Origin: Ilex aquifolium
Lineage: Eukaryota > Streptophyta > Magnoliopsida > Aquifoliales > Aquifoliaceae
Reading direction: 5' to 3'
Assembly (NCBI GenBank): GCA_951799425.1
Contig: OX637391.1
Span: 12,100,551 to 12,164,550, forward strand
Length of the DNA stretch: 64,000 nt
A model generated the notes under the pieces. That model saw only the letters and a list, made by a program, of their open reading frames with translations, had not been told where the DNA came from and made no database searches. Shown here in pieces: positions 1 to 64,000 of the stretch. Both the position numbers and the translations under genes were made by a program. The stretch's first letter is position 1. The number at the start of each line of letters is the position of its first letter.

Positions 1-3000
1 TCTCTGATTGGGTCCATCCAACTCGGATGGCCCAATATAGGGAACATTTTTTTCTTCGTGGCTCCTCGATGGTTTAGCTAGGTGCTCTACTGGGATTAAC
101 CTGTCCAGACTCTCCTAAGAGGTCGTTGCAAGTCTTGCTAAAGCATCTGCTCGAGAATTCTCAGTTCTGGGGACATGCTTGATTTTGACTTGTATGAATT
201 TCTTTATCAGTTTTCGCACCTTTTTCAGGTATAGGATCATCCTCTCTCCCTTAGCCTCATAGGTCTCTTCTATTTATTTTACCACGAGTTGGGAATCGCC
301 ATAGATTTCGAGTTGTTTTGCCTCCATTGAGTGGGCCAGATTGAGTCCAGCGAAGACAACTTCATATTCTACTTCGTTGTTTGAAGCCTTGAAGCCGAAT
401 TTGAGGGCATACTCGACATCTATTCCATCAGGGGAGGTCAGGACCAACCCCACATCGCTTCCTTGGTCGTTGGCAGCTCCATCTACTAAAAGCTTCCATG
501 TAGGGAGGTCGGGTACTAGTTGGGTCGCCTCCGTAGGTGCCTCTGTGGCTGTAGTGAATTCTGCGATGAAATCTACCAGAATTTTTCATTTGACTGCGAT
601 TCTAGGTTTGTACCTGATATTGAACTCACTGAGCTCTATGGCCCATTTGACTAGCCTTCCTAAAGATTCTGGCTTATGCAATACCTTTTTCATTGGTTGG
701 TCCGTCGAGACCTCAATGATGTGAGCTTGAAAGTATGGTTTGAGCCTTCTTGCTGTCGTAACTAGAGCTAGGAATAGTTTATCCATCCTTGGATATCTCT
801 CATATGTCCCCCTTAGAGCTCTGCTATAGTAGTAAACTGGTTGCTGAGCTCTGTCTTGCTCTCTTACTAGCACTGTGCTGGTTGAGAAATCCGAAACAAC
901 GAGGTAGAGGGTGAGCACTTCCTCCTCCAAAGGACTTACCAGAACTGGGGGTGAGCTTAGATAATCTTTGAGGGCTCTTAACGCTTATTCACATCGGGTA
1001 TCCCATTGGAACGCCTTTTTTAAGGTTTGGAAGAAGGGTTGACACTTGTCGCTTGATCTGGAGACAAAGCAAATTAGGGCCGCTATTCTTCCTTTTAAGC
1101 GTTGGACCTCTCTCATGTTGGAAGGTGGTTGCATGTCCATCACTACTTTGACTTTTTTTGAGTTTGCCTCGATTCCCCTGTTGTTGACTATGAATCCCAA
1201 GAATTTGTCAGCAGAGACCCCAAAGACACATTTGACGAGGTTGAGCTTCACCTTGTATTCCTTGAGGACCTGAAAAGATTCTTCAAGGTACCCAATGTGG
1301 AGCTCAGCTTTCAATGATTTTACCAGCATATCATCGATGTACACCTCCATTGATGTTCCGATTTATTTTTAGAACATTTGGTTTATCAAGCGCTGGTAAG
1401 TAGCTCCAACGTTATTCAGTCCAAAGGGCATGAACTAGTAGTAGTATGTCCCCTGCTCGGTTACGAATGAGGACTTCTCTTGGTCACTGGGGTCCATTCT
1501 GATTTGGTTATACCCAGAAAAAGTGTCCATAAAGCTGAGGAGCTCATGCCTAACTATGACATCTACAATTAGGTCAATCTGAGGTAAGAGAAAAATGTCT
1601 TTAGGGCAAACTCAGTTTAGGTTAGTGAAGTTGATGCAAAGGCGCCACTTGCCATTGACCTTCTTGACGAGGATCATGTTTGTTAGCCAGGTCAGATAAC
1701 CCACCTATCTTATGGCCTTGGTGTGAAGAAGTTTGTTAACCTCCTCATTGATTGCTTTTTGGCGTTCTGGGGCAAAACTCCTTCATTTCTGTTTGATGGG
1801 CTTGAAGGTTGGATTCACGCTGAGCTTGTGTGTGATGACTGAGGGGTCAGCTCCATATTTCTTATGAGTAATTGAATCAGGAGGTTTCTAATTTCCTTGT
1901 TTAGCTTAGATCCCAAGTATACCAGGTGTTCTGGTTTCTCGTCAAGCTGAATAGGCTCTAGCTTTTCTAATGGCAGTGGCCTAGTTTCCAACTCGTCTCT
2001 CATGTCGAGCTTGTCCAGCTGGATATTCTCGACCTTTTTCTTTTTCATAGACGCCATGTAGCACTCTCGTGCTACACGCTGGTCTCCTCGGACCACTCCA
2101 ATTTCGTTTTTCGTAGGGAACTTCATGACAAGTTCGTAGGCAGAAGGAATAGCTCTCATGGCATTGAGGGAAGATCTTCCTAGCAGAATGTTGTATGCTG
2201 AAGGTGCATCGACCACTAGGAACCTCACAATGGTAGTGGACTAACAAGGAGGATCCCCCATTATGAGCATGAGCTGGATTGAACCCAGGGGTAGCACCCT
2301 TTCCCTTGAGAATCCCAAGAGGTGAGCACTTACTGGCTTAAGTTTATCTCTGCCTATATGTATCTTGTTGAAGGCAGATGCGAATATGATGTCCGCAGAG
2401 CTCTCGTTGTCAATAAAGATTCGATGAACAATCCTATTGGCGATGATGACCTTTACCACCAAGGGGTCATCATGAGGATGCTGACAGCCCTCTAGGTCTG
2501 TATCTGTGAAAGTGATGTCCATGTTCAGCTGAGGTGTTTTGGACACAGTGTGTACTTCCAATATCGCTTCAGCTCTTCCTGGCTGAGCTGGACTCTCCGC
2601 CTCCAGTGAATCCTTTGGATATCACTCTGATTTCTCCTAGATGTTGTTAATGTTGTGTAGGGTTTTGTTGCTGGGGTGCTAGAGGTGGTTGAGCTCGGTT
2701 CTGATTGTCTTGCGCCACAAAGCGGCGTTGTTGTCCTCGTTGGATTAGGAACTCGATCTCATTCTTTAATTGGATACAGTCATCAGTAAGATGACCGTGA
2801 TCCCTGTGGTATTCGCAGTATTTCGTTGCATCCCTTTTCGTGGGATCTGCCTTCATTCGAGGTGGCCACCTCAGGAATTTTTCATTCTGAATCTCGTAAA
2901 GGACCTGGGACATTATGGCTGTGAGGGGAGTGTACGGTCGAGGTGCAAATTTAGGCTGTAGTTCCTACGGTGGTGGACCAAGACGGTCTCTGACATCTCA

Positions 3001-4848
3001 TCTCCTTTTCGGAGAGCGGTTCGTGTTTCTTCGTGGAGATCTATCTCTATTTCTTTCTTTTCTGGGACTTCGATCTCTCTTCTTCTCCTTCTCCTTGTGC
3101 ATGAACGTGTTCCCTACCTTGGAGAGGAGTGCTTCTGCGCCATTGATGTACTTTTCTGCCTTGGCGAGGATTTCTGCCATACTGGCCTGCGGGTTTTTTG
3201 AGATAGAGAACATCAGGTCGTTTGAATGGATTCCCAATTCTGCAATAAAGGCAGTGATGGTGAATTTTTCGTCAGGGACATCCACTTTCAGGGATTCGGA
3301 GTTGAACTTTTGAACATAACTCCGCAAACTTTCATTGGGTCCCTGTTTCACATTCAACAGATGATAACTCGATTTTTTATAAGTCCGAGCTCCTATGAAG
3401 TGCGATACGAAGGAGACGGAGAGCTCTCTGGAGGATGAGATGGATGCTGGGGGCAGCCTATTGAACCATGCCAGGGCTAAACCTTTCAAAGTGATGGCGA
3501 AGGCCCGACATCGTACCGAGTCCTGGTACCCCATGTAGCTCTATTTGATTCTTCTAGGTGTTTGAGGTGGTCCATAAGATCTTTTGTTCCATCGAAGGCC
3601 TTCATCTGGAACATTCTGAATTTAGGTGGGAATGGAAAGTGCAACACTTGTGCGGTAAATGGGGACTCAGTCTGTTGAACTAAGACTTCCATAGTCACTG
3701 GAGTTTTACTTTTAATAGCCTCCTTCATGTGGTTGAGCTCCTGTTGAATGTCTTTGAAGCGTTGCTCCCAATATAGTTCTTTCTTTTCCTGTTGAAACAG
3801 AGGAAATTCATTATTACGAGCTTCTCTACTTTGACTTTGTACTTCCTTGTCATCCTCATTCCTACGAATTTGATGATGAGCATTGCCCACCGTTTGGCTG
3901 CGCTCATCTCCCTCAGTGATGTCCCTCAAGGGGTTGTTGTGCTGTCAGTCCCTCTGAAGGGGATTGTCTTGGGCTGGCTGAGCCCTTTGTGGATGCTGAA
4001 GGATATTCAGCAACTCCTCATTTTGTTGGAGGAGACATTGATTGGCTAGGCGAAGGGCCTCCAATTCATTGTTAGGTGCAGGATTCACTCTGGGGGGATC
4101 GACTTCAAGTGTAGGCAAAAAGTTATGGGGATTTTCTTGCTGCCTCCCAGTGGTAGCTTCTTGTTGGTTTTGTAATTGAGGAAGATTCGCTTGTCCTCTG
4201 TTCATGTTGCTTGTAGAAACCATCAATTACTGAAGGAGATCAGTATATTTTTTAACTTGAAACAGTCTTTGCCACAGATGGCGCCAACTGATGATGTTCT
4301 TTTCATAATTGAGCAATGATGTGGATTTAAAGTGCTCTAAATGGTGGGATTTGGATCAATCTGAGCTCCAAGGCTCTTGGGAATAAGATTTTCTGAATAA
4401 TTGGGGGGGGGGGTCACACATAGTGTTTATAGTGGTTCACTAGCTCGAGAGCTTGGCTAATCCACTCTCAAGAGAGTCTCTTGCTCCTGAATATATTAAT
4501 CAATTGGATGTAGTTTACAGAGAGTGCTTTTCTAGGCTACAATGGCTATATCGCCTCTTATTTATAGATATTCCTAGGGTTTGCTTGATCTGGGGCGAGA
4601 TCCTCGCCCCTTAGCTGTAACAGTTCCCCCTTATTGCGCAACGAGACTTGTGCCAGTTGGGTGATTGACGCCATAAAGATGGAGGACTTGGTGGGATCTA
4701 GCTGTCCTTTGAACGAACTTCTGTGAGGTATGGATACAGGGAGTTGAAGTTTGAGGTTGAGGCCCACAAGTGATACTGATGAGCTGAGCTCCTGAGCTGG
4801 ATAACCTGGGGAGCCGAGCTCATCCTTAGATATTTTGTGGTACCATCA
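1..4848 (-). mobile_element. Ty3/gypsy LTR retrotransposon, Tat-like, broken, cut by window edge
   Basis: This is a fossil element read on the minus strand. It has one LTR (4289-4848), a primer-binding site (about 4270-4288), a gag region (about 2650-4226), then aspartic protease, reverse transcriptase and RNase H regions running to the left edge. Seen directly: a gag core at 2998-3534, a Cys/His-rich stretch near 2770-2840, a protease-like stretch near 2400, the YIDDML-type reverse transcriptase motif near 1330, and RNase H sequence at 586-930. A second RNase H-like region at about 1-550 (DGAANDQGS and EVEYE motifs) is the archaeal-type RNase H domain that marks the Tat/Ogre/Retand lineage. 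The coding part carries many breaks (of the order of ten or more), so it looks dead. It inserted into an older copia element. The second LTR and its target duplication lie outside the window. Confidence 0.88.
4289..4848 (-). repeat. LTR (5' LTR) of the gypsy element
   Basis: The LTR is 560 bp and, on the minus strand, begins TGATGGTACC and ends CATCATCA. The primer-binding site TGGCGCCATCTGTGG follows directly at 4272-4287. A TATA-like TATAAATA lies on the minus strand near 4560. It contains an 11-base G run at 4403-4413. The flank on the right, GTTGG at 4849-4853, should be the target duplication, but its partner is outside the window. Confidence 0.8.
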
Positions 4849-5135
4849 GTTGGGAAGAAGAAATATGTAATGTTATGATTAAACTAGCTTGTACCTTGTC
4901 CCGAATGAAATGGAAATCAAGCTCTATATGTTTTCGGTCTTTCATGAGACACATGATTAGCTGTTATATGTAGCACAACTTGATTGTCACAAAAGAGTAG
5001 AGCTAACTGGGAATGTGCAATCTAAAGGTCAACAAATAGAGAAAAAACTAAGTCACTTCACATCCTGTAGAGGCCATGACCTTGTATTCTACTTCTTTTT
5101 TAGACTTCCATGAGATAAGAGAAGTGCCCAAAAAC

Positions 5136-5779
5136 TAGGGGTGTAACTTGGGCGGATCAACCTGAAAAAAAGGGCTTGGGTTAAAATTTTTAATACTTGG
5201 GTTGGGCCTGGGCAAAAAAACTCCAACCCGAATTGAATATGGGCAAGCCTTGGGTTGAGGCATCGGGTTGTCGGGTTCAACCCGAATATTAAATCGGGTT
5301 CAACCCAAATATACATAAATATATAAATATATTTGGCTAGGGTTAGGATTTATCTTCACTCTTCAGAGTTCAGACTTTCACTTCACTTCAAGTCTTCACC
5401 TCTACGCCTCCATCATTCCCAGATCCCTCTCTCACTCATCACTCCTCCCTCTCTCACTATCCCTCTCTCTTTATCTACGCCTCGCCCTTCATCTCAGATC
5501 ACTTGAAAAAATCAGATCTACACTTGAAAAAATCAGATCTACACTTCAAAAAATCAACCCGAATTAAGTAACCCAAGCCCAACCCAATTTTTAACCTGAA
5601 ATTAGCCCGAATTAAGTAATCCGAATTCAACCCGAGCCCGCCCGAATTAAACTCAGGCAATACTCGGGTTGAGTATCTCGGGTTGAGGTAGGGTTAGGGT
5701 TAAGGTTGAAGATTATATACCTAGAGTTGGGTTAGAGTTGACCTATCAACCCGTCTAACCCACCCGAGTTGCACCCCTA
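5136..5779. mobile_element. hAT-type MITE (TAGGGGTG ends, 8-bp TSD)
   Basis: This 644-bp element has inverted ends: TAGGGGTGTAACTTGGGC on the left and the complement of TAGGGGTGCAACTCGGGT on the right. A perfect 8-bp target duplication CCAAAAAC flanks it at 5128-5135 and 5780-5787. The interior is full of CGGGTT/AACCCG motifs and has no transposase, so it is non-autonomous. The 8-bp duplication fits the hAT superfamily. The element at 31293-32039 is a second, more decayed copy. Confidence 0.87.
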
Positions 5780-7113
5780 CCAAAAACACACAAAAAGCCT
5801 GTAACACTTCTTCATGTATCAGGGCATCTAGCCCAATCAGCATCAAAAAAAGATTTGAGGTGGAGATCAGAGGTAGTAGAGAAGAAAATGCCCTGAACTA
5901 TTGTAGTTTTGAGATACCTCAAATTATGTGAGCTGCATCTAAGTGTGACTGTTTAGGAGAAGCTATATACTAACTGAGAACATGTACATGATATGCTAAA
6001 TCTGGTCGAGTAAGTGTGAGATAAAGCAATCTTCCTATTAGTCTCCTGTAAGTAGAAACATTAGAAACTTCTGCACCTGTAGTTTTATCTAGTTTCAGAT
6101 ACTGCTCCATGGGAGATTTAGCTGGTCTGGTTTCACGAAAACCAGAGTCTTGGAGAAGCTCAAGTGCAAACTTTAGTTGACAAACATAAATGCCTTAAGT
6201 AGATCTAGCTACCTCAAGACCTAAAAAATACTTCAAATTTCCAAGGTTTTTAATGTGAAATTTACTATGCAGAAAGGTCTTAAGATCAATTGTCAAAGAG
6301 GGATCGTTAGTTGCTATAACAATATCATCCACATATAGTAACATGGCTATGAATGAAGTAGATGTATTTTTGATGAATAGAGAATAATCTAACTTTGATT
6401 AGGTGAAACATAGCTGAGCACAGCTGTAGAGAGCTTAGAGAATCATTGTCTAGATGCTTGTTTTTAACCCATAAAGAGATTTATTCAAATGACAAACTTG
6501 AGAAGTTCCTTGTTGTGAGTAATCAAGAGGAAGTTTCATGTAAACCTCCTCATGTAAATCCCCATGTAAGAAAGCATTATGTACATCTAACTGAAACAGA
6601 TGACATCCCTTTATGGCAGCCAAAGCTAAGAAAAACTTGATGGTGGTAAATTTGGCCACTGGAGAGAATGTCTCAATGTAATCCAACCCCTCTTGGTAAG
6701 TATAACCTTTGGCAACAAGTTTTGTCTTGTATCTTTCAATGCTGTCATCTGCCTTGTACTTGATTCTATACACCCATTTACATCATATTTTGTCAAGGGG
6801 TAAAGAAGTAACAGTCCAGGTATTATTATCCTGCAATGCTTGAATCTTAGTGGTTATAGCATCACAACAATGACGAGATTTAACAGCTTCATGGAAAAAT
6901 TGAGGTTCAAAATTTGAAAAGATGGCAATACTCTGTGTGCAGGAGAAAGTTTACCATAGGACAAAAAATTAGAAATGCTGTGAGCTGTACCTGATGACTG
7001 TTGAATTGGAACCACGGAAGCTGAAGAGGATGTTGAGAAGTAATGGATTGACAATGATAATTTTGCAAATAACTTGGGGTTTTCTTTGTTCTAGTGGAAT
7101 GTCTAGTGAAATC

Positions 7114-7760
7114 TGATGATGCACAAAATAGATTTGCACACCACCTGTTAAGTAATAGTAATAAATGCGGTAATTAAAGTAGAGAGACGAGACGAGAATT
7201 ATAGTGGTTCGGTCAATGTGACCTACGTCCACTTCTAAATGGCTAGAGTCGCCATATACTTTATTAGCTCAGGGATGTAGGGAGAGTAGAGAGTACAAGT
7301 TTAGAGAGGGAGATGAGATATGTGCTCAGTTAAGTGTGATCTGATCTGCCCCCCAAGTGTTGGTGGGGCTTACAATTTATAGTTGTCTCCTAACAGACTG
7401 GGGCGACTTAATAGTGGAGTTGAAAACTTCTTCTCAACGGGCGAGACAGTTGCGATGCTCTCCATGAAACTCAGTCAAAGGATGAGGTGAGAGGTTGATT
7501 CTTTCCAAGGCAGCTTGGATGAGGCTCTTGGGATGACCTTTACTCCAAGGTGGCGAGGAGGAGGTTCTTGGATGACTCTTACTCCAAGGTGGCTAGGAGG
7601 AGGCTCTTGGATGACCCTTGCATGCTCCCCTGCTGATGTAGCTCCTCCTGATTAGCTTGACAGGGGCGTGGACCACTTTGGGCGCTGGATCTCTTGGAGT
7701 TGGGCTCTTAATTTAAACTGGGTATACACCGTGGGCTAGGCCCTTGGGCTTGACCCATCA
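7114..7760 (-). mobile_element. Solo LTR (same LTR family as 55582-59990)
   Basis: This is a 647-bp solo LTR, minus orientation, with TG..CA ends (TGATGATGCAC at the left, CCCATCA at the right). A perfect 5-bp target duplication AAATC flanks it at 7109-7113 and 7761-7765. It matches the LTRs of the gag-only element at 55582-59990 over the GTGGTTCGGTCAA and CCTACGTCCACTT segments. It is longer because of an internal tandem duplication of about 46 bp (CTCCAAGGTGGC units near 7540-7620). No internal region remains, as expected after LTR-LTR recombination. Confidence 0.88.
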
Positions 7761-8119
7761 AAATCAATGGTTAAAGGAGCAGAAAGGTAATAATTGGAAT
7801 TGTCAGAAAAAAAATCTAAAGATGATGATATGATAGATGAATCATTGGATGGGATGAAGGGTATAGAAGTATTATTAGAAAAGATTATTGGTAAAACTAG
7901 TGAATCCTCATAAGAAAGAAGAAGAAGATTGAGAAGAAATGGTGTTAAATGGAAAAATATGTTCATGAAAAGTAACATACTTGGATAAGAAGACAGAGTG
8001 TATCTGTAAGTCATAAAGTTTGTCAGCTTTTGTTGTTGTACGATATTCAATGAACACATATTGTCTAGCCCTAGGATCAAATTTGCTTCTTTTATAAACA
8101 ACTAAATACTCTAAAATGT

Positions 8120-8291
8120 ACCAACGGTGTCTTGGTCTAGTGGTGCCAGGGGCTAGACTTTGGTAGGGAGGACTACGGTTCGATCCCCCGCAAGCCCGTT
8201 GGGAGGAGTTTAAAACCTTAACCCCAGGACCCGCTCCGATACCGGATTAGTCGGCCCAGTGGGTTCGGATACCGGTAGGCTGGACCAAAAA
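8120..8291 (+). mobile_element. tRNA-derived SINE
   Basis: This insert of about 172 bp has an RNA polymerase III A box (TGGTCTAGTGG, 8133-8143) and B box (GGTTCGATCCC, 8177-8187), and ends in a short A run. A 16-bp target duplication AAATACTCTAAAATGT flanks it at 8104-8119 and 8292-8307. Long direct repeats plus an A tail are the marks of LINE-driven retroposition. It sits in the copia fragment between its reverse transcriptase and integrase regions. The SINE family name was not determined. Confidence 0.88.
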
Positions 8292-8520
8292 AAATACTCT
8301 AAAATGTGAGTAATGTGGTTTACTATTGAGCAACAGCTCATAAGGAGATTTACCATTAAAGAGAGGTGTTGGAATTCTATTGATCAAGTAGGCTGCTGTC
8401 AAGACACATTCTTCCCAAAAAGAGGAAGATTAGTCTGAAACCTAAGGGATCTAGCAACTTTCAGAAGATGTTGATGCTTTCTTTCAACTATTCAATTTTG
8501 GTTAGGAGTACTAATACAAC

Positions 8521-9348
8521 CAATGTTATCAGAACCGGACCGGTTATCGAACTGGCTAGGGGACTGGGTCAATAGTTCATTAGTTCAACCAGTGGTTGGA
8601 CCGGCCATATAATAAAAAAATAATATATATAATAATTATAAAACATAATAATTTAGCTAAAAAATATAAAATATATCTAAAATGCATACAATTTGTCATA
8701 AAATTAATGAAGTTAATACTAAAACTCTCTGTCAGATCAAATGGTTGCTAAAGCTTTCACAAATTCTTGAAGTGACTGAGGTTCCAAGCTTCAGTAAAGA
8801 AGCTCAGTCTTATTTGCAAGGCTTAATTGATGGATTTAGCATGAGTGATGCTTTGGAAGTTAAGAAAATTGAAGCAGTGACCAACCACGATTTTACCCAT
8901 CGAATCACATCAAAACTTTTTACCTTAAATGGAGGAGTTGAGTTCAGAGGAGTTGATCCACTCGAAGATCCCTGCCCCTGGACCCTGGTTGCTAATAGCA
9001 GTCGAAGAACAGTCGCTGATCGCAGTCGATGTCGATGGAGCTTGATCGCAGTTGAGAACAGTCGCTGATCGCAGTTGAGCCTGATCGCTACTGCCTTCTG
9101 TTCAGTGTCTTGTACAAGAAATAATTTAATTTATTTATGTTATTTACATTTTAAATGGGTATTAAACCGGCCGATTTTCTGAAACCAGCCAGTTCGCGGT
9201 TTTTTATGAAAATCGGTCGGTTTTTTGATTTATAGCTGTTTCTTTGCCTTAAGCGGTCTAACTAAGAAACCGGACCGATCAAGGTCTTGGTTCGAGGTTG
9301 AACCGGTCGGACCGGCCGGTCCGGTCCGGTCCAGTTCTGATAACACTG
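8521..9348. mobile_element. hAT Pack-type element carrying a captured gene fragment
   Basis: This 828-bp element has matching inverted ends: CAATGTTATCAGAACCGGAC on the left and the complement of CAGTGTTATCAGAACTGGAC on the right. A perfect 8-bp target duplication AATACAAC flanks it at 8513-8520 and 9349-9356. CA..TG ends and the 8-bp duplication indicate hAT. GGTCC/CCGG-rich subterminal arms flank a central part that is host-derived: residues of adenylosuccinate lyase at about 8736-8891, plus sequence of unknown origin to about 9100. There is no transposase. It inserted into the integrase region of the copia fragment. Confidence 0.87.
8736..8891 (+). pseudogene. Adenylosuccinate lyase (purB-type) gene fragment inside the hAT element
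   Basis: About 52 codons read as adenylosuccinate lyase, the enzyme of purine synthesis that cleaves SAICAR and adenylosuccinate. Diagnostic stretches are IKWLLKLSQI, EVTEVPSFSKEAQS and ALEVKKIEAVTNHD, which in the plant enzyme lie near the N-terminal third. The match starts right after CTCTCTGTCAG, a good splice acceptor, so the capture was probably from genomic DNA and includes an intron end. After VTNHD the match stops abruptly. The reading frame stays open from ATG at 8682 to a stop at 9068 (128 codons), joining lyase and unrelated sequence. It cannot be a working enzyme. Identification is from memory of the family, not from a search. Confidence 0.82.
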
Positions 9349-9415
9349 AATACAACTGTGTTAATGGACAATTCCTTAAGTGCGACCCGACTAAATTTAT
9401 ATCCAATTTAACATG

Positions 9416-9918
9416 TAGGGGTGTCAAATGTGTCGGGTTAAACGGTTACGTGTCAGGTTAAACGGGTGACGAGTGAAAAACATGTAAATCCATACACGAC
9501 CTGTTTAATAAACGGGTGAAAACCTCAACACGAATACGAATCGTTTAATAAACAGGTAACACAATACGACTCGTTTAATCCGTTTAGTTTTAATTTATTA
9601 TTATATTTTTTGTGACTATCACTAAATAAAAAAAAAAGTATGTGGCTATCACTAAAAATAATATATATATTATGTGGTTGTCATTAAAAAAAAAATTTGC
9701 CTAATTTTTAAAAATAATTATTAATTTATTATTATATTAATTTTATTCAAACGGATAAACGAGTGATAAACGGGTTGATAGGACTCACCTGAACATGACC
9801 CGTTTATTAAACGTGTTAGACAGGTCAACCCATTTTTCACTCAAACTCGTTAAGGTCTCACCAAAATTCGCTTAATTCGTATCGATTAATCGTATCGTGT
9901 CACACTTTGACAGGCCTA
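9416..9918. mobile_element. hAT-type MITE (TAGGGGTGTCAAA ends)
   Basis: This 503-bp element has inverted ends, TAGGGGTGTCAAATGTG at the left and the complement of TAGGCCTGTCAAAGTGTG at the right. A perfect 8-bp duplication TTAACATG flanks it at 9408-9415 and 9919-9926. The interior is AT-rich with repeated AAACGGGT motifs and no coding sequence. The stretch at about 36467-36905 looks like a decayed relative. Confidence 0.88.
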
Positions 9919-9926
9919 TTAACATG

Positions 9927-10384
9927 TTTTTGTGATACAATCCAAGCACCGCCTTTGTATAAGATATCTCTTAGCTATATGTATCATCCTAATTCGAATT
10001 AAAGGATCACATACGGGGCGAATAGCTGTCGTAATTTTTGTTGCTTTCGTCATTCTGATATGCACAAGTACGTGCACAAAACCCCATTCCTCCCCTGTAC
10101 GAGACCGCAATTACCACCGCTGCAACGCCTTCTACGTCATCCCTCTCTCTCTCTCTCTTTCTCTCCTTTCTCAGGTTTGTGTCTGTAACCCTATAATATC
10201 TATGTATACATATTTGCAAAGTACATATCATAGATGCATGTAAATTATACCCTAAACACGAAAAACTTCAACTAGTTCCTCAATTGACAATTAGCATATT
10301 CCAGTACTGAAACCCCAAACTTCAAATTAGTACCATTGAAACCCACAAAACCTTTGGTATTCGCAACCCTTGTAGCGTTCATTC
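9927..10384 (+). promoter_or_regulatory. Upstream region and 5' leader of the PP2-A10-like gene
   Basis: This is the 458 bp between the last nested MITE and the start codon. It includes a CT-rich stretch at about 10141-10175 typical of plant 5' leaders. CTTTCTCAG|GT near 10170 resembles a splice acceptor, so a leader intron is possible. No clear TATA box was identified. The proximity of the MITE means the promoter may include element-derived sequence. Confidence 0.4.
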
Positions 10385-11668
10385 ATGTCTTCTATGGATT
10401 TGCAACTGGTGAAGAAGGGTTTGGACTATACCCGAAAAAGAAAGAAGTGGGCTTTTGTATTTGCAGCTTTGGGTTTTACCAGTTACAGTGTGTACAAAGT
10501 TTATCACTCACCTTCTGTGGTTAGGAAGAGGAAGAGGTTGTTGAAACTGTTTAGTGCTCTAATTTCTGTTGCCGAAATGGTGTTCGATTCCGCTGAGGCC
10601 ATAGGAGTTGTCTCAAAAGATTTAAAAGAATTTTTACAATCAGATTCCGATCAAATTCCCAATAGTTTGAGGCAAGTCTCTAAGATTACAAGATCAGATG
10701 AGTTTTCGGAGTCTCTGATTAGGATCACAAGGGCTTTAACTGTGGGAATTTTGCGAGGCTATCGGTCTGAAGTGAAAAAAGGTGGTTCTACCGGTGGTGA
10801 TTCAAGGTTCTCTGACCGGGTTTTCGACAAACTGTTTACCCCAGCTGGGTCTGGTTTTTCTTCAGTAGTTGTTGGGAGCTTAGCCAGGAACTTGGTTATT
10901 GGTTTTTATTCGGAAACGCAATATGGTGGAGGATCAAAATTGAATAGTTTCACAAATGTTGAGAACTTTGATTTGGAATCCCCAACTGTTCCAAGATGGG
11001 TTGATGTGGTATGTGGCGAGAAGTGCAGAGAACTTATTGGGGATTGCATCCAAGTGATTGTGAGCACCGCGGTTGCTGTTTATCTTGACAGGACAATGAA
11101 TATCAACACCTATGATGAAATCTTTTCGGGGTTGACTAATCCCAAGCACGAAACGAAAGTGAGAGAAATGTTGGCATCAGTTTGCAATAGTGCAGTAGAA
11201 ACTCTTGTTAGAACTTCTCACCAAGTCCTGACAAGTCCTAATTCAAATTCGTATTCCTCTTATTTACCTGTTGATCTTCGACAAGGTCTGAATTGTGTTA
11301 AGCAGAAGCTCGATAGACAAGAATCCATATCAATTGAATTGAAAGCAAGAAAATTATTTGATAAGAATCTGAATAGTGGGTGGGTGAGTAAGATGTCTTC
11401 TACTCTGGCAGTACCGAGCAATAGGAGGTTTGTTCTTGATGTAACCGGCAGGGTAACTTTTGAGACAGTTAGATCTTTCCTGGAGTTTTTGGTGGAAAAG
11501 ATTTCTGATGCTTTGAGAAGAAGTCTTGATATTTTTCAGGAGGAGGTGGTCGACCGGGGACTTGAAGTTTACAGATATTTCACTGCAAAAACTTCTACTG
11601 TTGTTACTATTTGTGTTTCTTTGTGTTTGCACATATTGAATGGTCCTTGGGTTTTGGTTCCAACTTGA
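10385..11668 (+). CDS. PHLOEM PROTEIN 2-LIKE A10-type protein
   Basis: This is a single-exon ORF of 427 residues. It resembles the plant family annotated as Protein PHLOEM PROTEIN 2-LIKE A10, whose molecular function is not established; despite the name I see no clear PP2 lectin domain. It begins with a basic stretch (KKGLDYTRKRKKW), then a hydrophobic segment at about residues 22-40 (WAFVFAALGFTSYSVYKVY) that could be a membrane anchor, then basic RKRKRLL. The central region (about 50-350) is mixed helical. A second hydrophobic segment lies near the C terminus (TVVTICVSLCLHIL, about 404-418). The start is the first ATG, with another Met at residue 4. The ORF is intact, and downstream there is an AATAAA at 12247-12252. 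Family identity is from memory; membrane placement is inferred. Confidence 0.85.
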   Translation: MSSMDLQLVKKGLDYTRKRKKWAFVFAALGFTSYSVYKVYHSPSVVRKRKRLLKLFSALISVAEMVFDSAEAIGVVSKDLKEFLQSDSDQIPNSLRQVSKITRSDEFSESLIRITRALTVGILRGYRSEVKKGGSTGGDSRFSDRVFDKLFTPAGSGFSSVVVGSLARNLVIGFYSETQYGGGSKLNSFTNVENFDLESPTVPRWVDVVCGEKCRELIGDCIQVIVSTAVAVYLDRTMNINTYDEIFSGLTNPKHETKVREMLASVCNSAVETLVRTSHQVLTSPNSNSYSSYLPVDLRQGLNCVKQKLDRQESISIELKARKLFDKNLNSGWVSKMSSTLAVPSNRRFVLDVTGRVTFETVRSFLEFLVEKISDALRRSLDIFQEEVVDRGLEVYRYFTAKTSTVVTICVSLCLHILNGPWVLVPT

Positions 11669-12611
11669 GCTGCTCAGTGTGTTCTCATACAATGGGTGAA
11701 GACCATGAAGTACAAAGTCCTGTTACTCCTGTAGGTAGTTTCTCTGTATATACCCTGATTCAAAATGTTTAGATTTCAGCAGCAGATATAACGAAGCTAG
11801 CATGATGGTCAAATGTTGCTTCTTGTCTCAGTTGTTCACTTCCTATTTTCTCAGTGATAGCTGATTTTCGTTGTGATTGTTTTCATGGTGGTAATCACAT
11901 ATTCAGTCTCATTTGATGGTGGAATGGGTGGGATATACACTCGACGAAATTGGAAATAATGTTTGTTTTGATAACTGGATGTAGCATGTGAAGAACCTGT
12001 CTGTGGTAAGATCCATTTTCTATTTTAACCTTCCGAATAATAGCTATGGCAGTTGATGTTGTTCAGAATTGAAATTGGAAGGCGAGTTAGTTATTCCGGT
12101 AGGCATATGGATGTCTAGGTGTTCCTGTACTTCTCTTTTGGTGATAAAAAATGAGCATTGTAGTTTCTGAGTTTGTAAATACATGGACCAAATGAGCATT
12201 GTAGTTCTGCTCATAGATGATACAGACTTATGTTGCTGTCTGTTGTAATAAATACAAAATCACCATGGTACGATGTGATTAATGTTGAGCATCTGAACTG
12301 CATACGTTATTTTGAATGTTGAATGTTTGTTTATACAATCAGATTGAGAATTATGGTGTTGTTAATTCCATGAAATTTTGTGTAGCTCTGTTAGGCTGCA
12401 TAAGTGCCTGAACCTCATTTCTAGATTCTTAAAAACTTCATTTAGTTGTAAGTTCATGACTGTAACACACCTTTCGTTTTGTTTTAACAAGTTCAAGCAT
12501 ATGGGACTTTCTTGTGCTCCTCCTTCTCTGCAATATGTTGTTTAAGATGGTAACTAGAAGTATCCATGAATGCGCCTGCATGGGTTGTATATTCTGATGT
12601 GTCTTGGTCTC

Positions 12612-12650
<39 letters not shown>

Positions 12651-13483
12651 TTCACAGATCCTGGTCTTAACAAGATGATGGCAGCAAAGTTTGACAGCAG
12701 TATTCCTTATAGGAACTTGCTTGTACTCATCCACTTCAAAACAACTGGATAAAGAAGACAGATTTGGGGTCAATCTTATCCTTGCACATAAGCAGCTGAA
12801 GAAAATGTGGTAACAGCCTCATCATCAAATGCTGGAGTACTGAAAGGTGTTTGCATGGGCAACCAAAACTTGGCAGAATTTACTTAAATCTGCTTGGTGG
12901 GCCCCTAGCATTCTCTTTTGCTCTTGCCTCTTCTTTAAGCTTTAAGCTTTTTTATTCAAAAGTGTTTTTATCAAATAAGTTAACAGTTAATCTTATAAGA
13001 CTTAATGCCGTCACAACAACTGCTCATCCAATAGTCTTGATTTGCAAGAAAAATTTAATCATATAAGTGAAGCAACCCACTCATATCCTTTACACTGGTA
13101 AGCATTTTTCAACCCACACTACAAAAAAAATACTTCATTCGTCCCTCTCATTTACTAGCCCGATGAGTCGAATGGGTCAAATGCATTTGAATCATGTGAT
13201 TCTTGGCCTTAGGACTTAGCAAACCAGTTTTCAAATTTATGGTCTCTTGATTATGCCCATTGATATTTTAAAATAATGACAGATATCATAGTTAAGGCAA
13301 AGATTATGGTATCAATGTTGGTATCGTACCGAAAATTATAATTTTTTATGGTAAAGTTATAACTTCTTGAGATGTAAATTTTAACTTCATCCTAAAACAC
13401 TGAGTTCGATCATGGAGGTTACAACTTTTAAATGTTAAGTTCAAATTTTTTAAAGTCAAGTTACAACTCATAAGAGAAAAGTT
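11669..13483 (+). other. 3' flank of the PP2-A10-like gene, no gene seen
   Basis: The first 600 bases or so are probably 3' untranslated sequence (candidate AATAAA at 12247-12252). The rest is AT-rich intergenic DNA with a TG/GA microsatellite at 12612-12650. No ORF here has recognisable content on either strand. Confidence 0.5.
12612..12650. repeat. Compound (TG)n(GA)n microsatellite
   Basis: A run of about 8 TG units is followed directly by about 12 GA units. Confidence 0.95.
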
Positions 13484-13488
13484 GTAAC

Positions 13489-14359
13489 TGTTGAGGGAGT
13501 CCCCTGATCGATCATTGATACCCATGATCTTCCTTTATCTCCTCTCTGTCATGTAGAATTCTGTGAACAGAATGAAGAACAGATATCCAGAGATTCAGAG
13601 AGAAGGAGATGAGAGAGAAAATTCAGAGGATTCTTATTGCTTAAGATACCTATTACATCAGCTTAGCTCCTATTTATAGTTACATCAGATTAGAAAAATT
13701 ACATCAGTTAGAGATCTAACAACTATCTAACAACCATTAGTTAGTTAACAACAACTTGTTACAGCTGGGTAGTCAGTTATGCAATGACCAGTGATCACGT
13801 TGGATCCATATGAATTGAATTCAGTTGTGACAGCTCAGCATCTTCTCTAACTAACTGAGTGAGAGCCTTTTGGGAGTGAGCCAAGCTTGCTGAGAGTGAA
13901 GTTACAGGAGCTGTGTTAATATTCCCCCTCAAACTCATGGGGAAAGGCCTACCATGAGTTTGCTCTGAAGTACAACAAATAAAAATGTCTAGAGATATAA
14001 GCTACTGCAAGATCTTTCCTTGTGACTCTTTCATGAACAAAGTGATAATCTATCTCGATATGCTTGGTACGAGCATGAAAACATGATTTGAAGTAAGAGC
14101 TAGAGCAGAAATATTATCACACAATAACAAAGGTGTCTTAGAGATAAAAACTTTCAAGTCACAAAGGAGCATTTTGAACCAGGACAGCTCAGTTGCTGTA
14201 ACAACTAAAGCCCTATACTCAGCTTCGGTGGAGGACCTAGCAATTGTAGATTGCTTCTTGGCTGACCAATGCATAGGATTAGACCCCAGAAAAATAACAA
14301 ACTCAGTAATTCGTCACCGAAATGGACTTAATATTGTTGCCAAAGCCCAAAACTGAGTT
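13489..14359 (-). mobile_element. Ty1/copia 3' end (RNase H plus 3' LTR), truncated
   Basis: This fossil fragment on the minus strand has RNase H sequence at about 13930-14355 (ARSSTEAEYRAL and LLCDN motifs), a polypurine tract (GAGTTTGAGGGGGAA, about 13922-13936), and the 3' LTR at 13489-13921 ending CTCAACA. Flank GTAAC (13484-13488) may be one half of a target duplication. The element stops at a 20-base G run at 14360-14379; the 5' part is missing. It is broken, with few breaks in the piece that remains. Confidence 0.85.
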
Positions 14360-14379
14360 GGGGGGGGGGGGGGGGGGGG
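14360..14379 (+). repeat. Poly(G) run, 20 bases
   Basis: Uninterrupted G run located exactly where the copia fragment ends. Confidence 0.9.
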
Positions 14380-14980
14380 TGACATGTGAGAATATATTCA
14401 ATACGAAGATAAACTAATAAATAGGACTAGTTATTGGACTTGTTAGCTATTATTTATCACCGGAGTACTGTGGTTCGCTCGGTTTAACGTAATATCACTG
14501 TTGCATCGAATATTTTCTAGTAGGGTGAAGGCCTTCACATTTTCTTTTTCATTTTTCCATTGGATAATGCTATTGTGACCTAATTTTTGGACCTAAATAA
14601 GTGACCTGATGTTGTGGCAGCTGAGATGTCCTTACCAACTCAGCAACTTAAGCCACCTAATTTCTTAAAAAAAAAAAATGGGATGAATTGTTTTTTTTAA
14701 CTGATTTGTTGATGAAAATGGGAACCATGGTTTGTGTGCTTGAAATTGGGTATTTTGGGAGGAAAGGTCTGTGTAGGAGTCTCAAGATTGGTTTTGCTGA
14801 CAAACTGTTTGATGAATTGTCTATGTAGGACTCTGCTGTTTTGGACATTGTAAAATCTATTGTAAAATGTTTTAGAATTGATGGGTTGCTGTTTGGGAAG
14901 GAAACCGTTGTAAATTCTTATAATTGATGGAGAGTTGATGTATTATCATATTGAACAAAACCTTGGCAGCAGCTACATTG

Positions 14981-15160
14981 TTTTTTTTTTCAAACAAATC
15001 AACACTTTATTTCATGTTAAAAAATCAATTACAAGAAGCAACCACTCAAGTATACAAGGAACAACTACACTGCACAACAAAATTGAGGAGGAAGGATCAT
15101 TGCCTGTAAAAAATCCAAGGAACAACCACACTCCAACAACTGGAAACCACACAAACCAGT
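14981..15160 (-). mobile_element. Small retroposed insert with A tail and target duplication
   Basis: Read on the minus strand, this insert of about 180 bp ends with an AATAAA signal (GAAATAAAGTG) followed by a 10-base A run. Direct repeats AGCTACATTG flank it at 14971-14980 and 15161-15170, and similarity extends a few bases further out. It is either a 5'-truncated LINE tail or a processed transcript end; the source was not recognised. Confidence 0.6.
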
Positions 15161-16372
15161 AGCTACATTGGTTAATTTTGTTGATTTTGGTTAATTTTCT
15201 TGATGGATTATTATCAAATAATCAAACCACTACAACATGGTTTAAGAAATGAACATAAGAACAATACAAGTTTAAGATCCTAAAATTAAAGTAGGATATT
15301 TCTTGTCCTTTCATTTTACCCTCCCTACATCTAAAGGAAGAATTTCCACAGAAATCTGGATGATTTAATTATTCATCACTTATATCCTCACACATCAAGT
15401 AAATGGTACAACTTGCATATCTAAGTTTTACAGTTTGCATTGGGGGGACCTAACTGTCAAGCACTGAGAGTTTAATTTTTCACTAAGATGAGCTTTTGCT
15501 TTGAAATCCATAGGATTACAATCACGTCTGGATCAATTCCCACAAATGTGAGGAACATGAGGGAGACGGGAACAACAGAACATTGTTTTGAAGAATCTGA
15601 AAAATACTTCATCAAAGAAAAATTACTTCGAAATTATACTGTTTTTCTAACCTCATAGAGTTACAAAGCACAGTCCAAGTGTTCAATTTCTACTCACCTA
15701 GTCTCTCCCCAAAAATTTTTGGAATTCATAAGAGAAACATATCCAAGCAACTTGACCTCAGTTTAATGATCTTCATCTAGTCCTGTCCTGCCCTACAAGA
15801 AGAAAACAATAGGGCAGTGCGAGGAAATTTTATTGGCAAACCATGACGGCGCGAGAAAATTTTATTGATGTGAAAAAATCAAATTAAGGCAGTTGAAGGA
15901 ACGTCTAGCAGACCCTTTGCACTTGATTTAAGGCAGCTGAATGCAGAAACATGTAGGCCAGATGATGCAGAAACAACAGCTGAGAAGTAGACCAGCAGAA
16001 ACAGAAATCACAGACCGCAGCTGAGCAGCAGTCCAGTTGAAGCAGCAAGAGTCCAGCTGAAACAGCTGAACAAGCAGTCCATTTAGTCTAATTCCCGCTT
16101 CAACCCCAAACGAGGTGAAATTTTTATTTAGTCTAATTCCCCGCTTGATCGTTCAATTCAAGCTTCCTTTTCACATGTGGTCTCATCACTCGATTACGTC
16201 AAAAAAATCGAGCTTTGCTTGGACTCAACTCATGGTTATGATCAAACACGACAGTGTTCAGTCGCCACTTTCCATCTGCACACAAAATTGCTAGGACCTT
16301 AGCCTTATAACCTACTTTTATGCTTGGATGCGGCTTCAATGGATTTTTGGAAGTGGACTTTGACTTGCGTGA

Positions 16373-16606
16373 TCAAGAACAATCAATAGTCACGTATTTC
16401 AACTCACCATCATCCCTTTTTGTTGATGATCTTATCTTCACTGGGAACCCTAACCGCTTACCATAACCCGTGTAATACTCAAACAACTGTTTATAACTTT
16501 CGAACATCATCCCAACCTTAGGCTCGTCTACATCAACTACATTCGTCATTTCAGTCACAACATTTTCTTCTATCAACTGCAAACTACTTGAAAATTCACA
16601 TTCCAC
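16373..16606 (-). pseudogene. FAR1-type DNA-binding domain exon remnant of the Mutator-like element
   Basis: An open stretch of 77 codons contains the pattern PKVGMMFESYKQLFEYY, then YGKRLGFPVKIRSS and KRDDGELKY. This is the N-terminal zinc-binding FAR1 domain shared by FHY3/FAR1 proteins and Mutator-like transposases. The first codon in this frame is not ATG. TTTATTACAG precedes TGGAATG, so the piece looks like an internal exon entered through a splice acceptor. The transposase and SWIM zinc-finger parts expected downstream are absent, so this is a remnant. It lies within the inverted arms, which supports an element origin rather than a host FAR1-related gene. Confidence 0.7.
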
Positions 16607-17556
16607 TGTAATAAAATTTTACTGCAACACGTGCTTCGTTGATTAACCAGAATTTTGTCTAATGCAAAATATGCATGAACACCACAACAAAATAAATTTA
16701 TTTATGCTCCAAAATAACTAGCAAAAGGAAATGAATATTTTTTGTGTTAGACAAATCTATAAATCAAACCTTTGTTTGTATATATAAATAAATCAAAATA
16801 AATAACTAGAAATATAACAATCGAAAACAAATTGAATCAACCTCCAATTACTACCCAGAAAATAAATAAAATGAAATCTATGTATTGTAGAACCGACTAT
16901 GGTGGAGTCAATTTTGACAGATGTTCGGGACAATGTGTACTTCGGCGAAGAGATGAAGAGGGAAGAGAACGGCTATGACTTCAGCGAAGAGATGTAGCCA
17001 ACTGGACAACGTGTAATCCGGTGAAGAAGCTCGTCGTTGAAGAAGGGAAGAACACCGACGAAGATGAAAGCGAGGAGGAAGAACACCGGCGTTGATGGTT
17101 TACTGCTTGTGGCTGGTGTCAATTTCAGGTCAGGTTTTCCGGTGAAGAAGATTGTGTCAAGAGGAGGAGAAATTTTAGGGCTTTGGGGAATGAGGTATAC
17201 TGGTTTGGGGACAGAGAATGTGAAAAGAGGGCTAAGTTGCAGATTTTAAGTTTTTTTTTTTAAGAAATTAGGTGGCTTAAGTTGCTGAATTGGTAAGGAC
17301 ACCTCAGCTGCCACATCACCAGGTCACTTATTTAGGTCCAAAAATTAGGTCACAATAGCATTACCCAATGGAAAAATGAAAAAGAAAATGTGAAGGCCTT
17401 CACACCACTAGAAAATATTCGATGCAACAGTGATATTATGTTAAGTCGAGTGAACCACAGTACTCCAGTGATAAATAATAGCTAACAAGTCCAATAACTG
17501 CCACATCATCAGGTCACTTATTTAGATCCAAAAATTAGGTCCCAATAGCATTACCC

Positions 17557-19341
17557 TTTTCGATTTGGTGCAACAAAAAAACCACCTCGTGTCATCAAAA
17601 TAGTGGATGCCCAAAGACTATTATGGTTCACAAGTTGTTTAACTGTTTAAGCACAAGCATTATCATCTAATTCGAGGCTAAGGTTCGGTCCCAATTGGCA
17701 AGGTATATCCTTACGGAATATGGATGCATATAGCTCCAGTTTGAGGCTCACCCTCCATCCAAATTTTCAATTAATATATTATATTTTTACTCATATGAAA
17801 AAGTAATGTGCGTTCGAATTTTGGTAATTCCTTGAGACTAGATTATGAGGGATTTATCCCTCATGAATACTCTAGTTTCGGTGTGGATGACCTACCTTTG
17901 ACTGAATGAGAGAAAAAATTAATTGAGATGCGTAAAAATTGAATCGAACACTTCTGACCGTTTAGTCAAAAAATAAAAATAATATCTCGGAGCTGAAGTC
18001 GCGAGACTAGCCAACTAACGTTATCAAACTTTTTTTGTACTTGTCTGACATGAAAAGATGAGAAATATTTATCAAAAATTTCAAAGACTAAGTTACAGGT
18101 TGAAAATCGAAATTCTAACTTTATAACTCCTTCTAGATCCCAACATGGTTGAATCGTAACCAACCGAGAAAGTGAATATTGATTTCTTTGATATTAAGTA
18201 TATATAGGAGGTCCAAGAATACAATGAATTTCCACGTAGCCTAAAACCATGAGTCTAATTAAGCCACCATGCCGTTGCATCACTACATATATAAGTTGAC
18301 CTGTACCAAATGTATTCTATGTCCGGATACAGATGGATTTGGACAATCACCAAGGGTTGCTTTACATCTAGAACTTCTAACGCTGACAATGACAATGACA
18401 ATGGTTCATGCCAGAAAAGAGATGTTAAAGAAAAGCCTTTACTCTATCCTGTTAGAAATCCGCAAGCTGCAACGAATTTTATAGCATTTGACTCAAATGT
18501 CGGCTGTTGAATGGCTCTTCAAAGTAGGTTTAAGCAATACTAAAACTTTTTTTTTTTTGGTTGATTTTTGATAGTTTGAATGTGTCTTTGGTCGTTTCGG
18601 TCCAAGCTGCCATACTTTGTTCATATTCACGTTAGCTCATTAGCTTTTCAACTTTGTACAATACACGACATTACTATTTTGGTTTAGACACTACATTTTG
18701 GAGTCGCATGTGGATAATATTGCGTTTATTTGATCATTTCAAAATCTGACTACAAATAGATGGCCAGTGGTTAGACGTCTCTTTATTTTCTTAAATGGTG
18801 GAGAGAAATTTTCAGGGAAAAAGGGGTTTGTTAGGCCTTTTCAGGAAATTTTCAGGCTTTGGCAGTCATCTCATTATGCTCTACTGCTTCATTGTCAAAC
18901 CTATGATTGTTTTTGCCCGTGACCATAGGCCTCGTATCAAAAGTACTCTCATTATTGACTGTGAGGTTTAAAGTTGCTCTTGATACAATAGTACTGGATT
19001 GAAGTATCCATTGCAGCAGTTTTATTAGAATACCATTAAGAAAGCTTCACATGGCTTCCGTTTCGAGATCTCACGCATGTTGGATGCGAAAGCCTTGGTA
19101 GATACTTAGTGATCGGGCAAAAGATGTATAGCATCTCTATGGGAGTAAATCCTGAAGAAGGGCAACACTTCTTTACGTGATTGTATATTATGTATACATT
19201 CTCTCACTCCAGTTGCATCCATGAGTAGCTATGCACTATATTCCGGTTCATTAAGTGAGAAGGAAAAAGGAACGTATAGTTGTCGGACGGGTGATATAGA
19301 GAACAAGAATGCATAAACGCCATCAAACTGAATGATGATAT
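17557..19341. other. Intergenic DNA with one dispersed repeat
   Basis: AT-rich sequence. At about 17790-17965 lies a dispersed repeat (GAGGGATTTATCCCTCATGA and GACTGAATGAG stretches) related to the one at about 25789-27020. A short ORF around 18310-18510 has no recognised relatives and no clear splice sites. Nothing else was identified. Confidence 0.45.
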
Positions 19342-19350
19342 ATATTTCTA

Positions 19351-19518
19351 GGACAATGCTACGTGAACTTTATTTAATTACCTTATTTGATGACTTTATC
19401 ATTTTTTGTAATTAGATTGACAGTGGACCCTATTATTAATTGGGACCCATTATCAATTTAATGATTATGATCCATCATATTACTTGATAAAATCACTAAA
19501 CTACAAAAAACATTTCCT
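19351..19518. mobile_element. Short Mutator-type MITE with 9-bp TSD
   Basis: A 168-bp AT-rich insert starts GGACAATGCTACG and ends AACATTTCCT, with imperfect inverted ends. A perfect 9-bp duplication ATATTTCTA flanks it at 19342-19350 and 19519-19527. The 9-bp duplication points to a Mutator-like origin. Confidence 0.65.
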
Positions 19519-19527
19519 ATATTTCTA

Positions 19528-21057
19528 ACCAAGATCAGAGGACTATGTGGTGCATATAGAGACCACAGATCTTAATGGCATTACAAATGGAGCTGAACCA
19601 CCTAGACAGTATTATGTGACATTCCAATGTGGCCAAAATTTAGTACATGAAAGATCTTTTTACTTGATTTCATGCCTAACTGTCATTACTGCAATACAAA
19701 GTAATAATGCAACCCAACCGTCAACTACCCTCATCAACCTCAACCTGTGACTTATGGGTGGTTGGTTTCTTAACTTCCCCACCTGAGAGTAAAAAGGTAG
19801 TTGTTTCATTAATTTCTTAAAAGCATAACCAGATGAAGCAAGAGTCTGCCGCTATAACCTTATTGAAAGTTATGCCGTGGATGGATGAATTATTATTCTA
19901 CCCATGTTTATGCTGTGATATTATACTGGGAAAACTGCTGTGTTAGATTAGTATTGAAATTCAATATATAGAAGTGTTTGGTGGGAGTGGTAGACCGTCT
20001 TGCACTACCTAATAGTAACTAGAGTGGGGGACTTATAGAAGATTCTCGAGATATTTATACCTGTAATTACATGGTATATGTGAGACGGAAGATTGCGTAT
20101 GTTTGGGAGAAGAGCAATGTTCTTGTAACTTAATTTGTAGACCTAATTCACTATAGTAATTGGATTGACCGTGAATCCATCATACATTAGAATTTCGTGT
20201 TAGTCTAACGATTACAATAAAACCACATCGTTAAATTTGCAGATTAGCTCAAATTTTATATCACAATAGCATTTCTATTGGGGGAATTAGGGTGGTGCAC
20301 TAAAGAGACTTGCATATTGATAGTTGGCAGGAAAAAAAAAAAAAAAATAGGAAAAGCCATACAAGAGATTCCAATAACCATCTTCTTCATGTAATTTTAG
20401 AAGAAAGTGGGTCAATGAGGAGAAAATGAGACTTTCCATGTTATAGAAGAAAGTTGGTCATTGAGACGAAATAGAAGACTTTGGTATCAACAGAATTGCT
20501 CTTTGCACCGGTTTCCTTCAAGCATTACTTTTATTCCTTTAGATCAATTGGCTTAAAAATGTTCAAGAGAGATATTAACAGAACCTCCCCCTTCCACATT
20601 CTCTATTAGACTATAATTCAATTTCGCTCAATGTAGTAAATCGCTTACCTCTTAGTTCAAGTGAGACTCATTATTTATGAGTAGGTTCCTCATTTATTGA
20701 TTAGACTATAAGTGATTTACCATTAAGTAAAAGATTGAATAAAAGTGTAATAGAGAGGAGTAGGATCTAGATTCATCTCAAGTGGGAAAGAAGAAGGAAA
20801 TGAGGCCAAATAAGCTCCACAAATGGTTTTGCTTTTACCCCTGGAAATTTGAAGTAATTTTCAAATAAGCTCATTATAAAATTTATATCATATATGCAGT
20901 AGATTCTTTACAAGAACAACTAGAAACTCAAGAAAGAAGACTATAATCAAGTGATCTGAAACTCCTAAACAACAAACTGCTAAAATGAACATATTCTTCT
21001 ATCTCTGCTGCCAAGGTAATATGGATGCTACAGCTAAGAAGCTAATGGACAAAAGTT
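19528..21057. other. Intergenic DNA downstream of the phytosulfokine gene
   Basis: No gene seen. About 20105-20285 has weakly inverted ends (AGCAATGTTCTTGTAAC against the complement of AAATGCTATTGTGAT) and may be an old Mutator-type MITE, but I found no target duplication. The last 100 bases or so before 21057 are probably the 3' untranslated region of the minus-strand gene. Confidence 0.4.
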
Positions 21058-21394
21058 CTATGGCTTCTCTTTCTGGGTATAGATATAGTCAAGATGAGCA
21101 GCCAAGGTCCTTCTCATCAAACATTCTTCATCCCCACCTCCTTCGCAATTCTCATCCACCACCTCAACATGCTGAGCATCAACACCCTGAAAAAGATAAA
21201 CACATAAAATCAACATCCCACAAAAATTAAAGTAATCAACTTCTGAGACAGAAACTTCAGGATAGAACGGTTCAGCTTACCTCATGTTGGGTTTTCACCA
21301 AGTTGGTCTTTGGATATGCTGGCTGAGGGCGGGCGGAGGATAGCGTTATGCAGAGGAGGAGGGCTATCATGAACAGGGCGGTAAGTTTAGCCAT
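21058..21394 (-). CDS. Phytosulfokine (PSK) precursor, two exons
   Basis: This gene makes the precursor of phytosulfokine, a secreted sulfated pentapeptide (YIYTQ) sensed by the receptor kinase PSKR. Exon 1 is 21394-21281 (38 codons) and exon 2 is 21186-21058 (42 codons plus TAG). The 94-base intron starts GTAAGC and ends TTTTTCAG, phase 0, giving 80 residues. Residues 1-21 form a signal peptide (hydrophobic [13 protein letters not shown], likely cleaved after SSA). The family's conserved C-terminal block is present: two Cys, the acidic GGGDEEC, then [14 protein letters not shown], with the pentapeptide at residues 72-76 preceded by the Asp typical for sulfation by TPST. Subtilase cleavage would be needed on both sides. 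Length and gene structure match the family. A TATAAA-type box lies 67 bp upstream of the ATG. The gene looks intact. Confidence 0.95.
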
Positions 21395-21460
21395 TTTTGC
21401 TCTCTTGATAGCTGCTGCTTGAGATGTAGAGATGGAGAGAAGAGACTATGATGATGTGAA

Positions 21461-21468
21461 TTTATATA
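21461..21468 (-). promoter_or_regulatory. TATA box of the phytosulfokine gene
   Basis: TATATAAA on the minus strand, about 67 bp upstream of the start codon, a normal plant spacing for a short 5' leader. Confidence 0.7.
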
Positions 21469-21869
21469 GAGGAGATAAGACAAAGCCAACGCCAAATGAA
21501 CGTGTGAACTTGGAAGAGCAAATGGGAGACTTTATTATAGCAGCTTATCTTAGACAAGTACGGGTAGCAGTACCTGACAAAGAATTTGTAAACAAAATAA
21601 CAAGGTAACAAGTTAAATAACTAACGAAAATAAATTGGAAAAAAGAACAAGCAGACCATAGGAGTTAAATAAGCAATAAGGAAAAGGGTTTGAAATTTCT
21701 CAAGATTAGATTCTGATAATATAAAGTGACTTAGCTGACTTTAACTTTAGGAAAAGGGTCGAATGTGGGTTGGTGAAAAGGGAGAGTGTGGACAACCGAA
21801 TTTATCTCTAATCCCATGAAAGCAAACATCATTTTCGGCTTTGAGATATGTTGTTTTATTACCCACTTT

Positions 21870-22573
21870 TAACGCGTTCGGTAACGCTTTTATTTTTTAT
21901 GTGGTAAAAATTAAAAATATAAACATGTTTGATAATTATTTATATTTAAAAAAATTCTAAAAATAAAAATAAAAAGTATGTTTAGTATTATAATGTTTTC
22001 ATAGTTTATTGTGATTGGTTTGATTAATTATTTAAACCCAAACATGTTGCTCCTCAAAACCCACCATCCAACATCACAAAAAACCCACCACCCAACTATG
22101 GAAAACCCACAACCCAACTGCTGAAAACCCACCACCTAACACCACTAAAACCCCACCACCCAACACCCTGCAAAGCCACCACCCAACCACCAAAAAAAAA
22201 AAAAATAGAGGCGAGAGAGAGAGAGGCCAACAAAAGAGAGAGATAGGGGCAAGAGTGAGAGAGGTGCAGAGAGGATAAAAGTGACGGGAAAAAGAAGAAA
22301 GGGGGTTATATTCAAGTAAAAAAACTCATTTTTTTGTTGCTAACGAGAATCGAAGCCGGGGATCTCATTAATCCCCCGATGAAGCCGGCGTGTTTTTAAT
22401 TTTTGGGTGTTTATGAAAACACTTTTTTTCTGTGTTTTCATTTTTGGCCTTGTTTTTAAAACAGAGTTCCCAAGAAAAAAATAAAAACACATTACAAACA
22501 CATTTTCAAATTCTTTTTTTTGGTAAAAATTGAAAACAAAAACAGAAACAACATGTTATCAAACGCTTCCTTA
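21870..22573. mobile_element. Possible DNA-transposon remnant with inverted ends
   Basis: Left end CGTTCGGTAACGCTTTT and right end, as complement, GGAAGCGTTTGATAACATG are similar, with TTA on both outer sides (TTAACGCG and CTTAATT). That would fit a PIF/Harbinger 3-bp duplication, but the match is loose. The middle holds degenerate AACCCACCACCCAAC repeats (about 22060-22195) and a GA-rich stretch. No coding sequence. Confidence 0.4.
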
Positions 22574-22710
22574 ATTTTCTATTTCGTTTATATTCTTTTC
22601 TTGTTTAATTGTAGCACCCAAATATATTTTGTCTTCAAAAAACTAACTTTATTTTTAAGGTTCAGATGTTATTATCTCAACCTCTCATTGAATTGGACTA
22701 ATTTTATTTG

Positions 22711-22892
22711 GAGTAATGCAATTAGGATCTAAAAAATTGATATAATTTAATAATCTAATGATGTGGCAATGACATGATACAATAGTATTGTTGTGACGGT
22801 AACGATTGAACTTCTACCTTGAGACTTTATTAATTGATACATCATTATATCAATAAATTATGTTAGATCTTTAGGTCCGTATAGAATTACTC
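22711..22892. mobile_element. Mutator-type MITE with perfect 9-bp TSD
   Basis: A 182-bp element has imperfect inverted ends (GAGTAATGCAATTAGGATCT at the left; complement of GAGTAATTCTATACGGACCT at the right). A perfect duplication TTTTATTTG flanks it at 22702-22710 and 22893-22901. Confidence 0.85.
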
Positions 22893-22901
22893 TTTTATTT
22901 G

Positions 22902-23750
22902 TGGTCCGACTTGTTAAACGACAATTTGGTCACTCTGCGATGTAGCCCACAACTTAACCCAAGATCAAAATTTTGTTTTACAATGGCTGAAACTTTTCCG
23001 TTTTGAAGAATATTTCGAGGTGTTTTAGCAATTTCCACCGATATTTCGAATTGTTTCAATGTATTTCTGTATATTTTGACCATGTTTTAGAAATAAATTC
23101 TTCAATTTTTGCATTGTTTTTCTTTTTTATTTTTTTAAACGTTTCCTTTTATGAGTAACCGAAACGAAATTTTGATATGATTTAAAGCAGTCTTACCGAA
23201 TGGGAGTTTTTGGAATCAAATAGACTCGATATTTTAATCCTCCGAAAAGGTTATATTCAAACGGATTGGATAATTTAATCCTCTTCACACATTTTCCAGG
23301 CAAAACGTTCCTGTATATTTTTTGCTTGTCTTTGCTTATTATTTGTACGAGTCAAAACAATTTAATGCCCACATTCTAGAATGATCTAGGAGTTTTTGAC
23401 TTGGGAACCTTTAAGTGTACAACAACCAAATCGAGAAATTAAATTTTGATAGTTTATATATTATTTTTCATCAATAAAAAAGTACTTATGAATTTTTATA
23501 TTTTATTATTTTTACGATCAAATGCAATAAATTAGGATAAAATCTATCTAACAATATAGTTACCACCTTCCTCTAGTCGACCTTTTGGTAGACCATGATT
23601 AATTATGTCAAAGTCACCAAAAGATGTTGAACCAAAAAAAAGAAAAGAAAAAGAAAGAAGAAGACTTTCATCTGGCAAATTGGTTTTTTTTGGGGGTTTG
23701 TGTCGTGTCATTTATGAGTTAATGTCGTCCTAGTCAACTTTAACCAAAAC
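22902..23750. other. AT-rich intergenic DNA, nothing recognised
   Basis: No coding sequence or clear repeat boundary was seen on either strand. Confidence 0.5.
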
Positions 23751-23754
23751 TATT

Positions 23755-25150
23755 TAACTAATTGTGTCGTGTTGACTCTATTAACCAACCTGCATAACGC
23801 ACTCCAGCTTCACTTCGTCTCCAACAGATAGGCATGGAGACTAGAATCATTTTTCACTTTTTGATTAAGATTATTTTGTAATCTAATCTAGTTGTTGTAG
23901 ATCAACAACTAAACAAATCTCGTATCAATATAAATACTGTGAACATATGACGTTTTGGGTGATTGAATACGAAAACTTTCATGTACTGTTTCATGGTATA
24001 AGAGTCATCTAAGCCAATCGCTTATCACTAATCTTGTATACCTTGCTCTTTTAATTGATACTGCTTCTGCAACTACTTTCATTACTCCCAATATTGGGCA
24101 ACTCACATCAATCAAATAAAATGGTGAGAACTACCTTCAATGGCTCTCCAAATTTATTCCTATGTTGAAATCTAATGATCTAATGAGTTTCGTGGATGGT
24201 TCTGAACCATGCCTTGATCATTTTCTTCTTCTCGAGACTAGCAAAACTACTGGAAATGTCAACACTGAGTATCTTATATGGAACAAGAAAGATCAATTTG
24301 CTATTTCTTGGATCAATGCAACACTAACTCCCAAAGTTCTTTCCAATCTCTATTGACTTACCACTGCCAAATAAGTTTGGTCATTACTTTCCACGAGATT
24401 TGCTTCACAATCAGTTCTAGGATTAATCTTCTACAACATCAATTACGCAGTTTATGTTAAGAGAATCGTACTTGCTTAGAATGTTTGGCACTTGCTAAAA
24501 ATCTTGTTGATCAACTTGCATATGCAGTAAAAGTGTTGATCAATTTGAATCAACCTTGTTGAGGGGGTTGAATTCTTTATTTATTCAATTTCATGAACTC
24601 TATTAATATTGTCACTCGAGACATGAATATGTCATTTGAGGATTTTTCAGGTTGTGTTAATCCCCTTCGAGATTCTTCTTGAATCTCATCAACAAACTGT
24701 CCCACCCAAAAGTTCCTTTGCTCTATTTACCAAGCAGGCAACTTAGCAATTTCAGTGCAATCAAACCAAGCCGAAGTCTTCCTATAAGACTTCTTCCTCA
24801 CCATCAGGATATGCTTCTTCTCAAGCCCTAAATCAACAACCACAACCACCTACTGGTGCGTAGGAAAACTGTCAAATGTGTGGTAAATACAGTCATAAGA
24901 CATTGGACTGTTACCACAAATTTGATTTTGTCTACCAGGGCCGTCATCCTTCTCAAACACTTGCTGCGATGGTAGCTCAAGGTAATATAACATTGATGGG
25001 CAAAACTAATGGCGTTAATGGTAGCGAACCATGGTATACAGATAGCGGTGCTAACCAACACATTACAACAAATTTTTAACTACTCGCTTTTGCTCAGCCT
25101 TACACTAGGGGTGAAAACATTGTCATTGGTAATGACATAGGCTTTGAGAT
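23755..25150 (+). mobile_element. Ty1/copia 5' part (LTR end, gag, protease), broken
   Basis: This fossil fragment is on the plus strand. A probable LTR end (about 23755-23991) is followed by a primer-binding-site-like TGGTATAAGAG at 23995. Gag sequence follows from about 24050, with a CCHC knuckle (CQMCGKYSHKTLDCYH, about 24872-24915) and a protease-like WYTDSGANQHIT motif near 25033-25068. The rest of the element is missing downstream. Several breaks are present, so it is dead. Confidence 0.8.
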
Positions 25151-25788
25151 AGCTAACACTAGATCAAAATGAAGAATTAGCGATATGATATAACGGATTG
25201 AGATTTCTCAATATCCATATAGATATGATCATATGATGACAAACATGAGTATTGATTATCTTAATTATTATCTTGTGTAATTCTCGCTTTATTAATACGG
25301 TTGAGTTGCATGTAAACAATCACCTTCAATAATACATCAGATGTAGGTCATAAGACGTTAAATCCGTGGATGCAGATAATATGTGTCGAACTACGTTATT
25401 ATTTGTGTCTTATTTTTATATCATTCTTTTATTTTCAATCTCTCTTATATTCTAAAATTCTACGCTTAGAATTACCCCTTCAATATGTTAGTAATAAGGT
25501 CAGCTGGAATCATAGAAAAGAGTGGGCCAAATATTTTATACTTTTTCAAATTTGTTGAGATCTTCTAGATCCATAGCTGTAATTGAGAGAAGACTATGTG
25601 ATGACTATCAACGTGATTAAAAACTATATAGAAGCACAAGTCCATCACGTTATATTATCACATATACCGTGCAACTTCTCGGTCAGTACGCCATTGTTGA
25701 AACCTGATGTCATTGTCAAGCCCTATTCGAGCTACTCTTTAGCAAAATAATTAAAATTAATTTAAGAGAAACTCAAGTGATAACAAGA
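25151..25788. other. Intergenic DNA, nothing recognised
   Basis: AT-rich, no convincing ORF. It may include further decayed copia sequence close to 25151. Confidence 0.4.
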
Positions 25789-27020
25789 ATCAATTATAAA
25801 TTTCGATGTCTTAAGTTTGAATTTTTACAATTGTTCATGGCTAAGTCATAAGGGATTTATCCCTTATGAATGTCCTAGTATAGGCGTGGATGGTATATCT
25901 TTAACCAGACAAAAAAAAAAAGATTAATCAAGGTGCATATAAATTGACTCCATGGGCGGAGTTATGTATTGTTCAGGGTGAGCAAGTGCCACCTCTCAAA
26001 TTTTTATTTTATTTTATTACCTAGGTATATGTATTATATATTTATATAATATATCACCTGTGCCCACCTAAAATTAAAGACAAAAATGCTAGGCCCACCA
26101 ATTCCACCCAAAAAAATTTAAAAAACCAAGCCCACATAAAACAAAAAAAAACTCTGGGCCCATATTATTGAAATATGAGTATCGTACATAAAATCAAAAC
26201 TTAATCACGTTAAATTGCGACTCAAGTTGATCGAGTTGCGCCTTAATGAAATTGAGTTAGGATTGATTCCCAAAACTTGGGATGGATTTCAAATTGTTGA
26301 AATTTTGTATCGATTCAATTTTTTAACCGATTGAGTTGTCAGTTGATCATGGTGTATCATATCTTTTCAGTTTTTTATGAGTATGGTATGAAGTTTTAGA
26401 TTTTTCTGCAATACTTGTAGTCATATAAATAATGCTGAGCAGTATTGTAAAGACAAATAGAACAATGAGACAAGTTTTTTACTTTATTAAAGCTTTCTCC
26501 TGATGACCTTAATTTTATTATTTATGAATTTTTGCAAGTAAAAGTTTTTGTAATTGACCTTCATTTAACATTTTTTTTTACGAAAAATCGTCTCTATTTT
26601 TATTTAAGTATTGATTATAGTTTTTGCTGTGTGTCAATCGATTTTAAATTTTTTTACTATGTTTACCTCTTAAATTTTAGTTTAATAATTTTACTATGTT
26701 AATATCTCAGTGTATTTGGAACATCATTTATTGAATAAATTTAATTGATTGTTAGTGAATAACTGTTATTTTTTGATTACAAAATTGACAATTAACTCCA
26801 TTTTTTACGATGGTGATAATTAGTCATTTTTTGTACATATACAATATGCATTATTTTTTGACATTTTTTTATGTTATTTGATATAATAAATATAAATATA
26901 TCATATAGTGTGATTGATTAGGAAGAAAAAAATTAGAGTGCGTAATTAAAGTGTCCACCCTAAGCAAAATTTCAGACTCCGCCCATGACTGACTCGGACA
27001 CTCCCAATAACCAAAAAATA
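25789..27020 (+). repeat. Dispersed repeat interrupted by a hAT element
   Basis: The segment 25789-25950 resumes at 26988-27020 after the inserted hAT element. It contains ATAAGGGATTTATCCCTTAT and GTATAGGCGTGGATGG stretches, and a shorter relative is at about 17790-17965. It resembles a non-coding plant dispersed repeat; the class could not be settled by eye. Confidence 0.5.
25951..26987. mobile_element. hAT-type non-autonomous element, 1.04 kb
   Basis: Perfect 11-bp inverted ends CATGGGCGGAG / CTCCGCCCATG, with further similarity inward, bound a very AT-rich interior with no transposase. The flanks ATTGACTC (25943-25950) and ACTGACTC (26988-26995) form an 8-bp target duplication with one mismatch, fitting hAT. 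Confidence 0.8.
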
Positions 27021-27059
27021 AGAAAATAATTTATTTTTTAAAGTGTTACCAAAGGGTTT

Positions 27060-27744
27060 TGATGGGCTCGGCCCAAACGAGGCTCATCTCAAGTAATGGG
27101 CCCAACCTAGACAAGACCCAACTCGAATAGTGAGCCTGAATCGAACAAGGCCCAACATAAGTAATGGGCCCGGCCCAGACAAAGCCCAATGGGCTTACTC
27201 CCAGATGAGACCCAACTCAGTTCACGACAGAGTCAAGGGAGCATAGTCAGCCACGCCATCCTGGAGCCAAGGAGGGAGTCACACCATCCTAGAGTCAAGG
27301 AGGGAGTCATGCCATCCTAGAGTCTCAGTCACGTCATCCTAAGACCCAGTCTGTAATTGATAAAGAGATCTTCATGTCATCTCTACGCAACCACCCCATC
27401 CGTTGCGAGAATGGTGTCACATCCACCAAATTAACCTATCTGTTTGGGATGTGGCACCTCAATCTGTTAGGAGGTGTCTATAAATTGTAAGTCTCATCTA
27501 CACATGGGGGGCATCTTGTGTCTTATCTCACACCTGAGCTCTCATTGCTCTCACTTGAGCTCTCCACACTCCTACAACAATAAAATACTCCGACAACCAA
27601 AGCCGTTTAAAGTGGAGTATGTCATTCTGACCGAACTATTCTTTGTGCGTTGCTTTTATTGAATTCTCCATCATATTTATTACATTTTATTAATCATACT
27701 AATCACTCGACATGTGGTACATAAAACTTATTTGTGCATCATCA
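27060..27744 (+). mobile_element. Solo LTR, plus orientation, same family as 55582-59990
   Basis: It is 685 bp, starts TGATGGGCTCGGCCCAAAC and ends TTTGTGCATCATCA, matching both ends of the LTRs of the gag-only element. It also shares the TATA region CTATAAATTGTAAG and the TGGGGGGCATCT motif. Flanks GGTTT and CGTTT agree at 4 of 5 bases, so the target duplication is eroded. Inside are about three copies of an AGTCAAGGAGGGAGTCA-type unit (about 27230-27340). No internal region is present. Confidence 0.78.
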
Positions 27745-28502
27745 CGTTTCACTTTATTTTTAACTACAAGTGCATGATTAAAGGGCCACTCAAATCACAA
27801 TAAATACTGAATAATGATAGCAAAATGCTCAAAGTGCATGGTCTTACCTACCCAACCATGCCATATCTCAATTTAGAACAAACAAAAATATTATTAAGGA
27901 TAATAGAAGATTTGTATCCATAATATTTAAATAATTTGAGTTACATTCTATCACATTGTTCTAGAAATTAGTATTGTATTTAGATAGTATGGCCGTTAAG
28001 CAGACAATGAGCTGGCTTAGATTAAGTGGATTAAATAATTTGTTTAAGGTTGACTGTAATAAAGATGGGAAAACTATATGAAACAATGTGAGAGAGAAAT
28101 CTATATATTTAATCCTTTCGGCGGGTAAAGCCATTGTGCACACGTCATCTGTGTGCATAATTACAAAATAGTAGTATAGGGAGACAAATGTAAGAAGGTG
28201 AAAAGAAACAACGAAAAAAAGTTATGGATGGTTAAGAAATAATATAAATATTTTATAAAAATGACACAACCCCTCAAACCTTTCCTAATTCTGAAGAACT
28301 ACACATGAGTTAAGGCAGCCAACAGAGGAATTGACTACAGCACGTACACACTGGCTGGTGGACTAACAAAGGGTCTAGATTGGATAAGGTTTTCACCAAA
28401 TTCCTTATCCATATATATGCCAAAAGGAGATTGCAAATTTGTAGTGTAAGGCAGTCAACAAAGGTGAAAGGGCAAATCTTCTAATCGCTACCCCCCGGCG
28501 TC

Positions 28503-28523
28503 GGGGGGGGGGGGGGGGGGGGG
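28503..28523 (+). repeat. Poly(G) run, 21 bases
   Basis: Uninterrupted G run preceded by CCCCCCGGCGTC, so it could form a hairpin. Confidence 0.9.
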
Positions 28524-29407
28524 TGAGCTGAGTATGCTTCGCAATTCTAAATATGAATTCAAAATCCAACACAAAACTTATACATAATTTGTTAAGTTTT
28601 GGTGTAATTCTAGCGGATTCACCTGCCAAGCGGCTGGACCCGTTAGATGTGCAAAATAAATGAGTAAACACAAATTTGATTAAACATGACAATAATCTAT
28701 TAAATGCGTTTTATACATGTGTTTGAACGTAAAATAAATAAACCTTATGAATATTCAATGCATTGACATTTGACAATCTGGATGCACTAAGAAGATGTCA
28801 CGTGGCAGAAATTGAAAAAAGACGGGAGATGACTAATCACATCCATGTTTGAATGAAGAAAATAACTAGAGATTACTATTCAATAGCCATCCATGGAAAT
28901 TGAAGGCGAGATGAGGCAAGAATGATTGAGGCTACTGAATGTGGTTCAAAGCGGCCAAAAAGTGAAGTGTGAACTCAGACATTGATTGAACAAGACATAA
29001 ACCATCCACCTTGTGCTACTATCTTTAATATGTAGACACTTTAATCGCAAAAAGGATATGTTATTAAGATATGAATCTATTGTGGGGTTTAAGTCTGGCT
29101 TTACATTGATGTCACCAGTCCCACCCTATCTAATGTTGAAGGGTCATAGCTGCGTGAAGGGTTTAAGTATGACCGGTAATAGTTTATGGATGGTAATGTG
29201 CGAAGTTTTATGTATAAAAAAACTGTAAATCCAATCAAATTAATTGTACCGTTAGAAATCATTTTTGGCTTGTTACTGAAAAATTACTTTTCAATGTTGT
29301 AGTCTTATCTTAGAACTTTGTGCTTATAGATTCTGTGTTCTCCCCGTGGAATAAATAGAGTAACCCATCACGTGGTAGGCGAAGTACCCAACCAAGCATA
29401 TTGTTTG

Positions 29408-29408
<1 letters not shown>

Positions 29409-29443
<35 letters not shown>
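29409..29443 (+). repeat. Poly(C) run, 35 bases
   Basis: An uninterrupted C run followed directly by a 10-base A run. Confidence 0.9.
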
Positions 29444-29453
<10 letters not shown>

Positions 29454-29739
29454 GAAAAACAAAGCATATTGGATATGTATGAGCTGCAGAAATACAAGAA
29501 GTCTCCCCAATGTTGAGCTGGAGGATGACCCTTTAATACTTAAGACAGTATTGTGATCAATACATAATTAAGTGTTATAGGTTCAAATTGTACTCGAATT
29601 TTTGTCTCATGATAGCACTAAGATCTGACACTCAGTCTCAATCAAACCTGCACAATCGCTCACACAAGTACTTTGTCGAACAGAATATGGGCAAGAATAA
29701 AAAAATAGTAGACACACAAGATTACAGGCTAAACAGCCA

Positions 29740-30960
29740 ATTTTTTTTTAATTCTCGACAAGCTTAAAGGATTCTGGTTAGAGGTTTGCTTACAAAACAT
29801 GCTCAAACTCTCTTGGTTCACTGTACACCCAAGCATGTGCATTTTAATCATACAATGGCAGTTACAAGCCCAATTGCCTAGGCAATGCTGGCACCACCCA
29901 ACTCTGGCCAACTTAGCCATGCAGTTGGCATCATCAATCAGATTCACCCTCAAAGATTGTGGATGGTTTTGGCACTCCCCCACAATCTGCTGACCATGGT
30001 TGAGTCCCTCTGCCACTCCCCATAAAGTGTTGATAATGGCAGGAGCAGTTGTAACTGTCAGCTTATTTAGTCATCAACTGCTCATAACTGTTCTGCATGT
30101 TGTGCACATGCCAGCAACCCACGGAACCGCCCCGCATACTTTGCACATGCTAGCAACCGCTCGGAATTGCCACTATCTATTGTGCACATGCTAGCAACTG
30201 TTCGGAACCGCCACCATATGCAGTGCACATGCCTCAATTGCTCATAACTGTCTCACATGATGTGCAATGCCTTCCTTGTGAGTCCACAATACTTGATTTT
30301 TCCTTACCTATATGCTAAGCCATGCCTAGCCAATGACTTGATCTTCCAAAATAGCAATGTACTACAATTTGAGCCGCACATCTAGCTTTACTTGCTTGTT
30401 TGTACCCAACGTGTCCATGCATGTGTTGTCTTCCTCGGCCATGCATAGGGCTTCCACCAACAACGGGTCCAACCGAATATCGGTCCTACATCTCAAGTCT
30501 CGATCTTTGAAATGTCTTGCTCACACCCTTGGCAAGGATTTGTTAGGGTCGTGCCTTACTTTGGTATGTGAAGGCTAGGGGATATAGAGATCCCTAGGGA
30601 AACTGGCCTGACAACTCTTCGCGGAGAACCCCCTTATAATAGGGTTAGTGAGCAAAACCTCAGTGATAGTAACAAACATCTTCTGAATTGAGGAATCATA
30701 TCGACAAGAGTCTGGAGCATAGTCATTGCATGCCACTTGAACTTTTGTCAAACACCTTTGATACCAAACCAAATACCCAACCAAGTCCTTAAGAAGCCAA
30801 CTTTGCACAAAAGGGTTGCTTGGCCAAGCATACTCCCCACCTTAGATAAGGCATGAGGCATCTTTGGGCGAGACACCCGAATTTCATAGCCATGCCAACT
30901 AGCGAAGGGGATAACACTAAGCAAATACATAAAACAAGAAAATAACTAGAAGGAGGGTGT
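29740..30960 (-). mobile_element. Possible heavily decayed LTR-element remnant
   Basis: On the minus strand a TGGTATCAAAGG stretch (about 30746-30765) resembles an initiator-methionine tRNA primer-binding site and is followed by a short gag-like reading. At about 30090-30260 there are about four imperfect repeats of roughly 50 bp around GTGCACATGCTAGCAAC. No LTR ends or conserved domains could be fixed, so this is tentative. Confidence 0.3.
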
Positions 30961-31292
30961 GTGTTTAAGCGTATGGTAAAGAGCTAAATGAGCTTACCTT
31001 GGCCTCCCCTTATATCTGGATAAAATATTCAATGCAACTGTGATATTAAGTCAACATTGTCACATGGTATCACCATTCAATTATTAACAAATAAATAAAT
31101 AGACATCACACAAATCAATAACTACCCTCTATGTAATACAATAACTACCAACTCTCTCCATGTAAGATAATAACTACCCAAGTTAGATTCACATTATCCA
31201 TTTGATATTTTATTATTGGATAATGATGATGTGGTATCACCGTTATATCAAATTTTTACTCTTAACTTTGGGGTCTTGCCCTTACTTATAGA

Positions 31293-32039
31293 TAGGGGTG
31301 CAACTTGGACAGGTTGGGCGGGTTAAGTGATCAATTCTAACCCAATCTTAGGTATAAAATCTTCAACCATAACTCTAACCCTACGTCAATCCGAGGTACT
31401 CAACTCGAGTATTGTCCGAGTTGATGTAAGGCAAGCTCGGGTTAAAATTAGGTTACCCAATTCGGGTTGACAATTTGTGCTCAACAAATAATAATCTTAA
31501 ATTAGATGTGAGTCTTTACACAATGTTGGACTATTACATATGACTACATGCCCCACTAAGATGAAATCCATCAAGACAACTTATTAAGGGTGTAAGGATA
31601 AGTGTTCTTTATATAGGAGAAGAGGGAAGATGTCATTTGAGTTGTCTATCCGATGTGGGATGACAAGTCCTTATCTGTCTTTTACTTTTTTTACTTATCC
31701 CACATCAGTTGTGTAAATTTCTTTCACCATCTATAGTACTTCTAAATCATGTTTCACTCCCTTTTTAAATAATAATAATTAAAAAAATATGTATTTATAT
31801 TTTTACATATATTATTTATATAAATATAATATATGAATTCAGGTTGAACTCAGGTTAGGTTCGAATTGAGCCTAATTTCATCAATTCGGGTTGGGTTCGG
31901 GTTGAGCCCGTGAACCCAAGCTCTTAACCCGAGTTTTGCCTAAATTCAATTTAGGTTGAAGTTTTACCTTAACCCTAACCCTAAAAACCACAACCCTAAC
32001 AGTAATTTTTAGGGTTGGCCCGCCGAAGTTGCATCCCGA
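31293..32039. mobile_element. hAT-type MITE, decayed copy of the 5136-5779 family
   Basis: The left end TAGGGGTGCAACTTGGAC and the right end (complement of TCGGGATGCAACTTCGGC) match the 5136-5779 element, with the same CGGGTT-rich interior. Flanks CTTATAGA (31285-31292) and GTTATAGA (32040-32047) form an 8-bp duplication with one mismatch. A stretch of about 280 bp (31480-31760), including TATATAGG-type sequence, is not present in the other copy and may be a further insertion. Confidence 0.75.
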
Positions 32040-32202
32040 GTTATAGAAGGTTTGGATTTGACTTATAGATGAGAATTTTTTTTTTCTAGTCAGTGAAAAG
32101 TGTGGTGGCCACTTAAAGGTCGACACTCTTCTTTGCAGTTCTTTTGGGGTGTGCGTTGTCACGTTTATTGCATAATCGGAAAAAAATTATTAATTAAAAT
32201 TT

Positions 32203-35002
32203 GGGTTCTTTGAAAGTTGGTACACAAAATTAGACTTAATTGTAAAAAAATACATAGTAAAAATGTGTTGTAAAAAAGTACACTTGTGAGATAGAAATAC
32301 TTCACTGCCCCTTTTCCCACAATTTAGTTTACAAAAATCGATTTTAGAAAAATAAATTTACTTCAATTACGTGTTGTGTACCCTTTGTAACCGCTTCATC
32401 TTCGAAACACAAAAGAGAAAAACCCGCTTCGTCTTCCTCATTTTACACAAGATTCAGTCGTCATTCTTGCTTTCAAAAAAGTGTTTTGAAATTGAAATAA
32501 AAATCCAACTTGTGTAACATTTTCATCTTAGTTGTTGAACAAGTTTTTTTTTATTGAGTAGTGGTTTGCTGGTCGTCGGTTGTGAAACGGAAATAGTTGT
32601 TGAGCGTTGATCTTGTGACTGTGTAACATACAGCAAGCAACAAATTTCTTTTTTGTTTGGTGGTTCTTTTATGTCTCTGATGCTTCTAGGATCATTGTTT
32701 ATACTTTGAATAAAAAAAAAATGATTTTGATTTGGTTTTTTTTTTTGTTCTTTTTGGCTTGGGCAAATCAATTTTTTTTGAAAATCTAAATGTGGATATA
32801 AAATTAATAGATACAATGGATTCAGTAAAATACAAAGTACCTTATGTTATTGTATTGGGACACTTTTTAGGCAAATTACCAAAACTATTTTTTTATTTTT
32901 TTGGGAAGGAGAAGGGGGACTTGAACTTGAACCTTTTACCTCAAGAAGGAAAAAACCTTCATAAGGTAAGGAGTATTATTGGACCAAATGCCCATTGATT
33001 TTAGGCAAATTCCCAAAACTATTTAATTTTTAAACCCTAGGTTGTGGTGCATATATGTTCAAACCCTAGTTGGTCATGTCTGTTTTTTTTTTTTTTGCTT
33101 GGTGGTGTTTTTTCCCTGGAACATTGATGATAAATATCTTGGTTGAACATATGCTTCCAATTTTAACATTGCATTGTTGCTTCTCAATCAGTGGTTGGGT
33201 TTTGGTATTCAAATATTTTTTTTGTGATTGTGGTACTAAATTAAATCATAATTGTATTGTTACAATGAAAGTTCCATTTGAGTGCCCCGTATATATTCAA
33301 AATTATGTTTTGAAACATTGTTACATTAGAGTGTCTTGTGTAAGTGTATTGTTACATTGTCATGGTTAATTGTATTGCTATACTTTGATAATACACTATA
33401 CCTGCATTTCTAAATAACATTTATGTTATTTATAACTTTCTTTACAATCTATGGGGAGAAAAAGAAAGTCATCTACAACCAAATACGAACTCCAACGTAG
33501 AGAATCCGTGTTAGAGTAAAGTGTGGGGCCATCATTTGTGAAAGAGGGACTAAAGAAGATTTGAAGATTTCCTGAACCATCCAAATTCTTGGACTGAAGA
33601 AGATTTGAAAATATGACCAGAACTGAAGAGAATATTTGTAGACAAACTATTCCATATGTATTTTTAATTTTTAAGTTAAACATTATTAAACATAAATTAT
33701 GGATTTTGAAATCCCATATTGAATTTTTTGGTATCTGGTGAATGTTTAGAAAATTGTGCAGATTGTTCAAGATTTTATAATGTTGACAATATAGCTTGGA
33801 AAAAAAATAATGCATCAGGTCAGTGTGCCAGATTTATCAAATGTGTTCAAAAGTGTAACTGTAAAGTGTTATATCTTTATGTTTATGACTGAATCAAGTG
33901 AAATCATTTTCAAAATGGAACTCAGGTTAATTCTAAGTGTATGTGATGACTGTTTACAGTGTAGCAAAAACTGTGTAACATAATTAGTGCAACAACTACA
34001 CATACGGATTCATATAACATGTTTTCCATAGTATAACAACTTAATGTCTCATGTTATTGTTTATGAATGAATCATGTGAAACAATTTCCAATTAAAAACA
34101 CAGCGGACATATGTAATGGAAAATGTTTCATGTACCTTGTGTGGACCACACAGTATAACACAACAGTGTGTCATTGACAAATAGGAAGCTTATGAACAGA
34201 AACAACGCTAAACTGGGAAAAAAATCATGACGCAAATTGATAACACCATCCAACATGGTATTCCTAGATCAAAAAAAAAAAAACAAAAAAGGGAAAAAAA
34301 ATCCCTGAGACCATGTTTGCGCATGGGTGGGTAAACAACGAAAACAAAAGAACTATGGAAAAAAAACAAAGAAACGAAAGATACAGAAAGACACCATTCA
34401 TTGTGCTGCTCCTAGATCAACTAAAAAACTATGAAAAAAAACCGGAATAATTACGAGGACTATGAACGAAAAAATTAAACAAAAACTTAATGAAGACATA
34501 GATTCAAACCTAATAATGGCTTTGGAGAATAAGAATAATGTTATGTTTGAGCTTTTCCAAATGATAATGACTTGTGTTTTGAAGAAGAAGAAAAAGTAGA
34601 AGAGAACCAATGATAATGTGAAAAAATTTAAAATTCAAAAATAGCTGAGATATACACAATAAACAAATGTTTCAAATCTGTCATAATATTAGAAAATCTT
34701 TAATACAATAAAATCAAAACTCAACCTAACTACCTAAAAAAGAACGCATGATTTAAGGGAGATCTGCCATAATATTAGAAAATCTTGAATACAATAAAAT
34801 AAAATCAAAACTCAACTTAACTACCTAAAAAAGAATGCATAATCTAAGAGAGGATAAATATGTCAAAAGAAAATAAAAAAAAGTCAAATTGTGTACTTTA
34901 ATACAATTAAGTCCTTAAAAAATGACTTAATTACGTAACATTAAAAATTATGTACTTTTTTAATAATTAAGTCTAATTTATTGTACCCCTTTCAATTTCC
35001 CG
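32203..35002. mobile_element. Mutator-like non-autonomous element, 2.8 kb
   Basis: Inverted ends extend about 100 bp: GGGTTCTTTGAAAGTTGGTA at the left against CGGGAAATTGAAAGGGGTAC (complement of the right end), both then sharing AATTAGACTTAATT. A perfect 9-bp target duplication TTAAAATTT flanks it at 32194-32202 and 35003-35011. The interior is AT-rich with no recognised transposase, so it is non-autonomous. It includes leader-like sequence at 32390-32640 and a tandem duplication at 34680-34855. Confidence 0.82.
34680..34855. repeat. Two-copy tandem duplication of about 88 bp
   Basis: Two neighbouring copies share CATAATATTAGAAAATCTT, AATCAAAACTCAAC and CTACCTAAAAAAGAA, with a few differences. 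It lies inside the Mutator-like element, close to its right arm. Confidence 0.85.
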
Positions 35003-35543
35003 TTAAAATTTAAGATTACAAATCAGAAGAAAGAATGCATACGATTTAGGTTTTTGGGCTACGATCAAGAGTTGAGGCTTGAGAGCATGCCATGGAGGAC
35101 AAGATTTAAGAGTAATTCCTCAATAATGGAGTCTCTAGAGGTCCAATGGGACTTAAGATGGGCCAAGCCTAGAATCCCTGATTGATTTGCTTTTGTTCTT
35201 TGGACTTGGCCAATTTAGGCCGTAGCTTTATGAAGCAAAATTTAATATAAACTTCTAAATTGACAGCATCTTAAGACTTATAAAAAAAAAACTGTATCTA
35301 AAGATGTAAATTAAACTGTAAGTATAAAGAATTACTAAGAAAATAGTAATAAAAACTGTTAAATTCCCTAGCAGGTTGGTTTGTTCTCCCATATCTCGAT
35401 TTGAAGGCCAAAAAGAAAAGGTTGATATTGATTTTGGCCTAGCCTTTAAACACGAGCCCCACCTGTTTGGTTATTTATTATATCAGTTGTAGCTCACCCT
35501 TTGCTTTGCTTGTACCGGAGGTAATCTACTACACAGCTGTAAG

Positions 35544-36293
35544 TAGGGATGACAATGGACCGGGGAAAAATGAGTATTCGTTCAAACCAGTCCTGTTTGG
35601 ACCGGAGAGAGACTATACGTATTAGACGGTGGACGTATACAAAAATACCCGTATAAACCCTTGCGGGGATGAAGGCGGGGATGGACTTATCCTTGCCCCT
35701 AGTAAAGCCCTAAAATTTGTCCCCGTCTCCCTCACAACTTCTTATTTCAATCATTTTTCCATTGTTATAATCATAATTCTGCTTAGAGTTGGACAAGTTT
35801 GTTGCAAATATTATAAGGGAACTATAAACGAAGCTAAGAGGTCTTTGGTCATGGATCTAAACTGCCATCTCTCTCCAGCTGTTTAAATTGCAATCTCATT
35901 TGCTTATTTTCATATGAACTTTTAGCACATGTGTCTTGTTAGAGATGCTAATAGCATAATACTTTATATATTACTCAGTGCAAGGAAAATGCAACTGCAT
36001 TGAGGATATCTGGCATGTGAGATTTTTTTCCTGTGTTGTAGAACAAATTTATTTAGAATTTTAGATTATGTTGGTTTGAGCTTGGACTTACGCTTAGGCT
36101 TGGGCTTGGGCTTGGGCGGGTACGGGGAAAGCGGGGACGGGGGCGAAGATTAGAAATTTACCCGTGGACGGGGATGAAGATGAAAATTATACCCGTTAAC
36201 AGGAGTGGACCGGGGATGGAAGAAATTTTTTTAAGTGAGTGCAGGGATGGAGACTACACCCCCCGTCCCCGCTTCAGTCCACTGACATCCCTA
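35544..36293. mobile_element. hAT-type MITE (TAGGGATGACAATGG ends)
   Basis: A 750-bp element has inverted ends TAGGGATGACAATGGACCGG and, as complement at the right, TAGGGATGTCAGTGGACTGA. Flanks GCTGTAAG and ACTGCAAG agree at 6 of 8 bases, so the target duplication is old. The interior has GGGGACGGGG-type and GCTTGGGCTTGGGC motifs. Short ORFs in it are repeats, not genes. Confidence 0.72.
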
Positions 36294-36301
36294 ACTGCAA
36301 G

Positions 36302-37955
36302 CAATAGTGCATTAGTCTTATCAGATGATCTGGGCCGAGTCTCTGCATCCAACAGAATTCGCATGGGTCTCGAATTCATGGGCATTTTTCAATTGGCCTG
36401 TTGGGTCTAGATAACCAATGGGCATCCTAATCTGCCGCAATGTCCAACAATAAGGTCACGGTGACAAAATTTAACACAATCTAATTATTCGAAAAGAATT
36501 AACATAAAATTAGTGGGTTTGAGTTTTTTTTAACGGATTTAGGTGATAAATGGATAGATCCGTCTAATAAACGAGTCGTGTTTGGGTGAAGTACGTTAAC
36601 TCGTTTATCTCCCGTTTAATAATTGATATATCACTCAATTAGTCATTTTTATCACCCAATTATCCATCTAGTAGATGATCCAATTTTTCGCAAAATTAAG
36701 ATTTTTAATTAAGATTTTTTTTGTTATAGAATTAAGCGATAACACAGTCGTATCATGTAACTTGTTTAATAAACGAATCGTGCTTGATTTTATGATTTTT
36801 ACCCATTTAGTAAATGAGTCATATACGAATTGAATGATTTTACACACAAACACTCTAAAACGCAACACGAATCAACACAATCCGGCATAATTACCGGGCC
36901 TACTAATTAGTATTGAAAATTTTCTTCACGGTAGATGATGATCTAGCAGGCTTCCTCTGTATTCAACCTATACTTTAATTACTTTTCAGGTAAAGAATAG
37001 ATTCAATGCCCTTGATAAGAATCAAGTTCTTCCTCATAGTGTAAATTCTTTAAGTGACTGCATCCTATAAGCTATCCATGTCCTTATTCTGGTCTATGTC
37101 TATCTTCTGTTTTTTTATGATGCCATTTGGGGTCCACTTGCTCTCAAATTTGCATATAAACACACAATACCATAATATACACTACAATGATTGCTAATAA
37201 TATATTCTTTTAGTAGAGTTTTCCAGTTGGTTTACCTATGGCTAGAGATCTTGGGAGAGATAATTGGTAACAAGTCTTGCCTCTATTTCAATGACTACTT
37301 ACTATCGTTTCGGGTTCGACCACTACCAAAATAACGTATTACTCATGGACAAATATATTTCGTATATACGTAGTCGCTATAACATTATCCATTCCTTTCA
37401 CATGAATTCTCTAGAGAACAAATCCCAAACTCACAAACAAAGTATCCACCCATTTGGTTACGTGTTAGATGTCTAATTGTTCAATCGGTAGTGATAGTTT
37501 TCGGTACAAGAACTAATGACTCACTTTTTCTAAGTAATGGAGAAGAGTATCAAACACATGCCGTCAAAAGATTCTACTATAACAAAAATGGGCTGTCAAA
37601 AAATTAGAGAAGGGCGTTATACATATTTACAATTCTGGTGATTTAATCTCAGGTCGTTTCGTGAAGTATGTATTGGAATACTTGACAAGTTCAAGCTTTA
37701 CTGTGATTTTATCTCAAAATAGAAACTATTGTGCAAAGTGAATTTATGACCGTACAATATGTTTATATCGTAATCAACACAAAAGCATCCATATATAGAT
37801 TATACATGATGCTTTCTCCCTAAAATGAAAAAGCTAAGTACCTACCCTATGCAAATTTTATTCCAGAAATACTAGTATATCGTAAGAGTGATTAGTTATA
37901 ATATTGAAGGGCACGCCTGTTATTGAAAGGCACGCCTGTACTTAAAATATTCAGT
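36302..37955. other. Intergenic DNA with a probable decayed MITE
   Basis: About 36467-36905 carries repeated AAACGAGTCGTG and CGTTTAATAA motifs and ends CCGGGCCTA, resembling the 9416-9918 hAT family, but the ends and target duplication are not clear. From 36906 to 37955 nothing was recognised. Confidence 0.4.
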
Positions 37956-37963
37956 GACAAGAG

Positions 37964-38303
37964 TAGGGCTGTTAGTCGAACGAGTCCGAGCCGAGTTCGA
38001 GCCGAGCTTGAAAAACTTGTTTTTTAATCGAGCCTAAAAAAATGTTCAAATTTGGCTCGTTTAGGAAACGAGCTGAGCCTGAACGAGCTAAAAACAAGTT
38101 GAGCCCGAGCCGAACCCGAGTATTTGCACATAAACGAGCCAAGCATGTCGAGTTTGAGCAATTTTTTATAGGACTTGTTTTCTAAACGAGCTTAAAAACT
38201 TGTTTAAGTTTGGGCTTGTTTAGAAAACGAACCGAGCCTGAACGAATCGAATTCGAGCCGAGCTTAAGCTAAGTTCGAGTAGCTCAATTTGATTAACGGC
38301 CTA
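37964..38303. mobile_element. hAT-type MITE (TAGGGCTGTTAGTCGA ends)
   Basis: A 340-bp element has ends TAGGGCTGTTAGTCGAACGA and, as complement, TAGGCCGTTAATCAAATTGA. Flanks GACAAGAG (37956-37963) and CACAAGAG (38304-38311) are an 8-bp duplication with one mismatch. The interior repeats CGAGCCGAG and AACGAGC motifs. Confidence 0.82.
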
Positions 38304-38319
38304 CACAAGAGAAGGAGAA

Positions 38320-38343
38320 GGGGGGGGGGGGGGGGGGGGGGGG
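38320..38343 (+). repeat. Poly(G) run, 24 bases
   Basis: Uninterrupted G run lying 16 bases beyond the end of the MITE at 37964-38303. Confidence 0.9.
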
Positions 38344-38450
38344 TAATATAAGCCTGAGTTTATGAGAGAAGAAATATAAACCCATGGAGACCCCTTAAAG
38401 CCTGTCAACCTCTCCGTGTGCGTAGCATCTTTTTCTTCTCCATCCAGCTA

Positions 38451-38813
38451 ATGAGCAATACCTGTAAATCTGTTTGCTGCGTCAATGTCTTCTCTCCTAA
38501 AGATGGATTGGTTGAACATGAACCCATGGTCCAGACAAAACCACTCACCAGTGTTTTGCCTGTGTCCAAAAAAGTTGATGGGGTGACTACAAAACTCATG
38601 AACGGTGTCACATCGGCGTTTTTCATGACAATGGAACGGTGCTCGTGTATCAGTATTGGCACGAAACACGACTCCGATGATGGTGATAGCTGGCCCTTGA
38701 TTCGCAAACTTGATGAAATCCACCGGGAGATCAGGATCAAAAATGGGGTAAGCTGTAACAGGAGGGAGAACAAGGCAGGTGGTGCAGGTGAAGATAAGGG
38801 GGATGTCAAATAG
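38451..38813 (+). CDS. Unrecognised small protein, 120 residues
   Basis: I do not recognise this protein. The ORF runs from ATG at 38451 to TAG and encodes a polar protein. It has an N-terminal Cys cluster (NTCKSVCCVNVF), a middle with KKVDGVTTKLMNGVTSAFF, a Cys pair (MERCSCISIG), then SWPLIRKLDEIHREIRIKNG and a Lys/Gly-rich tail. No signal peptide or membrane segment is obvious. A strong donor-like GGG|GTAAGC occurs at about 38746, so the last 22 residues could instead be intron read-through and the true C terminus could lie in a later exon. The opposite strand is also open over the same stretch but does not begin with ATG. Mixed composition and length make a real gene plausible, not certain. 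Confidence 0.5.
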   Translation: MSNTCKSVCCVNVFSPKDGLVEHEPMVQTKPLTSVLPVSKKVDGVTTKLMNGVTSAFFMTMERCSCISIGTKHDSDDGDSWPLIRKLDEIHREIRIKNGVSCNRRENKAGGAGEDKGDVK

Positions 38814-39488
38814 ATGTGCCTCTTAGTTATGATTTCATCTGTTTGTGAAGTTCAATATACGCCAACAACATTCAATATGGTGATTTTAAGTTACCTTAGA
38901 GATGAATACATTAATAATTACCAGATACCACCGATCCATCATGGAACGGTGGTACCCCGTCTCAATGTTTCCAATGATTTCTGGGGATTTTAGGCCTCGC
39001 TGCAAGTGAAGTTCCTAACACAGAGAAAAGCGGTAAGCTCGCACATGAGTAGAATTGTGCGTACCGGGCCCTTTGGGTGTGTCTCCCTGTAACTGTTTTC
39101 GTTTTGTCGAACCTTGATCACTCCCAGTAACGTACTAAGATGAAATTTAACGTAAAGAAGTTCCAGTTAATGTAACTTTGTACTTTTGGAATATTGTGTA
39201 CCAGCCAAATCACTTTGGAGAATCTATACATATGTAGCAAACTTGCAAGGACAAAAGGTTTGGCTGATATAAAATTTGGAAACTCATAGAAAATTACTAT
39301 TTTTATTAGTTAACGACTCATTATGGGCTCTAAATTTTTGTATCTTGCTAGAATCATCATAGGAAGTTGGAATAGGAAGAACATTGAAAAGAAAATAAAT
39401 CAAAGTGCCGACATCTTAAAAGTCTCTCATCACAAAAATTCATAAATGGGTATTCTTCATGATTATATTTGCTCCTTTGGTCATCTTA

Positions 39489-39490
<2 letters not shown>

Positions 39491-39519
<29 letters not shown>
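39491..39519. repeat. (CT)n microsatellite
   Basis: About 14 CT units. Confidence 0.95.
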
Positions 39520-39522
<3 letters not shown>

Positions 39523-40836
39523 GCAAGGGTGATATGATGTCTCACACAGACACACCTTTATCTAATTTCTGTGGGGGGTCAATGAAATAGACAAATATCT
39601 TTAGTTGCCCACAAATTAATTTGATGTAAACAGCATGCATGTTATCGTGTTGGGACCTTAAATAACACTCAGGGCCGGCCCCAGGTATAGGCCATTAAGG
39701 CTGCCACGTAGAGCGTTAAAATAAATAGTAATATTTGGAGTCCTCTAATTTTTTTTAAAGATTTAATTAAAATAATTTTAGTGCCCACAATTTTAACTAG
39801 TCTTGTAATTTTAAGTATAATTTATAAATCAATAAAAATTTGACACAACATTGATCAGTTTAGGTCTATTTTTAGTATTTTTAACGATAAATGGATGAAA
39901 TTATTCGGCCCTCAAAACAACAGGTCGATATGACCCCAACAAAACGTGATAAAAACTCATTAAACTATAAATTATTAGAAGTAGTACGAACATATATTAA
40001 GCAAACTCTAAGACGATACGATTGAATGATTATTTTTATATTACCTTTATTTTTTTAGTCTTACTTATGTTTATGTAAATACTGAAAAAATGAGTTATGT
40101 ATTAACGCAATACTTTTGATTTAGTACAATTAAAATTAATTGGCTGACTAATTATTTATCACCTATTTTTCATAAATTATAATTTTTTCTTAACTTAAAT
40201 TTGAGATTTTTTTTTTATTTGGATCTATTTTTTTGCTCAACTATTTTTCTAAATAAACAAGAAACACATAGAATGACTGAAAAATATAGTGAGTTTGAGT
40301 AGTTTACTATTCAAAAATCTTACTAAAGTTTGGTTTTTTTTTTAAAAATAATTTTGTTGTATTAATAAATTTGAATTTTCTTTCTCTATATTTTCAACTG
40401 ATAGCAAATTAATTATATTTTGTCGTACTAATAACTGCAAGAATTTCCAGTTTTATAATTGTGTCGGATCTGAATTAAAACGGATACTGGATGTAAATCG
40501 CTTTAGAATTTCTATAGAAATGTAGCATATATACTTGCATAGCCATCACTTGGGCTAATTTAGAAGTCATAAAAAGGTATCATTTTATTATCTTGTAACA
40601 ACTCATCCTGATTATCTTTGATTAGCGGGTATGGACTGTAAAGTATTGGTGTATGGACATTGTAGCTTGCTAGAATCGTCATAGGGAGTGGGATAGCAGC
40701 ATTAACAAGAATACAAAGCAAATCATGGTGTCGTATAACAAATGGTAAGCATGCATGAGGCCGACATCTTGAAATTCTATGATCATAAAACATTGATAAA
40801 TGGATACTCTTCAAATTTATATTTGTTTCTTTGATC

Positions 40837-40930
<94 letters not shown>
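40837..40930. repeat. (CT)n(CA)n(CT)n compound microsatellite
   Basis: A CT run of about 13 units, a CA run of about 8 units, then a CT run of about 25 units. Confidence 0.95.
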
Positions 40931-40931
<1 letters not shown>

Positions 40932-41409
40932 GTTCTGTCGTGGGTAAAGGGATTGCCCACAAATTAATTTGTTGGAAGATTCCATGCAAACAGCATGCAT
41001 GTTACCATGTTGGGACCTTATAGAACAGGCATGGGAATATTCTTTTGTTACATATTCAAGTTAGCAAAGTTGTAAAAGACAATTAACTCGTGTTCTCTAT
41101 GCACAAAGACCTTTGTTTAATTTTGCCTCTTTTTTCTATTTTTATTGCTGAAACTTGGAAGTATTCCCTCAGGTGAAAGCTACTTTTAGGAGAGATGTTT
41201 TGGGCACGTACTAAGTAAAGGCACCGACGGCCATTTTGATTGGTGTAAGGTGGAGTGGTAATGGTGGTGGATTCCGTGGGTTGTCGTTGATAGGTATTTG
41301 CCTACCAACAAGTTAAAAGGAAGATCTAAAATGGGTTTCCTTCCCGGTGGAGCTCAAGCCAATATGGTTTTGGAAATTAAAAAAAAAAACAACTAATTGC
41401 GAGTTTAAA

Positions 41410-41822
41410 TGATATGTGGTTGAGATAAAAACTACGCACTTTGTGTCAGTTTGGTCTCCAATCTTTTATTTTTATCAATTTGGTACTTCAACTTCTCAAT
41501 TTATGTCACTTTAATCCAATCAAAAACAACAATTGAAATAAATAACGGAGATCGCCACGTGCATCTCACATGATCACACTTGACGTGCATTCTGTAAACT
41601 TAAAGGACCAAAATAATACACGTTACAAATTTGAGGAACCAAACTGACCCCTTAAGTGTGGTCACTTGAACATCAACATTAGTCAATTTAACCGGTTGTT
41701 TTTTATTAGACCAAAGTGATACAAATTAAGAAGTTGAGTTATCAAATTGACACAATTAAAAAAATATAGACTAAATTAACATAAAATACATAATTTAAGG
41801 ACCAAAAATATACTTTACCCAA
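41410..41822. mobile_element. MITE-like inverted repeat, probably Mutator type
   Basis: The two halves are inverted copies: CAGTTTGGTCTCCAATC, CTTCAACTTCTCAATTT and ATCAAAAACAACAATTG on the left pair with the complements of AATTTAGTCTATATTT, CTCAACTTCTTAATTTG and ATAAAAAACAACCGG on the right. The right edge, read as complement, begins GGGTAAAGTATATTTTTGG, a common plant MITE terminus. Target duplication was not resolved. Confidence 0.6.
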
Positions 41823-42726
41823 AAATAAAATATGAGTATAAATAACAGTTGTGCGGAGGAAGAGAAGGAGAAGGACGAAGATGAAATTTTTATTTATTTG
41901 TTTATTTTATTTTTTTCCAAACTCCCTAGTAATCACCGTATGATATACAAAACAAAAGTGTATACATGGTTGGACATATCCTACCTATACAAAATAAAGA
42001 TAAAACTTTTTTAAGCATATGATTGTTCAGATACCTTTGGATCTCTTTATATTCTATCACATATTCAACAAAATTACTTAACTTATACCAACAGATTTTT
42101 AATACTTTTATTATTATACGGCGTGGAGTTTTCACATGTTATTTTTCATTAATTTCTCCTCTATATGTGAATTATATCGGACTCTTAACTTTTTCTTGAC
42201 AGAGAGTATGTAAAAATCGCTCCCGTCAAACATGTACAGAATGTAAAAATCGCTCTACTGAGTTATTATAATCATTTCTATTTTTAAAGAAAACGAAAAC
42301 ATGTACGTGAGTGGCTCACTGATGTATTATTACTTAGCAACTTAATTCATGAAACCCATATTTATTTATAAGGTGGGATTAATAATAAAAAATAAAATAT
42401 TACTCATCATTATTCAAATAATCTTGTAATATTTCTATGTATTTTATAATGTCTCTAAGAAACCAATTCTCCCACTATTTGCTGGTGATTTGTGATTTCC
42501 CAACACACAGCCTTTTTTGTGGGGACAGTTTTGTACATCACAAATCAATACATGTTAATTTAATTAGGACGAAAACAAAGGCAAGTGGGCCGGCACAGAA
42601 GCAGGCTTTAAAGATTATGAGCCATGACATAAGCCGGCGCGCCTAGCCGAGTGTACCATCCAATGTGGCTCCACGTAAATACCATCGAATCTATTGGCTC
42701 TACACATGCTCAGCCCATGATCAAGA

Positions 42727-42732
42727 CACGTG
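42727..42732. promoter_or_regulatory. G-box in the upstream region of the bZIP gene
   Basis: A palindromic CACGTG within GACACGTGTCC lies about 570 bp upstream of the bZIP start codon. Such sites bind plant bZIP and bHLH factors and abscisic-acid response regulators. A chance occurrence is possible. Confidence 0.35.
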
Positions 42733-43108
42733 TCCACAGTGATCCAGCTGTATTGTTCCTTCGTGACTAAGCTTGAAAATCACACTTAGTGGTCTAATTG
42801 GGGTATCGACCGACCGACCTTCTTATTCTTAGATTTATGGTTCGAGTCTTAAAATTTACTTGAGATTTAAAGGTTGACTGTTCTATTAGTCTAATTATAT
42901 TTATTCGTAAAAAGAGTAACGGACATGATCAAAAATCTCATAATTCCACTAATAAAAATTTATCAAAATAATCTCTAAACGTTCTCTTTGCCCGTATTTT
43001 TTTTTTTTTCTGAATATCAAAAAATGCGAAGCTTGAAAATCGAAGACCCACCACCAGCTTACCTCACCCCATTTAAAGCCAAGGCTAGTGCCACCTGACT
43101 CAAAAGCT

Positions 43109-43285
43109 ATGCCACAATTGCAATTTTATACCCAAAATACCCCTTGTGGACCACCCCAAACTCAATTTTATATCCAAAATGTCCCTGAGTGGACCACCAC
43201 CTCAGCTTCCCAATTGTCCTTAAATACCGCCACCCTACCACTCCTTTCTTCCCTTTCCTCCTCCAACCTTCCTCCCTATCTATAA
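43109..43285 (+). other. Possible upstream ORF of the bZIP gene, 58 codons
   Basis: The ATG at 43109 opens an ORF that ends 14 bases before the main start. Its first half carries a duplication of about 46 bp (CAATTTTATACCCAAAAT against CAATTTTATATCCAAAAT). It does not resemble the sucrose-responsive SC-uORF of S1 bZIP genes. Whether it is in the mRNA depends on the start site; a TATA-like TTTAAAG lies near 43072. Confidence 0.35.
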
Positions 43286-43299
43286 GCGGTTTTCCAGTC

Positions 43300-44028
43300 A
43301 TGCTGTCCACCGTTCCAACTACGCTTTCCTCCGAGGGATTGTTCGCAATCCCATTTCCAGATTTCCAAGGCGGTTTTACGCCATGGGATTGTCAAGAATC
43401 CTATTTTGATTTTCAACACCAAGATGGAGAACAGTTTTTTTGCCTAAATCAAACACAAAAACCGGTCTTATCTAATTCCGGTTCAGAGAACTCACACCCA
43501 ATTTTGCTTAGTCCCAATTCCGGTTCAGATAACTCGAATCTAATGCCTCTTAGTCCAAATTCCGGTCCATATGAGCAAAACCCAATTTCCCTTAATCCAA
43601 ACTCCGGTTCAGATAACTCAACCCCAACTCCCCTCAGTCCAAACTCCGGTTCAGATGAACCGAACCGGAAGAAAAACAAGTCAAGGTCCTGTTCGGAAGA
43701 ATCTAACCAGACGGTTTCTGTAATTGACGAACGAAAACAGAGGCGGATGATATCGAACCGGGAATCAGCAAGGCGGTCCCGGATGAGGAAACAAAAGCAT
43801 CTGGAGAACTTAAGGAACCAAGCGAGCCGGCTTAAGATCGGAAACCGGGAACTTGCGAACCGGCTGCGTGTGGCTACTCATCAGTGCCAACTACTTGGAA
43901 ATGATAACCACCAGCTCCGGTCCGAGGCCGTTATGCTCCGGCAGAGACTATGGGACATACGTCAAGTTTTGCTTTTTCACCAACTTCAACAGCAGTTATC
44001 AGAAACCCCACAACCATTAATCACGTAA
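43300..44028 (+). CDS. bZIP transcription factor, group S-like
   Basis: This intronless gene encodes 242 residues, a nuclear DNA-binding regulator of ACGT-core promoters. The basic region is at residues 144-164 (ERKQRRMISNRESARRSRMRK) with the invariant N-x7-R spacing (Asn153, Arg161). The leucine zipper follows with heptad positions Leu171, Leu178, Leu185, Ala192, Leu199, Leu206 and Leu213, so one heptad is Ala. Intronless structure and an extended zipper fit group S (bZIP42/43-like). Start choice: MLSTVPTTLSSEGLF at 43300 looks like the usual N terminus of these proteins. An in-frame ATG at 43189 would add 37 residues without family features. Residues 59-128 are five 14-residue repeats of the NSGSDN..PLSP type, which is unusual. 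The gene looks intact. Confidence 0.93.
   Translation: MLSTVPTTLSSEGLFAIPFPDFQGGFTPWDCQESYFDFQHQDGEQFFCLNQTQKPVLSNSGSENSHPILLSPNSGSDNSNLMPLSPNSGPYEQNPISLNPNSGSDNSTPTPLSPNSGSDEPNRKKNKSRSCSEESNQTVSVIDERKQRRMISNRESARRSRMRKQKHLENLRNQASRLKIGNRELANRLRVATHQCQLLGNDNHQLRSEAVMLRQRLWDIRQVLLFHQLQQQLSETPQPLIT
43474..43683 (+). repeat. In-frame 42-bp minisatellite inside the bZIP gene, five units
   Basis: Five units encode NSGSENSHPILLSP, NSGSDNSNLMPLSP, NSGPYEQNPISLNP, NSGSDNSTPTPLSP and NSGSDEPNRKKNKS. The DNA unit is kept at 42 bp so the frame is preserved. The last unit is only partly matching. Confidence 0.9.
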
Positions 44029-44072
44029 CACAATCATAAGAACCAGCTCATTAAGCGCCATAATATGCATGG

Positions 44073-44079
<7 letters not shown>

Positions 44080-44107
<28 letters not shown>
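44080..44107. repeat. (TC)n microsatellite in the bZIP 3' flank
   Basis: About 14 TC units, about 50 bases after the stop codon, probably in the 3' untranslated region. Confidence 0.95.
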
Positions 44108-44111
<4 letters not shown>

Positions 44112-44845
44112 ATTAAAAGCTGGTAGAGGACAAGAACTAGGGGTATCGGATGATTTTTGGAGTTGGGTGTTATGGAAAATGGTTGTTTTTGGCAAAACCA
44201 AAGTTGTTATGGTTCTGTAAAGAAAGATTCAGTCGGAGTTGGGTTTTTAGATTAATTAAAAGTCGTTTTGTTTACTTAATGGTGTTTTTTGCAATCTAAA
44301 AGTCTCATCATAATTCTTCTTCTCGCATACATGTTTCTTTCTTTTAATTCGCAAAATGAATCGATTTGCGCAAGCATATATAGTGCAGTTTCGTGAATGG
44401 TTTGATCATATGTATAACATTAACTAAGACTCTAGAGACATGATTCTGATGCATAGAGCACTTGAACTTTGTGATTAACTCGCAAGTAATTAAATGCCAA
44501 AATTGTCCTTCACTTTGTTGATGGGTGATATGAATAAGCCAGGTTAACGAGGGATAATGCTGTCCATCAGATAAATTCAGCCGTCATTGTTGAGACAAAA
44601 TTAAGGTGCTAATTTACTATTAAACCAATATTTTTCTTCAGTTGGCGTATTTGGTACTTTGTCACATTGAAAAGTCTGACAAACAAGAAGCCACTAAAAG
44701 GCATTTTGATAATTAAATAAACCTCATGTTGATGTTAAGTTTTTTTTTTTTTAAAAAAAAAAAAAAGGCAAGGGGTAAAATTACCATAATGTCCATAGAA
44801 AAGGAAACAATCACAGACCGCGAAAATGGCTGTTTCAACTTTCCA

Positions 44846-44848
<3 letters not shown>

Positions 44849-44885
<37 letters not shown>
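44849..44885. repeat. (TA)n microsatellite
   Basis: About 18 TA units. Confidence 0.95.
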
Positions 44886-44887
<2 letters not shown>

Positions 44888-45874
44888 ATGTTTCAATTGA
44901 TCAAAAGCAAGTCCAAACATCAATTTCAATTTTTCTTTACTAAACTTGAGGGGCTTGGGATTAAAGTAAAAAGAATTGGGAGCTTTAGTGCATAGTAAGA
45001 AAGAGATGGGGGGGTGGCTTTATATTTTAAAATAAATGGGTCCACATGTATATTGTTGTCAAGGACGTAATCCAATCAAACCTTGACAAAAGAAGATATA
45101 TGCATATGTCATCCCCAATTTCATTACCTTTCGAAAAAAGTATCATATTAATCCAATGATACTTAATCTAGATCAATTTTAGTGCTTGACTAAAGTAGCT
45201 ATATACACAAAGGTGCAATGGATATTCCTCGCATAATAAGGTGCAATGGATAATTAATTCTATCCTTCCCTTCAAAGAGATGAGATTGGGTTAATTCTCA
45301 TTCCGGTGTTTGGTTTGCACAAAATTAGATGTGTTTAATTTTCATTTCATAAATATACACCCCTCTCTATATGTGTATTATCCATCTATCCTTTTGATGG
45401 TGCGAGTAACAATGGTGGTGGAGGAGGTGACATGATGACTGTAACGATATGGTTGTGGTTGATGCAGGGTAGAGGTGGTAACCTTGTTGGTAGCCATGGG
45501 GATGATAACAATGGTGATGACAGCGATGGTGTGGTGGCACCATTGATGGCAGAGTTGTCAGTGGTGGTGGTGACAAATAGCGATAGTTTTGGAGACAGTG
45601 GTGGATGATGAGATTTGTCAATTGTCTCGGAGGGTATTTTTGTTTTTTGAAGCTTTACTATATCCCATGTAGATGTAGGAAGTGATTATTTTAACGTTGG
45701 CGGTGAGCTTTGGTCCCTAAATGTAGATTTTTTTTTACGTTAAATCAAATTTAACCTTTTTTATTGTTTTTTTGGGTAAGTAACCTTTGTATTGTTGTGC
45801 TCTTCCATTATGTAATTTTTGACTCCTTATTTTTTTTGGGTAAGTAACTTGTTATTTTTTTAGGGCGGGTTTTG

Positions 45875-45995
45875 GTTAAATGATAAAATTGTTCTATTGT
45901 GACCTAGAGGTAATAGGTTCAAGTTACGGAAACAATATTTCTGTTTACAGAAGTAAGATTACGTATATCTAACTCTCTCTAAATCCCAGAATGAT
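45875..45995 (+). mobile_element. Decayed tRNA-derived SINE, Au-like
   Basis: It holds A-box-like GTGACCTAGAGG and B-box-like GGTTCAAGTTACGG sequences, followed by GGAAACAATATTTCTG and GATTACGTATATCTAAC. These follow the order of the common plant SINE pattern (GACCTAGAGGTCACGGGTTC, GGAAACAGCC, GGCTGCGTACA). It is strongly mutated and its flanking repeats were not resolved. Confidence 0.55.
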
Positions 45996-48195
45996 GGAAG
46001 TTTAGTGCATTATCTAAGTCCTTTTTTAACCTTCTTATTAGTCAACAATGCAAGAACAGAAGTTCTCAACCGTTGGATGCCAAAGGGTCCCACGAGCAAA
46101 AGTTCCCACAAGTAAAGCAAATCCAAGCCTAATTGCTTGATGCAAAATGTGTAAGCTAAGGCTGGCTGATCTTTCCATCTTTAGAGGGTAGGGTAGGGTA
46201 GGTATAGATTAGACCCCAAATATATCTTGTTCGGCCCCTTGATTAGGACCCCACCCATATGGAACCAATTTGGTTAAAAGATTACAAAAGGGCAGCAAGG
46301 CAATGTGGCCTTGTCCCTTCCTTTCTTCACTTCTAAGTTATAGAAACCTGACTCTAATGAAGACTTTTAAGACCCAATGGGTCCAAATAAAAAGTCGAAG
46401 TTGGACTGCCTTTAACCTTTGTTTAGCCCTAATAATTAGTTTGGTGAGATACTGAGAGCACTGTGCTGGATTTCCTAGTCCAAATTGAACAAAGCTTACA
46501 GTGTAGATGGTATTACACAATATGCTATTTGCATAACCAGTGCATAACCAGTGCTTTGCCAAAGAGAAGCTCTATCTACTCTTTGGTGGTCTCATGTAAA
46601 TGGACAGTTTCACGTTATGTGCTAGCTGACATGTACTACTAGCTTCTATAATAAGATAGTGGATATGACAATCGTGCAAAAAAATGATGTCACCTTAGAC
46701 AAAAAAAAAAAGTATGATACTAAAAAATAATGTTTTAAATACCGTAATTGGACTTTAGAATAGTTCATCAGATAGCTATTCAACTTGTCATTATGTTTGA
46801 ACTTCTGGGTTTTTCTTTTCCCTTTGAAAATTGTCTATCAAAGGAACTGTTTTACGGGAAGTTGATGACATAGTGACTTGAAATTTGATTATGATGTAAA
46901 GGTAAGGCATTATACAGCTCTAATAATGGTTCTGTCACCATGTATATGAAATTATTAATATAAGAGTGAAACCTTTTCACACACCTTTTTGTTTTTTTAA
47001 ACAAAGGAGGACAATAAAAAAATATATAAAATGTAGAGAACCCAAGAAAATGGAAGAGGAGGAAGGAGAAGAAAAACTTTCTTCCAATGTAAATTAACAA
47101 AATGGTTGGAGATCATGAGAAGGCAGAAGAAAATAAAAAGATAGTTCCTTCCCACTTAATCCTTTGCTCCTTATGCTCTCTCCATATCAAATCACTTTTA
47201 AAGTAATAGTATCGTTTTTGTGAGGTAAAAGAATGCTTTCTTCTAGTCTTTTCATTACACTTCTTTTTCCTCCTTTTCAAATAGAAAAAAAAAAAAAGTG
47301 CTAAAATGAGTTCTATTTAAATATTCTTTAGTTTTCTCTTCTTTAAGCAATGTGTTAATTAGTATCATAGAAGTTTCAAATCATATCGTTCTTGAGAAAG
47401 TTTTAACTTCAACTTTTACATATCACAATGAATATAATAAAATTGTCGGACAAATCATGGGGTTATGCGTTCGAATTCAATATCAGTCATTCTATGTGAA
47501 GAATATAAAAAATTTGTGACACAAACATCTTGGTTAAGCTGAACGTAATTATTATTATTTTTTTTATCTTTTCCAATATAATTGTTGGAATAAAATTCGT
47601 AGGTCTAACGTGAGTAAAGTAAAGATTATCAATTGAGCACTTCAACACAAAAAGGTATGTGACAAAGCAAATCATTATATCTTTGTACTTGGTTGATAAG
47701 AAATCTCGTCCAAATAGTCTGGATATGATACCTTTCCCTAAATTGAATTCATTGTTTGGTCCCATAGAAGACTTTAACTTTGAAGATCAACCCCACAAAA
47801 TGAAAGAAACAAAGTGACTGAGACATGATTACTCTGTTGAGACCTCTTTAGAGAGTAGTCAGTTTTTCTTAAAGGTTTCCTTTCATTACGCCCTACTACA
47901 CCTTTCGAAGAATGCACGAAGATAAAGTACTCACAAAGAGTTGAAAAGAAATCCGAGAAAGGGAACAATAAAACCCTTAAAATAGACATAAAAAACCAAT
48001 ATTTGCGGTTGTAAGAATTAGCCCCTTAACCTCTACAGGATAGTGAGAGAATCAAGAGTGACCGACTAGTAGAGAGAAAAGAGTGAAGTGAAGAATATAG
48101 TAGTTAAAGTTGGATAAATGGAGGAAAAAAGAACCTATTGGTATGATGTGCATGACAAGGTGCATAGAGCAATGCATTGAACTGAATGTTGTTTT

Positions 48196-49347
48196 TGTTG
48201 TTCGTGTGGTATTCCAGATATCAAATATAGTGAAATCACTTATGGAACTTTCTGATATGAAGCATGTAAACTATAAGGAAAAACAGTAGCAATCAAATCC
48301 TTCAAATTTGCACTGACTAAAGTTTGAACGAAACAGTTACAGTATACAGTTACACAGAATAGAATTCATATAATCCAATATAATGATTAACCCGATTGCA
48401 GAGCAGGAACTGAGATTGAACTTTAGGTAGATCAAGGCTAGTGTTTGACACTATGTCCTTAAGACAGATTTCGCCCCCACACATGGTGCTTATGGAATAT
48501 CGAGCGCCTGCCTCCCAGGATACAATGATCTTAACACGGATAGAAGTAGCACTCCAATCTATCCGTCCAGCGAACCAAACTTGTGTTGTGTACTCTCCAA
48601 ATGCACTGCCTTAATGCCGAAAATGCAATGCACAGTCTGCCTAATGTAATGCACAATAGTCTGCCCGAATGAATGAATGAATTCCGTAAAATGAATGGTA
48701 ATGATCCTAGGTAGTTATTGACTCTTTGGTGACTTTCCGGACAGTCACCACTCTAAAAGACGCAACCTAGGAAGACAACTACAACAGCCAGTAGACACCT
48801 TGGAATAACTGTTCGGTCATGAACAGACACAACCCAATTTCGGAATAAATCCGAATCAGTGCGATCCATGGATACCAAAATCAATTTCGGGTTAAACCCA
48901 TTTAATCAAATGAATTTTGTCCAAAAAATTAAGCAATTAAGCTTGGTCTAAACCACACCCACACCCACACCCGAGCCCGGCCGGGCGGGTCGTGGTTGAA
49001 CCGAATGGCATGTAGGTCCTCGCTTCGCTCATAAAATTGTGGTACCCCTTGGGGCCCAACCCATGGAGCAAACTTGGCCTATATATGCCCATGTTGGATC
49101 TCTTCCTCAACCAATGTGGGATTGGTGTCACATCCCACATTTCACTTTCCTTTAATTTCACACTTCAAGTGGGTCACTTTGGAGCCTATTTTCTCATTCA
49201 TTTCTTACTCGATTTGAGCAAATGAATATACTACATTATTCTCCTCATGGAGTAGAATATGAACCCACGAAATATTATTCAAAATAATAATCGGGTCCCA
49301 CTTTAATTTAGGCTCAAAGTCGACCAAAAATCTGTTTTGGTCCAACA
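48196..49347. mobile_element. Large solo LTR, 1152 bp
   Basis: It begins TGTTGTTCG and ends GGTCCAACA, so the ends are inverted TGTTG/CAACA. A 5-bp duplication GTTTT flanks it at 48191-48195 and 49348-49352. A TATA-like TATATAGG lies on the minus strand near 49080, which suggests minus orientation. CACACCCACACCC and CCGGGCGGG motifs occur near 48955-48990. No internal element sequence is present. The retrotransposon family was not determined. Confidence 0.65.
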
Positions 49348-49621
49348 GTTTTCATGATTTTAGATGAGAGAGCATTGAAGGTTTTCAATTTAGTTACACT
49401 CTTCCAGAATCATAAACTCAATGCAATTGTGTCAATGCTCCTGTTTCAATGTCGATCAAATCACATTGCACCAAAAGACTGTCTGTCTGATCTACAAACC
49501 AGGAATATACAACTAGAAAGCTGACTTTGAAATGCTTCTTGCTTGAAGTTCCTACACAAAACACACCTTAGATGAAAATTCATGAATGTAATTGCTTGAA
49601 CAGAGTATCGAACTCTCCAAC

Positions 49622-52208
49622 TTAGATCATCTTAATCTTCTTTGCAATTTCCAATGCATCATTGTCTGGCTTCAACTTAACAAATGCTTTCTTGGTACCA
49701 TCACGCATAACCAAGGTATTCACTTTCTTGCTCTGAATGTTGAACATCTTTTTGACAGCATCCTTTATATTACTCTTGTTGGCACGTCTGTGTACTGTAA
49801 AAACCAAAGTGTTATTGTTGATAATAATCTTCAACGTGGACTCAGTAATGTGGGGATATAGGAGAATCTCGTTGCAGTCAAGCTTGTCCCTTGGAGCTGC
49901 AGTTATGTGAGGATAGAGGGACCTTCTATCTTTCTTTAATTTCTTTTGCAGATGGAATGCAACTGATGTTTGAATCTTCTTTGCCTCCTCCTCGAACTTT
50001 GATGAGTCCAATTTCACTTCCCCGACCACCTTCGAGGCCTGTATCTCAGGATCAGCCTGCTTCGAAATGCCAATTTCCGAAGGAGATATTGATTGCATGA
50101 AAATTCCATCCAGAAATGAGAAGCTAGGAAGCTCCTCCTGCAATCAGTATTGGATTATTCAGATTAGTTTGAACCTACATATTAACAAGAGAAAGAGAGA
50201 GGGACATCTTCAAGAATCAAGACTACTACAACCAAAAGTTTATTGTATGTCCACAATAGTAAAATCATGTGTAGACTCTCTCTCTTCAATTTATTTCTGT
50301 TTTGATGTCTTTCAATACTTGGTGCACTTTTCACGATGGAGATGTCTAATACACCATCCATATGAACAAGAAATTTGAACTTCCAAGGTTGTTTCAGAGT
50401 GTATCCAATCCCACTACAGAATACAAAATGAGCTTACCAATGTCATATATATCCTGTGCGATGACCAAATTCGTCAAAGCTAAATAAAGGTTGCATTTCA
50501 ATACATCCTCCTCAAAATATGAGTCCAATTTCATCCCTACTTTGTTCAATCTCCAATCTCTGTTTCAGTCCTCTCAACATTCTTTCCTTTGCCTGTGATT
50601 TGGCGGGTGTGTTTTGGGCTGGGGGGAGTGGTGGTGCCCTTTCTCATATTTCCTTAATGTTTAATGAATTATGGAACCAAAATATCTTTCAGAAAGCTTA
50701 AAGCCGTTGCATTTAGGTAACAAAGGTCAGAACGAATAAGCAATCATAATTCAGGACATCATGACCTAGAGGTCCTGGACAAGAAAATGCATCAAATACC
50801 TGCAGTCATAAATAAGAGCAGTGTTGGCCAACCAGGGTTGGATAAACAGAAGGAACTGGAATGCTATATTGGAGAAAGACAGATAAGATGTTTCAGAATC
50901 CAGACATAGTAACAAGTATGTAGCATTAAAGATGACTACTTATAATACCAAGACATTCACAGCCTGTATTCTACTGTCGGCATTCCTACTTAAAAGATTT
51001 TCAATATTGATGATGAAGCAATACAAAGGATATGCCTTTGTATTTTAGAAACTCATATTCAGCCATATTTGTACACTGGAGAACCCATGCTGATCCAACC
51101 ATACATCATTAAAAAAAATTCTTAACTAGCCCACCTTAACCAGTGGTTGGAGCATTCTGAAATTTTTTGTTCTTTGATGACTTCAAATTGAGATCTCAGC
51201 ATTCTCAGAGACAAGAAACCAAAAAACTGTTCCGGAATTAGTTGTCCCCCATCCCCCTCTTCCCTCCCTCTTCTCATTGAGCATGTTCAGTACTGAGTCA
51301 AGGTATAATGGAGAGCCCTAAATTTGTATCGGAGTAGACATTATCAGGACCATTTAGCATACCTTGGCCCACTACCTGCAGTCTGCAATTTCTCTTGGTC
51401 CGGAATAGATGTGCAATCTATTAAATTATGGAATTACGCACCCAAAAAATTTTGACAATTCCTATGAACCTTCACACAATTGGTTCTTCCATTTAGACCT
51501 GTTAATTTCATAGAAATTCAGTTTTGATGTTATCCTAATTTCCTGAGAAACTTAAAAAAATAATAATAATAATATTACCATGATATTTTACATATAGCAG
51601 TTATCTCTACAAGAGGAACAAACAACCTGAGTTAATAGTTCAAAACTTCTCAGACATTGATGTAATTCAAAACTAGAGAACAACTTTTAAGATGAATAAA
51701 CTTGCCATGTGACCCTTGACTCCTTGTTATAACATATTATTGTAATTTAGAGTTTTTTTGTCAGACTTCAAACTTTTTGGTCATGTCATTTGGCCTTCAA
51801 CAACATGTTTTCATGTATATTAAGCTCAGCAAGTACAATCATAAAGCATTTCCATAAGATACACAGTTCAACCAGTTTTGCCATTGAACTAAACAACAAA
51901 CACATGATGTGCAATCATAAGATCATCTCACAAAAAATCAACATTTATTGAAGCTTTTAGGATCAGCTATGAGGGTGGGGGAAGGGAAGACAAGATCATA
52001 CCGTCTGGCTCTGGTAGTTACTGATCGTGGAAAATGAGTCCCTCCTGGAATGTGAAGCCAACCTAAATGAAGAGCCAAAGATTAGTCCTTTTGGTGTAAC
52101 CAGAGCCCTTGTGATTGGTGCTGAAGTTCTGAAACTACAAATCTTTAGCTGGCTGATCGTATTTGAAGCAAAAGCAGCGGTAGAAGCCATAGCCAGTGGA
52201 GTTGCCAT
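49622..52208 (-). CDS. Cytosolic-type ribosomal protein uL23 (L23a) with predicted plastid transit peptide, two exons
   Basis: Exon 1 (52208-52002, 69 codons) encodes a Ser/Thr/Ala-rich, almost acid-free N terminus (MATPLAMASTAAFASN through SHSRRDSFS), typical of a chloroplast transit peptide. Exon 2 (50137-49622, 171 codons plus TAA) starts at TTGCAG|GAGGAG and encodes the whole eukaryotic uL23/L23a core: KKIQTSVAFHLQKKLKKDRR, YPHITAAPRDKLD, NNTLVFTV, IKDAVKKMFNIQSKKVNTL, DGTKKAFVKL and a C-terminal AKKIKMI. Donor ACG|GTATGA and the acceptor are both phase 0; the intron is 1.86 kb. A stop two codons before the acceptor and the lack of an N-terminal ATG show that exon 2 must be spliced to something upstream. 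uL23 lines the peptide exit tunnel of the large subunit. In spinach a cytosolic-type L23 has replaced the plastid protein. The joining of these two exons and plastid location are inferred. Confidence 0.75.
50138..52001 (-). other. Intron of the uL23-type gene
   Basis: 1864 bp, GTATGA at the donor and TTGCAG at the acceptor, with a branch-point-like CTAAT about 28 bases before the acceptor. I found no clear additional coding exon in it, but short exons cannot be excluded. Confidence 0.6.
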
Positions 52209-52714
52209 AACAACAACGGGCACTGTTTTGGTTGAACGATTGCATAGGGGAGAGAGAGAGAGACAGAATCAAGAAAGTAAAATAGGGTTTTGGGTTTTGG
52301 AGGGGATGGATTTTACAACGGAGAGCCTCTGGAGGCTCACGCCAAGCATTTTGTTAATTACACATTGTAACCCTAAACGATCACTTTTATCTTATTTTAT
52401 CTTTAAACTACTAAATTGTTAACATTAGTCCTCCAAGCACTTAAAATTGTTTACATTAGTCCTTCAACCACTTAAAATTGTTTCACGTTAACACAAACAC
52501 AATTGCCTACTATCTCTCAAATGAAAAATATTAACGTGTCGGAGTAAAGTGAAACAACTATTTATTAAATTGCAATGTGAAAATAAGGGTAAATAATATA
52601 CATATACATTGAGATTTGTCATTTAATCACATAAATCTCCTCACATTTTAAGGCAAGACTTGTTCTAAAAGGGTTTATCCAGAAATAGAGAATCGATTAT
52701 GAGAAAAAAAAAAA
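52209..52714 (-). promoter_or_regulatory. 5' leader and upstream region of the uL23-type gene
   Basis: A GA/CT-rich leader (about 52250-52265) precedes the start codon. An ATG at about 52239 on the minus strand opens an overlapping out-of-frame upstream ORF of about 36 codons. Further out (about 52370-52540) are three imperfect copies of an ATTAGTCCTYCAA-type motif resembling MITE sequence. Confidence 0.4.
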
Positions 52715-54044
52715 ATTTCAGTAGCTACGCTAAAATCTATCCGAATTCTTGTAAACATTGTGGCTCATCTCGATTATGATATTTGACAAATGAACATCAA
52801 GACAATATTTTTTAATGGGAATCTTGATGAGTGAATCTATATGATGCAATCATATAGATTTATAGCAAATAATCAAGAGTATCTAGTGTGCAAATTTAAG
52901 AGGTCCATTTATGGACTTAAGTAGACATCTAGGTCTTGGAACATTTATTTTGATTAGACTAAAACATCTTATGATTTTGATCAATGCCTGGATAAGTCAT
53001 ATGTGTATAAAAAAACGTGACGAAAACGGAGTGATATTCCTAGTACTTTATGTAGATGATATATTGCTCATTAGAAATGATGTGGGGGTATTATCTCCTG
53101 TTAGAGTATGGTTATCCAATTTGTTCGATATGAAAGATTTGGGAGAAGCTAACCACATCCTTAGAATCCAGTTTATGCGAGATTGCAAGGATAGGACGTT
53201 AGACTTATCTCAAGCTACCTATATCAATACCATTCTAACCCGTTTTAGCATACAAAATTCTAAGAAGGGATTTCTTTCTTTTAGACATGAAGTTTCTCCG
53301 TCAAATGAGCAATGTCATAGAACACCTGAAGAGATAGAGAGCATAAAGATAGTTCCTTATGCTTCGACAATAGGAAGTCTCATGTATGTTATGCTTTGTA
53401 CTAGACCTGATATCTTCTTTGTCGTTAGCATGGTGAGTCGATACCAATCTAACACTAGGCAATAACATTTGACTGCAGTAAAATATATTTTCAAGTACCT
53501 GAAAAGGACGACAGATTATATGTTGGTTTAACAGGTAGATAGTCTAGTGCCCCTCGAGTACACAAACTCTAATTTTCAGTCAAATAAAGACTCCATGAAG
53601 TCTACTTCAGAATATGTGTTTACTTTGAGAGGTGGATCCATAAGTTAGAGGAGTATCAAGTAATCTTGTATTGTTGATTCTAGGCCGAATACGTGGCAGC
53701 CTCTGAGGTAGTCAAAGAGGTAGTTTGGCTCAAAAACTTCCTTTATGGATTTAGAAGTGGAATCTTTGGTAAGATTGGCTATTACACTTTATTGTTACAA
53801 TAGCGAAGCGATTGCTAACTCAAAGGAATCACGAACCCATAAGAAGGGAAAACACATTGAGCATAAGTATCATCTTATACGAGACATCGTGGGAAAAGGT
53901 GATGTAATGTGACCAAGATTTCATCAACAAATAACCTGGCAGATTCCTTCACAAAGAGTTTACTGGCAAAGACTTTTGACAGTCATGTGGAGGGAATGAG
54001 AGTTAGATATATGACATCATAACTTTGAGTATAAGTGGGAGAAT

Positions 54045-55300
54045 TGATAGAGTTATATACTAAAAGCTTATTTTTTGTAGTGAAACTCACTTTATTATTT
54101 AATAAAAGTTCTTCATTTGTTATGAGAATTTGTGTGGATAAAATATTTGAATTATATTAAATATATGCTATGTATGTGTACCTTTTATTTTACATTGTAG
54201 ATAATCTAGTATGTAGAGTTTGGCTTATACACAGAAGATTAGATTATCAGATCCTTGTATGATATGAGAATAGATTCACAATCTTAAATAGAATTGGATA
54301 TACCATCGGTATGATTGTAGTGCAATCTTCTAGCATAGTTTTCTATAAGAGACTGTCTGATGTCTTGGATTGTTGCACTAGTATACTTTGTGTATTAAAC
54401 ATGACCGTTATTAAGGTTGTTATTTTTTTACATTAAATAAGAAAATAAATAACTTCTTGTTATTATAATTGCTTAAACTTTTAATCCTGAGATATTTAAT
54501 AGACAAGTGCATATAATGATTGTTACTTTAATTCATAAAAGATTAAGATTTATATTTGAGTCAATAAACTCGGTGAATTAGAAGATGACATTATTTGTAT
54601 GGTAAAAATTACTTATATATTAAAGGAAACTATGTCCCTATATTTAAATGGGTTGATGATGTCCTCTTAAAGAAACTCATAAGTTTTGTCCATGTCAAAT
54701 TCTGCAGGTGGATTTAATTATTCAACATAACAAATAAGTTGAGCGGTAAGGTTTCAAAGATAAAAAGAAGTCAATTAACTATAAATGTTAGTAATTTAAT
54801 TAATTAACAAACATCTGTAATCTTAAACGTGAGGAGATTATTAAACATGTAATACCAAGAAGCTCAAAATATAATTTTGAGATAAGGTCCGGGAGATCAA
54901 TAAAAAGTTTTTAGTGAACTAACTTATTATTAATGAACCGTATAATGTTTTTTCTGAGTTGGACATAGGATTTCTAGCCCATTGAAATCCCAACTCTTAT
55001 TTTTCTTTAGGGTCTCTACTGTAGCCTATAAATATATGCACTTTCTACTTCTCTCAAGCAGATTTTACATTCATGTTTAGAAGAGAGAGAGAGAGAGAGA
55101 GCAAAGGAGAAAATTCGGATGATTGCAACCCACACTACATTCATATTTTAGCGTTGAAAGACATACTGTAGAAGATCGTGAGGTCCATCAAACCGGCTGT
55201 TCAGTTTTAGTTTGTGATATTCTTATCGTTAAAGGTAACCCCAATTCGGACTTATAGGGTTAATAGATGAATAATTTTTTTGCATTCGATTATACCATCA
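54045..55300 (+). repeat. LTR shared by the two copia copies
   Basis: It begins TGATAGAGTTATATACTAAAAG right after the polypurine tract of copy A and ends shortly before the gag start of copy B at 55336. The right end could not be fixed exactly. It includes a GA run (about 55083-55101). Confidence 0.55.
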
Positions 55301-55581
55301 ATAGATCTTGTTTGAATTTTTTTTTTGCAAATTAAATGGAGGAATCTTCAGGTACCATGATTAAATTAGCGACATTAAATTACTCTATTTGGAAGACTAA
55401 AATGGAGGATATCTTGTATTGCAAAGATTTTTTTAAGCCTATTGATTTGAAGGGAATCAAGTCATTGCTGACTAGAATCGAGGAAGAATGGAAAAAATTT
55501 AATCAAAAAGTTGTCGGACAGATCAGACAATGGATCGATCAAAGTGTCTTTCATTGTGTAACTAAAAAAGCTAATGCTTAT

Positions 55582-56136
55582 TGATGATGCACAAATTGGT
55601 TTGTACACCACAGTCAAGTAAATAATATAAAATGCAGTAAAATAAGTAGAGAAAGAGAAGACAAGGTTTATAGTGGTTCGGTCAACATGACCTACGTCCA
55701 CTTTCAATGGCTAAGTTCGCCGAGAATTTTATTAACTCCGGTGTGTTGGGAGAGTAGAGAATTACAAGAGGGAAGAGAGATGAGCTTGATCTTTTTGAGA
55801 TGCCCCCCAAGTGATGGGGAAGCTTACAATTTATAGTCGTCTGCGTAGTAATTGAATGGGTTGTTTGACGGTCATAACGGATTATAGCAACTTAATAGCA
55901 TTAAACAGCTTGACGACCTCTCCTCTCCTCAACCGGCAAGGGAGTGCTCTCCAAAGGTCTTGGCCAAATGATGAGTGAATGTTGACTTCCCCCAAGCGGC
56001 CCGGATGCTCCCTTAGTGGAGTAGCTCCCTAATGAGCTTGACCGGTCTGGACCACTTAGGGCCTGCTTGGTCTTCTACGAGCTTGGGCTCCTTTGGGCTT
56101 TATACCTGGATTGGATTGTTTGGGCCTAGCCCATCA
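55582..56136 (-). repeat. 3' LTR of the gag-only element
   Basis: 555 bp with TG..CA ends, next to the polypurine tract on its inner side. The same LTR family occurs as solo copies at 7114-7760 and 27060-27744. Confidence 0.92.
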
Positions 56137-56223
56137 TTTTCCCCCCAATGCCCTGCGTCTAACGGAACTTGGAAAGGAGGACATTCAGTTTGAATTTGAT
56201 TTTTTGGCTTACCGGTAAAACTG

Positions 56224-56745
56224 GAAAAACTTCGGGAGGCCAAAACATGTGCTTCTAGGCCTTTTTTGAGCTTTTAACGATATTAGTCACAGCCAAAGGC
56301 TGTGAGTCTTGTAGGGCTCGCCGAGAGCTTCGATTTGATATATTATAAGCCTCATTTCGAGTAACGGAGTAAAAGTTACGGTCAAAACTTCGAGTAGAGA
56401 GTTGGGACTGTTTGGGCGAGCAGCACTGTTCTGGGCGAGCAAAAATTTTTTTTTTAAAACTTCGGGAGGCCAAAACAGCTGTTTCTGAGCCTTTTTTGGA
56501 CTTTTTACAGCATCAATCACTGCCAAAGGCAGTTTGTTTTGTAGAGCTCGTCGAGAGCTTCGATTTGATATATTATAAGCCCCGTTTGGAGCACCTTGGG
56601 CGAGTCTGGGCTGTCTTGGGCGAGCCTAGACTGTGTTGGGCGAGCAGGCCAGCCCCTTGGGCGCCTTGGGCGAGCAGGCCAGCCCCTTGGACGCCTTGGG
56701 CGAGCAGGCCAACTTCCTGGGGCGCCTTGGGCGAGCAGAGCAAGT
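56224..56745 (-). repeat. Duplicated blocks and GGGCGAGCAGGCC repeats in the gag-only element
   Basis: A block of about 130 bp (56224-56353) recurs at 56455-56590, sharing AAAACTTCGGGAGGCCAAAAC and AGAGCTTCGATTTGATATAT. It is followed by about four units of roughly 36 bp around CTTGGGCGAGCAGGCCA (56597-56745). Several frames stay open through the units by chance; none looks like a protein. Confidence 0.8.
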
Positions 56746-57839
56746 GAGCCAATTCGCGCCCAAAGGCTGGGCACCCATGCAAGCGAGGCAGCCCAAAGTT
56801 TCTGGCGAGCCTGGTCCTGGAGTTAGAAGACAGAGTACGCTGGACACTTTTGACGGTGATGATCCGGCTCCTCCGTGTGCAACTTCTCAAAATCAAATTT
56901 TTGAAACCTCTCGGGTAGTGACTCAGACAATACTTCACGCCCTCGCAACAAAAAGTACCGAAGCAAAGTAGCTCTTGACGATGATAGGTCCAAAGTAAGT
57001 ACCCTTTCTAGTATGCTCAATACTGATGTTGATATTTTACGGATTGTCTCTGCTTACCACATTCTTTCAACTATGCTAAGCTATCAGCTGAGATGGGTGA
57101 GCCCGATTATGATGACTCCTCTGGTGATATTTCCATTTACGAGGAGATGCTTGAGACTGGGTTCAAATCCCAATGCCTTCTTCAATTTGTCGCATCCTGC
57201 ATCACTTTTCATTGACACCGGCGGTTGGTCGTCTAATGGTTGGAAGATTTTGCTGGGCTTTCTGGTATTGTGGAGGAGGATCTGGCTCCTTCATGTGGAG
57301 CTTTTCAAAGTATTTCTCAAGGCCTCCCTGGTAGTGGCTCGGGTGACTAGCCCTGACAAGGCGCCGCTGGTACTGGGCGAGGCCGATCTAGCCACGACGC
57401 TGATGGAGTAGCACCTATAGTGTTGGGCGCTTGAGGTGCTAGGCGCCTGAGGCTGCTGGGCGCCTCCTGAGAGGTGTTGGCTCGCGAGCATGGGGCCTTC
57501 GGGCGAGCACTGATAGACGCTCAGGCGCTGTGCGCGTGAACCAGCTAGGTGAGCAGGCAACATTCAAGTTAGGCGAGCCTGCTGGGGGCAGCTTGGGTGA
57601 GCATCCTGCTGCGTAGGGCAGCTTGGGCGAGCAGCTTGCTGCACTGATCTAATGTAGTCCCTCAGGTTGCAGACGACTTGAGTTTCAAGATTCTGCCTAG
57701 AGATGGCAAAACCAATGTTATTTCAAACATTGAAATATTTAACATAATTACCTGGAGAGAGAGGCAGACTGTTTGCATGAGATCAAAGACAGAGTCTGAG
57801 GATTGCTTGTGAGAGAGTTACACATTTTGAGACCGAGCT

Positions 57840-58315
57840 TTTGGGGACCCATGAGAGAGTCTTTAAGCTTAAGGTATAGGTTACTTGCTTGAGAGCAGAG
57901 CAGAGACCAAGCTTTTGGGGCTTTTGGCGACTCGTGAGAGGGCCACTAAGCTGGAGATAGACTGCCTGCTTGAGAGCAGAGCAGAGATAGGCCAAAATTT
58001 TTTGGCGACCCGCAAGAGAGCCTCTAAGCTGGAGATAGGCTGCCTGTTTGAGAACAGTGCAGAGGCCAAGTTTTTTGGCGACCCGCGAGAGAGCCGCTAA
58101 GCTGGAGATAGGCTGCCTGTTTGAGAACAGTGCAGAGGCCAAATTTTTTTGGCGACCCGCAAGAGAGCCGCTAAGCTGGGGTTAGGCTGCCTGTTTGAGA
58201 ACAGTGCAGAGGCCAAGCTTTTTTGGCGACCTGCGAAAGAGTCGCTAAGCTGGAGTTAGGCTGCCCATTTGAGAACAGTGTAGAGGCAGGTCAATCTTTT
58301 GGCGATCCGCGAGAT
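57840..58315 (-). repeat. Tandem array of about six 74-85-bp units in the gag-only element
   Basis: Each unit contains GGCGACCCGCGAGAGAGCC, GCTAAGCTGGAGATAGGCTG and GAGAACAGTGCAGAGGCCAA or close variants. Outer units have diverged more than inner ones. The array ends at the 3' end of gag. Confidence 0.88.
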
Positions 58316-59288
58316 GATTCACCTCGCCTAGACCTGTTGATTTCCTCAGCATTCATATATTTTTGAGGTTTTGGCAATAGTTCTGGCATGCTCTTTGGAG
58401 GTCGCTTCATTACTGAAAAGAGGAAGCTTGATGACCGGAGGCCTCCCAAGAAGGCGGTCATGCTGACCTTTTCATCGCGCTCCTCAACCTGAATGACCTC
58501 CTCGTTAAAACGAGTGAGGTAACTCCTTAAACTCTCATCTCGGTCCTGCTTTATGCTGAGCAGGTGGGTGGCAGACTTCTGGTGGCGGCGTCCTCCAATA
58601 AAGTGTGATACGAAGGACTTGCTCAGCTCAACAAATGAGCCAATGGAGGCTGGGGAGAGCTTGAAGAACCATTGTCGAGCAGATCCCTTCAAGGTGGTTG
58701 AGAACGTTCTACACATAATTTCGTCGGGAACGTTGTGCAGTTGCATCAAGGTCTTAAAAGTTTCAAGGTGGTCCAGTGGAGACTTCCTACCATCAAAGGT
58801 CTCGACGGATGGCATCTTGAATTTCTGAGGAAGTTGATAGTTTGCCACGTCAGGTTTGAAAGGTGTGTCGGTTCGACTTACGAGGTAGTCCACTGTCTCG
58901 GGTCCCCGTGCCTTTATGACGTTGAAGACGTCACCCAATTGATTTTGTACCTCCTTAATTTTTCATTCCACTGATTGGGAGGAGGTCCTCTGGAATTACC
59001 ACGAAAATGACTCCCATGCTCCGTGCTTTGGTTTTCACCCTCATCCTCTTGGAGATGAGGGTCTCCACCATGGGGAGCAGGAGCAGGGGCTGGAAGAGGA
59101 GGTCCCTCATGGTGGGCCCCCCTTGGCTGGGCGCCCAAGGGTGGGGCGCCCGGAGGGGGAGCTTCTTGATGATCAGGGAGTGGAGCTCCCCTAGCTTGAG
59201 GTCCGGGCTGAGCTCCTCCTTGTTGCCCGAGCATTAACTGCAGAATCTGTTGGTTCTGGGCTATAAGTTGTTGCATGGTGTCCAGCAT
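58291..59288 (-). mobile_element. gag region of the gag-only element
   Basis: This is a Tat-type retrotransposon gag: a Pro/Gly/Gln-rich N-terminal part (about 59040-59270) followed by the gag core (DHLETFKTLMQL, ARQWFFKLSP, VSHFIGGRRHQKS, DESLRSYLTRFNEE; about 58370-58830). It would form the particle shell. The same core, more divergent, is seen in the gypsy element at 2998-3534. No protease or polymerase follows it, so any movement would need enzymes from another element. Confidence 0.85.
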
Positions 59289-59435
59289 CTGCTACGCATT
59301 TGGGACCGGATTAGCGGGTGGAGGAGGAGCAACCTCGTCTTCTCGCACATGATTGTCTTCAGGGGGATTCATGGATTTGACAGAGAAGATTTTTTAGAAG
59401 TGAGAATTTTGTTGTTCCCACAGACGGCGCCAAAC

Positions 59436-59990
59436 TGATGATGCACACATTGGTTTGTACACCACAGTCAAGTAAATAATATAAAATGCAGTAAAATAAG
59501 TAGAGAAAGAGAAGACAAGGTTTATAGTGGTTCGGTCAACATGACCTACGTCCATTTTCAATGGCTAAGTTCGCCGGACATTTTATTAACTCCGGTGTGT
59601 TGGGAGAGTAGAGAATTACAAGAGGGAAGAGAGATGAGCTTGATCTTTTTGAGATGCCCCCCAAGTGATGGGGAAGTTTACAATTTATAGTCGCCTGCGT
59701 AGTAATTGAATGGGTAGTTTGACGGTCATAACGGATTGTAGCAACTTAATAGCATTAAATAGCTTGACGACCTCTCCTCTCCTCAACCGGCAAAGGAGTG
59801 CTCTCCAAAGGTCTTGGCCAAATGATGAGTGAATGTTGACTTCCCCCAAGCGGCCCGGATGCTCCCTTAGTGGAGTAGCTCCCTAATGAGCTTGACCGGT
59901 CTGGACCACTTAGGGCCTGCTTGGTCTTCTACGAGCTTGGGCTCCTTTGGGCTTTATACCTGGATTGGATTGTTTGGGCCTGGCCCATCA
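59436..59990 (-). repeat. 5' LTR of the gag-only element
   Basis: 555 bp, equal in length to the other LTR, with the primer-binding site directly inside it (about 59417-59434). Target duplication CTTAT follows at 59991-59995. Confidence 0.92.
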
Positions 59991-62900
59991 CTTATCAACT
60001 TTGGTAAAAACTAGAGAGTCTCTGTGAGTGCAAGACTGCATAGAATAAAACTTTTATGATCCGAAGGCTTGTGAATTTGAAGTATAAGGATGAATATAGT
60101 GTTTGTGGAGCATATGAATAATTTTCAAGAATTGTTGAATGAGTTGTCCACCATAAAGCTTGTGCTCGAGGACGAGGTGCAAGCATTACCTTTATTGAGT
60201 TCCTTACCAGATCATTGGGAAACCCTAGTTATGTCGTTCAGTAATTCGGCCCCTAATGGTGTGACCACTATCAATATAGTGAAAGAAAATATGTTTAATA
60301 AAGAGACCAGAAGAAAAGAACACGATATTTCTTCTAATTCAGAAGCACTTGTGTATACAAGATGGGGAGAAGTAAAACTAAAAATTATGGTGATAGTAAT
60401 CGTGACAAGTCAAGAGAAAAAGTCCAAGTCAAAAATTGGATAGTCTAGAAAAGGGATAAAGTGTTTTTATTATGGCAAACTTGGGCATTATCAAAAAGAG
60501 TGCACAAAGTCGAAACGATAAAAAAAAAAAAAAGAAAGATAAAAATAATACTACAGCAGTTATAGTCAAGACTCTACTTGGATAATTCATACAACAACTT
60601 CCTTTCATATTATTGCACGTAGAGATTTCTTCTCCTCCTATTCCAGTGGTGACTTTGGTTGGGTTAGGATGGGAAACGAAGCAAAGTGCAAGATTGTGGG
60701 CATTGAAGATGTATTGCTAGAAACTAGCATTGGGTGTAAATTGTTTCTCAAGAATGGCAGACATATTCTAGAAATGCACATAAACTTGATTTTCATTGGA
60801 AAACTTGATGATAAAGGCTACTATAATCACCTTGGTGATGAAAATTGAAACTTAGCAAGGGTTCTCTTATCTTAGGCAAGGGAAATAAGATTAACACTCT
60901 CTACCAAACAAAGGTAAATATAATCAAGGGTGATTTAATGTAGTTGAGCATGATTCTTTCACAGAGCTATGGCATAAAAGACTTGGTTATATGTTTGAGA
61001 AGGGACTCCAAATTCTTGCTAAAGAATATCTCCTACCTGACATTAAATGTATGCCACTAAAACCTTGTACTCATTGTCTTGTTGTAAAACAAAATAGAGT
61101 TTCATTTGTCAAATTCCCTCACTCTAGAACATATAATGTTTTGGATTTAGTTCACACTGATGTCTATTTTAGGAATGCTAAATCTCTTGGTGGTGCATTA
61201 TATTATGTGACTTTTATTGATGATCACTTTTGAAAAGTGTGGCCATTTGCTTTGAAAACTAAAGATCAGGTACTAGATGTATTCATAGCTTTTCATGTGA
61301 AAGTTGTAAGGGAGGCAGTAAGGCAACTAAAGTGTGTCCGAGCAGATAACGGTGGTGAATATCGGTGATGTTTTGAAGAGTATTGTAGAAACAATGGTAT
61401 CAGGCTTGAGAAGACTATTCCAAAGACTCCACAACATAACGAGGTAGTAAGGAGAATAAACATAATGATTTGTGAGAGAATTAGATGTATGCTCTCTAAT
61501 GCAAAATTGTCTAAATATTTTAGGGGCGAGGCGATAAGGACAACTGTTGATTTGATTAATCTTTCTCCGTCAGCTCCTTTGGATGGTGCTATTCCTGAAA
61601 GAGTTTAGACAGGTAAGATTTTTCTTTTAAGCACTTGAAAGTGTTTGATTGCAGGGTATCTATTCACATTCCTAAAGATGAGAGATCCAAGCTTGACATC
61701 AAGGCTACACAGTATATCACGAGCAAAAAAAGAATAAAGAAAAGGATACCCAGTATATCTTCTTGGGTTATGCACATGAAGAGTTTGATTACAGATTATA
61801 GGATCTAGTTGGTAGGAAAATTGTTAGAAGTAGAGATGTTGTTTTCTTTGAAGGCCAAACCATTGAAGACTTGGAATGGACTAAAATTTCAAAGTCATCT
61901 AGAAAGGAACTTGTTAATTTGGGTCTAATTTCTCCTTCATCTATTATGCATGATGATCACGAGGGAGATGTCTAAGAAGAATAGGTCGATACATTTGATG
62001 AAAATGGTGACCTAACAATTAATGTTGATGAAGTATCTGTACTTGATCCTGTAGAACCAAAACTTCCATAGCTAGTCCTTCCGAAGTCACCTCAATATGT
62101 AAAGCTAGCTACTCCAGAACTAACAGTTGAAACTTAGTTAAAAAGATCTACGACAGAGTGTCGACCTCTCAGACAACATTCTCCTGATGAATATGTATTG
62201 CTCAGAAATGGTGGAGAGCCTAAAAGTTATGAATATGCTATGTCAAATATTCAGAAGAAGGAGTGACAGAAGTTCATGCAATACGAGTTCGTGAAGCTAC
62301 CTAAGGGTAAGAGAGCACTCAAGAATAAATGGGTATTTAGATTGAAGGTTAAATCGAATAGCTCATAGCCCAGGTACAAGACAAGACCGATTGTGAAAGA
62401 ATTTGGTCAGAAATAGGGCATTGACTTTGAAGAGATTTTCTTGTGGTAAAAATGTCTTCTATTAGAGTTGTTTTCATCTTAGCAGTGAATATGAATTTAG
62501 AGATTGAGTAGCTTGATGAAAATACTATTTTCCTCCATGGTGACTTAGAGGAGGAAATCTATATGGAGCAAGTAAAGGCTTCACAGATAAAGGCAAAGAG
62601 GATATGGTGTGTAGTCGATTGAAAAAGAGTTTGGATGGACTCAAGTAGACATCAATGCAATGGTATAAGAAGTTTGATTCTTTTATGGTTAACTAGGGTT
62701 ACACCAGGACTACTACTGATCATCGTGTATTTGTTAAGAAATTCTCAGGTGGAGAATCTATCATTCTCTTACTTTAAGTAGATGACATATTGATAGTTGG
62801 TCGTGACACTAGTAAAATTGATTCATTCAGTAATTTTTTTGCTATGAAAGATTTGGGACTGGCAAGGCAGATACTCAGTATGAAAATCTATCGTGACAGG

Positions 62901-63094
62901 AGTAAGGAAAAATTGTAGTTATCTCAAGAGTGCTATATCGAGAAGGTGCTAGACAGATTCAACATGGGTAAGGCAAAATCGGTGAGTTCTCCACTTATAG
63001 GTCACTTTTAGTTGAATTCCAAGCAAAGTCCTACAAGGGAAAAACAAAATGAAGAGATGAAGAAAATACCTTATGTATCAACCGTTGGTAGTTG

Positions 63095-64000
63095 ATTAAC
63101 CATCAAAAGTGCTGTTTTATTATATTTAATAATTGGTTAATTTCATATTATTTGTGATTAAATGTGTTAAATTCCTTGATTTTCTAATTTGATACTTTTT
63201 CTAGTTGTTGATTTATTTTGCAGGTAAATTGGTTGATTTAAAGTAATAATGAATAATGCAAGTGAAGCAATAACTAGAGGAAGAATCACAATTGATAAGG
63301 ATTGAAGAGTCAAGGTTGAGATAGGAAAACTTGAAGATAAATCAGCAATTTAATCCTTATAAGAGGCCAAGTTAGAAGAAAACTCATTTAAAGTTGGATT
63401 ATGAAAGTTTCCTAGAAGATAAGGATTTGACACGTCTTCAGTATTTCAGTCATAACTTTTGACTCCGATATCGGATTGACCTGATATTTGCGGTGTTGGA
63501 AAGAAGATTTCAAGGGCTACAAAAGTGTATTTCACGAAAATTTCGTGAATCAACCTCTAAATATGCGAAATTCAAGCTCGAAGTCTGGACAGATTTTGTA
63601 CCCGCGGGCCCCAAGACTTATGCACGGGATTTAACCTTACAAGACATCTTTTTGGGAAAGGAATTCCTTCCAACCTGTACTTAGGATTTATTTTACTATA
63701 AATAAGGGCTCTCATCTATTGAGAGAGGGGAGATTAGGATTTAGATTATTTATTCTTTTTTTTCCATCTTTTTAGTTCGTCATGTCTGGCTAGAAGGCTA
63801 AGTTAGGGTTAGGGGAGAACCTCTCAATGAAATACGGTAATGTTGTTGACTTTGTGCTTAATGATTTATGATATTTTGTTAATTTAACTTCTGATTTTTT
63901 AGCAAAGTTTTTATTCTGTAAAAACTCCTGAGTTGTTGTGCCACGTACATCAATTGCTTGAGTTTCCCTGCGAATAAATAACTGGTTATTCCACGCTTGA
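63095..64000 (+). mobile_element. Start of another LTR, cut by the right window edge
   Basis: The copia reverse transcriptase region stops abruptly and TGATTAACCATCAAAAGTGC begins at 63095. The sequence has no coding content. It carries TTTTATTTTGCAGGTAAATT, a TATA-type ACTATAAATAAGG (about 63697-63709) and further leader-like sequence to the edge. This looks like an LTR longer than 900 bp, probably of a Ty3/gypsy element, but the family and the other end are not visible. Confidence 0.6.

Follow-up and report, generated by a model that had tools for sequence, protein, structure and literature searches.

A 64,000-nucleotide stretch of chromosome 1 of the holly Ilex aquifolium (12,100,551-12,164,550; "the window" denotes this whole stretch) carries an old retrogene of cytosolic uL23 (RPL23A), which lies downstream of an exon whose coding frame it continues. 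The resulting gene appears to encode a divergent eukaryotic-type uL23 joined to a transit-peptide-like presequence, an assignment supported by domain matches and by composition. The explanation that we favor, though with slightly less than even confidence, is that a retrocopy of cytosolic uL23 arose in the holly lineage and was spliced to an upstream exon that would supply an N-terminal plastid transit peptide. The product would be a nuclear-encoded, eukaryotic-type uL23 that probably enters plastids. There, it would either vie with the bacterial-type uL23 encoded by the plastid or add to it, and the outcome would be either a dual set of proteins or a replacement that was never completed. Transcription, splicing, import and incorporation into plastid ribosomes are steps that we infer.

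The gene lies on the minus strand. The coding part of exon 1 (52002..52208) starts with an ATG at 52208 and ends, after 69 codons, with a phase-0 donor at its final base 52002. It is followed by a GT...AG intron of 1,864 nt (50138..52001) and by exon 2 (49622..50137), which consists of a 48-nt linker (50090-50137) and 468 nt comprising 155 codons and the stop. The frame is kept from exon 1 through exon 2 to this stop, and the spliced open reading frame has 240 amino acids. An in-frame TGA lies immediately inside the intron, past the donor. The donor (ACG/GTATGA) and the acceptor (TTGCAG/GAGGAG) reach the 97.4th and 95.8th percentile among the GT and AG sites of the same strand, as scored with a consensus table for splice sites. 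Ten open reading frames within and around the intron were tested, and none had a Pfam family above cutoff. The gene model of the initial sequence-only reading, with a phase-0 donor 1.86 kb before a phase-0 acceptor, a stop just inside the intron and a complete eukaryotic L23a core in exon 2, was thus confirmed on re-reading, apart from its claim that exon 2 lacks a start codon of its own. An in-frame ATG does occur in exon 2 (50096..50098, minus strand; protein FMQSISP...), in the weak context TTTTCATGC, three codons before the site of the ancestral L23a start, which, by alignment with the cytosolic copies, is now ATA (Ile; 50087..50089, minus strand).

The exon-1 ATG has the start context GTTATGG and is preceded by two upstream ATGs. 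The nearer one (52243..52245, minus strand) is out of frame, has a weak context and opens a 36-amino-acid upstream frame that overlaps the main start; the other lies farther away, at 52349. The two may impede translation of the main frame.

The retro origin of the gene follows from a comparison with its relatives in the holly genome. Fourteen matches came from a genome search with the L23 family model; upon reading, they were sorted into the window gene, four cytosolic genes, one retrocopy on chromosome 8 (C8), two genes with exons of a presumed mitochondrial type and six fragments that resemble plastid rpl23. Here as in our other genome searches, only the best candidates are scored, such that absence means not found among those. 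The cytosolic L23a genes (C18, C1:53.18 Mb, C9 and C15), as modeled from the DNA, have two introns each, the first in phase 1, a single base past codon 5, and the second in phase 2, within the codon for the Arg of LIR. The 468-nt part of exon 2 is collinear with these genes and free of gaps over its 155 codons, and it runs across both intron positions without an intron; hence, the window gene is a retrogene. No match to remnants of the parental 3′ UTRs was found, as would be expected for an old copy, and comparison of the exon-2 linker with the four cytosolic 5′ UTRs gave p values of 0.26, 0.04, 0.52 and 0.54. The genome was found to hold one intact copy of the window-type retrogene. A second intronless cytosolic L23a copy is present at C8:15575081-15575560. 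It is C9-like, reads open from a MAPAK start of its own and is far nearer to the cytosolic copies than the window copy is.

While the window copy belongs to the same family as the four cytosolic proteins, it has moved a long way from them. The Pfam model Ribosomal_L23 (PF00276) matches the spliced protein with 50.6 bits (cutoff 30.8), whereas the model of the eukaryotic N-terminal domain (PF03939) stays below its cutoff (17.9 versus 27). In a search against solved structures, the top six matches are plant-type cytosolic uL23 proteins with 131-151 bits. Amino-acid identity is 57.1% to the C18 and 56.5% to the C1 cytosolic copy, in agreement with the earlier statement that the protein has diverged from ordinary L23a; the peptide LDCNEILLYPHITESTLK belongs to this protein. 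Relatives elsewhere were of no use, since there was a single Bacteroidetes match (42% over about 50 residues) and a further search came back empty.

The N-terminal tail of the window copy has a net charge of +3, whereas the holly cytosolic copies, which have two introns and lack an N-terminal extension, carry +19 (three copies) or +20 (one). The tail is thus more acidic than in cytosolic L23a, as the sequence-only reading had noticed. The basic tail has been lost while the core has kept the same number of Lys and Arg residues (18) as the cytosolic copies. Both charge values occurred jointly in 0.03-1.7% of neutral simulation runs, in a test chosen after the pattern had been seen.

Exon 1, which begins MATPLAMASTAAFASNTISQL..., has the composition of a transit peptide, as previously proposed. 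Its residues 1-55 contain no Asp or Glu, 15 Ser or Thr and six Lys or Arg, and the first charged residue is residue 22. Among the 92 ATG-initiated open reading frames of at least 55 amino acids in the window, it is the sole one to satisfy a simple transit-peptide rule, a rule that was defined after exon 1 had been inspected. Judged on composition, exon 1 is therefore a plausible plastid transit exon. A second copy of it, which could have pointed to a donor gene, was found by neither protein nor DNA search among the best-scored candidates in the genome, and the N-terminal 110 amino acids gave only two chance-level matches to solved structures.

The region upstream of exon 1 contains two telo-box-like motifs, at distances of 81 and 167 nt from the ATG. 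The motif AAACCCTA (52283..52290, minus strand) occupies the stretch 75-82 nt before the exon-1 start codon, and AACCCTA, in the opposite orientation (52369..52375, plus strand), about 165 nt upstream. In the 400 nt upstream of the cytosolic L23a genes, two of the four have two such boxes and the other two have one. Stretches of 400 nt with two telo boxes make up 2.4% of the window. Across the window as a whole, the excess of telo boxes is not significant (six versus 3.0 expected; 11 of 100 shuffles reach six), and what stands out is only the pair that precedes the gene. A TGGGCY motif was also tried and then left unused.

The foremost alternative, which we consider unlikely but take seriously, is that the retrogene is losing its function, with exon 1 being a chance frame or a relic, the product unneeded and the whole in slow decay. 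Codon models bear on this directly. They gave an omega of 0.06 on the cytosolic background (0.02 for its core) and of 0.62 on the window branch, a rise with 2 delta lnL of 32.2; the value of 0.62 does not differ significantly from 1 (2 delta lnL 2.06), as decay would have it. In a two-part model of the window branch, omega was 0.84 for the N-terminal tail and 0.51 for the core, which is borderline when compared with neutrality (2 delta lnL 5.99, 2 df). A mixture model assigned strict constraint to about 27% of sites and an omega of 1 to the remainder, and it gave no indication of positive selection. A six-codon insertion of the C15 cytosolic copy was removed before fitting, and the tree topology was in part set beforehand; of four positions compared for the window copy without its sister copy (see below), two tied as best. 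The pattern of substitution also speaks for decay. Residues at positions invariant among ten eukaryotic uL23 proteins were kept at 43 of 69 positions, and variable positions match the C18 copy at 39 of 71 (the C8 retrocopy, retroC8, being excluded from this count), such that invariant positions are barely better kept than variable ones, which counts against constraint.

Against decay stands the frame itself, which shows neither a stop nor a gap in 155 codons. In neutral simulations that started from two of the cytosolic copies, the frame was free of stops in 0.1-3.3% of runs (a range that spans all settings tried), and this is before indels are counted. A slow decay would likewise sit poorly with the unchanged number of basic residues in the core, or with a transit-peptide-like exon that is matched in phase, has good splice sites and is preceded by telo boxes.

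Further evidence on both sides comes from a sister copy on chromosome 8. A DNA search with exon 2 retrieved two degraded pieces (C8:5146506-5146733 and C8:5147428-5147545), which are broken by stops and frame breaks. At derived sites, i.e., where the window copy differs from all four cytosolic copies and these four agree, the window base is present in the C8 pieces in 26 of 57 cases, with about 5.6 expected by chance; codons 60-74 overlap both pieces and may count twice in this figure. In addition, the neighbors are collinear. A bZIP gene of the window (43189-44028, plus strand; an open frame of 279 codons) has its homolog at C8:5141914-5142498, and a gene with a 430-amino-acid frame (10376-11668, plus strand) has one at C8:5103958-5118962; together with the retrogene, they are ordered and oriented as in the window. 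The derived bases in common and the collinear neighbors identify the broken C8 copy as the sister in a duplicated block, and the retrogene hence predates the segmental duplication. The block could most simply have arisen by whole-genome duplication.

That this sister is dead fits decay, and the broken frame of a processed pseudogene is indeed seen in the sister; it is absent in the window copy. The history of the sister lineage points the other way. In a model that includes the sister, omega was 0.58 on the stem, 0.73 on the window branch and 0.28 on the sister branches, the latter being significantly below 1 (2 delta lnL 8.97), though it may be biased downward because stop codons and gapped codons in that broken copy were treated as missing data. 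No exon 1 was found within approximately 3.9 kb upstream of the broken copy, and the transit peptide may thus postdate the retrogene, or the sister may lack it. Altogether, we read the gene as one that was probably functional for a long time and now evolves fast, though a loss of function may also be under way.

Several other features of the window were recorded alongside. The 430-amino-acid frame has no Pfam match; near full-length relatives are found on C16 and C12 (59% identity), a 233-residue piece on C3 is 90% identical, and its partner in the C8 block is split over about 15 kb. A fragment of a copia-type (RVT_2) reverse transcriptase lies at 52887-53465 (plus strand), which places it roughly 0.7 kb ahead of exon 1. 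Fragments of LTR retrotransposons are found at 585-3540 (minus), 58291-58962 (minus) and 60081-60443 (plus), and they contain a copia-type gag, two Retrotrans_gag frames and RVT_1 with RT RNase H. Neither an Rfam nor a tRNA scan of the 64-kb window gave a match.

If the presequence does direct import, the destination need not be the plastid. It might lead to mitochondria or to both organelles, the protein then acting beside or instead of the mitochondrial uL23; dual targeting is common, and the richness of exon 1 in Ser, Thr and Ala with few acidic residues would suit either organelle. However, the first charge comes only at residue 22 and there is no early Arg, features in which exon 1 is unlike typical mitochondrial presequences. 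Moreover, L23 exons of what we presume to be the mitochondrial type occur in two genes (C8:18.51 Mb and C20), so that mitochondria probably own their uL23. We therefore judge a mitochondrial destination to be rather improbable.

We give about as little credence, or a touch less, to a divergent cytosolic or nuclear uL23 translated from exon 2, with exon 1 unused. The in-frame ATG at 50098 would yield a near full-length protein. However, besides its weak context, it is preceded within exon 2 by an out-of-frame ATG at 50109, and a loss of the charge of the N-terminal tail would be surprising in a cytosolic protein, given how strongly the cytosolic copies are constrained.

Returning to a uL23 that enters plastids, the question is what it would meet there. 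The sequence-only reading had raised the possibility that holly has undergone an organelle-ribosome replacement. This is contradicted at the level of the genus by the accessible text of the Ilex plastome papers: rpl23 is entered twice in a study of seven species that treats I. pubescens in depth (PMC4932625), again twice in one of 19 species (PMC7933167), ycf1 being the sole pseudogene named in these parts of either, and twice in a further Ilex gene table (PMC8922745). The gene list of Helwingia, which is related to Ilex, likewise includes rpl23 in the portion available (PMC5131622). Going by these sources, plastid rpl23 is thus neither lost nor a pseudogene in other Ilex species, and a finished replacement of plastid uL23 is rejected for the genus. 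The retention of rpl23 also favors decay of the retrogene. Intact plastid rpl23 together with a dN/dS near 1 in exon 2 was the combination that the earlier reading had set against its own proposal, and it is partly what we find: rpl23 is reported as retained in the genus, while the omega of 0.62 is neither near the background value nor significantly below 1. A nuclear plastid-targeted RPL23 of Ilex was not named in the titles and abstract openings of the literature matches listed, in which subscription journals are thinly covered.

The holly assembly itself is less informative on this point. Copies of plastid rpl23 occur in 24 places, some adjoining rpl2 or trnI-CAU (e.g., C1:57130371-57130604 and C11:5459393-5459632), and none of these 24 rpl23-like matches is full-length and open. 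However, its neighbor rpl2 is equally decayed (34 matches). The missing open rpl23 therefore says nothing about the present plastome, and since neither an intact rpl23 nor an intact rpl2 was found, the plastome seems to be absent from the assembly. The nuclear copies of plastid DNA thus failed as a test of replacement, the rpl2 control having decayed likewise. From 20 rpl23-like loci, 14 were compared with the tobacco gene and three were aligned in full; the lesions of these three are unshared, which suggests that the plastid source was intact at the time of copying. A full replacement as in spinach, in which the plastome of I. aquifolium itself would have a broken rpl23 or none, would fit the architecture of the window gene and the lack of an open rpl23 among the 24 matches, but in view of the twofold rpl23 entries in the available text on seven (PMC4932625) and 19 (PMC7933167) Ilex species, the unshared lesions and the equal decay of rpl2, it is very improbable.

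The reading that we prefer, an imported eukaryotic-type uL23 beside a retained plastid gene, allows a further and more speculative step. Holly plastids might contain two kinds of large subunit that differ in their uL23, which would be the bacterial, plastid-encoded protein with its exit-tunnel hairpin in the first kind and an imported eukaryotic protein that lacks the hairpin in the second, and the retrogene and the plastid gene might have coexisted since before the segmental duplication in the Ilex lineage; we regard this as distinctly doubtful. If true, it would be a long-lived state before gene loss, and one could ask whether a hairpin-less eukaryotic uL23 can coexist with bacterial uL23 in the plastid ribosome pool. 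A retargeted uL23 and a retained rpl23 in one lineage would reveal the order of events, with import coming first and loss later or never. If, on the other hand, the gene is decaying, it would be an example of a failed substitution.

In spinach, cytosolic uL23 reportedly took over from plastid rpl23, as described by Bubunenko in 1994. The accessible literature agrees with the statement of the sequence-only reading that the cytosolic protein replaced plastid L23 there and that spinach plastid rpl23 is a pseudogene; both the spinach replacement and a uL23 substitution in Geranium are cited in the available part of PMC8941745. According to PMC5071890, spinach uL23c has a transit part of about 76 residues and a mature part of residues 77-198, and the bacterial tunnel hairpin is absent. 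Like the window gene, spinach uL23c (Q9LWB5; PDB 4v61, 5mmi, 5h1s) is nuclear and combines a eukaryotic-type core with an N-terminal transit peptide, which in holly is putative. Going by the alignment, the window protein would be of the same eukaryotic kind. Bit scores give no support to a shared origin of the two, as cytosolic uL23 scores higher: against 6eri_AT, over 88 residues each, the window protein reaches 71.4 bits and a plant cytosolic uL23 (PDB 9vtg) 97.1, and against the 198-amino-acid spinach chain, the values are 69.6 bits over 90 residues and 102.5 over about 110. Another parallel is Hypericum ascyron, for which the same portion of PMC8941745 describes a nuclear transcript of cytosolic-type RPL23 with a predicted plastid transit peptide alongside a plastid rpl23 pseudogene. 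The holly gene resembles it, but where plastid rpl23 is a pseudogene in spinach and broken in Hypericum, it is, as far as these sources go, reported as retained in Ilex. Spinach and Hypericum would thus already have passed the stage that holly may still show.
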